Positions 1 through 64,000 of a stretch of 64,000 bases of DNA are shown here, in pieces. Each line of letters begins with the position of its first letter. The stretch's first letter is position 1. A model generated the notes under the pieces. The model had not been told where the DNA came from. It ran no database searches and saw only the letters and a program-made list of their open reading frames with translations. The position numbers and the translations under genes were made by a program. The stretch covers positions 62,001 through 126,000 of the forward strand of contig CANMIL010000004.1 of the NCBI GenBank assembly GCA_947497895.1. The letters run 5' to 3'. This DNA is from an uncultured Tenacibaculum sp. (GTDB lineage: Bacteria > Bacteroidota > Bacteroidia > Flavobacteriales > Flavobacteriaceae).

Positions 1-1
1 A

Positions 2-526
2 GTTGTACCTGTAAAAGTATTAGGATGTAACGGTAGTGGAAGTTCTTCAGGAATTCTAGCTGGTATCAACCATGTTGGTAGATACGATATCGCTGGTGAT
101 GTTGCTAACTTAAGTTTAGGTGGATACCATGGTTCCGGATGCTCTACGAGCTCTGCTTACAGAAGTGCTTTAACGGCTTTATCTAACGGAGGAACTTATG
201 TTTCTCTTGCCGCAGGTAACAGTAGCGCAAATGCTGCTTACTATGCTCCTGCTTGTATTAACGGAAGTAGAATTTACACTGTTGCTTCAATGACTTGTAG
301 TCGTGGGTTCTCTTCTTTCTCAAATTACAACATGAACCCTGTTGACTGTATAGCAACTGGTAGTAGCGTTAACAGTACTTACTTAAACGGTGGATATGCT
401 ACATTAAGTGGTACTTCAATGGCTGCTCCTCACGTTGCTGGAATTATGCATGCTAGAGGAAGTGGACCAAGATTCTCTGGTTCTGTAAGACATAGAGGTG
501 AAAACTACCCTATTGCTGTAAGATAA
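2..526 (+). CDS. S8 subtilisin-like serine peptidase, C-terminal part (5' end cut by window)
   Basis: Frame open from base 2 to the TAA at 526; GTSMAAPHVAG catalytic-Ser motif; closely matches the C-terminal half of the 1205-2473 product. ORF track 290-526 is only a fragment of this frame. Confidence 0.93.
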   Translation, partial: VVPVKVLGCNGSGSSSGILAGINHVGRYDIAGDVANLSLGGYHGSGCSTSSAYRSALTALSNGGTYVSLAAGNSSANAAYYAPACINGSRIYTVASMTCSRGFSSFSNYNMNPVDCIATGSSVNSTYLNGGYATLSGTSMAAPHVAGIMHARGSGPRFSGSVRHRGENYPIAVR

Positions 527-550
527 AATTTTAATCTATAAAAAGATTAT

Positions 551-581
551 GAAACCGCTCATTTTCGAGCGGTTTCTTTTT
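551..581 (+). terminator. intrinsic terminator after the first peptidase
   Basis: GAAACCGCTC-ATTTTC-GAGCGGTTTC followed by a T run. Confidence 0.8.
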
Positions 582-1204
582 GTATAAATGCATAAATGCT
601 TAAGAAGTCGCTTCAATCATCTTTAGAAGATCTTTATAGCTCAATTAGTACCAATTAAACTAAAACAAGAGAGAAGATCAATGTTATGTCTTCAACAAAG
701 ATTTGTTTAAAAATGATAACCATTCTATTCCATTTAAAATAAAATTTTGAGTTCTAGATCTACATTTAATTACACATTTTATCAAAACAACTCAAAACCA
801 CTTATTTTAAATATTACTAAATTATTTATTAATTTATTAAATAAAATCCCGTTCCAAGGCGCTTTTTCAACAAAATCCTCAATAAAACCTTTTTTTTAAA
901 CATTCTAGACGGTCAATCAAAACAATTTTAAAAGTTAAAGAAATGTTAATTTTCATTAAAAAACTTAACTAAATGCAACCATAATTCTACCATTAAATCA
1001 CTCTTTTTTAAGATGTTAATTAATCCATAAAAATCGCATTTTCCCCTATAAAACCAATAGAGCAACTTAGTTGCTCTAACCTTTAAAAAACACCTCACAA
1101 AACAACACATACACATCTATTAAACAAAGCCTTAGCATTCTTTAGTGGTTTTTTTATATTCTGATTATTCCTAAATTAGCTCCAAATTAAAAACCCTTCT
1201 AACA

Positions 1205-2473
1205 ATGAAAAATGTAACTAAATTCATTTTTTGCGCTTCATTGATGGCGCTAGTTATGACTTCATGTCAAAACGAAAATTCTTCACAAGACAACTTACAA
1301 TCTGATGTTACCACGGCAATTGATGACAAAAACATCATTCCTGGTCAGTATATCGTTGTTTTCAAAGAATCAAAAATCGCTTCGGCTGCGAAGCAATTAG
1401 GTAAATCCGTATTTACCGATCGAAAATCGAAAGCGGCTTCAGTAGATAGAATTACTGAAACTTCTATCAAAGAAATTAATGCTGTTCTTACCAACAACAA
1501 TGTTGACAGATCGAAAGTATTAAATTACTACACTACCAAAATCTCTGGAATGGCTATCAAATTAACCGATGCGGAATTTGATAAAATAGCTAAAGACGAG
1601 AATGTAGAATCTATTGAATTCGATAGAAGAGTTGAGCTTCCAAAGTTTGAAGTAGAAAACGTTACTACTTTAGGTGATGCTCAAAGAGCTCCACAAACAA
1701 CTCCTTGTGGAATTAATAACGCAGGTGGTTTTGCTAATGGAGCCTCTAAAAACACTTGGGTTTGGGTTATCGATAGTGGAATCGATTTAGATCACCCAGA
1801 TTTAAATGTTGTTACAAGCTCTACCTATGCTAAATCTTTTGTTGGTGGTTCTGCTAACGATTGTAACGGACACGGAACACACGTAGCGGGCACTGCTGCT
1901 GCTAAAAATAACAGTGTTGGTGTCGTTGGTGTTTCTGCGGGTGCATCTGTAGTTCCTGTAAGAGTTTTTGGATGTAGCGGTGGAAGTAGTACCTCTACTA
2001 TTCTTGCTGGTATCAACCATGTTGGTAGATATGACATCGCTGGTGATGTTGCTAACTTAAGTTTAGGTGGATACCATGGTTCTGGATGTTCTAGTAGTTC
2101 TTCTTACAGAAGTGCGTTAAATGCTTTATCTAACGGAGGAACTTACGTGTCTATCGCTGCTGGAAATTCAAGTGCAAATGCAGCTTTATACGATCCTGCA
2201 TGTATTAATGGAAGCAGAATTTATACAGTTGCTTCAATGACTTGTAATCGTAGTTTTTCTTCATTTTCTAACTACAACATGAATCCTGTTGACTTTATCG
2301 CGACTGGTAGTAGCGTTTACAGTACTTACTTAAACGGTGGATACGCTACTTTAAGTGGTACATCTATGGCTGCTCCTCACGTTGCTGGAATTATGCATGC
2401 TAGAGGAAGTGGACCAAGATCATCAGGTTCTGTTTTCAATAGAGGTGAAAACTACCCTATTGCTGTAAGATAA
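1205..2473 (+). CDS. S8 subtilisin-like serine peptidase, lipoprotein with I9-type propeptide
   Basis: Lipobox LVMTSC, VVFKE propeptide, DSGID, HGTHVAGT and GTSMAAPH motifs. Confidence 0.95.
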   Translation: MKNVTKFIFCASLMALVMTSCQNENSSQDNLQSDVTTAIDDKNIIPGQYIVVFKESKIASAAKQLGKSVFTDRKSKAASVDRITETSIKEINAVLTNNNVDRSKVLNYYTTKISGMAIKLTDAEFDKIAKDENVESIEFDRRVELPKFEVENVTTLGDAQRAPQTTPCGINNAGGFANGASKNTWVWVIDSGIDLDHPDLNVVTSSTYAKSFVGGSANDCNGHGTHVAGTAAAKNNSVGVVGVSAGASVVPVRVFGCSGGSSTSTILAGINHVGRYDIAGDVANLSLGGYHGSGCSSSSSYRSALNALSNGGTYVSIAAGNSSANAALYDPACINGSRIYTVASMTCNRSFSSFSNYNMNPVDFIATGSSVYSTYLNGGYATLSGTSMAAPHVAGIMHARGSGPRSSGSVFNRGENYPIAVR

Positions 2474-2620
2474 TTCTAATCTTGATGAAATACAAAGCCA
2501 CTCGTAATTACGGGTGGTTTTTTGGTATTCGTAGAAATAGTTCTGCAAACAAAACTTTACTAAGCAGAAAAAAATAAGCGCCCAATATTGACGCTTATAA
2601 ATATTATATAAAGTAATTTT

Positions 2621-3202
2621 TTAGAACTTGTATACGATTCCAAAGTTTACATCAGTTAGGTTTAAGTTAAAACCAAATGTGTTTCTAGCAACCGCACCTT
2701 CAACATCCATCTTAGTAGATTGAAATGCTAATGCTGCAACAGATGCACGTAATACTACGTGATCAGAAACAAAGTAGTGTACTCCTGGAAATAAATTAAC
2801 ACCAAATGTGTTCGTATCTAAAGCATTATCTCCTGAACCTACACTAGTTCTGATATACGCAAGACCTAAACCTGTAGTAAATGTGAACTTGTTTGAAGGC
2901 GTGAAAAAATAAACTGCTCCTAGACCTCCACCTGCAGTTGAAGAATCTGTAGCGTTTCCTCCAACCTCAACTGTAGCTGAACCAAAAGTTAACTGTGCTT
3001 CTAAAGCAATATTTTCACTAATGAAATATCCTGCACCTGGAGAGAACGTATAAGTATCAGTACTAGCCTCTCCTTGAGAAGTAGTTGTAAATCCTACAGA
3101 TCCAGTTGCGTAAAAATCTCCTTTTTCAAATCCTCCATCTTGAGCTTGGGTACCAAAAATCCCTAATACTGCGATAGCAGCAATGCTTAATATTTTTTTC
3201 AT
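2621..3202 (-). CDS. outer-membrane beta-barrel protein (OmpX-like)
   Basis: Signal peptide, alternating beta-barrel pattern, terminal aromatic residue (GIVYKF). Confidence 0.85.
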   Translation of the reverse strand: MKKILSIAAIAVLGIFGTQAQDGGFEKGDFYATGSVGFTTTSQGEASTDTYTFSPGAGYFISENIALEAQLTFGSATVEVGGNATDSSTAGGGLGAVYFFTPSNKFTFTTGLGLAYIRTSVGSGDNALDTNTFGVNLFPGVHYFVSDHVVLRASVAALAFQSTKMDVEGAVARNTFGFNLNLTDVNFGIVYKF

Positions 3203-3610
3203 AATATTAGTTTAACTTATTCAAATAAAATTTATGCTAAGCTGTTTTAGAAAATCAAAATTGCGCAATTTGTTTCGTCACATAGCGGCGCAAATGTAGT
3301 ACTTTTTTTTAATTTAACAATTTATTATGAAGTTTAATAAACAACTTGTTCTTAATCTCTTCCCTGTTTAAACACTTAAAAAGAAACTGGTATTCTATGA
3401 TACTTTTGTTATATCAGTTATCAAACTATTCAAAGAAGCTCAAAAAGATTGCGAAGTAATTGGTGTTTCTAAACTGGTTGAGACGAGTTAACTTAGAATG
3501 AGTCTTATTTTTTCACCAAATGATTATATATGACAAATCCGTCTTATAATTGAATCATCTTTCCTTAAAATTCTTATTTTGGTCTAAAAATTAACCAGAC
3601 AGCTACGATA

Positions 3611-4963
3611 ATGGAATTAGAGACAAAGAAAATACAAGATCGATTTGGAAGACCCTATGTTGAATTTAATAATAGAAAAATAGGTGTTAAAGAAGCCGAT
3701 TGCCTTATTATTTGGAGATTAAAAAATTCCTCTTCTGACAAAAACCTTTTTAACAGTTTTTTAAATTTAGGCATAGAGTCGATAAAAACAAAAGGATTCA
3801 ACCTCATAGACCTTCTTATTTATCGAGACCATTACAAAGAATTACAGTTTATAAACAATTTATCCTTTTTATTTGATTTAAACGCAAATACAATTGAATT
3901 AACGGGTACTATAAATTTTTTGAATTGGGATAAACAAATATCCATAAAAGAATGGTTTATATCACTTCAAAATAAAATTTCATTTTACCATGGTGATATC
4001 AAAAGTGAATTCAGGTATGATAACTTTGATGATTATTTTCACTTACGATTCGAAGAGCTAAATTCTCTTAAAGAATCTTACAATTACATTTTAAGTCTAT
4101 TAACCAAATCTTCATTAGAAATATTTGAAGAAAATCAATCTACTATAATAACGAAAATCGAAATTCCAAAAGCTTTAAGAACAGCATTTCATCAGTATCT
4201 GATTTTCTTTGGAACCTTTACAGAAAAAGCAAAATCTAAGCGAATTGAAATTCAAATAAAGGAATATGACGAAGGTTTAGAACTAAGTTTTGATAAAACC
4301 ATTGATACTGAATCAGTCCAAGAATACCTGAATGAATACATAAACTTTGTTAAAAATAAAGTAGAAAACATTGATCCGAAAATTGAAACAGAGCTCAATT
4401 CAATAGAACATAAGCTACTTATTGCAGAGTTAAAAAACGAAGTAAGAAACCTTGAATCCAAACTAGAAATTAAAGATGTCGAGATAAAGTATCTAAACAC
4501 CGTTTTTAAGAGTATGGAAAACATCGCCTTGACTCAAGCTCAAAACCCTGCTCCTCTTCAAATCAGCTCGGCTGCACATTCAAATGCCGTTGCCACCAGT
4601 AACTCATCAATTGATTTTAAAGTTGAAATCCAAGGATTACAAAATGATTTCCTAGAGTTTAAAGGTGAAATGGACAAACATTTAAATGAAGCTCAGAAAA
4701 AGGAACTAGAAAAAATAGATACAGAACTTTTAGAAGTTGATGAAACCGTCAAAGCTCCTGAAAAAGTAGATAAAAAAAGTTTCAAAAGGCTTAAACGAGT
4801 AATCGATCAAATAAACAAACCCAATTCTGATTGGAACAAAGCTATCAAAGCTTCGAAAAAAGGGGTTGAGTATCTAAAAAGTATTGGTAAGGCTTATAAT
4901 AAGATTGCACAACATGTAGATCTACCAAATATCACAGAAGTACTCGGAAATATTATTTCTTAA
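3611..4963 (+). CDS. hypothetical protein with coiled-coil C-terminal half
   Basis: 450-aa ORF in ORF track; charged coiled-coil region. Confidence 0.75.
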   Translation: MELETKKIQDRFGRPYVEFNNRKIGVKEADCLIIWRLKNSSSDKNLFNSFLNLGIESIKTKGFNLIDLLIYRDHYKELQFINNLSFLFDLNANTIELTGTINFLNWDKQISIKEWFISLQNKISFYHGDIKSEFRYDNFDDYFHLRFEELNSLKESYNYILSLLTKSSLEIFEENQSTIITKIEIPKALRTAFHQYLIFFGTFTEKAKSKRIEIQIKEYDEGLELSFDKTIDTESVQEYLNEYINFVKNKVENIDPKIETELNSIEHKLLIAELKNEVRNLESKLEIKDVEIKYLNTVFKSMENIALTQAQNPAPLQISSAAHSNAVATSNSSIDFKVEIQGLQNDFLEFKGEMDKHLNEAQKKELEKIDTELLEVDETVKAPEKVDKKSFKRLKRVIDQINKPNSDWNKAIKASKKGVEYLKSIGKAYNKIAQHVDLPNITEVLGNIIS

Positions 4964-4965
4964 AA

Positions 4966-5280
4966 CTATTTTATATTTCTAATATCAAGTTTAACACTAG
5001 TCACAACTCCATTTTCCTTGGTTACTTTAATAGCTTCTTCACTCTCAGCAGCGATATCTAAGAAATCCTGAGTAAATGGATTATTATGAAGTTCTGGCCA
5101 ACATCCTGAATCTTTTATCACCCAGTAGGCTTTAGGTCCCATCCCTCTCTTTTCGTTGAGCAAATCCATACTCATTTTCAAACTTGCTCCAGCTGCCTTT
5201 AAGTCAGAAATAAATGTTTTTATTTCTTCATCATTTTTCAATTCTCGTTTCAAGATTTCATCTATTCTTTCTTTGTTCAT
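4966..5280 (-). CDS. hypothetical protein
   Basis: 104-aa ORF, adjacent to the putAbiC-like locus. Confidence 0.65.
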   Translation of the reverse strand: MNKERIDEILKRELKNDEEIKTFISDLKAAGASLKMSMDLLNEKRGMGPKAYWVIKDSGCWPELHNNPFTQDFLDIAAESEEAIKVTKENGVVTSVKLDIRNIK

Positions 5281-5289
5281 ACTATCTTT

Positions 5290-6132
5290 TTAAGAATTAG
5301 ATTTAACAAAAGGATTTTCTGAAACACTCTTTTCTTTAAAATTGTCCCAATGACTCTCTTCCATAAGAAAATACTCATCTGTATCATTAAACAAATCATA
5401 TTCATCAATGATAAATTTTAATTTAGGATAACCTCTACAATCTATAATAGAATAGTACATCAAAAAAGCTACCTCATGATCCCCTAGTTGTGAAATAATA
5501 AGATTATAATAAAACTTCTTATCTACTGAACCAATAAATTTAGTCGAATGTATAAACTCAAAAATCCCTATAATATTTCTAAAATATTGAGCTAAACCAT
5601 TATCTCTATTTTCTAAAAACACAGTATTAAAAGATTTTTCAAAAGTACTACCTTCCCTAAAACGGAATAGGACTCTATCATATAGATATTTAAAACACTC
5701 TCTTCCTTCTTTAAAACTGCTATCTCCGAAAGCATAATGAATACATTTTAAGTTATTAACAATCTCATTATGAAGATTTAGCATTTGAAAAAACGTATTC
5801 TCAAATTTTTATGTTTTCAAAGTATCATTTTGAATCTTAAACTCTTCTTTCTGACCTTTAAGTTCATTACGCGCCATTCTTAACTCTTCTCTCTGAAGTT
5901 TCAATTCCTGTCTCTGCATATTAATCGTATAAATTAACCCCGCAAATGCTAATCCAGAGAATAAAGCATTAACTGCTCCAAATGAATCTCCGAACACCCC
6001 AATCTTATTCCAATCCTCAAGACCTGGAATCATTTTCAATAATGGATGGGAGAATATCCAAATAATTACTATCAATAAAGACAATAAAATAAGAGGCCAC
6101 CAATTTGTTGAATTTTCTTTTTGTTCTTTCAT
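5290..6132 (-). pseudogene. putAbiC-like (putative phage abortive infection) gene split by an in-frame TAA at 5809-5811
   Basis: ORFs 5809-6132 and 5290-5784 are in the same frame and separated by one stop: ...FKIQNDTLKT*KFENTFFQMLNLHNEIVNN...; GDSFGAVNALFSGLAFAGLIYTINMQRQEL and FENTFF motifs. Confidence 0.75.
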
Positions 6133-6213
6133 CTTTTTCTTCGTTGTAGTTAGTTACGCAAGTATAGCGAAAACAAAGGGGAATTCAAAGGGAGAAACTA
6201 AACGAAAAAGCAG

Positions 6214-6240
6214 AAAAAACACCTCCTTATGAGGTGTTTT
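6214..6240 (-). terminator. intrinsic terminator between convergent/co-oriented genes
   Basis: AAAAAACACCTC-CTTAT-GAGGTGTTTT hairpin. Confidence 0.6.
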
Positions 6241-6315
6241 AATTATTTCTATTTTTTCTAACTAAAAATTATTTATACTTTCTAAAGGTAACTATCTCTC
6301 GTTTTATTACCCGTT

Positions 6316-7140
6316 TTATTCGTAACTAAAATATAACTCACCTAACAACTCTCCATCATAATAATATTTTCTTGTCAACGGTGCATTAAAATCATTTAAT
6401 GTATATAAATACTCGATTTCAGAGAGATCTGAAGTAATTTTAGAAATTAACCTAGTATTGAAAGACTGAGCTGAATCTGCTAAGGAATTATTCATTAAAA
6501 CAGGGTTTAACAAATTATCTCCATAAACACTTGCATAAGAAAAAGGATAAGTACCATTTTCTTGATATAAATAATTATATCTTGTTGAAAATGAAGTTAA
6601 ACTAATTAAATTGAAATCCGTATCGTATTCCGCCGATACCCTCACCTCATTATTTACAATTTCTTTATTAATAACACCTCTATTTCCAATTTTAAAAACC
6701 TTCAACGAAATATTTCCATTTGAATTTGTTTCACTCACAATGGTATTGTCACTATTATAAGTGAAGCTCGTAATTGCTATGTCACTACCTTTTGTTCTTT
6801 TCGTTTCTTTTATGCGATTGGCATCATCATAACTAATATTCTTCTCATAATCCACTGTTCCATTTGGCAAATATCCTTTTTCTGAAAGCAAAACATTATT
6901 ATTCGAATAATTCCATTCGTGAATATATGTGAGTTCATTATTCTCATTATAAAATGATGATTTAATGGGTTTATTATTACTAAACTCCGTAATAATTCTT
7001 TCCGATAACTCATCATTTTCAAATATTCTCTGTTCAGTTCTAATTAAATTAAGCGTATTATTTTCAATAAGTTCAATATTTTCAGATGAGCACGAAGTTA
7101 ATAGTAATACAATAAATGCTAGTAAAAATACTTTTTTCAT
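6316..7140 (-). CDS. lipoprotein of unknown function
   Basis: Signal peptide with LLTSC lipobox; repetitive beta-strand-like body. Confidence 0.8.
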   Translation of the reverse strand: MKKVFLLAFIVLLLTSCSSENIELIENNTLNLIRTEQRIFENDELSERIITEFSNNKPIKSSFYNENNELTYIHEWNYSNNNVLLSEKGYLPNGTVDYEKNISYDDANRIKETKRTKGSDIAITSFTYNSDNTIVSETNSNGNISLKVFKIGNRGVINKEIVNNEVRVSAEYDTDFNLISLTSFSTRYNYLYQENGTYPFSYASVYGDNLLNPVLMNNSLADSAQSFNTRLISKITSDLSEIEYLYTLNDFNAPLTRKYYYDGELLGELYFSYE

Positions 7141-7265
7141 AGGTTTTAAATTTGTAGGTTCTTATAACAATATTTTTCGAGGAAAAGCCAGTCACTCTTA
7201 ATTGTTTTAAAGACTGTTAACACTTCCTAATAAAAACAAAAAAGCCTTACTAAAACTAGTAAGGC

Positions 7266-7287
7266 TTATTGTGATCGCGACAGGATT
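7266..7287. repeat. attL core (displaced tRNA-Arg 3' end)
   Basis: Exact match to 56909-56930. Confidence 0.9.
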
Positions 7288-7334
7288 ATATTTTCACACT
7301 CCTAAGCCCTTTAAATACTAGGTTTATATTTTTT

Positions 7335-7354
7335 TGTTGACAGTTTTGTTGACA
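7335..7354. promoter_or_regulatory. candidate integrase arm-type sites (left arm)
   Basis: TGTTGACA at 7335 and 7347, 12 bp apart; same pair at 56769/56781. Confidence 0.6.
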
Positions 7355-7457
7355 CTTTCTTTATTTAACTCATAACAACGTTTCTTTATAACAATTCGGC
7401 AAAGTTATATAAAAATCCATTATCTCAATTAAATATTTATATATTTACAACATCTAT

Positions 7458-7482
7458 GCAGACGTGCATAGATTTTCTTTTT
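7458..7482 (+). terminator. intrinsic terminator-like hairpin near attL
   Basis: TCTATGCA-GACG-TGCATAGA followed by TTTTCTTTTT. Confidence 0.6.
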
Positions 7483-7495
7483 CATAGCAATTTTC

Positions 7496-7528
7496 CCACT
7501 CAATCTTTTGAGTGGGTTTTTTATTTTA
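7496..7528 (+). terminator. second intrinsic terminator-like hairpin near attL
   Basis: CCCACTCAA-TCTT-TTGAGTGGG followed by TTTTTT. Confidence 0.65.
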
Positions 7529-7561
7529 TATATTGGAAGTATAAAATTAGCTATACTAAAC

Positions 7562-8596
7562 ATGACTACTCTAAGCTCAGAATATACAGTTGAATCGATT
7601 ATACACTTATATAGAGATAGTATCCGTACTAACTTTGATGAGAAAATTGTTACTCTCGAAGGTTTTTATCATGGATCGGGTAAACAATCTTACAATGGTG
7701 TTTATTATGATAGAATTTATGATGCTGACAAACTGCATAATCTAACAATTATAATTAAAGATCAACAAAGAAAGGGACTAATAACAGGACAATACTACCG
7801 ATTTAATGGCTTTATAAATCGTAGTGGCCAAATAGCAAAAGATGGTTCAATTCGTTATGGCTTTAGAGTAACTAAAATAGTTGAGCAATTAGATCAGCAC
7901 AAGTTCATTTCAAAAGATGAATTTGATTTAATACGTCAGCGTTTTGATAAAGATTCAGTAGATATACAAAGCTATTTACTTGAGATTATTAGAAACGGTA
8001 AAAGACCTAATATTCATATAATTTTAGGATCAACTTCAATTGTCGATGCTGATTATAAAAGCCAATTAAACGAGGATCATATTTTCAACATAACCGAGGA
8101 AAGAGTTAATTTCAGTAGAAGTTCTGAACTATTAAATGCATTTTCAGGAAATGACAATCAGGACAATGATCTAATCGTTTGCATGCGTGGTGGTGGTTCA
8201 GGATTAGAAATATTCAATAATACTGATTTAGCTAATCAAGTAGTCAAACTGCAAACACCATTTGTAACTGCTTTGGGGCATAAATCAGATCTTTCAATGA
8301 CTGAAAGAATGGCTGATCGTGGTTTTCCTACTCCAACAGCATTTGGTTCTTTTCTTAGTTTTATAGAAAACATCTATCTATCAGAAATTCAAGAACTGAA
8401 AGAAAAGGATACTAAAATAAAAGACCTAAATAAGAGAATTGAAGCTCTGGAGGTAAAACATAATAACGATAAAGAAGAACTAAAATTACTCTATACTGAA
8501 CTACAAATAAAAGATCAAAAGAAAATCAAAAAATTAAGTTTAGCTCTTCTTATAGCTTTCTTAGCTATTATAGTTCTATGGTTAATTTTAAAATAG
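7562..8596 (+). CDS. XseA-like (exonuclease VII large subunit) protein with C-terminal TM anchor
   Basis: N-terminal OB-like region then CMRGGGSGLEIFNN...FVTALGHKSDLSMTERMADRGFPTPTAFGSFL, typical of XseA; C-terminal hydrophobic helix. ORF track start 7508 lies within the terminator hairpin, so ATG 7562 is preferred. Confidence 0.8.
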   Translation: MTTLSSEYTVESIIHLYRDSIRTNFDEKIVTLEGFYHGSGKQSYNGVYYDRIYDADKLHNLTIIIKDQQRKGLITGQYYRFNGFINRSGQIAKDGSIRYGFRVTKIVEQLDQHKFISKDEFDLIRQRFDKDSVDIQSYLLEIIRNGKRPNIHIILGSTSIVDADYKSQLNEDHIFNITEERVNFSRSSELLNAFSGNDNQDNDLIVCMRGGGSGLEIFNNTDLANQVVKLQTPFVTALGHKSDLSMTERMADRGFPTPTAFGSFLSFIENIYLSEIQELKEKDTKIKDLNKRIEALEVKHNNDKEELKLLYTELQIKDQKKIKKLSLALLIAFLAIIVLWLILK

Positions 8597-8623
8597 GTTT
8601 ATTCTGATTCATTTGAAACCTGA

Positions 8624-9358
8624 TCAACTAAATAAATCATTTAATTCTGGATAATGAAAAGGTTCTAAAATATCAGGTCTATCACTATTAACTTTTGGTT
8701 TATAGATGTCTTGAGAAACTGGATAAGCTTGAATCGGTTCATCTGTAAAGGAAATGAGTAGTTCTTCAATCGAGGTTCGGTTATTTTTACAATAAAGCCA
8801 ATCCAATCTTCGCTCCTTAGACAATATTAACGGTTGTCTATTCTTTCCATTGTTATGAATTTTTCTAAAATAATCATTGGCTTCCATAGTAATTATGGTT
8901 GCAGAATATAAAGAAGAAGATCCGTTATCTATTTCACTATAAAGACCTGCAAACGCAAACAAACCATCATCTTCTTTTCTAAAATTAAATGGTATCGAAC
9001 CTTTTATATCTGGATCTTTATGAGGCTCAATAAATCCATCAGCAATTATTAGACATTTTTGCCATCCAATAAACTCAGAAAAAAAAGAACTTGTAAATAC
9101 ATTCTCACTCCTGGCATTAAAAGTTTTATAATCACGGAAAAACTCTTTTCTCTTACTTAAATCATATCCTGTAGGAAGTAAGCCCCAAGAAGCAAAATCA
9201 ATTAGTTCGGGGTCGTCTTGTCTAATAATATACAGGTTCTTATCCTCATACATATTAAAATCGAAGTAAGGTTTATAAACATCTGGCTCAGAAAAAGGAA
9301 TATTAAATTCGTTTTCCACCTCTTCTCTACTTTTCTTTATAGAAATTCTGTAACACAT
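8624..9358 (-). CDS. SRAP (HMCES/YedK)-family protein
   Basis: Starts MCYR (catalytic Cys2), NARSENV, CLIIADGFIEPH motifs. Confidence 0.92.
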   Translation of the reverse strand: MCYRISIKKSREEVENEFNIPFSEPDVYKPYFDFNMYEDKNLYIIRQDDPELIDFASWGLLPTGYDLSKRKEFFRDYKTFNARSENVFTSSFFSEFIGWQKCLIIADGFIEPHKDPDIKGSIPFNFRKEDDGLFAFAGLYSEIDNGSSSLYSATIITMEANDYFRKIHNNGKNRQPLILSKERRLDWLYCKNNRTSIEELLISFTDEPIQAYPVSQDIYKPKVNSDRPDILEPFHYPELNDLFS

Positions 9359-9453
9359 GATTCTGCTCTAATTTACAGCAAATTACAAAAAATTAACACA
9401 AATTGCTAAAATCTGTAGCCATCTTTGCGATAATTACAAGCTAACTTTGCAAT

Positions 9454-9717
9454 ATGGGAAGCCCTTATAAGTATATTGAGTTTATTAATGAACATGTGGA
9501 GGAGAAAGGCATACCAAAACTCTCAGCTAATCAGTTGCAAAGATTATTAAAAATTTTTGCTCTAGAATATTATAAAAGAGCATTGAGGTCAAAAAACAAA
9601 AACATACCGGAAACTCTAGAAGAATTTAAAATTGGTATGAAGGTCACTGAATTAAGTGGAAACCTAAAACCTGAAGAATTACTTAATGAAATGGAAAGAT
9701 TATCAAAAGACATTTAA
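9454..9717 (+). CDS. small hypothetical phage protein, paralog of next gene
   Basis: EEKGIPKLSANQLQRLLKI...EYYKRAL aligns with KNKGVPHLGSDQWCKLLNI...EYHMKKL. Confidence 0.7.
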   Translation: MGSPYKYIEFINEHVEEKGIPKLSANQLQRLLKIFALEYYKRALRSKNKNIPETLEEFKIGMKVTELSGNLKPEELLNEMERLSKDI

Positions 9718-9735
9718 TTTTTAACCCCAAACAAC

Positions 9736-9984
9736 ATGTATACAGAGTATTTCTCAGTAGTAATAAAAAACAAAGGTGTACCCCATTTAGGAAGCGATCA
9801 ATGGTGTAAACTTCTAAATATTGGATCCATTGAGTACCATATGAAGAAACTAGAAAAGATAAAAAACCTAAATAATAAGGTTTTTCTAGAGTATCACAAG
9901 CATAAGGACTTACTCAAGGAATTAACTGGTGAAAAAACTCCTCAAGAAGTTCTGGAGGAGCTCATAAAATCATCAAATAATTAG
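9736..9984 (+). CDS. small hypothetical phage protein, paralog of preceding gene
   Basis: Similar to 9454-9717 product by eye. Confidence 0.7.
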   Translation: MYTEYFSVVIKNKGVPHLGSDQWCKLLNIGSIEYHMKKLEKIKNLNNKVFLEYHKHKDLLKELTGEKTPQEVLEELIKSSNN

Positions 9985-10103
9985 TTCTGTTTTCCTAACC
10001 ACCGATAAACATTTCTCTTTCTGCTATCAGATAAAGGTGATATATCAATACATCCATCAGACGACACAAAGTTTTCAGTTTTTTGGTTATTCTCTGGAAC
10101 CAT
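9981..10103 (-). CDS. possible 40-aa ORF at end of lysis operon
   Basis: Manual translation MVPENNQKTENFVSSDGCIDISPLSDSRKRNVYRWLGKQN*. Confidence 0.4.
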   Translation of the reverse strand: MVPENNQKTENFVSSDGCIDISPLSDSRKRNVYRWLGKQN

Positions 10104-10129
10104 AATTATTTTCAAACTATCAGACTTTT

Positions 10130-10312
10130 TTATTTTTTCAATGGAAATTTGTTTTTAATTGTTTCCTTATCAATTGCTTTATTAATAGTTGGTTTTAATT
10201 GTGTAATTATGTTATTTGATGTATTCCTTGTTAGTACATGGCCAATCAGAATACCAACCATAATAAACACTAAACTAATACTTAAGTTTTTCGTTGTATT
10301 CTTCCAGTTCAT
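10130..10312 (-). CDS. small single-TM protein, possible spanin/lysis accessory
   Basis: N-terminal TM, position after DUF5675 gene. Confidence 0.55.
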   Translation of the reverse strand: MNWKNTTKNLSISLVFIMVGILIGHVLTRNTSNNIITQLKPTINKAIDKETIKNKFPLKK

Positions 10313-10315
10313 AAT

Positions 10316-10720
10316 TTAATCTATAATGGTTAACTCAAATTCTTCAGGAGCTATTGAGAGAATTCGTTTCATTGTTTTATTACTAGAAGTAACATCTTTG
10401 TAACCATCTTTGTTTAAATCAACAAAAGCGTTCCCTACTAAAACACAACCTCTAGTGTCTGTATAATAATTTCCAAAGTGAATTAATATAAGTGTTCTAC
10501 CTGGTACATCTTGAATATGATAGTGCCATCCGTATTTTTCGGACCATCTGAGAACACAAATATATTTTCCTGCAGGAACTCTACTAATAGAACGCTGATT
10601 CCCACTATCTGGAAGCTCCAAAGCCTTAACTGATAAAACTTCACATTCATCTTGATAAAACTTCAAGGAAGAAAGCGTTTGTTTATCCTCATGAATTAAT
10701 CTTTTAAGTATTGCTTTCAT
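10316..10720 (-). CDS. DUF5675-like phage protein (probable lysis module)
   Basis: SISRVPAGKYICVLRWSEKYGWHYHIQDVPGRTLILIHFGNYYTDTRGCVLVG pattern. Confidence 0.8.
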   Translation of the reverse strand: MKAILKRLIHEDKQTLSSLKFYQDECEVLSVKALELPDSGNQRSISRVPAGKYICVLRWSEKYGWHYHIQDVPGRTLILIHFGNYYTDTRGCVLVGNAFVDLNKDGYKDVTSSNKTMKRILSIAPEEFELTIID

Positions 10721-11066
10721 CAGGTTTTAAATCTTCAAATTCAACAATTACTTCATTGAGTTCTTTCCTCTGTTTCTCTGTCCTTAATTCCTCTTGCTCA
10801 ATTAACTCTTTTCCCTTTGTTACTTCTTGAACGTTTAACATGTGCTGCTTCCATTCTTTACTAATACGACCAAGTAAAACAACAATACCATAGATAACCC
10901 CCAATACAACCGCTATCTGACTTGGCACTTGATTTAACAGGTTTTGAAAATAGTCTGCCTGAGTAAATTGTTGCTCTATTATAGCCAATGAACTTAATCC
11001 AAAACTATAACCAAATAAGTATTTTAAAACAGGGCTATTTGAAATTAGGGAGAAAAGAGTTGTCAT
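10704..11066 (-). CDS. holin-like membrane protein
   Basis: Hydrophobic helices followed by a charged coil; directly upstream of DUF5675 gene. Confidence 0.6.
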   Translation of the reverse strand: MTTLFSLISNSPVLKYLFGYSFGLSSLAIIEQQFTQADYFQNLLNQVPSQIAVVLGVIYGIVVLLGRISKEWKQHMLNVQEVTKGKELIEQEELRTEKQRKELNEVIVEFEDLKPDESNT

Positions 11067-11068
11067 AA

Positions 11069-11530
11069 TTAAATTGCTTTATTTCTTATTAAATCTTCAG
11101 TTTTTCTTAATCTCCACAACTCAGGATCAAGAAGCCAAGGCGCATTTTGCTTTCTCTCAATCAAAAACATTAATTGTATTTTACTTTTCTCAAATTCAGT
11201 TGGTGCCATATCATCTGGTAACCGGGGAGTAACAATCTTTGTAAATTTATTTATTTGAGCCTCCGTAATTTCCTGCCTTGACCAATCCTGCCTAGTTTCA
11301 ACATATTCCAATTTCTCTAAAGTAACTTCGACAACTTCTCCGTTTTCATTTTCTCTATATTCAACGACATCAACGTATCGAACCAAATCAGTTCGTACTT
11401 TATAAAGCTTATGCCTCTTCACTTCTTCTATTACTGCATGCAAATAACACATAGTTCCGTCAAACGAAGGCATAACAGGTTGATTCGTAATTATTGCAAT
11501 TTGATTTAATGAGGGGTTTAATTTACTCAT
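11069..11530 (-). CDS. phage hypothetical protein between tail and lysis genes
   Basis: Long ORF in the co-oriented late operon. Confidence 0.65.
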   Translation of the reverse strand: MSKLNPSLNQIAIITNQPVMPSFDGTMCYLHAVIEEVKRHKLYKVRTDLVRYVDVVEYRENENGEVVEVTLEKLEYVETRQDWSRQEITEAQINKFTKIVTPRLPDDMAPTEFEKSKIQLMFLIERKQNAPWLLDPELWRLRKTEDLIRNKAI

Positions 11531-11532
11531 AT

Positions 11533-13332
11533 CTATACTTTTATTATAAAGGTTTTCACTTCTATATCAAACGGAGACTGTTGAAATCTCAAGCGCAGTT
11601 TATTGTTGTCAATAGTATTAACGCGGTCATTCAAAGGATAATCAAAGTAGGTTTTGGGAATATCAAAACGCTCAGAATAACTGTCATTGAAAGGTTTAGA
11701 ACAATCTATAGTTATAATTTTAGTAGCGTATTTAAAACCATTCATATCAGTTAACCCTAGACGATGAGTAACGAACAAATTTTGGAGATAAGTTGCTTTA
11801 GAATTATCAAAGTTCAATATTTCAAATTTTAACAAATCATACCCTACAGTGGGATGTCTTTTAAGATCACAAGCAACAGAAAAATAAAAGTTTCCATTTA
11901 TATCAGCCCCTTCTGGAATTATAAAGGTAAAATCGACTCCAAAATCTAAAAAACCGAGATTTCGAACAATATCATTAACAACAAAGGTTTCGTCTAACAA
12001 ATCAACCTTACCATTATTTAACTCTACCTTCGTCCAACGTTTTGCTTTTGAAAGATTTAAAAAACGTTTCTTTAATCTGACTTTTTTCTCTATTTCATCT
12101 AGTTCAAAATCACCAGAAAAACTGATAGAATCAGTAGTTTCGAAAACTTCACTACCTAAATCATCTTTTATTATTAATGGATCAGACTTTCCTTGAACAA
12201 GATTTCCCTTAATTGGTGCTCCAGCATTACCAAATGATGTTTCTGAACTAACTTTAAAATCTTCTTTTATCTGTTTAAACACAGCTTGAGAAGCTCCCCC
12301 ATTCAGTGTTCCTATCAAATTAGTAATACTAATATTCCCATATCTAAAATCACTATCAAGTTCACCTATGTATATAGCTAGGGAATCTCCTCCCTCGTAA
12401 CGAATGTTTAAATCGAATTCCTTCTTTGAAGCAATAATTCTAACATCTTCATGTTGAATAATATTAGTGTTAGAAGCCATTGATGTTCGGAAGTTTAAAA
12501 CCATGTTAAACGAGAACTTAGAACCTCCTTGATAACAACAACTTACATCTAATTCTAATGTAACTGTAGTCATTTGAACAGTAGGTACTGAAATTTTTAA
12601 AGGTCCTGGTGAAGTTACCCTATGACTTACTTGTTTCGGAGTAAAATTATAAGCGGTACCGTAAGTTCTATTTCTTGTATCGATGACAATATTATTACCA
12701 AGAATATCAGCCCCCTTTAACAAAAGCTGATGATTTTCTCTTGCTGCTTCAACGGTATTAAATGAATCGTCCTTGAAAGAAAATCCTTTTTTATAGACTG
12801 ATGGCAACTCACCTCCTAATCGCTCCGAATCTTTAGCAACATCAATTACCAAAGAAGAAAAATCAACAATAAAAGTGGAGTTATCATCACGCTTAAACGT
12901 TGCCAATCCATTAGCATCAACTGTTCCCGAAACAAGCCTTGATAAATTGGTGTCATCTAAATAAAGAGACAAATCTATTTCCTTTACAACTTCTCCATCT
13001 TTTAATAACGAAAGTTTATTTCCTATGATTTCAGACAAAGTGTATGATGGAACAAAATTTGGATTAATTTTAGAATCTTGATTTAAACCTACATACCCAT
13101 TAGGTTGGTCTATTTCATTCCTTTTTTGATATTCCGAGTTAATAGGATTAAACGTAGAAATTTGATACTTTTTAGTTGTCTTTTCTTGGCCATCATAAAC
13201 AGCAATATAATCAGACTGAGTAACTTCTTGTTTCTCTTCTAATTCTGGAATACTCTTACTCTCATTTACTAGCTTTAACAAACTATCACGTAAAGAAGTT
13301 ATTTGATTTACCACCCAATCTTGGAAAGTCAT
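11533..13332 (-). CDS. tail fiber/receptor-binding-type structural protein
   Basis: 599 aa, position distal in the tail operon; N-terminal coil and beta-rich body. Confidence 0.65.
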   Translation of the reverse strand: MTFQDWVVNQITSLRDSLLKLVNESKSIPELEEKQEVTQSDYIAVYDGQEKTTKKYQISTFNPINSEYQKRNEIDQPNGYVGLNQDSKINPNFVPSYTLSEIIGNKLSLLKDGEVVKEIDLSLYLDDTNLSRLVSGTVDANGLATFKRDDNSTFIVDFSSLVIDVAKDSERLGGELPSVYKKGFSFKDDSFNTVEAARENHQLLLKGADILGNNIVIDTRNRTYGTAYNFTPKQVSHRVTSPGPLKISVPTVQMTTVTLELDVSCCYQGGSKFSFNMVLNFRTSMASNTNIIQHEDVRIIASKKEFDLNIRYEGGDSLAIYIGELDSDFRYGNISITNLIGTLNGGASQAVFKQIKEDFKVSSETSFGNAGAPIKGNLVQGKSDPLIIKDDLGSEVFETTDSISFSGDFELDEIEKKVRLKKRFLNLSKAKRWTKVELNNGKVDLLDETFVVNDIVRNLGFLDFGVDFTFIIPEGADINGNFYFSVACDLKRHPTVGYDLLKFEILNFDNSKATYLQNLFVTHRLGLTDMNGFKYATKIITIDCSKPFNDSYSERFDIPKTYFDYPLNDRVNTIDNNKLRLRFQQSPFDIEVKTFIIKV

Positions 13333-13400
13333 AATCTATTACTTTTTAGACATTTACTAAATTAAACAGAATGGAATCAAAAGGTAATTTTCAAATTACT

Positions 13401-13425
13401 GTTTAGGACATGGTGGCAGTAATTT
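13401..13425. repeat. 25-bp dispersed repeat, copy 1
   Basis: GTTTAGGACATGGTGGCAGTAATTT, 24/25 to 27281-27305. Confidence 0.8.
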
Positions 13426-13440
13426 TCTTATCTTTATAAT

Positions 13441-13644
13441 ATGATATTTAACATTATAATTTTATTCGTTTTTGGTGGTTGGTTTATTGGTAAAATCGTC
13501 CAGTTAGCAATACCAAAAGAAAAGGAAGAAAACAAATACTTAGAAGACTATAAAGAAAGCCCAACCGTAATAAATAACTATACAACTAATATTCAGAATA
13601 ACTTAAATATTACAGATGAGCAATTAAAAAAACTTAGATCTTAA
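13441..13644 (+). CDS. small membrane protein encoded opposite to the tail operon
   Basis: 67-aa ORF with N-terminal TM. Confidence 0.55.
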   Translation: MIFNIIILFVFGGWFIGKIVQLAIPKEKEENKYLEDYKESPTVINNYTTNIQNNLNITDEQLKKLRS

Positions 13645-15688
13645 TATATCCTTCTGGTTGAATCTGAATCAATGGAGGTAAATCAAGTAAATCTCCAGTT
13701 ATTGGCAAATCAGTATCAAAAGTTCTAGACTTATGAATCCCGTTATTTTTAAACAATTTCGCTTTAAGTGAATAAAGATTTGTGTTTCCATAATCGTCCA
13801 CTTTTTCAGGAGGACTAGACAATTTAAAAGGCATCCCATCTATAAACAGATTTCTATGCGATAAAGCCTTGTACAAAATCATAAACATTCCTCCAGTTGT
13901 TGGTTCAAAAACAAATTCTTTCGCTTCGTGAATGGTACCATCAATCAAAATCACATTTGTATCTGTTTTCTGAGTATTAATTGAAGCTTCAGGATCAACT
14001 GAGTCCTTTTCTAGTCTCAACCAAATTTTAAATTTAATACCGGTTGAATACAAAATATCAGTATTTGTATCATTACTATAAATAATTTCTACATGATCTG
14101 ATAGATCTGAAAATACTTTAATCCTTTCACTTTGATATTCAACCGCATGAAATCTTTGATCATCAGCTTCTATTTTTAAAGTAAAATATTCATCACTTTC
14201 AAAAAGCCCCATATCGGTTCTAAATTCATAAACATCAACTGTATCACGATTATAGATTACTCCTACCTTTTCTAACACTTCAGTTTCAGTAATTCTAGTT
14301 TCAACTTCTAATACTTCAGCTTGTTTATCATCATCAGGATAAACATTCTTTATTTCAAACCAAGAGTTTGATATTCTCATATAGACACCAATCTTACCCC
14401 ATTCAGGAACACCTCCCATCAAATCATAATCTCCAATAACTTCTCCAGTATCAAAATTGTATTTATTCCCAGACTTAAAATAGATGCCAGTATTACCATT
14501 TTCCAAAGGAAACACATAAGCATCTCTGCTATCCTTAAGCCCAATATTATTGGTTTTCTTCTCAGGAAATATTCTCACCTCTTGATTACTGTTTGTTACA
14601 GCTTTTACAATTAAATTTTCATAGTTCGTTCTAAATTGAGTAGGCTCATTATCCAACTTTGAATAGCAATGATATTGAGTATATGGAATTTCAACTTTAT
14701 CATTATAAGAAAGTCGATTATCATCTATCCTTTTATCTGTTTCATTCCCATTCTCACTGCTCTTTATATAACGAATAGAATTAGACTTTGAGATATAAAA
14801 CTCTGGAACGCTTATCCCAAAAGAATCAATAATAATATTTTTATGAATTGAACACCCAAATTGATCCTTTATATGTACTACATAACTCCCTTCAGTAACA
14901 GAAGGAAAAACATTTGATGACTGCCAATTACTACCATCAATAGAATATTGCAAAACTAAATCAAACGAATGCATTAATGTTACAATAACTGTAGCTCCAT
15001 ATGGAGAGTTATTGATCGTTGTATTAATATTATCAGCAATTAATCTATTGGGAGAATTATACGATTTAGAAACCCTTTGCCCATCAGAATTTTCACAAAT
15101 AAAAGTGAAAGAACCACCATTCCTGAGAACATCAAACTCAACAAAATCAAAAGAGTTATTATTTAATGTTATCGGGCTAATAACTTTCTTTATTACCTCA
15201 TTTGCTTTTATTCTAACTTTTACACTTGAACACGGGTTTACAGATGATGATAATAATTGGAAAGACTCTATTTTAAATAAATTCAGCTCATAATTGGTAA
15301 TTTTATGAATGACATTCAATGGCCTGTCTAATATAGGTCCTAATGGTGAATCATCTTGTGGAAAATACCAAGCAAAAAATAGGTTGAATGTTAAGTTTGG
15401 ATTTTTAGATTTAATCACAACCTTATTTCCTGAAGTACTTGTTTCGAAGTCATTACCACTACCATTATAATCTAAATTAAAAGAATTTAAATAATTATAT
15501 GCGCTAACTTGACCAACTGTAGAAGATGGTCTTCGTGTAGAAACTTCATTCCTATTAGATCTCCATGAAACCCATTTCTCTAAAACTTGAAATGAAGTAT
15601 TAGTTTGCCGATTTAACACAAAAAATGAGATCTCACCTCCTTCTTGAACTTCCTCTAGAAATTCTATTTTAATTTCTGAATATGTCAT
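13634..15688 (-). CDS. phage tail protein with SprB-repeat-like segment
   Basis: Contains YSIDGSNWQSSNVFPSVTEGSYVVHIKDQFGC. Confidence 0.7.
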   Translation of the reverse strand: MTYSEIKIEFLEEVQEGGEISFFVLNRQTNTSFQVLEKWVSWRSNRNEVSTRRPSSTVGQVSAYNYLNSFNLDYNGSGNDFETSTSGNKVVIKSKNPNLTFNLFFAWYFPQDDSPLGPILDRPLNVIHKITNYELNLFKIESFQLLSSSVNPCSSVKVRIKANEVIKKVISPITLNNNSFDFVEFDVLRNGGSFTFICENSDGQRVSKSYNSPNRLIADNINTTINNSPYGATVIVTLMHSFDLVLQYSIDGSNWQSSNVFPSVTEGSYVVHIKDQFGCSIHKNIIIDSFGISVPEFYISKSNSIRYIKSSENGNETDKRIDDNRLSYNDKVEIPYTQYHCYSKLDNEPTQFRTNYENLIVKAVTNSNQEVRIFPEKKTNNIGLKDSRDAYVFPLENGNTGIYFKSGNKYNFDTGEVIGDYDLMGGVPEWGKIGVYMRISNSWFEIKNVYPDDDKQAEVLEVETRITETEVLEKVGVIYNRDTVDVYEFRTDMGLFESDEYFTLKIEADDQRFHAVEYQSERIKVFSDLSDHVEIIYSNDTNTDILYSTGIKFKIWLRLEKDSVDPEASINTQKTDTNVILIDGTIHEAKEFVFEPTTGGMFMILYKALSHRNLFIDGMPFKLSSPPEKVDDYGNTNLYSLKAKLFKNNGIHKSRTFDTDLPITGDLLDLPPLIQIQPEGYIKI

Positions 15689-17876
15689 AATTAAATGCTT
15701 CTAAAAATTTCCATTTCCCTTTTCCTTTAGGTTTTAAAGATTGTAAATATCCTCTTACAGTTTCACCTTTTTGGTTTACAAACTCTATTAAACCATCTAT
15801 ATTTTTAACCGTTTTACCATTAACCACTGTTGTTCCTTTCAATAAATCCATTAATTCTTGGGATACTTCATGTTCTAACTCTAATTCCTTTGGAATGTAT
15901 AATGGAAAACCAAGCTCCATACATGGAATATCTCTGTTCTCTGAGACCTCACCTTCACCAAGTTTTTTAGTTGTTAAATTGCTATTCCCCTTAGAACTTC
16001 CAAATCGAACAAACCCATCCCTATGATGAACAAGTGAAGGAGCTATGAATTTCGAGTGTTTCTTAACTAAATTTGAAGGAGAATACAACAAATTGTATGC
16101 AGTATCAGGAGAATAAACCCCTCTTGGCAACACCTCTAAGTCATCCCGCCATGTTCTTAACTCATACTTCCATCCAACTTTCTTTAAGGCAAAAGCGAAT
16201 ATCTCTTTATCATTTTTATGATCAAGATTAGGGTATTTTGATTTCGGTTTTCTTCTTATAAATTCACCAGCATAGGGTGCATAAATGTATTTAGTTATTC
16301 GTTTGTATTCATTCTTAATTCTAGTAATTGGAGTAATAAAGTTACTTTGGGTATTATACTCATCTAACCCCATCGCCTCTTCATTATTCCAACCTTTTGC
16401 CGCGCCTATCAGAATACTTGAATAATATTTCTTTTCTGCTGTTTTCCTCTTTACGTTGCATTGGTTTGGCAAGCGTATAGTTACTCGGTTCACATAAAAC
16501 TCTTCCCTTGGTTTAATTACTACTTTTTCTGCATATCCTACCTTCTCTATTCCAATTCCCAAGTTTTCAGTAACCATTAGGTCCTCAAAAGCGTCCTTTA
16601 AAGTTGTTGTAAACGGTTTATACTTATTATCCTCTCTAGCGGGTAATTTATCAAACCCCCTTAACCAATGACCACAAGCATAACCTTTTAAAGCCCCGTC
16701 TCCATCTTCCTCATACCCTAACTCTTTCCTTCCTAAATAAGGTGAATACAAAATATTCTCTTGTCCTGTAATTATGTGTAGAAGTCTATCTACAAAATCA
16801 TGAGCTAATATCACTTTTGTTGATGTTTTTTCAAAAAAACTATCTTCCTGAATTAAAACATCGATTTCAGGATTTAAGTACTCATGGATAAAATCACCAT
16901 ACCCCCACAAAGAATGTCCTATATCAGCACCAGTATGAACACAGAAAGCTAAACTTTCACCTTCTTCTAAATTTATTTCGTATGCTTTGTCAAAACGTGC
17001 AATTCTCGATGCCCCACTTGTTGGAACTGGATCTTGATATAGAATATGAGTTTCCTTGTAGTTGTATGAGTTATGATCTTTCAATACAAAAAGAACAACC
17101 GCTATAAACTCTCTCCCATACATTTTATGAAGCTTAATAGGATTTATTTTAATCTCGCCCTTTATAGATATTTTTAGAGTTTTCAACCTATCATTAATCC
17201 CATAAAAGATATGAGAAGAATCAGGATTCCATTCGAATTGACCGACCATTGGATTATGAATTAACTCATCAGATTGTCCATTGATTTTAATTGGTAAAAC
17301 GTTCTTTATTTGATAAAACTTTCCATTTCTTCCCGGAACTTCTGTTTTCACATATAAAGACTTATCTTCTACAAAAGAAGATTCAAGAAATATATCCTTT
17401 CCGGGTAAATCTATTACTTCAGTTTTCAACTCTGGAATAACCTTACCATCAATAGTTGTTGTTCGTTCTAATTCGATTTGCTGTGACTCTCTTGATTTTA
17501 AAATTGTTTCTAAGCCACTTGAATTAAACTTAGCTTTTATTTCAAAGCCATCTTCTTCAATCTTAGAGAGGTCAATAACCCCTGAATAAGACAACACCCA
17601 ATGATCTGTATGTGGGTGCCTCACCTCCTTTTTTAAAAAAATCTCGGCTTCTACACCATACCTTTCAGATACTGTATAAATAAAATCCGCACCATCTTCT
17701 ATATATTTTGAACTATTAGATAATTTGGTTAGAATCCCTTCATATTTGGAATGTTTAATATATTCCAGATCATCATCTTCCCAACCTATTGGCTCAGTTA
17801 TCACCCTTGTACCTAACTTCTCATGATATAATGTATATCTAACCCTATCCCTGAAATCTGTTTGTATACCGTTCAT
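15669..17876 (-). CDS. phage tail (distal tail/baseplate-like) protein
   Basis: 735 aa, immediately downstream of tape measure gene. Confidence 0.65.
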   Translation of the reverse strand: MNGIQTDFRDRVRYTLYHEKLGTRVITEPIGWEDDDLEYIKHSKYEGILTKLSNSSKYIEDGADFIYTVSERYGVEAEIFLKKEVRHPHTDHWVLSYSGVIDLSKIEEDGFEIKAKFNSSGLETILKSRESQQIELERTTTIDGKVIPELKTEVIDLPGKDIFLESSFVEDKSLYVKTEVPGRNGKFYQIKNVLPIKINGQSDELIHNPMVGQFEWNPDSSHIFYGINDRLKTLKISIKGEIKINPIKLHKMYGREFIAVVLFVLKDHNSYNYKETHILYQDPVPTSGASRIARFDKAYEINLEEGESLAFCVHTGADIGHSLWGYGDFIHEYLNPEIDVLIQEDSFFEKTSTKVILAHDFVDRLLHIITGQENILYSPYLGRKELGYEEDGDGALKGYACGHWLRGFDKLPAREDNKYKPFTTTLKDAFEDLMVTENLGIGIEKVGYAEKVVIKPREEFYVNRVTIRLPNQCNVKRKTAEKKYYSSILIGAAKGWNNEEAMGLDEYNTQSNFITPITRIKNEYKRITKYIYAPYAGEFIRRKPKSKYPNLDHKNDKEIFAFALKKVGWKYELRTWRDDLEVLPRGVYSPDTAYNLLYSPSNLVKKHSKFIAPSLVHHRDGFVRFGSSKGNSNLTTKKLGEGEVSENRDIPCMELGFPLYIPKELELEHEVSQELMDLLKGTTVVNGKTVKNIDGLIEFVNQKGETVRGYLQSLKPKGKGKWKFLEAFNYDIFRN

Positions 17877-17879
17877 TTA

Positions 17880-20800
17880 CTACCCCCAATTAATTGTATC
17901 GTTCCTATATATAGCATGAGTGATTTTGTCAGCTATCTTCTCACTGTTATCGTTAACATTAATGTTCCTTTCTCTCTCAAAAGCTTTTCTTGATAATTTA
18001 GTTTCCATTAGAATTTCACCTAAAACAGCATTATCCAATGCATTCTGCTTTTCTTGATACCCCTTTAACTTTCGGCTTTCAAATTCTAATGATGCCATGT
18101 TAGAAACTCTCATCAACTTTTCATACTCTTCTAATGAAGGAATTACTTTAGTACCTTCAGCTAAGTCTAATATCGAAGGTTTATAAACAACATAAGGATC
18201 TTTGTTCGGCTCCATAATAACCTCTGGTCTTTCTTCCCCTACCAACGCATGGCCTCCTGGATGATACCCAGTACCTTTTGCATATTTCGGAAGTGGTTTA
18301 GACGCAACTGCTGCCATTTGTGCTAAACCTAATGAACCAACAAATGCCGTCATTAATCCAGCAGACACTCCAAAATCAAACTTTGGTACTTGCGCCCAAA
18401 TTCCAAGAATGGCCTGTGCAGTATTAATTCCGATTTGAAATATAGCTGCATCCCTTTGGAATTTTGCTTGCTTATATTGTTCCTTCTTTCTCTTTTTTTC
18501 TAGTTCCTTCTCTTTTTTCTCTTGATCTCTTCTTATTAAATCTTGTTGAACCTTATCACCTTCAGCCAATTCGATTCTTTCTTCATAATACTCATTCCAA
18601 TAGTTTCTTTCTTCATCAAGTTGCTCCATGTTGTTCTGGTAAATACTACCCATCACATCATCAACAACACTAGATAATGAGGAAATTCCATTTATAACAC
18701 CATCCAATCCCTCTCCAAAACCATCAACTACACCTGTTAGGAAGTTCTCAAGATTTGAAGCATCCAGATTTAAACTCTCGGCAAGTACATTTGAAGCTTT
18801 TTGTATTTGATTGGTTTTCCATTCGTTTAACCTTTGTTCAGCTTCTCTTTGTTTCTGTAAATCGGCAATAACACCTTCAGTAGTTACATTTGAAAGAGAT
18901 AGTTTTAAATCAGAAATTAATTTTGATAGTTCTTCTTTCTGTTCGGTTGTATATTTCTCATTCAGTAACTCCTTTTCTAGTAAAGCGATCTGATTTTCTA
19001 TAACCTTTCTCGCATTATTTCGCTTTATTTCAGCTACTTTTCTTTCGTGTTCCTCGATTAACTTCTCACGCTGATCCAGCGACAGTTTTTCATTCTTTAA
19101 AGCTTCATTTAGTTCATTATTGGCATCTACCAGAGCATTATTTAATGTTATTTGACTGCCCCCCTTTTCAATTAATTCTTTTCTCTTATTAAAATACTCT
19201 TCTAGAATTTTGATTGAATTTTCAGAACCTTCCTTTTCTATAGCTTCCTTATCATTTTGAAACCTTAATTCAATTTCGTTTATCTTGTCTTGCCTTCCTT
19301 TTGCTTCTTTAATTTTCTGCTGAGCTTCTAACCTTAACAATCCAACAGATTTCTGAATGTACTGTTCATTTGCTATAATTTTTCGTTGATAACTTGAATT
19401 TTCATTTTCTAAAATTTGTTTTTCAATTTCAATAGACTCCTCAAGCTTATACTTCTGTAAACTAAAGCTATCCTGCGCTAATTGTTTCCTTAATGCATCT
19501 TGTTTTCTTTTTCGCTCTTCTCCTTTCCTTTTTGATTCTCTTTCCTTTTCCTTCTCTTGGTCATCTAAATATTGATTATTCTGTTTAATTATCTTTTCTA
19601 AACTTTGATAAGCAGCAATTTCGTCAAGGATATATTGAGTTTGCCTTTTTGAATAAGTTGAAGCTGTATTGATTTTCTTTTTAATAGCTTCAATTTCTGA
19701 AACATGAGTTTCTTCAATAAGCGTTTTAGCATCTCTTATATGTGCTTCATTATATTGAAATTTTTCATCAGAATACTCTTTTAATCGATCCGAAACTCTT
19801 TCCATTATTTTGCGTTGACCCTCCATGGCTACACCCACTTGATCCGCTCCTTTAGCGTATGAATTTGCTATTTCTTGATATCTCCCTTGAATCCCATTGA
19901 ATCTTTCCAACTCTTTATTTAATTCCTTTACTTTATCGGCGGCCTCACTGGCACCTGAAGTAAAACTCTGCCATATTTCATAGGCGGAACCAAGAGCCAC
20001 CAAGAAAAGTCCAATACCAGATGAAGCGGTTGCCACTTTTAAAGCTCGCAAAGAAACAATCGCTTTTTTAATCCCTCCGTTCATTGCAACTACTGAGAGT
20101 CTGTAAAGAGCGTTAGCTTTCGTTGCAATAGTCAAGGCATTTTTAGTAAGAAAAACAACAGCTTTGTAAATCCCAAACCATTTAATCACTTTGATGGTAA
20201 CATTAATTATCTCCCCAAGGTTGTCAGATAGAAACTTAAGCCCTTTCTTTAATTCATTAGACGCACCAGTCGATTTATCTGTATTTAGAATGTATTCTTC
20301 CCATCTACTTGCCAAAATTTTGAAGTGAGAATCTAATGAAGTTAGTTGTTCATTAACAAGATCATCCAAGGCCCCAGAGTTCTTTCTAATTGATTCTGCA
20401 TTCCTATCAATGATATCAGAGTTATTAGCTAATATAACCCCAAGTGAAGCAGCTTGCTTACCAAATAAATTAGATGCTAATTCAAGCAACTCTAATTCTG
20501 AAGCATTATTGGCTTTCGCTTCATTCAATTCATCAAGTGCATCAACTAGTGTTTTTCCTTCTGCTGCTAATTTCTGTTGTGAAGTTCCTAATAATCGACC
20601 AGCTCTTTCAGCTTTTATACCATTATCAGCCAGTAACCCAATTAACGCACCAGTATATGGTAAATCTTTATTTAATGCCTTAGAAATCGGTGCTAAATAT
20701 TGAAAAGAATCCACCATCTTCTGAAAATCTAAAGATGTAGATGTTCTAATTGTCGCTATCGTATCAGCATATCTCTCAGCCTCATTAATACTAGCCCCAA

Positions 20801-21830
20801 AAGTATTTAGCATCTGCACCAAAAACTCCCCAGAATCATCAGCACTAGCATTTAAACCTATAGATAGATTGTTTACAGGTTTTAATAGAGCTTCTATCTC
20901 TTCTCTAGTTTTTCCAAGTGTAGCTAATGACTCAGCTAATTTGGCGACATCTGTAGCCGTATTAACTGAAGCCCCTGCAACTTCAATGATTTTATTTTCT
21001 AAAGGCTCTAACTCTTTTCTGTTAGTTCTATAAATACCAGCTATGTTACTCATTGTTCTACCAAACTCACGAACAACACCTATACTGTCTTTTACAACTT
21101 GAATTCCTTGAGCGAAACCGAATCCAGCACCAATTAAAGGCAAAAATTGTCTTATGCTTGCTGTTGCTATTTTAAATTTGGTTGGATATTTACCTACATA
21201 TTCTTGAAACTGTTTCGTTGTTGTTTTAGCCTTCTTAATCGCTTTGTCATATTTCTCAAATTCAATTCTGGACTTAACTAAACTTCTTTGTTCTTTAGCG
21301 GATAGTTTTAATCCCAACTCCTTCTTAGCAATCAAGTTTTGAATAATTCGAATGGAACGCGCTCTTTTTACATTGAGTTTTTCTATCAATGTAGATGACT
21401 TTGAATTTAATACAGCATTTTCTTTTTCAATCTTATTTAGTTTCGACAACTCGTATTTCTTTTTGATTAAAGCTTTATTTGTCGATTCCCTTGCCAGATT
21501 GTGCTTTTCAATGGTGGTAATTAAACTTTTTTCTAATTTTTGCTGTTCTCGAGTGGCTACAATATTTTGTTCAGTTAAAGTCGTCTCTCTTTTTTTCAAC
21601 TTAAGAAACTCTTTACGAGTTGGAGCTATTTTAAATGATTTTTCAAGTTGAGCATATTCCAGTGTTTGCTTTTTTATAAGCTCATAATTGTCTTTCATTT
21701 TAGACAATGTGCTATTCAATTCTTCTCCGGCCTTTATTCCTGGTTCTAAACTTTTAGCCCACTTTTGAGCGAATTGATAAGCACTTTGTTCTACAAAACT
21801 TTCTTCTGATAATTTATTAACCTTTGCCAT
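17880..21830 (-). CDS. phage tail tape measure protein (TP901-type)
   Basis: 1316 aa; coiled coils, hydrophobic segments, typical ...EFGRTMSNIAGIYRT...AADNGI-like TP901 region. Confidence 0.92.
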   Translation of the reverse strand: MAKVNKLSEESFVEQSAYQFAQKWAKSLEPGIKAGEELNSTLSKMKDNYELIKKQTLEYAQLEKSFKIAPTRKEFLKLKKRETTLTEQNIVATREQQKLEKSLITTIEKHNLARESTNKALIKKKYELSKLNKIEKENAVLNSKSSTLIEKLNVKRARSIRIIQNLIAKKELGLKLSAKEQRSLVKSRIEFEKYDKAIKKAKTTTKQFQEYVGKYPTKFKIATASIRQFLPLIGAGFGFAQGIQVVKDSIGVVREFGRTMSNIAGIYRTNRKELEPLENKIIEVAGASVNTATDVAKLAESLATLGKTREEIEALLKPVNNLSIGLNASADDSGEFLVQMLNTFGASINEAERYADTIATIRTSTSLDFQKMVDSFQYLAPISKALNKDLPYTGALIGLLADNGIKAERAGRLLGTSQQKLAAEGKTLVDALDELNEAKANNASELELLELASNLFGKQAASLGVILANNSDIIDRNAESIRKNSGALDDLVNEQLTSLDSHFKILASRWEEYILNTDKSTGASNELKKGLKFLSDNLGEIINVTIKVIKWFGIYKAVVFLTKNALTIATKANALYRLSVVAMNGGIKKAIVSLRALKVATASSGIGLFLVALGSAYEIWQSFTSGASEAADKVKELNKELERFNGIQGRYQEIANSYAKGADQVGVAMEGQRKIMERVSDRLKEYSDEKFQYNEAHIRDAKTLIEETHVSEIEAIKKKINTASTYSKRQTQYILDEIAAYQSLEKIIKQNNQYLDDQEKEKERESKRKGEERKRKQDALRKQLAQDSFSLQKYKLEESIEIEKQILENENSSYQRKIIANEQYIQKSVGLLRLEAQQKIKEAKGRQDKINEIELRFQNDKEAIEKEGSENSIKILEEYFNKRKELIEKGGSQITLNNALVDANNELNEALKNEKLSLDQREKLIEEHERKVAEIKRNNARKVIENQIALLEKELLNEKYTTEQKEELSKLISDLKLSLSNVTTEGVIADLQKQREAEQRLNEWKTNQIQKASNVLAESLNLDASNLENFLTGVVDGFGEGLDGVINGISSLSSVVDDVMGSIYQNNMEQLDEERNYWNEYYEERIELAEGDKVQQDLIRRDQEKKEKELEKKRKKEQYKQAKFQRDAAIFQIGINTAQAILGIWAQVPKFDFGVSAGLMTAFVGSLGLAQMAAVASKPLPKYAKGTGYHPGGHALVGEERPEVIMEPNKDPYVVYKPSILDLAEGTKVIPSLEEYEKLMRVSNMASLEFESRKLKGYQEKQNALDNAVLGEILMETKLSRKAFERERNINVNDNSEKIADKITHAIYRNDTINWG

Positions 21831-22380
21831 GCGATTTTACTTTGTTCTTAACTTGACTCTCCAATGCTAAATATTCTAGTAATGTAATAGTATTGGCATC
21901 TTTAAAACCAAAACCTAGTATTGACAAATAACCTATCATAATTTCCTCAAAAGTGAGTTTATGTCGATTAACTCCTTTTTTTTCATTTAAAGAATTTGAA
22001 TGCTTCTCAATTTTCATAATTATAGTATCAGACAAAGAATCAATTCTATCTAAATCTTGGTAAAAAGTCTTTTCTGATAAACGATATCCTTTCCCCTTAA
22101 GTAGTGATTCTAAATCAAGATCCCTTTCATTTTTCAATTGAGTAACTGCATTTTTAATAAAGGTTAACCTACAGCTTAAGCTTTGTATTTTCTTATACAT
22201 ATCTAATTCATTATCCTTTTTAGTGCTTCCTGAACATCTCTGATAATGATCTAGTATTGGATTCCAGAGTTCATATAATTTTTCTTCCGAAATTTCTTCA
22301 TCACTCAACAACCCTAATTCACCTGTTTCATTTATTTTAAAAAATAACTTAGCTGGTATATCTTCTAAAGTGTAAGTCAT
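21817..22380 (-). CDS. phage hypothetical protein upstream of tape measure (tail-chaperone position)
   Basis: Position and overlap with tape measure start. Confidence 0.6.
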   Translation of the reverse strand: MTYTLEDIPAKLFFKINETGELGLLSDEEISEEKLYELWNPILDHYQRCSGSTKKDNELDMYKKIQSLSCRLTFIKNAVTQLKNERDLDLESLLKGKGYRLSEKTFYQDLDRIDSLSDTIIMKIEKHSNSLNEKKGVNRHKLTFEEIMIGYLSILGFGFKDANTITLLEYLALESQVKNKVKSHGKG

Positions 22381-22851
22381 TTATGTGAATAGCTTTTTTA
22401 AATAGTATTGATAAAAGAAAGGAATAAACTTCTCGTTGATTACTTGGTTTAAATCATCATTAGAAAGTCCTAGTATATCCGTTGTCAAAAGGTTCTTTAA
22501 CACCTTATCTGTTTTCGGATCTGTAGCTTCAAAAACAACACTAAAAGATTCAACGGATGCAGAGATACTTTTTAAAAAATCACCTGTATCTTCTAAATCA
22601 TAAGGATCTCCTTCTTTTTTAATCTTATTGCCCTTTCCTAGAAGTGCATTATTAAAAGAAATGTATTCGGTAGCTTTAGAATAAAACCCTAAAGGATTCC
22701 CGAATACATCTTTACTTTCTTTGTTTAATTGCTCCTTGTTAAACTCAGCGATATAAACCTCTAAACCCCTAATGAAATTAAAAAAATCACTTCGTACTCT
22801 TTGTGGTGTTAGGCTTTGGGCCCTCTTTTTGAGTTGCTTTAACGCGTCCAT
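22381..22851 (-). CDS. phage hypothetical tail-region protein
   Basis: 156-aa ORF whose start overlaps the previous ORF. Confidence 0.65.
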   Translation of the reverse strand: MDALKQLKKRAQSLTPQRVRSDFFNFIRGLEVYIAEFNKEQLNKESKDVFGNPLGFYSKATEYISFNNALLGKGNKIKKEGDPYDLEDTGDFLKSISASVESFSVVFEATDPKTDKVLKNLLTTDILGLSNDDLNQVINEKFIPFFYQYYLKKLFT

Positions 22852-23008
22852 TGGGAACAGCTATTTTATAAGCTTTTTTTAACTCTTTTTCTCTTTTATC
22901 TGATGGTATTGCTTTTAACACATGACACAAGCCATATTGCTTAACAAATTCATCAAAAGAGCAGTCTAAATTCTCTGGAAATAAGATTCCTAAATATTCT
23001 TTTGCCAT
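22787..23008 (-). CDS. small phage protein overlapping next gene
   Basis: 73-aa ORF in operon; overlap 22787-22851. Confidence 0.6.
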   Translation of the reverse strand: MAKEYLGILFPENLDCSFDEFVKQYGLCHVLKAIPSDKREKELKKAYKIAVPNGRVKATQKEGPKPNTTKSTK

Positions 23009-23010
23009 GT

Positions 23011-23868
23011 TTAAAAACTTGGAATTTTTATTTCGTTAACTCCTTCAACTACAACTTCAGTTAAATCAACAACTCCATCAATTGAAAGTCTATTACCTGG
23101 ACCAAAAGCTCCATTTATCTCATAGACATAGTCAGGACTAACGGGAACATTTCCTAAACCTCCTACAATGGCACCATCATTGTCTAATACTTTAAACTTA
23201 TCATAAGCTATCTGTGAAATATAACTCCCTGTTGATACATTCTTTACTTTGAATTTTATTGAAGTCGGTGAAACCGAAACCTCTTCCAATAACACATCAT
23301 AAATACCCTCCAAATCAGATGGCTCTCCGTCTGTGGTTAAAATAGAATGAGTATTATTCTCATACTTAATAGACACATCCACAAATGGAACTTCACTATC
23401 CGTTGCTTGGTTACGATTACCAATTAAAAAAGATGACATTTTACGCCCCTTGACATTCCCTTTTTCATCAATATCACATAACACTTCATCCAAATCTGTG
23501 ATTTCGTAAACCCTAGTGTATTGAGAATTCTTGTAACTCAGGAAAGCTTCATAAGTTGTATTTGATATATCAAAACGATACTTCGCTCCAGATACCGCTG
23601 TTTTTAACTCATAATCAGTATAACGACCTTCTTTTATTTGAGCATCAGTATTGTTAGCTTCTAAGCCTTCAATATTTGGGAAAGGAATTAGAGATTTGTT
23701 TAATATCCCGTTTTTCCAATGTTCCATCACATTTTTAAATTGTTCTGGTGTAAAATATTGATCATCCTTGGCTAGAATAATAGTTTTTACAGGAGCTTCT
23801 AGCCTTTGTTTTTTTCCTCCGATATTTTTTGTAGTGGTTGTATTACCACCAATCTCGTTTCTTACCAT
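23011..23868 (-). CDS. probable major tail tube protein
   Basis: Position between head-tail connectors and tape measure; beta-rich C-terminal Ig-like region. Confidence 0.6.
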   Translation of the reverse strand: MVRNEIGGNTTTTKNIGGKKQRLEAPVKTIILAKDDQYFTPEQFKNVMEHWKNGILNKSLIPFPNIEGLEANNTDAQIKEGRYTDYELKTAVSGAKYRFDISNTTYEAFLSYKNSQYTRVYEITDLDEVLCDIDEKGNVKGRKMSSFLIGNRNQATDSEVPFVDVSIKYENNTHSILTTDGEPSDLEGIYDVLLEEVSVSPTSIKFKVKNVSTGSYISQIAYDKFKVLDNDGAIVGGLGNVPVSPDYVYEINGAFGPGNRLSIDGVVDLTEVVVEGVNEIKIPSF

Positions 23869-23870
23869 TT

Positions 23871-24371
23871 TTAGTATATTCCTTGATATTTCATATTTCC
23901 ATTGAATCTCAAAAAGAAATAAGGATGCATATCGTTTAAGTCCGTTTTGAACTCTTTTAACACATCATTACCTTTTATAATTTCAGTTAAATCAAAGTAT
24001 TTACATTGTTCTATTATTGCATATAACTCTGTTTTAACCTCTTCATCATTACGCCCCTTAAAGTTTGGTGATAGCTTTTCTAAGTTTAACAGTATCACTA
24101 AGCTTACTGGAGTTGTAAGTCTCGAACTACTCTTTTTAGTTAATCCATCTTCAAAAAAGAAAAAGTTCCCAGTTAATCGATCATTAATTAATACCTCTTT
24201 ATATTCTCCATTGCTCAAATAATGTTCTGGTACTTTTTTCCCATTGTCATCATTCAAATAAATACGGCCAAACCCTTCCACGGCATCAGAATTAAAATAC
24301 TTGTAGATCTTAGTTTGTAGTTTTTGAATTAAAACGTCAACACCTTTTGGTTTTTCCTTCTGATAATTCAT
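23871..24371 (-). CDS. probable head-tail/tail-terminator protein
   Basis: Position in structural operon. Confidence 0.55.
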   Translation of the reverse strand: MNYQKEKPKGVDVLIQKLQTKIYKYFNSDAVEGFGRIYLNDDNGKKVPEHYLSNGEYKEVLINDRLTGNFFFFEDGLTKKSSSRLTTPVSLVILLNLEKLSPNFKGRNDEEVKTELYAIIEQCKYFDLTEIIKGNDVLKEFKTDLNDMHPYFFLRFNGNMKYQGIY

Positions 24372-24374
24372 ATA

Positions 24375-24962
24375 CTACCACTTGTTTACAAAATTTACGG
24401 TTACCTTATTTTTTTTCTTAGGGAATAACTTTTCTCTTATCTCCTTTATTGATTCTCGATACAGATAACCTACACCAACTGATAGAACTTTACCATTTTC
24501 ATTTTTAGCTCCATCAAGTTCTACTTTCAAATAGTTATATGAATTTTTAAGTGTTCGTTCCTCTGGATTTTTTCTTATTGAGGTTATCATCCCTTGAATA
24601 ACTTGAACAGCCATAAAAAGCTTTAAAGAAACATCGAAAACATTTTGTTTTAACTCGATTAAACTATCGTAATTCTTAGTATCATCTATAACTGTATTAG
24701 TATCAAAAACATCTTCTAACACCCTTGTGACACAAACATTATTTAACCTTATTAGATAGATATTAAAGTCTGAATCACTGATCTCACTATTAGGTTGAGT
24801 GCTGTGAATATTCTCAATAGTCACCAACTTATGAGCATCCTGATATGCCTTATCATATACATCTGCCGTGATTTCTGGTATTAGGATAGAGGCGTACTCC
24901 CCAATAGGAGTGCGCCACTTTATTCTGCTACTTAATACTTCTATTGATGAAATACTATACAT
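24375..24962 (-). CDS. probable head-tail connector protein
   Basis: Position downstream of capsid. Confidence 0.55.
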   Translation of the reverse strand: MYSISSIEVLSSRIKWRTPIGEYASILIPEITADVYDKAYQDAHKLVTIENIHSTQPNSEISDSDFNIYLIRLNNVCVTRVLEDVFDTNTVIDDTKNYDSLIELKQNVFDVSLKLFMAVQVIQGMITSIRKNPEERTLKNSYNYLKVELDGAKNENGKVLSVGVGYLYRESIKEIREKLFPKKKNKVTVNFVNKW

Positions 24963-26233
24963 TAACCTATTTCAAGAGCACTTTTTAACTTCGCTTCATC
25001 TTCTTCAGAGAGCTTGTTAACCTTCGTTATCAAACTACTTTCCTTAATGGTTTCAGAAGTTGTTTTACCCATTCCATTTAATGCATTTACAACATCAATT
25101 GTATTTAATTGTCTTCCCCAAATAGTTACAAATGAATCACTGTTATCATCAATCGGGTCAAGTTCTTGAGCTTCCATTGAATTTAAATAAAACATTGACT
25201 CCACATTTTGAAGAATCGGGAAGGCTATCGCTTGTCCTGTGGTTTTTCTGCTTACAGGATCAGTAGTTCCTGACATACCAATTAAAATGTAATTATTAGG
25301 CTTAGCATAAGAAACTCCATCAACTGGGTTTTCTTCCTCGGCTAACGTTGAATAGGTTAAAGTACCAACTTTGGTTCCAGAGGTAAATACGACCATATCT
25401 TTAGTCCAACCATCTACAACAGTCTTTTTACCATTTTTCTCCTTAGTGAAAGTACGATCAACAACTCTTAATTCTAATTTTAAAACTCTCTTTAAAACAT
25501 TTGCTAACTGTGATTCATCAAGTAACGGTATATCTTTACCAACAAAATTTAAATTAAACGCAAATTGGGTTTTAATCTGATTATTATTACAGAGTAATGC
25601 AACTGTATCAGAATTCATCCAAATGTGAGTGGGATACTCTCCTTTTGCTTTAGCCGCTTTCAAGATATTTCTTATATCATCTAATGGTTTAGCTTCTATA
25701 TTATCCCACTTGTAAGTAACTCCAAACCTATTTGACTTAGGAACATTAAAATCAAGACGGATACCATGTCCTGTATTATTCTCATCTTTAATAATAGTTA
25801 CACCTGAAGATAATGCCAACAAGAAAGCTTCCTCTAGTGATTCTTTTATACCAAAGATGCAATTTGACACATCGTTAAAAATTTTCTTAACGATTTGCTT
25901 TGTTTTGTTTTTCAGAGCTCCTAATATCCTAATAGTGTTCATTTCCTTTTCATTCAATTGGTATTTTAATCCAATCTTAGGAATATTACCACTAGCTTTA
26001 GAAATAACACTTCTAGACTTTAAAGGCAATGGAGAATCAAACGCAACTACATCCGCAGTAACTCTCGTTAATTCTCCTGACATACTTTCATAGGTCATAT
26101 CTACAGAATATTCCTCGTCTAACATTTGATCATGGAGATACTTCGGTTCATCCTTAGTTCCATTAATCGTTTCGAAATAATATTTTGCTACTTTAGCAAA
26201 GTATTTTTTTATGTAATCTTTAAATAATTGCAT
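24962..26233 (-). CDS. major capsid protein (phage capsid E-like)
   Basis: GVTYKWDNIEAKPLDDIRNILKAAKAKGEYPTHIWMNSDTVALL pattern; position after scaffold and decoration genes. Confidence 0.8.
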   Translation of the reverse strand: MQLFKDYIKKYFAKVAKYYFETINGTKDEPKYLHDQMLDEEYSVDMTYESMSGELTRVTADVVAFDSPLPLKSRSVISKASGNIPKIGLKYQLNEKEMNTIRILGALKNKTKQIVKKIFNDVSNCIFGIKESLEEAFLLALSSGVTIIKDENNTGHGIRLDFNVPKSNRFGVTYKWDNIEAKPLDDIRNILKAAKAKGEYPTHIWMNSDTVALLCNNNQIKTQFAFNLNFVGKDIPLLDESQLANVLKRVLKLELRVVDRTFTKEKNGKKTVVDGWTKDMVVFTSGTKVGTLTYSTLAEEENPVDGVSYAKPNNYILIGMSGTTDPVSRKTTGQAIAFPILQNVESMFYLNSMEAQELDPIDDNSDSFVTIWGRQLNTIDVVNALNGMGKTTSETIKESSLITKVNKLSEEDEAKLKSALEIG

Positions 26234-26238
26234 AGCTA

Positions 26239-26598
26239 TTAATCTTCTTGATTATAAATTCCCTCTTCCTTTAATTTCCCCAAACTATCAGCGCTAAAAG
26301 GGTATTTTAACACTGCGTTATTTATATAACCACTAGTCATAACTCCAACTGATGGTCGAGATATACTAGTAGTCGCTCTAACAACCCCAACTAAAAAGGC
26401 ATGTTTACTCCCATCAACAGGTTGTGGTTTATAAACTCCTTCTTCTTTAATAACACCATGACCTGCACAGATATAGTCATCTGGAAAATCCTTACAATCC
26501 AATGCCACTCCCCCTTCTATTCCATGCGAATATTTTTTTATAGCAATGCCATCTCTACCATTACCATATTCCTCTTTTTTATTACTTAAATCAACCAT
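26239..26598 (-). CDS. small capsid-associated protein (decoration-type)
   Basis: 119 aa, between scaffold and capsid. Confidence 0.55.
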   Translation of the reverse strand: MVDLSNKKEEYGNGRDGIAIKKYSHGIEGGVALDCKDFPDDYICAGHGVIKEEGVYKPQPVDGSKHAFLVGVVRATTSISRPSVGVMTSGYINNAVLKYPFSADSLGKLKEEGIYNQED

Positions 26599-26607
26599 TT
26601 TTTAATT

Positions 26608-27207
26608 TTATTTAAACACTTCCTCTATCTCAGCATCTGTGGCCTCCTTATCTCCTATCGGATTAGGAATTCCAGACGAAGACACTGAACTATTAATAAT
26701 ATCCTGTTTTAATGCTATCGTATCCGCTTCGGCTTTAATAATTTGATCTTCAATAGAGGTTTCAGAATCAATATCAATAAGCTTTTGAAACCAAGAATCA
26801 CTATTTTTTATAGAATCAGGAATGTTAGACTTTTGCCATAACTTTTTCGCATTAGAAACTTTAATCCCATGGCTTTGGGTTGCTTCCATTTTTTCCAATC
26901 TATCTGTTATAGCCTTCGCCCATTCTGGAGTTTCATCTCCTTTTTTATTTTGTTCATTTTCTTTTGATGATGCTCCTGGATTATTTTTTTTATAAGTTTC
27001 AATTGCTTTGGTTACTCTTCGATCGAATTCGCTTTTGGCCTCTGCATTGTCCTTTAAATAATCATCAAATTCTTGTGGTTTTTGAAGTTCTCCTAAGTGA
27101 TTTATGATTCCTTCAATTTCTGATTCATCTGTAATTGTAATGAAGTTAGCTAGTACCTTGGGTAGTCCCTTTTTCTCAAGTGCCTGTTCAAGTTTCTCTC
27201 TTAACAT
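26608..27207 (-). CDS. phage scaffold-like protein
   Basis: Acidic, coiled, directly upstream of capsid genes. Confidence 0.65.
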   Translation of the reverse strand: MLREKLEQALEKKGLPKVLANFITITDESEIEGIINHLGELQKPQEFDDYLKDNAEAKSEFDRRVTKAIETYKKNNPGASSKENEQNKKGDETPEWAKAITDRLEKMEATQSHGIKVSNAKKLWQKSNIPDSIKNSDSWFQKLIDIDSETSIEDQIIKAEADTIALKQDIINSSVSSSGIPNPIGDKEATDAEIEEVFK

Positions 27208-27272
27208 AATGGATATTATTATTTTATTTTGATTAATAAAATTATATGATGATTCAGAGACGGTTATAATAA

Positions 27273-27557
27273 TTATTCGTGTTTAGGACATGGTGTCAGT
27301 AATTTCTCTTTATTAATATTTTTGAGGATTCTATAAAAGGTTCGCTCGGAGCAAAAAAGATGATAAGCAGCCAATTCAGAACATAAATCAATCCCTTTAA
27401 TTCTATTTTCTGGTTTTGAGGACCAGACGTTTAAAAAATACTTTACGTATTCCTCCCTGTTACCTAATATTTGCTTGTTTTTCCTCATTGCGTACTCCTT
27501 AAAATCCCTTTTTGCGTTAAAGGCTCTTTCGAAATAAATATTTTTATTGATCTCCAT
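27273..27557 (-). CDS. hypothetical protein
   Basis: 94-aa ORF between portal and scaffold. Confidence 0.6.
   Translation of the reverse strand: MEINKNIYFERAFNAKRDFKEYAMRKNKQILGNREEYVKYFLNVWSSKPENRIKGIDLCSELAAYHLFCSERTFYRILKNINKEKLLTPCPKHE
27281..27305. repeat. 25-bp dispersed repeat, copy 2
   Basis: GTTTAGGACATGGTGTCAGTAATTT. Confidence 0.8.
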
Positions 27558-28986
27558 GAGATGTTATTTCATTTTGAATGTCTTTGTTAATATTTTCCAG
27601 CTCATCTATTGCATTTTCAGACAGTGAGATAATTTTAATAGCTGTTTCCCTTGACATAAAGCGCCCATCAATTGCAGTTTTTAGAGTTGACACTATACCG
27701 GCTAGATCATTTGGCAACACACTTTGAAAATCAACATCATAAATAAGTTTTTTTCTAAAACTGTTTAATTTAATCTCAGTGGTTGTGCAAATACCTGATT
27801 TTATCACATTAACAATTCTCTGAATATCAGTAGTATTTTGACCTTGATTACTTAACGCCTTTAATTTAGAATCCAAAAACATTAATTCTAAAGCGACCCC
27901 TGTAACATTCCCAATACCTTTTAAGCTATCGAATGATAAGTCAGGAGTACTAGTGAGGTAATTAATCAAACCTTTAAGCTCATGCAACTCTAGTTCAACA
28001 CTTTTCGGGGCGTTGTCATGTGTTAAAAACTTAGCATCTCCATGTACTGGCTTTCCTGTGTCTTCATCATACACTACAGGAGCATTAAGAAGTTTTCCAT
28101 CACTATCACGATCTGGCATTCCACTAACTTCGCCTACAGTAAATAATAGTGGTGAACCTGAGTAATTATTTGATGCACCTAACTTCGATAATAGCGTTTC
28201 GTAACGATCGATTAATTCTTTCACATCTTCATGTTCAGGAGCTTCTTGAGACATATAGACACAGGGTATTATGTCAAACCCATGAGATTCGGATTGATCA
28301 AGTTTCCATCCGTCACTATCAGATTGATACTTGGTAATTAACTTTTCATCGTAAATCCATAGATTTCTTATTTCCGTATCTTCTTTTTTTGTCTTGAACT
28401 CCCAAACGAATAATATCATATCTCCAAAATCATCAAAAACAGGATGAAAAACACCACTATTAAAGTCAAGAACTTTACTTTTTATTTCTGGAGTATTATT
28501 TTTTTTGAGAATATTAAAGATTATTGCCGTCTGTGTTTGGCTTCGTTGAATTTCTTTTAATTCTTGGAGTTTAGAATCAAGCCTATTTTTTTTCCAAACT
28601 TGTAAAACAGTTTCAAATAATTGGTTAGCTTCAGAAGGTATTAACTTGACAGGATTGGCGAACTCAAACGCTACACTCGTTCTTGTTATCTTCTTGGCAA
28701 AATTCACTGGAGTTCTAATAGCCTTAACTATTTCCTTCAATCTGGTTTCCATGATAGGCTCTCCACTATTATCGTATTCACCTGTTGAAATTTGCTCATA
28801 AATGGATTTATCTTTTTGAGTTTTCCCAATTTGAGTATCACGAATTGACCTATCTCGATGGGTATATTCATTGTAATATTCCTCGATAATATCCTCGTCT
28901 TTTTTATTTAGCTTTAGACGATTTAAAATTGTTCCATCTAATTCTCCTTGCCTTATTTTCTCTATAATATCTTTCATTGTTATCAA
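27544..28986 (-). CDS. phage portal protein (SPP1 gp6-like)
   Basis: 480 aa; position between terminase and capsid genes, portal-like sequence. Confidence 0.85.
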   Translation of the reverse strand: MITMKDIIEKIRQGELDGTILNRLKLNKKDEDIIEEYYNEYTHRDRSIRDTQIGKTQKDKSIYEQISTGEYDNSGEPIMETRLKEIVKAIRTPVNFAKKITRTSVAFEFANPVKLIPSEANQLFETVLQVWKKNRLDSKLQELKEIQRSQTQTAIIFNILKKNNTPEIKSKVLDFNSGVFHPVFDDFGDMILFVWEFKTKKEDTEIRNLWIYDEKLITKYQSDSDGWKLDQSESHGFDIIPCVYMSQEAPEHEDVKELIDRYETLLSKLGASNNYSGSPLLFTVGEVSGMPDRDSDGKLLNAPVVYDEDTGKPVHGDAKFLTHDNAPKSVELELHELKGLINYLTSTPDLSFDSLKGIGNVTGVALELMFLDSKLKALSNQGQNTTDIQRIVNVIKSGICTTTEIKLNSFRKKLIYDVDFQSVLPNDLAGIVSTLKTAIDGRFMSRETAIKIISLSENAIDELENINKDIQNEITSHGDQ

Positions 28987-30527
28987 ATATTAATACCTAA
29001 TTCACCAATTGTTTTGGCCCTTGTCCCTCTTTTTTTAGTTTTCTTTCTTCCACAATAAGCTACATACTGTTTCTTAAAGTACTCGCATAAGAAGTAATCA
29101 TCTGTATCAGTTAAATGCCCATACTTCTCGTAAGTTACCTTGGTTATTGGGTGCTTTGTTTTCTCTTTAAACTTGGTGCCATCCGAAGCCTCTTTGACAC
29201 TTTCATAATCATCAATAGTTTTAGGGCATTTGGAAGAAATATGATAACTAGCACCAGGGATAGAACCAATTAAAAGTTCATTAATAAAACCTCCCCTACT
29301 ATGAACATTTGGGTTCTTACTAGGTAGCCTCCTTTTGTGGTTGAAATCATTATCTGTGAGATTATCCTCAACTATTGTAAAAAAGTTTTGCCCTTTTTCT
29401 AGCTTGGAATCAGATTTTAGAGAAGTTCTATCCCCATAAATATAAATCAGTTTATCATGGTCGGGATATCTTTTAATAAGTTCTTTTAAAGCATGTTTTA
29501 ATGTGTTTCTGGGATGCTCCAAACATATCTCATCTATCTTCCAAGCTCTTAAGCCCTTTCCTTGATATACCGATATTGTAACATAAGGATTTACGTTTTC
29601 ATCAAATGAAATATGTAACGGTAAATCAGGGTCGTATTCATTATCCCTAACATTTCTCTCCGCTTTGAAGTTCTTATAAAACTCGCCGCCTCTATTCAAT
29701 TTACCCCAATTCCCTAGGGCATATATGGAATAGAAATTATAGTCAGTATTTCTATCATGATCGAAATCAGCAATGGTTTGTATATCGACAAAACCAAAAG
29801 TTTTACAAGGAGAACCAACTACCCAAAAGTTATTTAAATAAGTTGACTTAATCACAACAAAATTTGGAGGATAAGTTTCACCATTTACAACTACTTCATT
29901 CCCCTCCCATTTTTCCGTTACTTCGGTGTATCGATCATCTATGTTTAATTGAAGAACTCCATTGTGATCGACTAAAGAATTTGAAAGTTCATTTCTCACC
30001 TCTCTATCAAAAACCTCTTTTTTAATCCAGTGTTCTTTATCAATTGGATTGAACATGCATATTATTTGCTGCCCTTCCATTCCTCTTAAACGCTTTCTTA
30101 TTTGTTTGAAATCTGCAAAGTCAAATTCAGATACTTCTTCTAACACAACCCTTTTCACAGTAATACCCTTTATTTTTTCAGGATCATCAAGTCCTTTAAA
30201 AACTATTTCGGCACCAGTAACGCATTTTATTTTTTTGGCTTGAATAATAAAAAATTGGTCTAAACCTAAATCTTTTATAACATCTTTAAATGTTTTAAAT
30301 ACACTGCCATCAATGGTAGCAGAAACCTTTCTAAACACCAAAGTATCTGCCCCTTCCAAAAGTGAAGCGATAATAATAATTGCCTGGGCAACCGAATAAG
30401 ATTTAGCAGACGAAGAACCTCCATAGCACCAAATAAACCTTCGATGTATGTTAGTAAGCTCCTTTTCAAGGTGATGAAAATTAGGGTTAAAGAGCTTCCA
30501 ATTAAACTTTAATTGAACCTTTGCCAC
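28983..30527 (-). CDS. phage terminase large subunit
   Basis: WCYGGSSSAKSYSVAQAI (Walker A region), RVVLEEVSEFD (Walker B). Confidence 0.93.
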   Translation of the reverse strand: MAKVQLKFNWKLFNPNFHHLEKELTNIHRRFIWCYGGSSSAKSYSVAQAIIIIASLLEGADTLVFRKVSATIDGSVFKTFKDVIKDLGLDQFFIIQAKKIKCVTGAEIVFKGLDDPEKIKGITVKRVVLEEVSEFDFADFKQIRKRLRGMEGQQIICMFNPIDKEHWIKKEVFDREVRNELSNSLVDHNGVLQLNIDDRYTEVTEKWEGNEVVVNGETYPPNFVVIKSTYLNNFWVVGSPCKTFGFVDIQTIADFDHDRNTDYNFYSIYALGNWGKLNRGGEFYKNFKAERNVRDNEYDPDLPLHISFDENVNPYVTISVYQGKGLRAWKIDEICLEHPRNTLKHALKELIKRYPDHDKLIYIYGDRTSLKSDSKLEKGQNFFTIVEDNLTDNDFNHKRRLPSKNPNVHSRGGFINELLIGSIPGASYHISSKCPKTIDDYESVKEASDGTKFKEKTKHPITKVTYEKYGHLTDTDDYFLCEYFKKQYVAYCGRKKTKKRGTRAKTIGELGINI

Positions 30528-30533
30528 TACCTC

Positions 30534-30965
30534 TTACCCCTCTTTTCCTCCAACATAAAAAGTGGTAATTTCTGTCTTAACCTCTTGTTTTTCGGTAAGT
30601 TTATTCAAACGAGAAGTAATACTAGGGTTGTAGAAACCAAGCAATCCCCCTACGATTTGATTTTCTCTGATTTCTTCCTTTATGTACGAACAGATACCAA
30701 CAAAGTCATTGTAATACTGACCTTTATTCAAGAAATACTGTTCTACACAGCCGTATTTTCTTCGACAAAATCTTTTGAATCCTTCTAAGGTTAATGGAAC
30801 TTTCTGTGGATCCTCTTTTCGTTCTGCATCCTTACCAACATATTGAACTTTCATCCATTCCTTGGACTGTTCTTTTACATCTTCCTTATACTTGTCAAAA
30901 GCTTTTGCTAAATCTTCAGGAGTATTAAAAATTCTTGTAGGATGAATATTACCATTTTTACCCAT
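30534..30965 (-). CDS. phage terminase small subunit (gp3-like packaging protein)
   Basis: Position; LTLEGFKRFCRRKYG...YFLNKGQYYNDFVGICSYIKEEIRENQIVGGLLGFYNPSITSRLNKL. Confidence 0.85.
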   Translation of the reverse strand: MGKNGNIHPTRIFNTPEDLAKAFDKYKEDVKEQSKEWMKVQYVGKDAERKEDPQKVPLTLEGFKRFCRRKYGCVEQYFLNKGQYYNDFVGICSYIKEEIRENQIVGGLLGFYNPSITSRLNKLTEKQEVKTEITTFYVGGKEG

Positions 30966-30990
30966 AACATAGTAGTTAAAGGTTATACTT

Positions 30991-31060
30991 GGAATCTTAA
31001 TGCCTAATAGGTCTTTTTGGAATCTAATGCCTTTAGGAAAGGGCTTTTAATGGAATCTTA
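30991..31060. repeat. three direct repeats upstream of terS
   Basis: GGAATCTTAATGCCT 30991, GGAATCTAATGCCT 31019, GGAATCTTA 31052. Confidence 0.6.
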
Positions 31061-31116
31061 TCACCTCAATTGTAGAGAGGTATACAAAAATAATCAAAAA
31101 AAATAATAAATCTTGA

Positions 31117-31443
31117 TTAACACAGTATTTCAAATACATCTTTATTTTTTTTCACTAAAAAGTCCTGTTTCTTTTCTTCTTGAATTCTAAAACATTCTTT
31201 TACAAGTGACATTAATAATTCAGATTTTAAAAAATTATCGCTGTACCTATCTTTCTTTAGTCTGAAACTATCAGTTTCATTTTCTTTAAATAGAGCAATT
31301 TTTTTATCTTTTCTATTCACTGTAAACATTAGCCCTTCATTCTTATCAAGTTCGAGTAATTCAATTGCTTTTTTAGAGAATGAAAATTTTCCATTTTTTG
31401 TCATTGTGACACAAGGGTATAAGGGTTCTTTTTTAGTTCTCAT
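31117..31443 (-). CDS. hypothetical protein
   Basis: 108-aa ORF. Confidence 0.6.
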   Translation of the reverse strand: MRTKKEPLYPCVTMTKNGKFSFSKKAIELLELDKNEGLMFTVNRKDKKIALFKENETDSFRLKKDRYSDNFLKSELLMSLVKECFRIQEEKKQDFLVKKNKDVFEILC

Positions 31444-31636
31444 TTACGTTTGGTTTCTTAAAGCACAATCTAACTAATTAAATAACACTAATTCAAATAT
31501 ACAATTTTTAGTTTAATTTATAACAATTAAATAAAACTTTAAGTTTGATTTATATTTTCTACTTATTTCCAATGAGAACTTTTATTTTTTTGTCAAATTT
31601 TTTCTTAACAGTATCATTTCTCTTTTTCTATTCTAG

Positions 31637-31840
31637 TCAAATTATCCCTTTTTTAGTAAGAATTACCGCTAGATGAAAATTAGACTTAGCTCCATAATCA
31701 GACTTAACCTTTTTTAATGTTTTCTCTATTGTTGCTAAACTATTTTTCTCAAACCCTTCTTTTTTCAGTATTGAAGGGATCTGTTTTTGTTTTAATCCTG
31801 TTGAAAGGAGTTCCAATATTCTTAATTCTAATTTGTTCAT
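31637..31840 (-). CDS. LuxR/GerE-type HTH regulator (stand-alone)
   Basis: ELRILELLSTGLKQKQIPSILKKEGFEKNSLATIEKTLKKVKSDYGAKSNFHLAVILTKKGII. Confidence 0.65.
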   Translation of the reverse strand: MNKLELRILELLSTGLKQKQIPSILKKEGFEKNSLATIEKTLKKVKSDYGAKSNFHLAVILTKKGII

Positions 31841-31881
31841 TATTTTAACGACTTACTCAATTGCATCTATTAATACTTATA

Positions 31882-31933
31882 AATTAAATCTTTGACAATA
31901 AAAAACCACTTCATTCGAAGTGGTTGTGGTAAG
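31882..31933 (-). repeat. intercassette unit D (terminator half)
   Basis: ...TTTGACAATAAAAAACCACTTC-ATTC-GAAGTGGTTGTGGTAAG. Confidence 0.75.
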
Positions 31934-31949
31934 CTTATGTTATTCTCTT

Positions 31950-32357
31950 TTATTTAGCGTTATTGATTTCTCGTATTTTTTCTGGAAATCTAAAATTTTC
32001 TAATTCTTCAACTGAGCTTCCGCTCTGAATCATTTCTTTGATTTCAGAAACGCTAAAAAAAGGATTTACTGTATCAGTTTTATCAACAAGCTCGATTAAC
32101 ATTTCAATATTAAATTCTTCCTTTCCTTCAATTCTTTTCAATAAATCTGATTTTATTTCTTCAAACCAACGCTTATTATAACCAATAGTCGTTGGCGCAG
32201 GTAGGTTTTCAAACTTTTCTATGTCAATTTTGAAATCCTTAATCTCAAAGATTGCCCATTCCAAATAACTCGGTTGATACTCATAAATTTCTGCTAATGT
32301 CAGGCCTTTGTTTTTTCCAAAATTAATTCTATCAGAAGGTTGTAGTGATTTAATCAT
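31950..32357 (-). CDS. moron cassette 1: exonuclease-X-C-terminal-like domain protein
   Basis: INFGKNKGLTLAEIYEYQPSYLEWAIFEI resembles the fGkyKG...YLeWl motif. Confidence 0.65.
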   Translation of the reverse strand: MIKSLQPSDRINFGKNKGLTLAEIYEYQPSYLEWAIFEIKDFKIDIEKFENLPAPTTIGYNKRWFEEIKSDLLKRIEGKEEFNIEMLIELVDKTDTVNPFFSVSEIKEMIQSGSSVEELENFRFPEKIREINNAK

Positions 32358-32419
32358 AATTTCAATTCCAATATGTTATTAGGATAAATGCTTTATTGAA
32401 TATATTAAAATCATTTAAT

Positions 32420-32545
32420 CTTACCACAATGATGTCAAAGAACTTTTCCGTTTTTAAGGTATCGGAGAACCTACTCTTATTTTATAATTCGTTTACTAAA
32501 TCTTGGACATAAAAAAACACCTTAATTAAGGTGTTTTGTGGTAAG
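32420..32545 (-). repeat. intercassette unit A (terminator + promoter)
   Basis: CTTACCACAA...TTGTGGTAAG terminal inverted repeats; contains TCGGAGAACCTAC and a hairpin/T-run. Confidence 0.85.
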
Positions 32546-32592
32546 TGTTATATGTTTAAACTAGGTTTTGTGCCTAAACTTAAAAGTACTAA

Positions 32593-34086
32593 TTAATTCT
32601 TTATCACTTTTTTTAAGGCTACTTTATTATCCTTACTTTCTATTTTTACTAGATATACTCCTTTAGAGAAACCACTAAAATCAATGGCACTTTTTTTTGT
32701 TTCCGAAATTTTATTTCCCAAAACAGAATATACCTCCACTCTTTTGATTTCCGATAAAATTGGTAGAGAAACAGTTAATTGATTATTTACTGGATTAGGA
32801 GCTATGGAGACATTAGTATTAAATACTTTATCAATACTCGCTGTTTCACAATTTTCACTGTAACTAACAGTGTCATCCTTTCCCCATGAATGTGGTATAT
32901 TATTAACATCATCCACTTGAATACATGTAAGATCTTCGTTATCAAAAGACAACATTGTTTGCATGTTTCTATTGCTACCGTTTTTTAAATCTAAACTCGT
33001 AAGTTGATTACGAGAACACCATAAATGAGTTAACTCCGTATTTTGAGATACATCTAAACTCGTAAGGGAATTAACACGACAAATTAGCTCTGTTAACTCC
33101 GTATTTTGAGATACATCTAAACTCGTAAGTTGGTTGTGATCACACCACAAATGAGTTAACTCCGTGTTTTGAGATACATCTAAACTCATAAGATAATTAT
33201 CAGAACAATCTAAATAAGTTAACTCCGTATTTTGAGATACATCTAAACTCGTAAGAGAATTATTATGACACCATAATTCAATTAACTCCGTATTTTGAGA
33301 TACATCTAAACTCGTAAGGGAATTAAAAGAACACCATAATTGAGTTAACTCCGTATTTTGAGATACATCTAAACTCGTAAGGGAATTAACACGACAAATT
33401 AGCTCTGTTAACTCCGTATTTTGAGATACATCTAAACTCGTAAGGGAATTATTATGACAATATAAAACAGTTAACTCCGTATTTTGAGATACATCTAAAC
33501 TCGTAAGGGAATTAATATGACAAAATAAATAAGTTAACTCCGTATTTTGAGATACATCTAAACTCGTGAGTTGATTATCATCACACCTTAATCGAATTAA
33601 CTCCGTATTTTGAGATACATCTAAACTCGTAAGGCTATTACCTTTACACCTTAATCGAATTAACTCCGTATTTTGAGATACATCTAAACTCGTAAGAGAA
33701 TTATTATGACACAATAAATCAGTTAGCTCCGTATTCTTTGATAAATCTAAACTCGTAAGTTGATTGACATAACACCATAATCGAGTTAACTTTGTGTTTT
33801 TGGAAACATCTAAACTCGTAAGGGAATTATTATGACAATCTAATTCAGTTAACTCCACAAAAGCTTCAATCCCCGTTAAATCCGAGATTTCTCTATAAGA
33901 AACATAAATCGTACCAGTAAAAGACTCGGCTTCGCTCACTTGTATCTCTGAATCGCCATTGGTGTTAATTTGAGTATTACCTATCAAATAAGCTTTAAAA
34001 TTAGCATCTGGGATGTTTACATTTTGTGCTTTTATAAGCATTGATAAACAAAAAAGAAGTAGTAATAGTAAGTAGTTTTTTTTCAT
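32593..34086 (-). CDS. moron cassette 2: secreted leucine-rich-repeat protein with T9SS C-terminal sorting domain
   Basis: Signal peptide; 13 tandem 21-aa LTSLDVSQNTEL repeats; C-terminal APNPVNNQLTVS...GVYLVKIESKDNKVALKKVIKN. Confidence 0.93.
   Translation of the reverse strand: MKKNYLLLLLLFCLSMLIKAQNVNIPDANFKAYLIGNTQINTNGDSEIQVSEAESFTGTIYVSYREISDLTGIEAFVELTELDCHNNSLTSLDVSKNTKLTRLWCYVNQLTSLDLSKNTELTDLLCHNNSLTSLDVSQNTELIRLRCKGNSLTSLDVSQNTELIRLRCDDNQLTSLDVSQNTELTYLFCHINSLTSLDVSQNTELTVLYCHNNSLTSLDVSQNTELTELICRVNSLTSLDVSQNTELTQLWCSFNSLTSLDVSQNTELIELWCHNNSLTSLDVSQNTELTYLDCSDNYLMSLDVSQNTELTHLWCDHNQLTSLDVSQNTELTELICRVNSLTSLDVSQNTELTHLWCSRNQLTSLDLKNGSNRNMQTMLSFDNEDLTCIQVDDVNNIPHSWGKDDTVSYSENCETASIDKVFNTNVSIAPNPVNNQLTVSLPILSEIKRVEVYSVLGNKISETKKSAIDFSGFSKGVYLVKIESKDNKVALKKVIKN
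33004..33822 (-). repeat. 13 tandem 63-bp (21-aa) LRR units
   Basis: Near-identical 63-bp units with variable codons at fixed positions. Confidence 0.9.
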
Positions 34087-34325
34087 AATTTTAACTTTTA
34101 CAATGTATTATGTATGTTGGAAAAAAAGATTACGTAAACTACCCTTTTAGAATAAGCATAGTTTTTATTTGAAAATAAATGTTGATTTGAGGTCTTAGCT
34201 ATTTTTAATGTGCATCTTTTTCACAACTTACAATTTCTTGTAAAGATATTTTATTTTTTTAATTCTCTTACAACTCCATTATTTTTTTTTGGAATCTAAA
34301 AAAATACAATTGTAAAAGAATCTCA

Positions 34326-34453
34326 CTTACCACAATTATGTCAAAGAACGTTTTTCCGTTTTTCAGGTATCGGAGAACCTACTGTTTTTTAAATATTCTT
34401 TTACTAAATTTTTGACAATAAAAAACCACTTCAATTGAAGTGGTCATGGTAAG
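34326..34453 (-). repeat. intercassette unit B (terminator + promoter)
   Basis: CTTACCACAATTATGTCAAAGAAC...TTTTGACAATAAAAAACCACTTCAATTGAAGTGGTCATGGTAAG. Confidence 0.85.
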
Positions 34454-34473
34454 TTGGTTTGTATTTAAATAAT

Positions 34474-34911
34474 CTATTTTTTAGACGCTTTAATTTGCTC
34501 CTCTAAAAACGATATTTTTTTTTGTGCTCTATCTAAATCATCTCTTAATAAATTGATTTGATTTAAGTTTTGGTTGATGTTTTCCAATTTTTGAAGCTGT
34601 AATTCTTGCCAAGTTTTATCTCCTTCGAAATCCCGATAACTAAAGTAAATAGAAAATAAAGAGGAAATAAGTGTTGTTATGACCACAATTATACTTAAAC
34701 GAAATGCTCTTCCAGATATTTTAAGACTCGACTTAGCTGATCTTCGCTCTAGTTCTTGATTAGCTATCTGAGCGAGAGTCATTTTGTCATTTGGTGAAGG
34801 TTTACCATTGGAACTTTTCCAAAAATTAAAATATTGTGTTAGATTAAAATTGATAGATTCTTTAAGTTCTTCTTCAGAATCCGTTAAGTTAGGTAGTTTA
34901 AAATCATTCAT
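34474..34911 (-). CDS. moron cassette 3: single-TM coiled-coil protein
   Basis: Central hydrophobic helix, C-terminal coiled coil. Confidence 0.7.
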   Translation of the reverse strand: MNDFKLPNLTDSEEELKESINFNLTQYFNFWKSSNGKPSPNDKMTLAQIANQELERRSAKSSLKISGRAFRLSIIVVITTLISSLFSIYFSYRDFEGDKTWQELQLQKLENINQNLNQINLLRDDLDRAQKKISFLEEQIKASKK

Positions 34912-34950
34912 GAATTTTGTTTTTTACCAAAACTAAATAACAACATCCAA

Positions 34951-35001
34951 CTTACCAATTATGTCAATGAACTTTTCCGTTTTTAAGGTACCGGAGAACC
35001 T
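34951..35001 (-). repeat. intercassette unit C (promoter half)
   Basis: CTTACCAATTATGTCAATGAACTTTTCCGTTTTTAAGGTACCGGAGAACCTAC. Confidence 0.8.
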
Positions 35002-35269
35002 ACACTTTTTTTAATGGTTGTACATTGCTCGGTTCTACGATTATTCTCTCTTTTATATCGGAACCGTATTTTTTTTCAAACTTTTCAGTTTCTCCCCACC
35101 AGCACTCGCACCCCCATACATACTTTCCTGAATCTAATTTGATGCATGGGTTTGTGATGTTTAAATCTTTAAAGGGATTCATATCTGGAACTTGATCTTT
35201 TATCAGCTCTCCTTCGCCGTATGTTCTTAGAACACCATTTTTAAAGCTTTCTATTGCTATTACTCTCAT
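35000..35269 (-). CDS. hypothetical phage protein
   Basis: 89-aa ORF, co-oriented. Confidence 0.6.
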   Translation of the reverse strand: MRVIAIESFKNGVLRTYGEGELIKDQVPDMNPFKDLNITNPCIKLDSGKYVWGCECWWGETEKFEKKYGSDIKERIIVEPSNVQPLKKV

Positions 35270-35276
35270 CGTTTAA

Positions 35277-35978
35277 CTACTGTTTAAAAGATTCAGGTTT
35301 CACTATCGTCTCGAAATCATACACCCATACCCAAGGATTTTCTTCTAATGACTCTTTACCATTTATTGACCACCAAAGAGTGAAAAAACTTGCTTTCCAT
35401 CCAGAATGAGAAGGTACTTTTTCCATTACATAAGGAGCATCACCAAAGAAATATTGATGTTTAAAACCATCCTTTTCACCGCACATATAATTTAAAGGAG
35501 CTTTTTCTCCCCAATAATCATCCGTAATGTAAATTCCCTCATTTTTGGAATCTTCGTCTGAAATATCGTGCAGTCTTTCAATTCTTACATTTTTAACTTT
35601 TAGAAATAATCTACAAGCTTTTTTAGGCATAAAAATTGAAGGCTTCCAACCTTGCCAATCTTCAATATTATATTCATCATTTTCACCATCTGCTCGATAA
35701 ATAAATTCTTCTTTCCCTGTTTTGTATGAGTTTATTAATTGCCATGTTTCGCGAACCCACAATACATCACCTTTTTGATATTTTGCTTTACAAGAAATAA
35801 AGTTTTCATCTGTACTTCTTTGATTAGATCCAATTCCGAAGCAATAACCTTCTTGACAGAAACCTACATTTTCGGAAAGTGTAGGCTGAGGCTTCACAAT
35901 TCGTCTGGTTTGGTTTTTTGCGCCATTCATGATAGCTTTTACCATTTCCTTATTAAATAATATCGGTCTTATCTTCAT
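35277..35978 (-). CDS. ASCH/PUA-like phage protein
   Basis: MKIRPILFNKEMVKAIMNGAKNQTRRIVKPQP... typical N-terminus of this phage family. Confidence 0.8.
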   Translation of the reverse strand: MKIRPILFNKEMVKAIMNGAKNQTRRIVKPQPTLSENVGFCQEGYCFGIGSNQRSTDENFISCKAKYQKGDVLWVRETWQLINSYKTGKEEFIYRADGENDEYNIEDWQGWKPSIFMPKKACRLFLKVKNVRIERLHDISDEDSKNEGIYITDDYWGEKAPLNYMCGEKDGFKHQYFFGDAPYVMEKVPSHSGWKASFFTLWWSINGKESLEENPWVWVYDFETIVKPESFKQ

Positions 35979-35980
35979 AA

Positions 35981-36496
35981 TTACTGGTTTTTTGGTTCAT
36001 TGAATATCTGAAGAGCCTCTAAATACTTTTTGTTATCTCCATACCATAAAAACTTTAAACCTTCGTAAAATTTAATAATGTGGTCATGAGTTTTAAAGAC
36101 TTTCTTTGGCAAATGGTAGGTGTATTCTTGCTCATAGTTGAAAGTTATTTTTTGTCCGCTTTTGTAGTGGTTTAAAAGACTTCTCATTATGGTTCGTGAT
36201 TTATCTGCACTGCAAGGGCTACCTTCTTTTTCTTCTATAATTCGGGCAAAATTATGTTCTATGAATTTTTGATTTTGGATTATGAAAACTACATCTCTAT
36301 TGTTTGCTATTTTACTTTTTACAAACCCACTTATGAATTGTTCAAACGGATATAAAACCGCATAGAAAAATCCTTCATGGTCTTTAATATCGGTGATTTT
36401 ATTAGTAGCTATTACTTTCTTAAACAAATCAATTTCTTTCTGTTCTATGCGACCAATCATAGAATCTAAAAATTTTGTTATGTCTTGTTTATCCAT
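35981..36496 (-). CDS. hypothetical protein
   Basis: 171-aa ORF. Confidence 0.6.
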   Translation of the reverse strand: MDKQDITKFLDSMIGRIEQKEIDLFKKVIATNKITDIKDHEGFFYAVLYPFEQFISGFVKSKIANNRDVVFIIQNQKFIEHNFARIIEEKEGSPCSADKSRTIMRSLLNHYKSGQKITFNYEQEYTYHLPKKVFKTHDHIIKFYEGLKFLWYGDNKKYLEALQIFNEPKNQ

Positions 36497-36722
36497 TTCT
36501 TATCGTTTTTACTACTGTTTTAAGGTTATGAACTGCTCAAAACTTACATTTGGATTACTAAGTCTAAAAATTTGATATTGTCCCCATAAATAGTTTCTCT
36601 TTAAAACTGGCTTGATTTTTTTACTGTTTTTCATCTTTTTGCGCTTTTGCGTTAATATTTGCGTTTTTGCGTAGCTCAATAGCTACTCTTTTACTTTATT
36701 TTGTTTTTACTAATTTTGATTC

Positions 36723-36878
36723 ATGCGTATATTAAAACTTTGGTATTGGCGATTATTACTAAGTGTCGTGGTTGGTCAAACTATCGTTCAATTATTTGAA
36801 GGATTTAATGACTATATTTTCGTTGGAACAATCGTAATATGTTTTGTTATTCTTTCCGCTATGGCTAAAAAGCTTTAA
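36723..36878 (+). CDS. small membrane protein on opposite strand
   Basis: Manual translation MRILKLWYWRLLLSVVVGQTIVQLFEGFNDYIFVGTIVICFVILSAMAKKL*. Confidence 0.5.
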   Translation: MRILKLWYWRLLLSVVVGQTIVQLFEGFNDYIFVGTIVICFVILSAMAKKL

Positions 36879-36889
36879 CTACTGTATTT

Positions 36890-37147
36890 TTAGTTTTTGA
36901 TATTGTCTAATACATGAGAATATTTACTATTCTCAATCCATTCTTGAAGCTGATCCGATGGACTAAAAATCTCTGGGATCAATTCCATTGCGTTTTTTAT
37001 TGAAATTCTTTCAAATCGATTAGACCAGTTAAACTTCACATAAAACACAGGTCTTTGAATCCATTTTCTTTTCTCTGAATCATACCTTACAAATTGCCAA
37101 TCTTGTTTTGCTTCTTGAAGGTCTTCCCAAGTTATTTTCATATCCAT
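36890..37147 (-). CDS. hypothetical protein
   Basis: 85-aa ORF. Confidence 0.6.
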   Translation of the reverse strand: MDMKITWEDLQEAKQDWQFVRYDSEKRKWIQRPVFYVKFNWSNRFERISIKNAMELIPEIFSPSDQLQEWIENSKYSHVLDNIKN

Positions 37148-37157
37148 TATGCTACAG

Positions 37158-37313
37158 TTAAAATTCGTTTTCTAAATAACTAGCTAAGTTTATTATTTGG
37201 TCAGCTCTTAAATTGTAATAAGTATTACTCGAATCAAACCAAGGTCTATCGCCTCCAATATCATTTGCAGACATCCATTCTTCAATTAATTCTGTTTTCG
37301 ATTTATTCTTCAT
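37158..37313 (-). CDS. small hypothetical protein
   Basis: Manual translation MKNKSKTELIEEWMSANDIGGDRPWFDSSNTYYNLRADQIINLASYLENEF*. Confidence 0.55.
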   Translation of the reverse strand: MKNKSKTELIEEWMSANDIGGDRPWFDSSNTYYNLRADQIINLASYLENEF

Positions 37314-37349
37314 CTTTTTATGTTTTTACGTAGCAGAAATGCTACAGGT

Positions 37350-37679
37350 TTAATAGTCTTTGTCATTCCAGTACATATCATCAGCAGGATCATATTCTCC
37401 AGCCATATCAATATCATAAACAGGGTAACCAAATTCATCGTATGCAGTTCCATTCTTAACAACGTACCCTTCTGATGTTCTGGACCTGTTTTTATTCCAG
37501 TTCGCTCTTCTTTCATTATTCCTCTTAACTCTCTCTGGATTATAATTAGGTTTTGACATCTCCCTTTTTTTTGCTGCACAACTCTTTGAGCAAGTCAATC
37601 CCCAACCTCTCTTTAAATTTCTGTTATCTGCGTGATATTCTTTTCCGCAGTAATCACAATTTCTTATAGTTGTAGTCAT
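37350..37679 (-). CDS. zinc-ribbon-like small protein
   Basis: CDYCGKEY...CSKSCAAKKRE Cys pairs. Confidence 0.65.
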   Translation of the reverse strand: MTTTIRNCDYCGKEYHADNRNLKRGWGLTCSKSCAAKKREMSKPNYNPERVKRNNERRANWNKNRSRTSEGYVVKNGTAYDEFGYPVYDIDMAGEYDPADDMYWNDKDY

Positions 37680-37699
37680 CTAATTATTGTATTAATGAT

Positions 37700-37867
37700 T
37701 CAAACACTCCTGCATAATACATAGAGCACCCAAAGTACAATTAGAGCGAATAAGCTTATCCGCCAATCATGTTTTCCTTTCTTTTCTTGTCCATGGAGAA
37801 TGCAAGATTTTGTAAACCCTGAGACTCCCAATCCTAATATTATTAATACAGGTATCATATTCTTCAT
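37700..37867 (-). CDS. small membrane protein
   Basis: Manual translation MKNMIPVLIILGLGVSGFTKSCILHGQEKKGKHDWRISLFALIVLWVLYVLCRSV*. Confidence 0.5.
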   Translation of the reverse strand: MKNMIPVLIILGLGVSGFTKSCILHGQEKKGKHDWRISLFALIVLWVLYVLCRSV

Positions 37868-37875
37868 TTCTTTAA

Positions 37876-38106
37876 TTAAAGTATCTTTAACATCCTATTA
37901 AGCCTCTTTATCTTTTTCTTTGTATGAGATTTTATCTGCTTGCTATTACTCTCTCTCAACATTGTTGTTTCTATTTCTATTTGTTTTAAAATGAGTTCTT
38001 CAATTTGCTCCATCGTTAGTAATTTTCTTATTGGGGTTTTTAATACATTTCGATTCATGTGCAACTCTTGCCTTCTTGTTTTTCCAACGTAAACCGCAGT
38101 GTACAC
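37876..38106 (-). CDS. hypothetical basic protein (start uncertain)
   Basis: ORF overlapping the next gene; a later in-frame ATG is possible. Confidence 0.4.
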   Translation of the reverse strand: MYTAVYVGKTRRQELHMNRNVLKTPIRKLLTMEQIEELILKQIEIETTMLRESNSKQIKSHTKKKIKRLNRMLKIL

Positions 38107-38737
38107 ATGTAATATCTTTTATTTCTTGGTATATCTTTGCTAACTCTTGCTTTGCCTCTGCTACCTTTTTGTTTTTGGTATCTAACAGGTGATTTACTTT
38201 TGTTGTTTCTTGCTCTAATTCTGCTATCTTTTCCTTTCGCGCTGTAATATTTTGGTTGAGTGTTGCTATGATATGGTCCAGAGATGCTTTTTTAGTTTTA
38301 CTTCTCACTACTCTCACAAAGTTTTTTATTAACCAATAGCTTAGGAAGGTAATAAAGGAGGCGAATATCAGATCTTCATAGACTTGTTTCCAATCTCCTA
38401 TATGATCATGAACTCGTAATACAACACCTAATATTAGAAAATCAAAACATGCTATGACTTCAATTACCCATTCCTTTTTTGGGTCAATGTAAAAGGCTAT
38501 TTTCATTAATGCTCTTGCAACGAAATAACCAAAGAAGACAGATATTAAGAATCTAATAGAAGAGAGCGGTATTAACCCTTGAATTAAGTTATACAGGTAT
38601 GCCGCTATTTTTACTCCATAATACACATTGAAACTAATTATTGTGTAGCTATAGGATTCTAATGACACTAAACGTTCGTAAAGTTTCTTTTTAGGCGTAT
38701 CGATAAAACCCTGTTCTTTTTTTTTATTAATTGACAT
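38000..38737 (-). CDS. membrane protein with coiled coil and C-terminal zinc-finger-like motif
   Basis: Several hydrophobic segments; CVHCGLRWKNKKARVAHESKC. Confidence 0.65.
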   Translation of the reverse strand: MSINKKKEQGFIDTPKKKLYERLVSLESYSYTIISFNVYYGVKIAAYLYNLIQGLIPLSSIRFLISVFFGYFVARALMKIAFYIDPKKEWVIEVIACFDFLILGVVLRVHDHIGDWKQVYEDLIFASFITFLSYWLIKNFVRVVRSKTKKASLDHIIATLNQNITARKEKIAELEQETTKVNHLLDTKNKKVAEAKQELAKIYQEIKDITCVHCGLRWKNKKARVAHESKCIKNPNKKITNDGAN

Positions 38738-38755
38738 AGTTTCTTGTAATTTGAT

Positions 38756-39007
38756 TTACAAATCCTTGGTTATGAATACAAATAGCTTTGTGTAAATTTC
38801 TTTTTGAGCTTCTAAACAATTTGAATAATATCGAACACCTTTATTAATTAGATTTTCTCCTTTGTACAAATCTCCGGTTACTCCTTTTTCTGATGAATTA
38901 AAGCGGATCTTCAATCCTTTGCGCTCAACAGAGTTAGTCATCGTTATGAAATCGGGCAATACTTTATTAACCATAATCAAACTTTTTCTTTCATTTATTT
39001 TACACAA
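38756..39007 (-). CDS. hypothetical protein
   Basis: 83-aa ORF. Confidence 0.5.
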   Translation of the reverse strand: MCKINERKSLIMVNKVLPDFITMTNSVERKGLKIRFNSSEKGVTGDLYKGENLINKGVRYYSNCLEAQKEIYTKLFVFITKDL

Positions 39008-39080
39008 ACTTAATTAATACTTTGATTTAATACAAATAAAATGTAATTAAAAATTATATAAAATAAACATAATCAAACTT

Positions 39081-39323
39081 TTATTTATACTCACTTCCTG
39101 TTTTTACAAGAAAACCTTTCATTCTTAATTCCTTTATTCTGTAATCTTGCAATGGGCTTGTTTCTCCAGTAGGTGTTTTAACTTCATAAAACAAAACCTG
39201 GTGAGGTTTCAGAGCTATAAGGTCAGGTATTCCATTTTTATTGGTTGAAATGAGTTTCAATACATAAAATCCCTCGGACTCTAGTTTTTTAATGATTTTA
39301 CGCTGATAATCGGCTTCTTTCAT
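39081..39323 (-). CDS. VRR-NUC domain nuclease
   Basis: GIPDLIALKPHQVLFYEVKTPTGETSPLQ. Confidence 0.88.
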   Translation of the reverse strand: MKEADYQRKIIKKLESEGFYVLKLISTNKNGIPDLIALKPHQVLFYEVKTPTGETSPLQDYRIKELRMKGFLVKTGSEYK

Positions 39324-40536
39324 AGTGCTTAGTTGTAAATGACTTTTTGTTTAAAACAGCCTCGTAAATCTTATGTTCTAATCCTCCTTCAGCAAATAGG
39401 TAGAAAACCTCGTTTTTTTCTCTCTCTTTTGTTGTTAACCTATCTCTTGATTGCCAATATGAGGTCGCCGAAAAATCAATATTGAAAAACACTAAAGCTT
39501 CAGCTTTCGCTAATGATATCCCCTCTCTACCAGCTACAATTTGCAATGCTATACTTTTACGACTTCCATTAAACTCGTGCAAGTCTGTTGTAACACTTCC
39601 CCCAAGGGCCTGTTTGATAAGGTTTAACTCCTCGTTAAACTTGTAGAATATTGCTATTTTTTTACCTTGAAAGTGATGCTTGATACATTCAGCTTTTGTA
39701 TTATCGATTATAATCGACTGGCCATCTTCTAACTTTACTGTTCCCGAGTAGATTTGATGTACTTTAGACATTAGTTTAACTGGTGTATCTCCTAGAATTA
39801 CTCCCCCTTTCTTACCCTCATACACTTTATCCTTTTCCAATTTTGATACAAGATTATAAGTAACAGGCTTCATTTTAACATTGATTACCTTTTCAATCAC
39901 TTTCGATTTAAAACCAGCTTCAGCTTGAGTATAGCTAATCATATAACTACTAATCATCTGCCTAATGAGGTTTTCATTCGCATTTGAATAATCATTAACT
40001 ATTCTACCGTGAGCCACTTTTTTTTGCCTAACACTAACATAACCTTTAGCCCACTGATAGAAGTTAGCCTCATGGAATGGTGAGTAATCAGAAATATAAA
40101 ATTGATGAAAGATTTGAGAGAAACTCTCAGGTGTTGGAGTACCTGACAACAATAAAACTTTCTTATTTCCTACTATTGCTTTCACCTTCTTGGCTCTACT
40201 CGAAGGCTTTGGAAAAGCACCTATCTTATGTGACTCATCAACAATTATAAAATCATGATCTTTATCTGTTATTTTATGCAGGGATTCATAATTTATAAGC
40301 TCTAGCTCAAATGATGGTCCGAACAGATCGTAGTCTCTTTTCACAGTTCCATCTTTTATTACTTTAGCAGTCGTAATAAATAGTACTTTATTTGCTTTTA
40401 CACCATCTGCAACTCCTAGAGCCGTAAGAGTTTTGCCCGTCCTAACTTCCATACAAAGAAGTATTAATCTTTGCTTAAATATCTTTTTTATAGCATCAGC
40501 AATAATGCTTTTTTGATAATCTCTAAATTCAAACAT
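39298..40536 (-). CDS. SNF2-family phage helicase
   Basis: CMEVRTGKTLTALG, FIIVDESHKI, GREGISLAKAEALVFFNIDFSATSYWQSRDR. Confidence 0.92.
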   Translation of the reverse strand: MFEFRDYQKSIIADAIKKIFKQRLILLCMEVRTGKTLTALGVADGVKANKVLFITTAKVIKDGTVKRDYDLFGPSFELELINYESLHKITDKDHDFIIVDESHKIGAFPKPSSRAKKVKAIVGNKKVLLLSGTPTPESFSQIFHQFYISDYSPFHEANFYQWAKGYVSVRQKKVAHGRIVNDYSNANENLIRQMISSYMISYTQAEAGFKSKVIEKVINVKMKPVTYNLVSKLEKDKVYEGKKGGVILGDTPVKLMSKVHQIYSGTVKLEDGQSIIIDNTKAECIKHHFQGKKIAIFYKFNEELNLIKQALGGSVTTDLHEFNGSRKSIALQIVAGREGISLAKAEALVFFNIDFSATSYWQSRDRLTTKEREKNEVFYLFAEGGLEHKIYEAVLNKKSFTTKHYERSRLSA

Positions 40537-40547
40537 TTCTTCAATTT

Positions 40548-42959
40548 TTAAAAAGGAACTTCTCCAAGTTCTTTGATTTCTGTATCGGTTAATTCTTTGT
40601 CATAACCAAGATCAACCCACCTTATTCCTTGGGAATTACCTTGTTCAAATGATAACCCCTTTAATTCAGCATACTTTCTTAGCCATCCTAAAAAAGTCTT
40701 ACGAGATAGCCATCTTTTAAAGTCCGTATATTCCGAAGTAAAATCTTCGAATAGTTCAGCTTTTGCCACTCTACTCTTACGAATCTTTTCGTTCTGATCA
40801 TCTTCTGCCCACTGATAAAATTCCATTGAGGTTTGGTTCATGAACTTTCTTAACTTCAAATTTTTAAACTCTGGACTTATCATTTGACAATTATTTTCGA
40901 AATAGAACTGAACACACCCTAGCATGTAGTTATCGAAGAGGAGCCAATCATTATCATTCCAATCATAAAACAACTGTCTTCCAAACTCTTCCTCTGGTGT
41001 TTTGTTCCTGTGGTAGTATTGTGAGAATTCTAGTTCCCACTTTCTTCTATCGTGTGAGTTCCCATCACCTTTTACTGTGTAATTCGTAGAAATAATGATC
41101 TTAGGACTATCTTTAAAATCAACCTTTTTTGCTCCGACATTCTTATATTCTAATGTAATCCCTTGGGTTATTACACTGAATAAAGATTCAAAGGGGAAAT
41201 TCTTTTTTATATCATCAAAGGCTATGATTTGTGTTTCTGGAGTTACAGTCTGGAAGGCAAATTTTTCTTTAATATTAAACAGTTTACCATCAAGTACAAC
41301 ACTCCTTCTTAAATACTCAAGTGCAGTTGTAAAAATACCTTTTCCAGTTCCTCCTTCTGGATTCTCAGAGATACATTCGTCATTTAAAATAACCGCTGGA
41401 GATTTAGAAGAATCTTTATAACCATGCAGTAAATAACCTATCGTACTCCTAAAAGATTGTTCATTTACCTTGTTGTTTCCACTAACATTTTTAATAAAGG
41501 TTTTGAAATCATTATTGTTATTATTGGTAACCTCGAAGGACCTTTTATTAATTCGTTTTTTAAAAACATAACCATCTTCTAGATCTAAATAATCAATGGT
41601 TTTTATACCTTCAGGAGTTACAATTGCAATACAATTACTATAAAAAAAGTAAGCCTTTCTTTTCGTATCTCTTAGTAATGGAATCTCTCGTATATCAAGA
41701 ATATTTAAAAAGTCTTTTTTGAAATACTTAGGGCTATCAGCAAAAAACTCATAAATACGCCACTTTCCATTATCATCAAGATCTTTTAATACAAAATCTT
41801 TTATGTTATCTACAGTAATAAAGCTTACTAGGTTGTTTTCTATCCTAATGAAACGATACTCTTCATCATCATTATTTTGGTAACGATAAAAACCATTCAT
41901 CTGCAGGAACTCTTTAAATCGCTTGGCATATATGGTTACCCTTTTAGTTTTTTGAGCTACCGAGTAATAAACATCAAGATCATCGGCGTTTTGGGCTTCT
42001 TCATCAATGACATCATCCAGTTCATTTTGATCATACCCTTTTTTAGAAACCTCCTCTTTTATTTTCTCTAAAGGAGTACCTAAATAAACTTCTTTCTTAA
42101 CATAATCTCTTATGTCATAATTCTCAAAGAATTTACTATTAAAAGAGGTTACTGTTTTTTTATAGGCCGATTCAATAGTTTGATTAATCTCACCAGTCTT
42201 AAAGTCTTCTCTCTGAAATTTTGTGAAATAAGATTCACAACTATACTTTGCAATACCATACTCGGAAAAAGCACATGCCAAAACAAACAAACTGTCATTC
42301 CTATTCCCTTCTGTAAACGAGTACTTTTTATTCCACCATTTCTCAAGCCTTTGAATAATGGCTGTTTCATTTTTTAAAGGAATTTTATCTTTTGAGGCTG
42401 AAGCATATTTATGCTCTTCAATATCATCTTTCTTTATAAAGACAACTGATTCTTTATTTACATAAATATTAGGATCATAAGATATAAAACATACTCTCGA
42501 AACATCAGAGCAGTTTTTGTCAAAATACTCACAATCATAATAGTCTTCAAGAGCTTTAAAGTATCTCTTATGATCGCTTTTCTCATTAGGTATTTTTACT
42601 ATTACTTTAATTCCGTTACCTGAAGGGGATATAAAACAAGAATAAGTAAATTGGTCCTTTTTGAATTGGTCAACATAATCGGTTAACACCTCATTATCTG
42701 GAAAATTATCGAAATCAAGACAAATAAACCCGCTATGAGTAATGATCTTATTGGCTGATCTTTCTCTAAATGTTCCAGAAAAACATATACTTGGTAACTG
42801 TTTTTTTAACTCCTGCCTTTTTGCTTTATCCCTTTCCTTTCTTATTCTATGTATAAGGTCTTTTACCTTCCCCTCCTTTATCCTTTTTAACACCTCGTCA
42901 ATATCGACATGCATAGGAGTTTTAGTCTCTCTAATACTCTTAAATAGCGTTATTTTCAT
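40548..42959 (-). CDS. VirE N-terminal (BT4734-like) primase / D5-type helicase fusion
   Basis: FSGTFRERSANKIITHSGFICLDFDNF, ENPEGGTGKGIFTTAL (Walker A), IIAFDDIKKNF. Confidence 0.88.
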   Translation of the reverse strand: MKITLFKSIRETKTPMHVDIDEVLKRIKEGKVKDLIHRIRKERDKAKRQELKKQLPSICFSGTFRERSANKIITHSGFICLDFDNFPDNEVLTDYVDQFKKDQFTYSCFISPSGNGIKVIVKIPNEKSDHKRYFKALEDYYDCEYFDKNCSDVSRVCFISYDPNIYVNKESVVFIKKDDIEEHKYASASKDKIPLKNETAIIQRLEKWWNKKYSFTEGNRNDSLFVLACAFSEYGIAKYSCESYFTKFQREDFKTGEINQTIESAYKKTVTSFNSKFFENYDIRDYVKKEVYLGTPLEKIKEEVSKKGYDQNELDDVIDEEAQNADDLDVYYSVAQKTKRVTIYAKRFKEFLQMNGFYRYQNNDDEEYRFIRIENNLVSFITVDNIKDFVLKDLDDNGKWRIYEFFADSPKYFKKDFLNILDIREIPLLRDTKRKAYFFYSNCIAIVTPEGIKTIDYLDLEDGYVFKKRINKRSFEVTNNNNNDFKTFIKNVSGNNKVNEQSFRSTIGYLLHGYKDSSKSPAVILNDECISENPEGGTGKGIFTTALEYLRRSVVLDGKLFNIKEKFAFQTVTPETQIIAFDDIKKNFPFESLFSVITQGITLEYKNVGAKKVDFKDSPKIIISTNYTVKGDGNSHDRRKWELEFSQYYHRNKTPEEEFGRQLFYDWNDNDWLLFDNYMLGCVQFYFENNCQMISPEFKNLKLRKFMNQTSMEFYQWAEDDQNEKIRKSRVAKAELFEDFTSEYTDFKRWLSRKTFLGWLRKYAELKGLSFEQGNSQGIRWVDLGYDKELTDTEIKELGEVPF

Positions 42960-42980
42960 CTTTACTTGACTTTTTGGTTA

Positions 42981-43255
42981 AACACTTAAAAAACACTTCT
43001 TGCAACACTTTACGCAACACTTACAAACACAAACAAACCATTCATTTACAACACCTTAAACACTACCACAACACTTGCAACACATTTGAATTGAAAAAAT
43101 AAAATCCCTTTCCAACTCTTTTAACTACTCTGAAAAAATCTAAATACGATTTAAAGTGTTGCAAGTGTTGCGTGTGCTGTTTTTACCAGTATTTACAGGG
43201 CTTTGAGCGTAAACACTTACATTTTTAAATGTGTTTGCAAGTGTTTTGAAGTGTT
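42981..43255. promoter_or_regulatory. iteron-like candidate replication origin
   Basis: Ten AACACTT/AAGTGTT copies in 275 noncoding bp; first four at 42981, 42992, 43004, 43016 (11-12-bp period). Confidence 0.65.
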
Positions 43256-43256
43256 T

Positions 43257-44000
43257 TTAAGCTGTTTTTTTTGACTCGCCTAACTTATACGAGTTTTCAT
43301 ACATTAGGTTACGAGGGCTATAATTAGGATTTTCCTCATCCCATAAAGCTCTGGTATACTTGTAAAGATTCATGTTCTTTAAATGGTCTTTGGTAAACTC
43401 TTTTATCTGCCAACCAACACCTTGAAAGTCTTTTTTAGTCCTGGTACTTGCATTTAACCATAACACACCATATCGATCTATTTGTACTTTGGTGTTTTCT
43501 TCCCATACTTGCTTGTATATAGCTAATTGTAACTGGTAAGTTTTGTAGATAGCGTTTGATGTTTTGAAGTCAATCATCCATCTTTGCCCACCAATAGTAC
43601 AAACAAAATCAATTGTTCCACCGATGAGCCATTTTTCAGAAAACACTTGAGCTTCTACCGCATCAAATGAATCAACAAGCGTATCATAAAAGTCCATGAA
43701 CCTTGTAATCATCTTCCACTCGTTAAGTGTATATTGTTCTTTTCCATTGATAAACCAAGAAATCTCCTTCCCATTTAGGAAGTCCTCAATCGCATTATGA
43801 ACATTACTTCCTTGCTCTCCAGCTTCTTTTAAGATTCTATCGGCATTCTTTCCATTGTTTTTCAACCACTCAAAGTAAACTGGATTCTTAGGATACGCCT
43901 GTAAAACAGTTGTAACACTTGGATAATAAGTTTCAAAGTCGAGCGTATAAAAACGCTCGTCCAGAACTTCTATTTTATTTAAGTTTTGGATAACCCTCAT
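43257..44000 (-). CDS. PD-(D/E)XK-type nuclease
   Basis: LIGGTIDFVCTIGGQRWMIDFKTSNAIYKTYQLQLAIYK. Confidence 0.8.
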   Translation of the reverse strand: MRVIQNLNKIEVLDERFYTLDFETYYPSVTTVLQAYPKNPVYFEWLKNNGKNADRILKEAGEQGSNVHNAIEDFLNGKEISWFINGKEQYTLNEWKMITRFMDFYDTLVDSFDAVEAQVFSEKWLIGGTIDFVCTIGGQRWMIDFKTSNAIYKTYQLQLAIYKQVWEENTKVQIDRYGVLWLNASTRTKKDFQGVGWQIKEFTKDHLKNMNLYKYTRALWDEENPNYSPRNLMYENSYKLGESKKTA

Positions 44001-44010
44001 AGCTCATGAA

Positions 44011-44634
44011 TTAAAATGGCAAATCTTTTAATTCATCCATATTAACGTCTATGTCTTTAGCTTTCTCTAATTCTTGAGGAGTGATCTCGAATTTATCCGT
44101 GAAACTTTTAAACTTGTCTTTTAAAAAGGCCAATTGTTCCGTTTTATCCCATTGCTTTTTTCCGTTAAACATAACCTCCTTTAAAGGCGGTAATCCGTTT
44201 GGATTCTCCATGGTATGCTCACTTTTAATTTTAACTCCATTTTGAAATACGTTAACCCCAGTAATATTTTTTCCTTCTTTATTTAGAAAAGCATAAGGAA
44301 TGAATCTTACTTCTTGCTGAGTATTGAAAGAGTTAATTTTATAGAGAAAAGAACGCCCATAGGAGCTATCAAACTTTATTGATAATACAGCTCTCTCTCC
44401 TCCTTTTTCAATTGTTAATTTGATCGTATCACCATATTCATCATGAGTTAAAACTTCTGCCTTTTCGATTCTTCCTTCGATATAATCGTGACGCTGCTCA
44501 TATACAGTATCTCCGTTTTTATTAACTCTAGATGAACAGATAACTCCTTCTGGCTCTACTTTACCATAACTTCTTACTACTTTCCCGTTTGAAACATTGT
44601 AATAATTGCTTACTTGATTTAAATTTCCTACCAT
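44011..44634 (-). CDS. candidate phage ssDNA-binding protein
   Basis: Position in recombination/replication module; C-terminus MDELKDLPF resembles the SSB acidic tip. Confidence 0.55.
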   Translation of the reverse strand: MVGNLNQVSNYYNVSNGKVVRSYGKVEPEGVICSSRVNKNGDTVYEQRHDYIEGRIEKAEVLTHDEYGDTIKLTIEKGGERAVLSIKFDSSYGRSFLYKINSFNTQQEVRFIPYAFLNKEGKNITGVNVFQNGVKIKSEHTMENPNGLPPLKEVMFNGKKQWDKTEQLAFLKDKFKSFTDKFEITPQELEKAKDIDVNMDELKDLPF

Positions 44635-44665
44635 TTTACTTGTGATTTTTAATTAATAATTATTT

Positions 44666-44869
44666 TTATTTAGGTATTCCGTATCCCACTTGATTTCTAT
44701 ATTCATCATAAATAGGATAAGGGTATGTTCTTTTTTTTCTTGCTATGTCATAGGACTTTATTTCCTCTTCAATTCCAATTCCTTTTAAAAAGGTTGTCAA
44801 TCCGTCTTTAATTCTTTTCGTTACTTCTACACCTTCATAAGTGTAATATTGGTTCTTTGTTTTTTTCAT
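44666..44869 (-). CDS. hypothetical protein
   Basis: 67-aa ORF. Confidence 0.55.
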   Translation of the reverse strand: MKKTKNQYYTYEGVEVTKRIKDGLTTFLKGIGIEEEIKSYDIARKKRTYPYPIYDEYRNQVGYGIPK

Positions 44870-45132
44870 ATTCTTTCGATTTGGTTAGCTACTAAATTGT
44901 TGTAACAGTTCTGGTAATTATCTTTTTTAAATTCAGTTTTTATAGTAGTTTTGATCTTATCTCCAACTTTTAAAAAATGCGCTTGTTCGTGAAGAGACTT
45001 TCTTAATTCCACGGATAATTCCTCCTTATTTTCTTTTCCGTTTACTTGATACACATCAAGAACTACAATCGTTTTTTTGCTTGTTCTTAATACTTTTTCA
45101 ATCTTCTCCTTTACAAGTCCTATTATCTCCAT
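44866..45132 (-). CDS. hypothetical protein
   Basis: 88-aa ORF. Confidence 0.55.
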   Translation of the reverse strand: MEIIGLVKEKIEKVLRTSKKTIVVLDVYQVNGKENKEELSVELRKSLHEQAHFLKVGDKIKTTIKTEFKKDNYQNCYNNLVANQIERI

Positions 45133-45140
45133 TTGCTTTT

Positions 45141-45278
45141 TTAAGGCTCGTTTTTTTTGATTTTATCTATATGCCTAAGGATGTGCATATTCTCTTTTAA
45201 CACTTTTTCTTTTCTGTAGTAGCAATAGACGGCGAACGAAAAAAGCACTACTTCAATAATAAACCTTGCCGTTTCCAT
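45141..45278 (-). CDS. small membrane protein
   Basis: Manual translation METARFIIEVVLFSFAVYCYYRKEKVLKENMHILRHIDKIKKNEP*. Confidence 0.5.
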   Translation of the reverse strand: METARFIIEVVLFSFAVYCYYRKEKVLKENMHILRHIDKIKKNEP

Positions 45279-45280
45279 GC

Positions 45281-45676
45281 TTACAAATACTTATTATGAT
45301 TATCTCTTGCCTCCTTAAACTTTTCTAAATCACTCCTAAGAATTTGTAAATCTCTTTTACCTTTTTTAGTGGCCTTAAGTTTTATCTTTCCATCCTTCAA
45401 ACCGTCGTTTATCCATGATAAAACGGTAGTAACAGAAACATTTTCTTCTTTTGCTGCTTGCCTAGTACTTATCTTTTCATTAAGCTTCGCTCTTTTCTCT
45501 TCTTCCCTGATAAGATTATAAGTTGCTTTGGTTGCCGTTTCAGCGACGAACTTTGTATACTGCTGAAAAATATCATTCGGCATAAAAACCCCTCCTTTTT
45601 CTATATGTTGAATTCCTTCCATTTTCTCTATTTGCTTTTTTAAAAAGAGGGGGAGTTTGGAACTCCCTCCCTCCAA
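45281..45676 (-). CDS. HTH (MerR/excisionase-type) DNA-binding protein
   Basis: KISTRQAAKEENVSVTTVLSWINDG...ILRSDLEKFKEARDN. Confidence 0.65.
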   Translation of the reverse strand: MEGGSSKLPLFLKKQIEKMEGIQHIEKGGVFMPNDIFQQYTKFVAETATKATYNLIREEEKRAKLNEKISTRQAAKEENVSVTTVLSWINDGLKDGKIKLKATKKGKRDLQILRSDLEKFKEARDNHNKYL

Positions 45677-45759
45677 AAAATCAACTAACCAAATTTTAAT
45701 GAAAACGGACTACCTCTTGTAATCCTAGGCAAGCCCTTCTAAACACTTGCCTAGCATTA

Positions 45760-45978
45760 TTAAACAGTTAGTGCGTTATTTTGCTTAGCGATATAATTTT
45801 GTGTGAATTGATTTAGATTTTTATGAATACCGTACATGTCTTTGATTTTCCATTTTGAAAACCAATTGACTCTTGCCGATTCAGTTGCTATCTGGAATTC
45901 CTCAGCCACTAAAGCGTGAAACTCTTTTTTATTTTCTACCTGTTCGTATAATCGTTTTATATTTTCTAAAAGGTCCAT
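45760..45978 (-). CDS. small phage regulator-like protein
   Basis: 72-aa ORF in early region. Confidence 0.5.
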   Translation of the reverse strand: MDLLENIKRLYEQVENKKEFHALVAEEFQIATESARVNWFSKWKIKDMYGIHKNLNQFTQNYIAKQNNALTV

Positions 45979-46130
45979 TTTTTATTAGTATTTATATTCC
46001 CAACTTACTTGCCATAAACTATCTAAAAGCTAATCAACAGCACAAACAGTAACCATACTATTCCCATAATAACTACAGCTAAAGTGTCTCCAATTTCAAT
46101 TTTGTGTTTACCCATCACTTCTACCGTATT

Positions 46131-46250
46131 TTAGTTTAAAACTGACAGTAAATACTCAGCTTCACTATCGGTTATATTTTTTTCGTTTTGTTTGTGTGGG
46201 GAATTGTAATACTCTCCTAGTTTTTCAAAAAATGCTCTTAAATCTTCCAT
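46131..46250 (-). CDS. small ORF
   Basis: Manual translation MEDLRAFFEKLGEYYNSPHKQNEKNITDSEAEYLLSVLN*. Confidence 0.4.
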   Translation of the reverse strand: MEDLRAFFEKLGEYYNSPHKQNEKNITDSEAEYLLSVLN

Positions 46251-46324
46251 GATTTTTTATTTTGGTTGTTAATTATAATTTTTCAAAAGAGAGGAGGTGA
46301 ACCTCCCCTCTAACTTGTTAGCTT

Positions 46325-46690
46325 CTATCCCCAATAAGCCAACTCAGCTACATTTCTGTTAATATTAAATGATGTGATATTATCGTTTAGTTCAGCTCTT
46401 CTATTTTCAACTAGCTTAATAATGCAATCAAAAATTTTGTTTTGCTCCCTTTCTGCTAATTGGACAGTTTCTTCATCATCTCCTAACCATACGAAAAGCT
46501 CATATTTATCTTTCTTACAACCGTAAACCATATCTAGTCTGAAATAGCCCCAACCTAACTCCTCTTCAGCATAAAAAGCACACTCATTTTCAAGACTATG
46601 TAAGTTGTTATCTTCGAACTGTATAGTACATACTTCTACTATCTTTTCAATTTGCTCAGTAGTAAGTGCGTTTTTAACGGTTGCTTCCAT
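46325..46690 (-). CDS. first leftward early gene, hypothetical (start MEATVKNAL)
   Basis: Start corrected from 46744 using the conserved start in the duplicate copy. Confidence 0.6.
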   Translation of the reverse strand: MEATVKNALTTEQIEKIVEVCTIQFEDNNLHSLENECAFYAEEELGWGYFRLDMVYGCKKDKYELFVWLGDDEETVQLAEREQNKIFDCIIKLVENRRAELNDNITSFNINRNVAELAYWG

Positions 46691-46733
46691 TTTTTTTGTA
46701 AGTTTGTGTTGTTGAACAATACGAAGATATAAC
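46512..46733. repeat. 222-bp direct duplication, copy 1
   Basis: About 98% identical by eye to 47391-47612. Confidence 0.9.
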
Positions 46734-46764
46734 AAAACGTACAATTAAACAAAACAAAACGTAC
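46732..46764. promoter_or_regulatory. candidate operator: ACAAAACGTAC direct repeat, 22-bp spacing
   Basis: 46732-46742 and 46754-46764, between divergent genes. Confidence 0.5.
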
Positions 46765-46801
46765 TTTTTTGTTTGTTTTGTGTTTTTTATACTTATATAA
46801 T

Positions 46802-47215
46802 ATGCAAAAAAACAGACTCGAACTTATAATCAAGGAGCGAAAAAAGCAAGGAATAACTTGGGAGGAGTTATCAGATGGCCTTCCAATTGCTGGAAATTCG
46901 TTAAGAGTTGCTTTTACTCGTAAAAGTGTTGATGAAGTGTATATCGAACATGTAGAGTCTAAGCTAAACATTAAACAAAACAAACAAAACATACAACATG
47001 TCAAAAATGAGGATGATCAGGAAAACGACATCTATTACGAAAAAGACGGTGTTAAGATTAGTTTGGATGAAATATTATTATTTGTTTCGAAAAATGAAGA
47101 AAGATGTATGCAAGAAAAAATATTTTCTAATATTGTAGAAGTACGTGTTGCTAAACGTATATCAGAAATAACTGCTTCAAAAGAAAAACTAATGCAGTAT
47201 TTGGATATTTCTTAA
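46802..47215 (+). CDS. rightward repressor-like regulator 1
   Basis: N-terminal HTH-like KKQGITWEELSDGLPIAGNSLRVAFTRKSVDEVYIEHVESKL. Confidence 0.55.
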   Translation: MQKNRLELIIKERKKQGITWEELSDGLPIAGNSLRVAFTRKSVDEVYIEHVESKLNIKQNKQNIQHVKNEDDQENDIYYEKDGVKISLDEILLFVSKNEERCMQEKIFSNIVEVRVAKRISEITASKEKLMQYLDIS

Positions 47216-47229
47216 TTTTTAGGTTTTCT

Positions 47230-47358
47230 ATGATTATTTTCCGTTTAGAAGAATTTATCAAACATAAAAACCTTAATATCAGGTCGTTTGAAAAACTTAT
47301 TGGTACTAGTGATGGTACAATTAGAAACGCATTAAAGAAAGAAAGAAAGAGAAATTAA
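47230..47358 (+). pseudogene. truncated HTH repressor N-terminus
   Basis: Manual translation MIIFRLEEFIKHKNLNIRSFEKLIGTSDGTIRNALKKERKRN*. Confidence 0.5.
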
Positions 47359-47368
47359 TTCTAAGTGG

Positions 47369-47569
47369 TTAGTAATAATTTCCGATAATTTTCTTACAAC
47401 CGTAAACCATATCTAGTCTGAAATAGCCCCAACCTAACTCCTCTTCAGCATAAAAAGCACACTCATTTTCAAGACCATGTAAGTTGTTATCTTCGAACTG
47501 TATAGTACATACTTCTACTATCTTTTCAATTTGCTCGGTAGTAAGTGCGTTTTTAACGGTTGCTTCCAT
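47369..47569 (-). pseudogene. truncated duplicate of the 46325-46690 gene
   Basis: First ~59 residues nearly identical, then unrelated short tail. Confidence 0.8.
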
Positions 47570-47612
47570 TTTTTTTGTAAGTTTGTGTTGTTGGATAATA
47601 CGAAGATATAAC
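47391..47612. repeat. 222-bp direct duplication, copy 2
   Basis: See copy 1. Confidence 0.9.
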
Positions 47613-47662
47613 TTTTGTTATATTTCACAAAAAAAACATAATAACTTTTTTTATATTATTTT

Positions 47663-48109
47663 ATGTCAGATGTAGGAAATCGACTAAAAACCCTAGTGAA
47701 AACGTGCGGTTTCACCAATAAAAGTTTCGCTGAAAAAGCTGAAGTAGCGCCTAATTACATAAGTATACTTATAAGAACAGGGGATATTTCAGACAAATTC
47801 AAATACACTATAAAAAAAGTTATACCTAATACAAATATTAATTGGCTGGAAACGGGAAATGGTGAAATGCTCATGGATTCAGGAGACACTGGTCAGAAAT
47901 TCACCAAAGATTCGGATTTAGACATAGTTCCATTGTTGGAACACCTCCTAAAGCATAATGACGAGCTTATGAAGGATGAGACATTCATTAAGTATATACA
48001 AATGAATGCCGAGTATTTGTCATTAGAGGAAGAAAAGGAACTAAAAAAACAAGCTATTCAAGAACTCAGGGAAATAGCAAGAGAAAAAATTAGAAATAAA
48101 GAATTATAA
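47663..48109 (+). CDS. XRE-type phage repressor
   Basis: GNRLKTLVKTCGFTNKSFAEKAEVAPNYISILIRTG...INWLETGNGEML. Confidence 0.8.
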   Translation: MSDVGNRLKTLVKTCGFTNKSFAEKAEVAPNYISILIRTGDISDKFKYTIKKVIPNTNINWLETGNGEMLMDSGDTGQKFTKDSDLDIVPLLEHLLKHNDELMKDETFIKYIQMNAEYLSLEEEKELKKQAIQELREIAREKIRNKEL

Positions 48110-48138
48110 AAAAACACCTCGTAATGAGGTGTTTTTTT
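48109..48138 (+). terminator. intrinsic terminator after repressor
   Basis: AAAAAACACCTC-GTAAT-GAGGTGTTTTTTT. Confidence 0.75.
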
Positions 48139-48196
48139 ACAGAACTCTATCAGCAAGTATACTTATAATCCTAATAAAAGATATAAATAAATATCT

Positions 48197-49480
48197 TTAT
48201 AAATGAAAACCAGTAATATCAAACTCTGATCGTCGTTTACTAGTCAAACTTATTTTTAGTTCTGGTGAATCAATCAAAAAGAACTCTAGAAACCCTCTTT
48301 GGTGTAGCTCAACAATTTCTCGTTGACCTCTAATAGCTATCAAATTAATTAATAAACGAGATCTTGATTCATCATCATGATGAATAATGGTAATCTTATT
48401 ATCAGTTGAAGCATCCCGACGACCATTTTTTAATTGATAATTTAAATGGTCAAACACAGCGTCTATGTAATATTTATCTGAAGTATCAAGGGAATGTCCA
48501 AAAAAATAGAAATGAACATTCTCTCCACCGAAATCTGTTAGGAAGTTATAATCACACTTTAGATAAAGTTTTTGATAATATTTAGTAAAGGGTATGAAAT
48601 ATTTTTCACCAACCCCATTTTCAGGTATTTCATTTACACCAAGAACAATTTTATTCTGACCTTCTTCAATTCTCCCATGAAGAAAATCAGTTTTACAACC
48701 ATCAATATTGTAAAACTTTTCAAAGGTTGGTGTATAATTAAATGTGAAATGATGACTAACCAGTTTAAATATATCTGGATCCATCTGTTCTTTTAAGTTA
48801 TCATAAAAAGGAAAAACGAAAATTTCAAAATATAAATTAAAGACACGTTTAAATTCCTCCAACTCCTTTATCAAATCATTATAAATAGCTGTAAAGTCAA
48901 TATCAATATAACGCCCCTCAGCACTTCCTTTTTCTCTCTTTACTAAATATTTTTTCGAAATTCCAAGCTTAAATCTACTAATACCTTCCCCTTCTCTATT
49001 AAAAACTTCAAAAGCCTCTAGCATGTTAACTGTGTCATATCTGTAGTTATTACTTTCATCTGTAATTAACAGTTTTTCTGAATACTCCGAAATCTTAACA
49101 GAAGAGGTGCTAAATGATTTTCTTCCGTAATAAAAATGGATTAATGAATCATATATTTTAGTAATAACGAACTCAATTTTGTTTTCAAAATCAATCCAAG
49201 TTTCAATATTATACTCTTTCAAAAAAAATTTAAACCACAAATTCTTTTTTAATATTACTCGGACCTCATTTATTAAATCTGTATCAAATTCAAATTTCTT
49301 ATAACGCTCTAATATTTTTGCATATTTCCATCCACATTCCTTGTATATGTTATCAAAGTTAAAAATAAAACTTTCTTCCTTCGATAGAATGTATTTATAG
49401 ATATTCATTATATCCCCATATGAAGTAGGTAAATAATGATTCAAATCAAAACCATTTCCTGTAATAAGTATTCTTTTCAT
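48197..49480 (-). CDS. abiH: AbiH-family abortive infection protein
   Basis: MKRILITGNGFDLNHYLPTSYGDIM; later FFGHSLDTSDKYYIDAVF motif. Confidence 0.88.
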   Translation of the reverse strand: MKRILITGNGFDLNHYLPTSYGDIMNIYKYILSKEESFIFNFDNIYKECGWKYAKILERYKKFEFDTDLINEVRVILKKNLWFKFFLKEYNIETWIDFENKIEFVITKIYDSLIHFYYGRKSFSTSSVKISEYSEKLLITDESNNYRYDTVNMLEAFEVFNREGEGISRFKLGISKKYLVKREKGSAEGRYIDIDFTAIYNDLIKELEEFKRVFNLYFEIFVFPFYDNLKEQMDPDIFKLVSHHFTFNYTPTFEKFYNIDGCKTDFLHGRIEEGQNKIVLGVNEIPENGVGEKYFIPFTKYYQKLYLKCDYNFLTDFGGENVHFYFFGHSLDTSDKYYIDAVFDHLNYQLKNGRRDASTDNKITIIHHDDESRSRLLINLIAIRGQREIVELHQRGFLEFFLIDSPELKISLTSKRRSEFDITGFHL

Positions 49481-49611
49481 TTTTAAGTTAGTTTTTTTGT
49501 TTGATTAATTCTCACATAGCTATCAATAAGGCTCTCAATTTCGTCAGATGTGTAGTGATTAGACGTTTCTTTTAAGACTTTAATTAAAAATGGTCAATGA
49601 GTTTATTCAAT

Positions 49612-49794
49612 TCAAAACAAGGTAGAGAAATTAGAAATTCCAATTGTCTTATAATTATTTATTGATTGGTTTTGTTTTTCAACCTCTTCTTCGATCTCTT
49701 CTTGCAAATCTTTTTTGAACTGCTCTTCTGTTTCTGTATCAAAAAATTTTGACTTTCTTCCCTTATCAAAATACTCTTCCTTACTCATTATCAA
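49612..49794 (-). CDS. small hypothetical protein
   Basis: 60-aa ORF, likely co-transcribed. Confidence 0.45.
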   Translation of the reverse strand: MIMSKEEYFDKGRKSKFFDTETEEQFKKDLQEEIEEEVEKQNQSINNYKTIGISNFSTLF

Positions 49795-50554
49795 GTGCGT
49801 TTTTTGCTAATTCTAATCTCCTTTTTTTGTACTCGTTTATTTTTTCATCCTTGATATATCCCTTCTTCTCGGACTCAATGAATATGAAATTAAATAACCC
49901 CCTTATAATTGTGTAAAGCGATTCTTTCTTGACAAAATATCGAGTTAAACCATAAATAAAACAACCAGTCAAAACAGAAACACCTAAAGCGACATAGAAG
50001 TACGTCTCTGAGTAGAAGTCATTTGCTGTTTGAAAGAACAAATGATAAAACCAAAAAACGCATACAGAAACCCCTGCAATTGAAATGAATTTATGACCAG
50101 TATTTATGTCCCGATTAATATCATCAAAAACAGATTTAATGCTAAAATAAAACCCCAATAAAACAATACCAAATTGACCAAGCCAGTACTTAAAGCTTCC
50201 CCTTCCAAGGAATGACCATTCTTCTTTCAATCGCTTATTCACCTTTGTGAATTCTCTTAGTTTTTCTTGTGAAGCCAACCACTCTAAATTTCGACTTTCT
50301 TTGTATTCATCAATTGTTAAGGATTTTCCCAATTGAATTAGTAATGAGTCTTGAACCTCATTTCTATCGGCTATAATTTTAGTGTATTCCTTTTTATGCT
50401 CAATGTACTCTTTTGACCATCTGTCGAAAGCAGCATGGAAAAGAGACATTCCTACAATAAGAAACGCCCCTATACCCAATAAAAAACTTTTAATTTTAAT
50501 TCCCGTTGTTGTTTTCTGATCCTGTTTCGATTGGCTCTGGGTCGATGGTTCCAT
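49781..50554 (-). CDS. multi-TM protein, paralog of 51463-52143 (start uncertain: 50596 or 50554)
   Basis: Same architecture: TM, WSKEYIEHKKEYTK coil, then 3 TM and basic tail. Confidence 0.65.
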   Translation of the reverse strand: MEPSTQSQSKQDQKTTTGIKIKSFLLGIGAFLIVGMSLFHAAFDRWSKEYIEHKKEYTKIIADRNEVQDSLLIQLGKSLTIDEYKESRNLEWLASQEKLREFTKVNKRLKEEWSFLGRGSFKYWLGQFGIVLLGFYFSIKSVFDDINRDINTGHKFISIAGVSVCVFWFYHLFFQTANDFYSETYFYVALGVSVLTGCFIYGLTRYFVKKESLYTIIRGLFNFIFIESEKKGYIKDEKINEYKKRRLELAKNALDNE

Positions 50555-50687
50555 CGTCGTCTGGGTCTGTTGCGTGAAGTGATGTTTGGTATTCATTTTG
50601 TTCTAATTCTTCTAAGCTGTTGTCGGTGCAACTATTTAAGGATACTAAACTCGTTAATAATACCGCCGCTAATACAATTTTTCTCAT
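50496..50687 (-). CDS. tiny acidic lipoprotein 2
   Basis: MRKIVLAAVLLTSLVSLNSC lipobox, acidic tail. Confidence 0.7.
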   Translation of the reverse strand: MRKIVLAAVLLTSLVSLNSCTDNSLEELEQNEYQTSLHATDPDDDGTIDPEPIETGSENNNGN

Positions 50688-50794
50688 TTTACTTTAATTT
50701 ATAGTAGTTTAACATTTATTAAAGTAAAGATACTGTAGTAGTCTTATTTATGTAATTATCTGGAGTTTATTTATTAGTTTGTTTTTAACAAGAT

Positions 50795-51202
50795 TTAATT
50801 TATTTTCTTGTAGACATCGTACCAATTATCACTTTCTTGGATTTTTAAAGTGCTAGCATCCATTAAAGTAAAAATTGAAGAATTAGAACTAATAGAATAA
50901 GTTCCATCGTCTTTTTTGGTAACTTGATCATTTAAACGGGCATACTCTTGACATCCTTGTTGTTGGTCAAATGCGTATGTAACTACGTTTAAATTCAAAT
51001 TGTCATTTACAGTAACTCGACCTTTTCTCTCGCAATCTAATTGCTCTTGTGGAATATCTGTATTTGAACCAATATTAATTGTTTCGTGAAATGCCCAGGT
51101 ACCAACTAAAGGATCATTTATTGATTGAGCTTCATCGTTACTATCACAAGAAGCAATAAAAAGTAATGTAGTTGTTAGTAAAATTGATAGTAGTTTTTTC
51201 AT
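50795..51202 (-). CDS. lipoprotein (lipocalin-like)
   Basis: MKKLLSILLTTTLLFIASC; DPLVGTWAF. Confidence 0.8.
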   Translation of the reverse strand: MKKLLSILLTTTLLFIASCDSNDEAQSINDPLVGTWAFHETINIGSNTDIPQEQLDCERKGRVTVNDNLNLNVVTYAFDQQQGCQEYARLNDQVTKKDDGTYSISSNSSIFTLMDASTLKIQESDNWYDVYKKIN

Positions 51203-51462
51203 AATAATTAAAAGTTTGGTGTTAGGTTAGTTTAATTCTAACCTTAGTTTTTTTTAGTTAAACAAGAACAGATAATGAGTAGATATTCATTAACTGTATT
51301 CTTTCTCCAATAATAGCCGATTTTCCAAAATTAATACTTTTTGAAATATATTTTTCAAAAACGCACTTTTCAAAAATTCCCAATATAAGAGATACAGACA
51401 AAACCCTCTTACGGCTTACCATACCCAAAGAGAATGTCATATAATACACCTTTAAATATCAA

Positions 51463-52143
51463 TTATTTATCATTTGCAATTTTTTTCAAAACTTCAAAAG
51501 TTTCCTCTTGTTTCTCTGGTTTAGCGTTCCGTAAAGCAAGTTTTGAAATAGTAAAGTTTTGCTCTCTTAGTTTCTGAATGCTGTCTTTCTTGTAGCGAGT
51601 AATCAACCAGATAGCTGCTGTAACTAGGATAGCTGAAATGAATGTCATAAGGTTATATGCTGCAACACTTAGATCTTGGAATTTCTGGAACATCCAAAAG
51701 AAATAAAAGAAAGGAATAGAAAGCATGTATGTGTGATATACTTTGCTTCCTATATTCTTTCTCTCTCTAAAATGTGATTTTATTAGATTATATAGTGCAT
51801 ATATGGAAAATGCTACCATCAAACCAAATCTTTCTATGAAATACCTTAACGATATAAAGACAAAAACTTCTTCATCTTTTTTCACTTCTTTATATTTATC
51901 CCATAAATCATTGGTGATTTTGTCTTGCTTTTCAAATTCATTATACAATTCGGTACCTTTGGATGCTTCTATTATTGCCAAAACTACTTTTCTACGCTTG
52001 TTTTTAGCTTCTTTATGAGCCTTCTTTGACTCTATGAATTCCTTACTAAATTCTTCAATATTTTGGTGTGTAAGAAAAGCAATACTACTTATTATAAGCG
52101 CTATATAAACACCATTTTTACGTAAGATCGTTATTATCTTCAT
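51463..52143 (-). CDS. multi-TM protein with short coil
   Basis: ATG 52143 (MKIITILRKNG) preceded by GGAGGAGGAGGT; ORF track start 52221 lies within the lipoprotein gene. Confidence 0.65.
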   Translation of the reverse strand: MKIITILRKNGVYIALIISSIAFLTHQNIEEFSKEFIESKKAHKEAKNKRRKVVLAIIEASKGTELYNEFEKQDKITNDLWDKYKEVKKDEEVFVFISLRYFIERFGLMVAFSIYALYNLIKSHFRERKNIGSKVYHTYMLSIPFFYFFWMFQKFQDLSVAAYNLMTFISAILVTAAIWLITRYKKDSIQKLREQNFTISKLALRNAKPEKQEETFEVLKKIANDK

Positions 52144-52294
52144 CGTCGTCACCTCCTCCTCCTGGATGGGTGTCATTTCCTTTGTCGATTGATTGCGTTT
52201 GGTTTTCAAGTAATTTAACATCTTCTGTTGTTGTATCTGTACAAGAAGCTAGAACTAAACTAAATGCGAATAAAACTAATAGTAATTTTTTCAT
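52118..52294 (-). CDS. tiny acidic lipoprotein 1
   Basis: Manual translation MKKLLLVLFAFSLVLASCTDTTTEDVKLLENQTQSIDKGNDTHPGGGGDDDEDNNDLT*. Confidence 0.65.
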   Translation of the reverse strand: MKKLLLVLFAFSLVLASCTDTTTEDVKLLENQTQSIDKGNDTHPGGGGDDDEDNNDLT

Positions 52295-52353
52295 TATATC
52301 TGAGGTTTAAATTAACCTATAAAGATACAAAAGTTTACTACCTCGCTTCTATT

Positions 52354-52983
52354 TTACTTCCTTTGCCCCCACCTAATTAATAAATTAACTAATTCAATAT
52401 TTTTAGAAACACCTAACTTCTCTCTGATCCTTTTAAAGTAAGTTTTCACGGTGTTAACACTCAACTCCTTCTCAGTTGCTATATCATTATAATTATAATG
52501 CTCTAACATTGGGAGAAGCTCCTTTTCTCGTTCCGATAAATCTTTTTCGAAAATCCTAGATTTCAAATAGTCACTTTCTACTTTCTCTTTCACGGGTAGT
52601 GAAACAAAATAAGATCCACCATCTATAATTGCATTTATAGCATCTTCCAAGAGATAACTTACATCCGTTTTAGAAACAAAACCTTTCAATAAGCTATCTT
52701 GAAACCTCTCAATAAAAGTTTCTGAATGATGATCCGAAACAACTAAAGTTTTAATATTCATGTTATTCTCTTGAAAATACTCCAAAACACCAACACCATC
52801 TAATTCTGGCATTTCAATATCCAAAATCAATAAGTCATAGAAATTGCTTTTACTCCATTCGATAAGCTCAAGTCCATTCTGGAATAATCCGACGATCTCA
52901 ACATTACATGTACCTAATAGGACCTTATAGCCATCTATTAAGATATCATGATCTTCCGCTATTACCACTTTCGTTTTTCTCAT
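52354..52983 (-). CDS. NarL/LuxR-type response regulator (REC-HTH), no kinase nearby
   Basis: VVIAEDHDIL, LLILDIEMPELDG, GFVSKTD, LSEREKELLPMLEHYNYNDIATEKELSVNTVKTYFKRIREKLGV. Confidence 0.92.
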   Translation of the reverse strand: MRKTKVVIAEDHDILIDGYKVLLGTCNVEIVGLFQNGLELIEWSKSNFYDLLILDIEMPELDGVGVLEYFQENNMNIKTLVVSDHHSETFIERFQDSLLKGFVSKTDVSYLLEDAINAIIDGGSYFVSLPVKEKVESDYLKSRIFEKDLSEREKELLPMLEHYNYNDIATEKELSVNTVKTYFKRIREKLGVSKNIELVNLLIRWGQRK

Positions 52984-53039
52984 GTTACAAATTTAATTCA
53001 CAGGATTTAATTTTCATGTAAACCAATTAGGTGTTTTTC

Positions 53040-53055
53040 TTACGGATACCCGTAA
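53040..53055. promoter_or_regulatory. candidate response-regulator box 1
   Basis: TTACGGATACCCGTAA: perfect 6-bp arms. Confidence 0.6.
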
Positions 53056-53155
53056 TAACTCAGGAAATAACAAGAAAAAGATATAAACACAACATTTATA
53101 TTTTTTTATTACAACTTTAATTGAAAATTATATAATTGAAAACAATCGCTTTTAT

Positions 53156-53172
53156 CTACGGGAATCCGTAAG
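53156..53172. promoter_or_regulatory. candidate response-regulator box 2
   Basis: CTACGGGAATCCGTAAG; core is the reverse complement of TACGGATTCCCGTA. Confidence 0.6.
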
Positions 53173-53192
53173 AAAATATTAAAGAGATTATC

Positions 53193-53200
53193 TATATTTG
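53193..53200 (+). promoter_or_regulatory. candidate Bacteroidota -7 element for the PIN operon
   Basis: TATATTTG matches TAnnTTTG; box 2 sits 20 bp upstream in place of a -33 TTG. Confidence 0.45.
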
Positions 53201-53355
53201 TTCAACCAACTAACCAAACTATTAAAATTTGAACAATACGAACCCCCTGTCAACTTCTATTAATATTCGGAGAGGTAACAGCTTTTTTTTACTTTACTCC
53301 ATAAGTTTTTCTTTTTAATTTTAAATTTCAATTCTAAAACTCCGAATTAAAGAGA

Positions 53356-54057
53356 ATGAATAATTTTTACTTAAAATTTAATAGTGAACATGAGGATGTT
53401 GACTTCAATAATGCCGTATCCATAGATGGGTTAGCGGAGTTATTAAAGTCTTTATATACTGCTATTTATGCAAGTAAAAAGGATAATGTTGTTCTATCTC
53501 AGGTAACTGATAATTGTTACCAACTAGGATTTAAAACCTCCAACGATGTCCTTGAATTAAGATGTATAGAGGCGAATAATGACATTCTAGAAAAAAGTGA
53601 TAGGGAATTATCTCCAGGAGTTTTAAGGTATAAAAAAGCAGTTGATAAGGTTATAAAAGAAAACTGGTATTTAGAAATATTAAATTCAGAGGGAGTACCA
53701 GTTGTAAAGATTCCACATGGTTTTAGTCAAAAATCTGTTGATCATTATTATTCAAATAAAAGTTTTGTTGGTTACATAACGTTAATTGGTGACAGGGAAT
53801 TGGACCCCAAAAGCCTTCATATTTATTTATCAGAGCATAAAAACATTAAAATTTTTATCTCTGAAAATCAACATAAAGAATTAACGTCATATTACAGAAA
53901 AAACAAAATCAGGGCAAAGGTAAAATTGAAGAAGTCACTTTCAAGTAATAGAGTGATGAGTGCTAAATTATTAAGTTTTAAAGTTAAATCAACTTTAAAC
54001 TTTCCGGAGAATTTAGACCAAATGGACCTATCTGATTTGAATTTTGAAATTGATTAA
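53356..54057 (+). CDS. unknown partner protein of PIN operon
   Basis: 233 aa, 16 bp upstream of the PIN gene. Confidence 0.7.
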   Translation: MNNFYLKFNSEHEDVDFNNAVSIDGLAELLKSLYTAIYASKKDNVVLSQVTDNCYQLGFKTSNDVLELRCIEANNDILEKSDRELSPGVLRYKKAVDKVIKENWYLEILNSEGVPVVKIPHGFSQKSVDHYYSNKSFVGYITLIGDRELDPKSLHIYLSEHKNIKIFISENQHKELTSYYRKNKIRAKVKLKKSLSSNRVMSAKLLSFKVKSTLNFPENLDQMDLSDLNFEID

Positions 54058-54073
54058 GTAAAACAGAAGCTTC

Positions 54074-54715
54074 ATGAGTGTTACTACAACTTGGCAAAAA
54101 GTTCTAATAGATACGAATGTTATTATTAAAATAATTAACTACAAAAAAAACGGAAAAGAAGTGAACGAATTCGCTCATAGATTAGTGGATTATTTATCCA
54201 AATCTAAGGCCCAAGTTACCGACAGAAAAACTGCAGAAAGACAATTATTCATTTCCTCAATTTCTATAGCAGAATTAATAGATTCTAGCCAAGCAACTGG
54301 AACAAACAAAACGGATTTGATCGTAAGAGCTCTAGATGCAAATAATGTTGAAATTGTCGATTTTGATGAAGATGTAGCAAATATTTATAATTTGGCTTTT
54401 ATAGATAAGCTAGGAGTTAAATATCAGAAAGAATTTCTAAGTAAATGGGGAGATGAAAACTCAAAAGTCAATAGGGAAATACTAACCAAAGATTTAATGA
54501 TATTAGGATGTGCTTTATACAAAGAAGTTGACGCCGTATTATGTATTGATAAAGGAATGTATAGAATAGGCGTAGAATGTGGAGTAAATATGATCTATAT
54601 TGAACCAGATTATTTTCATCAGAATGATTCCTATATTTTCGAATTCTTCTATAGCAAATGCGATAAAGATCTTAAGGTAAAAAGAAACTCCAATATATCA
54701 TTGGACGTATTTTAA
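54074..54715 (+). CDS. PIN-domain-like nuclease
   Basis: KVLIDTNVIIKI, ISSISIAELI, KDLMILGCALYKEVDAVLCIDKGMYRI acidic residues. Confidence 0.75.
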   Translation: MSVTTTWQKVLIDTNVIIKIINYKKNGKEVNEFAHRLVDYLSKSKAQVTDRKTAERQLFISSISIAELIDSSQATGTNKTDLIVRALDANNVEIVDFDEDVANIYNLAFIDKLGVKYQKEFLSKWGDENSKVNREILTKDLMILGCALYKEVDAVLCIDKGMYRIGVECGVNMIYIEPDYFHQNDSYIFEFFYSKCDKDLKVKRNSNISLDVF

Positions 54716-54751
54716 AAGGCCACAATATAAAAACACAAAAAAGGTCTTTTT

Positions 54752-55243
54752 TCACCCAATTATTTGACTATAAATTTCTTTAGTAATATTTTTTAAATAG
54801 CAGATTTCATTTAGTTCATTATCGTAAATACCCATATTTACTTTATTCATTTCGTTAAAAAAGACTATTGAATTACCTTCTTTTTCTAAAACATAACATT
54901 GCGTTATCTTGCCATTCCAGCTTTGATGCATTTCTCCATTGAAATCTTCATTGAGACTATAAAATTCTAAGAACTTATCATCAATAAGTTCATGAGTCAA
55001 TTTCAATATCAGATCCATTTTTTGATTATTGCTAAGCTGATCTTTTTTTTTGATTTGATAAAAAAGCTCGAGCACCTCAATATTAAGTATACGAGCCATC
55101 TTCTCAAGGATTTCCTTTTTAGGAAAAGAATTTCCCTTTTTAATACTAGTTAGTGATGTGTTAGAGATACCTACCTTCTTTGCAAAATCTTTAGATAGAA
55201 TACCTCTCTCGTCTAATATATCCGCGACCCTTAATAATTTCAT
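54752..55243 (-). CDS. XRE-type HTH regulator
   Basis: GILSKDFAKKVGISNTSLTSIKKGNSFPKKEILEKMARILNI. Confidence 0.85.
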   Translation of the reverse strand: MKLLRVADILDERGILSKDFAKKVGISNTSLTSIKKGNSFPKKEILEKMARILNIEVLELFYQIKKKDQLSNNQKMDLILKLTHELIDDKFLEFYSLNEDFNGEMHQSWNGKITQCYVLEKEGNSIVFFNEMNKVNMGIYDNELNEICYLKNITKEIYSQIIG

Positions 55244-55428
55244 TTCTTAAAATTTAAACAAAGATATAAAAAGCAAAACATAAATTCTGAAAACCTCAGT
55301 CAAAGAAAAAATTTAATAAGAAGGACCTACCAAAAGAAAAACTTCAGAACATTTAGAATTGAAAATTTCTTGGTAACAATTTAAATATCGATATTAATTA
55401 TGAATTTCGAAGTAAAACATTTAGCGAC

Positions 55429-56727
55429 TTATTTACCTTTCTTGCTATAATATTCTTTCCAAAATCTTTTTAAATTCTCGGCATGCTCAGATGGTGTGAT
55501 TTGAATATATTTCAAAAAACTAGATTGTGTTTTATGTCCTGTTATCGCCATTATAGAAAGTATAGGAAAGTTCATTTTATAAAGATTAGTAGCGAAAGAC
55601 CTTCTACACACATGAGAGGCTATAAGCTCGTATTTTGGATATAATCCGGTTACTTTTCTTTTTACAAGATTAGTTTCCCCTTGAATTTTAATAAGCTTAG
55701 TAACGCCACCTTGAACCATTTGATCAAACCCAACAATTTCAGCGACTTCTTTAATATATTTATTGAACTTTACATCAGAAATTTTACGTGGCATCCCCCT
55801 GGTCTTAATAACTTCAACAATATGATGATGTAGAGGAATTACGACAGATACTCCAGTACTATTTTCAGTTTTTTTTGGTGTTACTTCAATAAATTCACTT
55901 TCTAAATCAATCTCTGGTAAAGATAAAAAATCATTAACCCTAAGCCCAGTCCACAATCCAATGATTAGTAAGTCACGCGCATTTTGCAACCTATCATTTT
56001 CTGAAAAATCGTATTCCAATATTTTCTGTATCTCTTCTTCATTAAACACAACCGCTTTCACCTTTTCAGATTGGACCACAAACGATTTTAACCCAGCTTC
56101 ATCTATTTTATACCCTCTTTCATAAGCCTTAGAAATTAATGTCTTTAAAGTCTTTATAATCTCCCCTATTGAATTATAAGAATACTTTCTATCCTGAAGA
56201 AAGCTTAAGAAAGAATCATAAACAGATGCGTTGAAACCATCTATTCTAATCTTGCGCCCATTCTTCGCTTCAAACTTCGTATAAATATTAAATCCTTTAT
56301 TATAATTCCTTATGGCAGAAGATTCGTAAACTTTTTTTGTTTTCCTATTTATTGTCTCAGGGGCCTTCACTAGAAAGTCCTCTACAAAATCTGAAAAGTA
56401 AACGAACCTCTCTTCTTTCCTTTTTTTTCCTAACTCTTCATCAAAAACATTCTTAAGATTTTCTTTAGTTAATAGAATATTATTTAAATCAAACTTCTCA
56501 ATAGTTCTCTCCAATAAATCTGAATACTTCTGTAGATTCCTTTTTATTAAACTTAGATCGGATCTCCCTCTTTTAGAAATTGGCGATCTAGTTTCGACAC
56601 TCCATTCGCTTGGTAAAATATTTAAACCCGTTGAATAAGTGAAACGCCCTTCTTGTTTCGAAATATAATATTTAAGAAGAATTGGTGAAGGTTTATCCGA
56701 ATTAGGTGTCCTAAGAAAAAAGCTCAT
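55429..56727 (-). CDS. int: phage tyrosine integrase
   Basis: LLIIGLWTGLRVNDFL, ELIASHVCRRSFATNLYKM, LSIMAITGHKTQSSFLKYI. Confidence 0.93.
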   Translation of the reverse strand: MSFFLRTPNSDKPSPILLKYYISKQEGRFTYSTGLNILPSEWSVETRSPISKRGRSDLSLIKRNLQKYSDLLERTIEKFDLNNILLTKENLKNVFDEELGKKRKEERFVYFSDFVEDFLVKAPETINRKTKKVYESSAIRNYNKGFNIYTKFEAKNGRKIRIDGFNASVYDSFLSFLQDRKYSYNSIGEIIKTLKTLISKAYERGYKIDEAGLKSFVVQSEKVKAVVFNEEEIQKILEYDFSENDRLQNARDLLIIGLWTGLRVNDFLSLPEIDLESEFIEVTPKKTENSTGVSVVIPLHHHIVEVIKTRGMPRKISDVKFNKYIKEVAEIVGFDQMVQGGVTKLIKIQGETNLVKRKVTGLYPKYELIASHVCRRSFATNLYKMNFPILSIMAITGHKTQSSFLKYIQITPSEHAENLKRFWKEYYSKKGK

Positions 56728-56740
56728 TTTTGTTATGCTG

Positions 56741-56788
56741 TGTCAACAAATATAACTTTAAATATGCTTGTTGACACTATTGTTGACA
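56741..56788. promoter_or_regulatory. candidate integrase arm-type sites (right arm)
   Basis: TGTCAACA 56741, TGTTGACA 56769 and 56781. Confidence 0.6.
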
Positions 56789-56908
56789 CTTTTTAAAAAT
56801 TAAGCTGTTTAAATTTAAAAAACTTATCGAACCTAAAACACCGTAAAACCTAGGAAACATGTAGCATATATGCCAAAAACAAAAAAACCTTACTGAGTTC
56901 AGTAAGGT

Positions 56909-56930
56909 TTATTGTGATCGCGACAGGATT
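56909..56930. repeat. attR core (tRNA-Arg 3' end)
   Basis: Exact match to 7266-7287. Confidence 0.9.
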
Positions 56931-56988
56931 CGAACCTGTGACCGTCTGCTTAGAAGGCAGATGCTCTATCCAGCTGAGCTACGCGACC
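56915..56988 (-). tRNA. tRNA-Arg (TCT)
   Basis: Cloverleaf GGTCGCG...CTTCTAA...GGTTCGAATCC...CGCGATCA. Confidence 0.95.
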
Positions 56989-56996
56989 ATTGTTTG

Positions 56997-57071
56997 TCGG
57001 GGTGGCAGGATTCGAACCTGCGACCTCCTGCTCCCAAAGCAGGCGCGATGACCGGGCTACGCTACACCCCG
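56997..57071 (-). tRNA. tRNA-Pro (TGG)
   Basis: CGGGGTG...TTTGGGA...GGTTCGAATCC...CACCCCGA. Confidence 0.94.
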
Positions 57072-57097
57072 ATGGTGTCATCTTTTACAACTTTTTG

Positions 57098-57180
57098 CGG
57101 AGAGACCGGGATTCGAACCCGGGCATCGAAAAACGATGACAGCTTAGCAGGCTGCTGCATTACCACTCTGCCACCTCTCC
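57098..57180 (-). tRNA. tRNA-Ser (GCT)
   Basis: GGAGAGG...CTGCTAA..., long variable arm, GGTTCGAATCC. Confidence 0.92.
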
Positions 57181-57280
57181 TTTAATTCTTGTTTCGTTTC
57201 CGAAGTGTGAATTAAAAATTGCGAGTGCAAATATATAACCGATTAAGTATTCACACAAGTTTTTTTGATAAAAAAATTCA

Positions 57281-59344
57281 TCAATCTGGATACTCAACTC
57301 GTAAGTGATAGATATTCATCAACTTATTCTTAATAATTTTTTTAATTTTTTCTATCTCCCTAAAGGTAATATCGGAATTTATGAACTGATTCTCGTTTTT
57401 TTGCTTCTCAATAATGCGATCAATCAACTCATCAATTTTATGTGCAGTTGGTTCTTTAATACTTTTTGATGCCGCTTCTGCTGCATCACACATCATTAGA
57501 ATGGCTGTTTCTTTTGAAAAAGGAATTGGTCCTTGATATTGGAACTTTTTAATATCTACTTCTCCATTTGGATTGTTTTCTAATTCTGTTTTATAAAAAT
57601 AGTACGTAACACTGGTTCCATGATGTGTTCTTATAAAGTCAATAATTCGATCCGGTAAATTATTCTTCTTTGCTATTTCAACGCCATTAATAACATGATC
57701 TAAAATTATTCGAGCACTATCCTTTGGAGAAAGATCATTATGTGGATTCACTCCTGTAGATTGATTTTCGGTGAAGTACATAGGGTTCACCATTTTCCCA
57801 ATATCATGATACAAAGCTCCTGTTCGCACTAACATAGAATTAGCTCCAATTTCATTTGCGGCAGCTTCTGCCAAATTAGCTACCTGCATGGAATGCTGAA
57901 AGGTTCCTGGGGCTTTCTCATTTAATTCTCTTAAAAGCCTCGAATTTGTATTTGAAAGTTCCAATAAAGTAACATCTGACACCAAACCGAATAACTTCTC
58001 GTAAAAGTAAATAAAGAACACTGCTAAAAAGGAAAGCAATCCATTCGCAGCAAAAAGACCTAAATACAACCATTTGATTTGATCAGCATTTCCTTCTTTG
58101 ATAATTGAAAAGGCCAAATAGGTAATCATGTAAATCAAAGTTATCTGCCCAATACTAATAAATAAATTCGCTCTTTTATACAATTCAGAAACCGTTAAAA
58201 TCGTAACGATTCCTGCAATAATATGTAGGTAAATAAATTCAAAGCTATTCGGTACAATAAACCCTAAAAGAAGCACTGTAAGTACATGGGTAAACAATCC
58301 TAAACGGGCATCAAAGAAAGCCTTTAAAACAATCGGTAAAATACTCAAAGGAACCACATACAAATAATCTACGTTTGTCTTTACAACTATTGTTTGTACC
58401 AAAATCATGACAAACACATTGAAAAAGATAAAGGTTACTTTGTTATTGTCATTAAAAATCTCTGGACGATATCGCATCAAAAACAGTAACAGCATTAATA
58501 AAGCTAAGGATACCAATACTGCGTAGCCCGACAAAATCCAACTGTAATTCGATTTTGACCAGATGGTCGATTGAGATGCCTGTTCGTAAGAACGTAACAT
58601 ATGATAGCGTTCTCCTTCAATAATCCCTCCCTTTTCAATAATTAATTCTCCTTCGGCGACCATTCCTTTGGTATAAGAAATCGTTTTTATTTTCTCTTCT
58701 AATTCTTTGTTTGTAAACTTTTCATCAAAAGTTACATTTGGCTTAATAGCCTCAGCCAAAGAGGCAAGAATTAACTGCTGCTTATACTCATCTAAATCCT
58801 GAGTCTTTTGATCTATAATTGGTAAAATTTCATCTGATTGCACCAATTTAGAAAACAATATATTCTCTACAGAATTCCCCTTTCTCAATACCACAATTTC
58901 ATTCTTATCACTGATATTGGCCTCAGAAGTATTCTGATTGATAAATCCATATTGATAAATCAAATTAACAATAGAAACTCCACGTTTTCTTAGTTCTTCC
59001 ACATCCTTTACTGATAAGGAATCAGAGGTCGGTGTTTTTACAATCTGCTCTTTGAATTGCGTAATTACACCACGTCGAATACCATCATCAAAAGCAAAGT
59101 ATTTTTTGCTCTCAGTTGCCAATCGTTCTTTTTCCTTTTCAATTTCATTATCACCTTTATAAATGGCAAAATCGAAAGGAGAATAAAGATTATCATATTG
59201 CCATGGTTTCCCTAATGCGAAGTCGTATTTAAACTGACCTCCTCTTGGAAATAAATAGACAATTGCGCCCGCTGTGAGTAGGAAAAGTAGCACTTTATAA
59301 ACAACGGCATTGTGTTTATATAACTTATCGATAAGTTGACTCAT
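57281..59344 (-). CDS. 7TM-HD family phosphohydrolase (PgpH/YqfF-like)
   Basis: Extracellular domain, 7 TM, MVRTGALYHDIGKM...TEN, DFIRTHHGTS. Confidence 0.93.
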   Translation of the reverse strand: MSQLIDKLYKHNAVVYKVLLFLLTAGAIVYLFPRGGQFKYDFALGKPWQYDNLYSPFDFAIYKGDNEIEKEKERLATESKKYFAFDDGIRRGVITQFKEQIVKTPTSDSLSVKDVEELRKRGVSIVNLIYQYGFINQNTSEANISDKNEIVVLRKGNSVENILFSKLVQSDEILPIIDQKTQDLDEYKQQLILASLAEAIKPNVTFDEKFTNKELEEKIKTISYTKGMVAEGELIIEKGGIIEGERYHMLRSYEQASQSTIWSKSNYSWILSGYAVLVSLALLMLLLFLMRYRPEIFNDNNKVTFIFFNVFVMILVQTIVVKTNVDYLYVVPLSILPIVLKAFFDARLGLFTHVLTVLLLGFIVPNSFEFIYLHIIAGIVTILTVSELYKRANLFISIGQITLIYMITYLAFSIIKEGNADQIKWLYLGLFAANGLLSFLAVFFIYFYEKLFGLVSDVTLLELSNTNSRLLRELNEKAPGTFQHSMQVANLAEAAANEIGANSMLVRTGALYHDIGKMVNPMYFTENQSTGVNPHNDLSPKDSARIILDHVINGVEIAKKNNLPDRIIDFIRTHHGTSVTYYFYKTELENNPNGEVDIKKFQYQGPIPFSKETAILMMCDAAEAASKSIKEPTAHKIDELIDRIIEKQKNENQFINSDITFREIEKIKKIIKNKLMNIYHLRVEYPD

Positions 59345-59416
59345 TTTTTTGGTTTAAAACGTAAAGATAACCTTTCTGTATTATTTGAGTAGTTGGTATA
59401 AAATAGTTATTTTCGC

Positions 59417-60625
59417 ATGACTAATTTAACGCAAATACAAAATCTAAATATGAAAGAAGTAGTTATCGCATCAGTTGCAAGAACACCTATAGGAAGCTTT
59501 TTAGGTACTTTATCTAAAATACCTGCTCCTAAGCTTGGTGCTACTGCCATTAAAGGGGCCTTAGATAAAATCAATTTAAAGCCTGAATTGGTTGATGAAG
59601 TTTTTATGGGAAATGTGGTTTCTGCTGGTTTAGGTCAAGGACCTGCAAGACAAGCAGCAATGTTAGCAGGAATTCCTGACACTACTCCCTGTACATCTAT
59701 TAACAAAGTTTGTTCATCTGGGATGAAATCTATTATGTTAGGAACGCAATCGATTGCGTTGGGTGATGCTGATATCGTTGTAGCTGGTGGAATGGAAAAC
59801 ATGAGTATGATTCCTCACTATCAACATGCAAGAAATGGAAGTAAGTTCGGTCCTGTTACTTTAGAAGATGGAATGCAGAAGGATGGATTGGTAGATGCTT
59901 ACGATAAAGTAGCCATGGGAGTATGTGCTGATGATTGTGCTACAGAATATGAGTTTTCAAGAGAAGATCAAGATAATTTTGCCATTGAGTCGTATAACAG
60001 ATCTGCCAAAGCATGGAGTGAAGGAAAGTTTGCTGATGAGGTAGTACCTGTTGAAGTTCCTCAAAGAAGAGGTGAGCCTTTAATTTTTAGTGAAGATGAG
60101 GAATATAAGAATGTAAAAATGGAAAAAATCCCTGCTTTACGTCCTGCATTTACTAAAGAAGGGACTGTTACTGCTGCCAATGCGTCAACAATAAATGATG
60201 GTGGTGCTGCGTTAGTTTTAATGTCTGCTGAAAAAGCCCAAGAACTAGGAATTACTCCTTTAGCGAAAATAAAGAGTTATGCCGATGCTGCTCATGAGCC
60301 TAAATGGTTTACTACGGCACCTGCAAAAGCATTACCTAAGGCCTTAGATAAAGCTGGAGTTTCAATTAATGATGTTGATTATTTTGAGTTAAACGAAGCT
60401 TTTTCTGTTGTTGGTTTAGCAAACATGAAAATCTTAGGATTAGATGCTGATAAAGTAAATGTGAACGGTGGTGCAGTTTCATTAGGACACCCATTAGGTG
60501 TTTCTGGAGCTAGAATTATCATTGCTTTAACTTCTATCCTAAAACAAAATAATGCTAAAATTGGAGCTGCTGGAATTTGTAACGGTGGCGGTGGTGCAAG
60601 TGCAATGGTTATAGAAAGAATTTAA
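59417..60625 (+). CDS. acetyl-CoA C-acyltransferase (thiolase); start may be 59450
   Basis: NKVCSSGMKSI, NGGAVSLGHPLGVSGARI, CNGGGGASAMVIERI. Confidence 0.95.
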   Translation: MTNLTQIQNLNMKEVVIASVARTPIGSFLGTLSKIPAPKLGATAIKGALDKINLKPELVDEVFMGNVVSAGLGQGPARQAAMLAGIPDTTPCTSINKVCSSGMKSIMLGTQSIALGDADIVVAGGMENMSMIPHYQHARNGSKFGPVTLEDGMQKDGLVDAYDKVAMGVCADDCATEYEFSREDQDNFAIESYNRSAKAWSEGKFADEVVPVEVPQRRGEPLIFSEDEEYKNVKMEKIPALRPAFTKEGTVTAANASTINDGGAALVLMSAEKAQELGITPLAKIKSYADAAHEPKWFTTAPAKALPKALDKAGVSINDVDYFELNEAFSVVGLANMKILGLDADKVNVNGGAVSLGHPLGVSGARIIIALTSILKQNNAKIGAAGICNGGGGASAMVIERI

Positions 60626-60647
60626 TATTTATCATCTCCCTATTTTA

Positions 60648-61415
60648 ATGTTTGGAATTTGTAACCTTAGTATTGTTCCTTTGCGATTAACTCCTTCTGA
60701 CACTTCAGAAATGGTGAACCAAATTGTTTTTGGTGAACATTTTACTGTTCTTGAAAAAGACAAAAAATGGAGTAAAATAAAACTAGCTTTTGATGGTTAC
60801 GAGGGCTTTATTGACAATAAACAATACCAAGAAATTTTAGAAGAAGATTATCGCGCTTTATGTGATAGTAAAAAACATTATGCAGGTGAGCTTATTGATT
60901 TTATTACTGACAATACAAACAATTTAACCACGATTCCCTTAGGTGCTCAGTTACCTTTTTTTAATGAACATAAACTAAGAATTCACCAACAGCATTATTC
61001 ATATGAAGGTCAAGTTTATAGCGAACAACTTCCGAAAAATGCAGTGATTGAAAAAGCGTTTTTGTTTTTAAATGTACCTTATCTCTGGGGTGGTAAATCT
61101 CCTTTTGGAATTGACTGTTCTGGATTTACTCAAACTGTGTATAAACTTTGTGGGTATCATCTTTTAAGAGATGCCAAAGAGCAAGCCACACAGGGTGAAG
61201 TTTTAAGTTTTATTGAAGAAAGTGAACCAGGAGATCTAGCTTTTTTTGACAATGAAGAGGGAATCATTACGCATGTTGGTATTATTATGAACGATTACAA
61301 TATTATTCATGCCCATGGTAAAGTTAGAATTGACAAACTAGATCATAGCGGAATTTACAATATTGATACGAATCAACACACGCATAAATTACGAGTTATA
61401 AAGCGTTTTATTTAA
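60648..61415 (+). CDS. NlpC/P60 family peptidase with SH3-like domain
   Basis: YLWGGKSPFGIDCSGFTQTVY, THVGIIMND, IIHAHG. Confidence 0.92.
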   Translation: MFGICNLSIVPLRLTPSDTSEMVNQIVFGEHFTVLEKDKKWSKIKLAFDGYEGFIDNKQYQEILEEDYRALCDSKKHYAGELIDFITDNTNNLTTIPLGAQLPFFNEHKLRIHQQHYSYEGQVYSEQLPKNAVIEKAFLFLNVPYLWGGKSPFGIDCSGFTQTVYKLCGYHLLRDAKEQATQGEVLSFIEESEPGDLAFFDNEEGIITHVGIIMNDYNIIHAHGKVRIDKLDHSGIYNIDTNQHTHKLRVIKRFI

Positions 61416-61420
61416 AACAT

Positions 61421-61456
61421 AAAAAAAGCCCGATTTTCATCGGGCTTTTTTATTTT
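61421..61456. terminator. bidirectional intrinsic terminator
   Basis: AAAAAAGCCCGAT-TTTC-ATCGGGCTTTTTT. Confidence 0.85.
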
Positions 61457-64000
61457 ATTCTTCGTCAATCTCTGTTCGAGTTTCTTCAGATTTTTCTCCT
61501 TTTTCTATTTTAATACTTAAACGTTTCGTTTTATCATCTAAGTCCATAAAAATAGAATCACCTTCATCAAGCTTCGAGTTCACTATCTCTTCTGCTAAAG
61601 CATCTTCAATATACTTCTGAATGGCTCTCTTTAATGGTCTTGCTCCATATTGCTTATCATATCCTTTATCAGAAATATAATCTTTTGCCTTCTCGCTTAA
61701 CGTTAAGTTATATCCTAGATCAGCGATACGAAGTAATAATTTCTCTAACTCAATATCAATAATCTTATGAATATCTTCACGCTCTAAAGTATTGAATATA
61801 ATTACATCATCAATACGGTTTAAGAATTCAGGAGCAAAGGTCTTTTTCAACGCACCTTCAATAATACTCTTCGCATGTGCATCTTCTTGATCTTTCTTTG
61901 AAGATGTTCCAAATCCAACTCCTCCTCCGAAATCTTTTAATTTACGAACACCAATATTTGATGTCATAATAATAATTGTATTTCTGAAGTCTATTTTTCT
62001 TCCTAAACTATCCGTAATATGTCCGTCATCTAATATCTGTAACATCATATTAAATACATCTGGATGCGCTTTTTCGATCTCATCTAAAAGCACTACAGAA
62101 TAAGGCTTTCTTCTAACTTTCTCAGTCAACTGGCCACCTTCTTCGTATCCTACATATCCTGGAGGCGCTCCAATTAATCTTGATATCGCGAATTTCTCCA
62201 TGTATTCACTCATATCAATTCTGATTAACGAATCTTCTGAATCAAATAATTCTTTCGCTAAAACTTTTGCTAACTGTGTTTTCCCAACTCCCGTAGAACC
62301 TAAGAAAATGAATGATCCAATCGGTTTGTTAGGATCTTTTAATCCTACTCTATTACGTTGAATCGCCTTTACCACCTTAGTTACTGCTTCATCTTGACCA
62401 ATTACTTTACCTTTAATCATATTTGGTAAATCAGCCAATCGGTTACTTTCTGCCTCCGCTACTCTATTTACAGGTATCCCTGTCATCATAGAAACAACTT
62501 CAGCTACATTGTCTTCAGTTACAGTTTCTCTATGTAATTTAGAATCTTCTTCCCATTGATTTTGAGCAGATTCTAGAGCAATCTCTAAATTCTTTTCATC
62601 ATCTCGAAGTTTTGCCGCCTCTTCATATTTCTGACCACTAACCGCTTTCGTTTTACGATCTCTAATTTCCTCTAATTTTGCTTCAATTTCCAAAATTTGT
62701 TGAGGAACTACAATGTTTGTAATATGAATACGAGACCCCGCTTCATCTAAAGCATCAATCGCTTTGTCTGGAAGATATCTATCCGTCATATAACGATTCG
62801 TCAACTTCACACAAGCTTCTATTGCTTGATCTGTATAATTTACATGGTGATGAGATTCGTATTTTCCTTTGATATTATGTAAAATCTGTACAGTCTCTTC
62901 AACTGTAGTAGGATCTACAATAACTTTCTGGAAACGACGCTCTAAAGCACCATCTTTTTCAATATTCGTTCTATACTCATCTAATGTGGTCGCTCCAATA
63001 CATTGGATTTCTCCTCTTGCTAAAGCAGGTTTTAACATGTTCGAAGCATCTAGAGAACCTGTTGCTCCTCCTGCTCCAACAATTGTATGAATTTCATCAA
63101 TGAATAAAATGATATCATCATTCTTTTCAAGCTCGTTCATTAACGCCTTCATGCGCTCTTCAAACTGTCCTCTATATTTTGTTCCTGCAACTAAACTTGC
63201 CAAATCTAAAGACACAATTCGCTTATCAAAAAGAATTCGCGACACCTTTCTATTTACGATACGTAAAGCTAACCCTTCAGCAATAGCTGATTTACCAACT
63301 CCAGGCTCACCAATAAGCATTGGGTTATTCTTTTTACGACGACTTAATATTTGAGAAACACGTTCAATCTCTTTCAATCTACCAACCACAGGATCTAATC
63401 TTCCTTCTTCAGCAAGCGAAGTTAAATCACGTCCAAAATTATCCAACACTGGGGTTTTGGTCTTTTTATTTTGCTTACCTCTTGGTGATTGTTGTCCAAA
63501 CGGATTCGATTTATCATCGGTGAATTCATCATCTGAAGGAGTTTCCGCTATCGGACTAGAATAGTCCTCAACGTGAAGCTCTTTGTATAGTGCCTTCGCT
63601 TGTTCGTAATCGATATCATATTTTTGTAACAACTTTGTTGTAGGGTCATTTTCATTACGTAAAATACATAATAATAAATGCGCGGTATCAATCGCATTGC
63701 TTTGATACAATTTAGCCTCTAAAAAAGTTGTTTTTATAGCTTTCTCTGCTTGTCTCGTTAGATGTAGACTTTTCTTCTGATTATTACCAAGTGACGGGGA
63801 AGAGGGGTTCAGTTTCTCTAACTTATTACGCACCAAATCCAAATCTACATCAAAAGTAGTTAAGATTTCAATGGCCTTTCCATCTCCTTTTCTTATTAAT
63901 CCTAGGAGCAAATGCTCCGTTCCAATAAAGTCGTGACCTAACCTTAAGGCCTCTTCTTTACTGAATGTAATCACATCTCTAACTTGTGGTGAAAAATTAT
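61455..64000 (-). CDS. clpC: ClpC ATPase, N-terminus continues past window end
   Basis: Frame stays open past 63974 ([17 protein letters not shown]); two AAA+ modules, [13 protein letters not shown] and [13 protein letters not shown]. Confidence 0.95.

Follow-up and report, generated by a model that had tools for sequence, protein, structure and literature searches.

Several described systems resemble the locus analysed here in part. Integron cassettes, including those of sedentary chromosomal integrons, are small, lie head to tail in one orientation, have exact edges, become duplicated and are turned over at a fixed chromosomal site. Phage morons are extra, unrelated genes with terminators of their own located between phage modules, and are defined by having their own promoter. 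The PeSL cassettes of T4-type phages, reportedly described by Arbiol et al. in 2010, are said to place stem-loop regulatory elements between accessory genes and to be tied to modular shuffling, the unit consisting of an early phage promoter and a stem-loop. Finally, in the boxA of rrn operons, the nut sites (boxA-boxB) of phage lambda, the put sites of HK022 and the EAR element of Bacillus, structured RNA is located upstream of a terminator, with a boxA-like sequence adjoining.

The array in a Tenacibaculum prophage reported here shares features with each of these systems and differs from all of them. It has the oriented small cassettes, exact edges, duplications and turnover at a fixed chromosomal site known from integrons; in contrast to these, its boundaries are formed by (C/G)(A/T)GTAG preceded by an A-rich stretch, with neither an integron integrase nor a site resembling attC by eye, and its arrays are also present inside prophages. 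As in morons, unrelated extra genes with own terminators lie between phage modules, whereas the conserved leader looks antiterminator-like and a promoter is only a candidate. A stem-loop is common to PeSL units and to our cassettes; here, however, a frame encloses the whole gene, consisting of a pseudoknot, boxA and covarying long-range arms with GTAG edges, and copies are also found in chromosomes and satellite-like islands. Compared to the nut, put, rrn and EAR elements, a small H-type pseudoknot is placed 5' of boxA, and every gene has its own copy of the putative site, base-paired to its own terminator region and anti-boxA, with no N- or Q-like protein identified. Our best reading turns what a first-pass annotation had described as a three-gene moron array into a cassette system, occurring sporadically across the genus and equipped with an antitermination-like RNA frame. 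We read the locus as mobile gene cassettes in a prophage array, each carrying its own antitermination/termination RNA frame, and give this reading about an even chance of being correct.

Results

Three framed cassettes within a longer prophage array

Within the window, i.e. the whole stretch of 64,000 nucleotides analysed, the array is positioned between primase/helicase genes and the genes for the small and large terminase subunits of the Tenacibaculum prophage (Table 1); the host genome falls within the genus that includes Tenacibaculum sp. MAR_2009_124. Three mutually unrelated minus-strand cargo genes, whose products are a protein with a weak TssO match, a leucine-rich repeat (LRR) protein carrying a type IX secretion tail and a protein with an ExoX-like C-terminal domain, are separated by two full junctions (34326-34453 and 32420-32545) and flanked by a head-only copy starting at 35003 and a tail-only copy at 31933-31872. 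Sequence and coordinates confirm the genes and repeats where the first-pass annotation had placed them, matching to within a few bases. Its proposed array start at 35001 does not stand, as boundaries of the same (C/G)(A/T)GTAG type run on upstream to about 37.34 kb.

The framed cassettes are part of longer head-to-tail arrays of small cassettes in one orientation, in which the surrounding unframed cassettes are separated by an A-rich stretch and (C/G)(A/T)GTAG. On the minus strand of the window, 13 of 17 motifs of this type fall within 34-38 kb. Open reading frames of at least 60 aa on the array strand end exactly on the TAG of the motif in 13 of 119 cases, compared to 1 of 228 in the flanking chromosome. 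The GTAG of cassette 1 (35003-35000) is at the same time the stop codon of the upstream gene, and cassettes are often inserted immediately behind a stop codon at GTAG.

Table 1. Coordinates of the cassette features in the window, in transcription order of the framed cassettes, followed by the upstream remainder of the array
Feature	Position	Strand	Support
Cassette 1 head: GTAG boundary (35003-35000) and H-type pseudoknot (stem 1 AGGT/ACCT, stem 2 TCCG/CGGA)	34973..35003	-	covariation across other heads
Cassette 1 boxA-like sequence GTTCATTGACAT	34961..34972	-	identical sequence in the 16S-23S rRNA spacer of the genus
Cassette 1 head arm TGGTAAGTTGG	34947..34957	-	pair probability 0.98
Cargo gene 1: membrane/coiled-coil protein of 145 aa, TssO match below cut-off	34474..34911	-	
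Cassette 1 tail arm CCAACTTACCA, complement of own head arm	34447..34457	-	arm pairing and full-length fold
Cassette 1 intrinsic terminator ACCACTTC-AATT-GAAGTGGT and T run	34420..34444	-	
Cassette 1 anti-boxA TTGTCAA	34412..34418	-	folding
CAGTAG boundary (GTAG 34382-34379) and cassette 2 pseudoknot head	34350..34382	-	
Cassette 2 boxA-like sequence GTTCTTTGACAT	34338..34349	-	
Cassette 2 head arm TTGTGGTAAGTG	34324..34335	-	arm pairing
Cargo gene 2: LRR protein of 497 aa, Por_Secre_tail present	32593..34086	-	
Cassette 2 tail arm CACTTACCACAA	32536..32547	-	arm pairing
Cassette 2 terminator ACACCTTAATTAAGGTGT and T run	32511..32535	-	
Cassette 2 anti-boxA ATGTCCAAGA	32501..32510	-	homologous tails fold onto boxA
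GAGTAG boundary (GTAG 32474-32471) and cassette 3 pseudoknot head	32444..32474	-	
Cassette 3 boxA-like sequence GTTCTTTGACAT	32432..32443	-	spacer match and folding
Cassette 3 head arm TTGTGGTAAG	32420..32429	-	pair probability 0.87
Cargo gene 3: protein of 135 aa, C-terminal domain ExoX-like	31950..32357	-	
Cassette 3 tail arm CTTACCACAA	31924..31933	-	arm pairing and full-length fold
Cassette 3 terminator AACCACTTCGAATGAAGTGGTT and T run	31900..31925	-	
Cassette 3 anti-boxA TTGTCAAAGA	31889..31898	-	full-length fold
Upstream remainder of array: unframed small-gene cassettes whose boundaries, of the (C/G)(A/T)GTAG type, end at 37342, 37152, 36879, 36683, 36512, 35277 and 35000	35000..37345	-	

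Framed cassettes recur around different genes

The 5.0 Mb genome contains five elements of the form GTAGGTTCTCCG(A/G)YACCT, and the repeat is not chance. Three of the five belong to the array of the window and the other two to a further array, located on a different contig (C1), in which two genes are framed with the same anatomy. We found the head pattern in 15 of 168 congeneric genomes, about a dozen of which remained after a few chance matches had been removed upon inspection, and framed cassettes with full heads and tails are also present in a Kordia MAG. Among the IMG/VR phages, L007, L146 and L150 have the head, the latter two with full heads and tails. Most head-pattern matches in IMG/VR proved to be chance, having no pseudoknot or tail, and the match in L008 is a chance occurrence within a coding sequence. 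The strict pattern was found among 398 sampled genomes of the family only in the window's own genome, and comparison of the array region with the phage collection yielded almost no match.

Framed cassettes are located in prophages, satellite-like islands and chromosomes, singly or in arrays, and their cargo genes differ almost every time. The units recur in other genomes around different genes and not around one fixed gene set. A restriction to lysogeny genes or prophages, as implied by the first-pass annotation, is not supported, since there are also chromosomal and satellite-like arrays.

Head and tail covary as an RNA frame

In transcription order, the head is composed of GTAG, a pseudoknot of about 30 nt, the boxA-like GTTC(T/A)TTGACAT and an arm of 10-17 nt with TGGTAAG. 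In the tail, an arm containing CTTACCA is followed by a hairpin and its T run, by (A/T)TGTCNAA(G/A)A and by an AT-rich stretch of about 30 nt, after which comes the next (C/G)(A/T)GTAG. In some cassettes the head or the tail has decayed, and some contain several genes.

Stem 2 of the pseudoknot is found in the compensated variants TCCG/CGGA, TCAG/CTGA, ATCGC/GCGAT, ACCAAT/ATTGGT, CCAGT/ACTGG and GTTGGA/TCCGAT. The own-pairing score of the pseudoknots amounts to 264, compared to a mean of 196 and a maximum of 251 upon reshuffling the 3' strands among the 23 distinct heads, none of 20,000 permutations reaching the observed score (p = 5e-5). For the arms, own pairing scores 615 against a permuted mean of 514 and maximum of 589, equalled by 0 of 20,000 permutations (p = 5e-5, n = 24). 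The best partner of a head arm is its own tail arm, with pairing extending past the common core and including G-U pairs, and double changes are present in the arm pairs TTGTAGTAAATAATA/TATTATTTACTACAA and TTGTGATAAGA/TCTTATCACAA. The own tail pairs better than the tail of the upstream neighbour, located at the same junction, in seven of eight cassettes, with a tie in the remaining one. When whole cassettes of 587 to 1869 nt were folded, the arm helix was present in all six, with probabilities of 0.87-0.98. Covariation of pseudoknot and arm pairing between cassettes is thus shown computationally, and the frame is one of RNA. The inverted CTTACCA/TGGTAAG noted earlier exists and pairs across the gene, between the head arm and the tail arm of one cassette, rather than chiefly across the 127-bp junction. 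Inversion of units through these ends, as had been suggested, is not supported, since the arms pair across genes, covary within the cassette, include G-U wobbles and fold as RNA.

Folding also predicts a helix between boxA and anti-boxA with a probability of at least 0.75 in 13 of 14 cassettes, and a three-way junction in which the terminator hairpin sits between the arm helix and this second helix, both cassette ends being within about 35 nt of the junction. For the boxA:anti-boxA helix we detected no clear compensatory changes, GTTCATTG heads retaining imperfect tails, and the anti-boxA match is absent from 3 of 17 tails screened.

The conserved head block resembles boxA

In E. coli, rRNA operons carry boxA in the 16S leader and in the 16S-23S spacer, and boxA alone mainly counters Rho-dependent termination. 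A 12-nt boxA-like sequence is common to the cassette heads and the 16S-23S rRNA spacer of the genus, which carries AAGTTCATTGACATATTGG. As the assembly of the window's genome contains no 16S rRNA, we looked up boxA in two congeners; these Tenacibaculum genomes have AAGTTCATTGACATATTGGTAAAAT in the 16S-23S spacer and CAAGTTCATTGAAAATATTG in the 16S leader. These near-identical rRNA sequences, together with the known places of boxA, make the head block GTTCWTTGACATAATTG most simply a boxA, an element recruiting NusB and S10 (PMC4807359; PMC12691694). The heads show features of antitermination sites, i.e. a boxA-like sequence and covarying structured RNA adjoining it.

The first-pass annotation had interpreted the repeated unit as terminator plus promoter. 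The terminators are real, but the promoter half is not supported: TTGACA is most simply part of the boxA-like GTTC(T/A)TTGACAT and not a sigma70 -35 box, and sigma-A of flavobacteria uses the consensus TAnnTTTG at -7 (PMC9723704). Sites of this Bacteroidota type can be drawn downstream of boxA in many leaders, a candidate in cassette 1 being ATTG-20-TAGTTTTG with the -33 TTG about 20 nt before TAnnTTTG; however, the -7 element is not conserved, and its score per cassette is not clearly above the composition-matched expectation. The real terminators and drawable promoters would fit independent morons, each composed of own promoter, gene and own terminator, with the conserved ends serving as recombination homology and the head as promoter or operator, and phage morons of such a layout are well known. 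A DNA operator, however, does not account for the covariation of the pseudoknot or of the long-range arms containing G-U pairs, and we regard this explanation as unlikely.

The compact pseudoknot with its A-rich loop, the mutually exclusive states of boxA and the terminator could also constitute a regulatory RNA switch, an attenuator built from head and tail that controls the cassette gene in response to a ligand or protein. We consider this distinctly improbable: the pseudoknot sequence varies freely apart from its pairing, implying that there is no conserved ligand pocket, none of the matches to Rfam covariance models with E values up to 5 is credible, and the terminator is located 3' of the gene and not in its leader. 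An antitermination frame around the framed mobile cassettes remains the reading we prefer.

Whole cassettes are shared with GTAG edges

A whole cassette, i.e. head, gene and tail, is 93.6% identical over 706 bp between the C1 chromosomal array of the window's genome and a prophage of G067, which represent two species and unrelated loci; the match starts exactly at GTAG, the 3' boundary being eroded in one copy. The cassette of the MAIIENTTPR gene is shared by G119 and G025 (97%, 242 bp), with a diverged copy in G167, and cassettes are duplicated within the genomes of G167 (99%, 289 bp) and G025 (95%, 209 bp). The arrays on C8 of G119 and on C1 occupy one orthologous chromosomal site in two species, with flanks 84-97% identical and the homologous left flank ending at GTGTA(G/A)TTA, and contain shuffled and mostly different cassettes. 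These high-identity matches of whole cassettes are the computational basis for sharp edges at GTAG. Judged from these alignments, what moves is the complete head-gene-tail cassette, its ends lying at GTAG. The earlier proposal of a modular cassette locus with exchange is retained with regard to its modularity, unrelated genes and recurrence, while recombination between the 127-bp junction units is not. Taken over all alignments, 30 of 134 ends coincide with the boundary motif, only mildly above the 16% expected by chance, as most of the signal comes from gene families and from frame sequences held in common. A search for an empty site in relatives, using the phage gene beside one cassette, returned only a distant homologue in another array and no clean empty/occupied pair.

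One-orientation head-to-tail arrays of short genes with precise edges and duplicates, and an orthologous chromosomal locus with differing content, would be compatible with an integron-type system in which a tyrosine recombinase acts around (C/G)(A/T)GTAG sites. The attC sites of integrons are imperfect palindromes of the type RYYYAAC ... GTTRRRY; by eye, the boundaries share (C/G)(A/T)GTAG and not GTTRRRY. None of the nine array-bearing genomes, however, has an integron integrase (TIGR02249) above the cut-off of 265 bits, the best partial match reaching 142 bits. No recombinase was found by motif at the chromosomal arrays, and the tyrosine integrases near prophage and island arrays are the elements' own and resemble ordinary element integrases, leaving this explanation very unlikely. 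The least probable explanation, and a highly improbable one, gives the frame a role in mobility: pairing of head and tail would place the two GTAG ends side by side, and the cassette would move via an RNA, or a folded single strand, in the manner of an intron or retro-element whose loop holds the gene. Cassette ends close to the three-way junction, whole framed cassettes moving between loci and frequent insertion right after stop codons at GTAG would agree with it. Against it, most cassettes in the same arrays have GTAG boundaries without a frame, which is therefore dispensable for mobility; among the open reading frames read, we noticed no reverse transcriptase, and a terminator within a mobile RNA would be counterproductive.

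Discussion

For the antitermination frame we propose a model according to which RNA polymerase arriving from upstream would transcribe the pseudoknot and boxA, and the resulting transcript would render it antiterminated, possibly via a NusB/S10-type complex as on rRNA. The polymerase would then pass the gene, and long-range pairing of the arms would tether it near the head so that it could read through the terminator of the cassette. Subsequently, the emerging anti-boxA would sequester boxA, ending antitermination. Transcripts begun inside the cassette, 3' of boxA, would have no head and would stop at the terminator, allowing the insertion of a cassette into a co-directional operon without blocking the genes downstream. 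Such a mechanism would explain the coupling of the terminator to the boxA leader by base pairing, and also how co-directional operons can tolerate cassettes placed right behind a stop codon. We infer antitermination (from sequence), the reset step and internal promoters; the reset is the weakest part, as its helix is well predicted and shows no clear compensation.

Taken further, the data may point to a new class of mobile cassettes in prophages, satellite-like islands and chromosomes of Flavobacteriaceae, combining dedicated site-specific movement at (C/G)(A/T)GTAG with a self-resetting antitermination unit (pseudoknot-boxA, arm helix, terminator and anti-boxA) that would be silent to the transcription of neighbouring genes; we advance this full combination tentatively and hold it to be doubtful.

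To our knowledge, it is largely unexplained beyond a few coliphages how phage genomes accommodate accessory genes while leaving the transcription of neighbouring genes undisturbed, and we know of little description of processive antitermination sites in the Bacteroidota. If the boxA antiterminator of each cassette is wired to its own terminator, this would provide an answer both compact and general, and the sites would be processive antitermination sites of a new type. The arrays would also amount to a system in which phage, satellite-like islands and the chromosome exchange cassettes with no integron integrase involved, and the enzyme of this system could then be sought. The (C/G)(A/T)GTAG boundary together with the head motif can be used to find further members.

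Further repeats and cassette types

In the LRR gene, the second cargo gene of the window array, 63-bp tandem repeats occur in 13 register copies showing 60-87% identity to the reference, and their copy number likely varies. A 223-bp direct repeat with 98% identical copies lies elsewhere in the window than the cassette array.

Two islands of genome G069 look like phage satellites with framed cassettes, 5-6 framed heads being present per island. Both have an integrase at one end, one encodes a phage-type primase, lipoprotein-like genes are numerous, and structural genes were noticed in neither island.

Cassettes of genome G025 encode repeated small peptides in antisense, sharing a double-glycine, bacteriocin-like leader, MLKNISNLGxxLNKxEQ(Q/K)xINGG. 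The chromosomal array of genome G119 (contig C8) holds more non-coding cassettes, which are repeated and carry long hairpins.

Locations of the repeats, islands and cassette features
Feature	Location	Strand or sequence
63-bp repeats	window 32986-33860	
223-bp repeat	window 46511-46733, 47390-47612	
Islands (L153-L156)	G069:C3, 3.946-3.980 Mb, 4.492-4.530 Mb	
Antisense peptides, examples	L034 (G025:C5:3364001-3384000) 9154-9312, 10945-11139, 12638-12811	plus
Non-coding cassette hairpins	L041 (G119:C8), 8980 region	CTGCGYATTAA...TTAATACGCAG; GTAGCTAACTG...CAGTTAACTAC
GTAG-initial hairpins	window 36683, 37342	minus
GTAG-initial hairpins	L009 around 6140; L158	

Other cassette starts also bear GTAG-initial hairpins (GTAGCTATTGAGCTAC, GTAGCATTTCTGCTAC), suggesting that structured starts at cassette boundaries may extend beyond framed cassettes.
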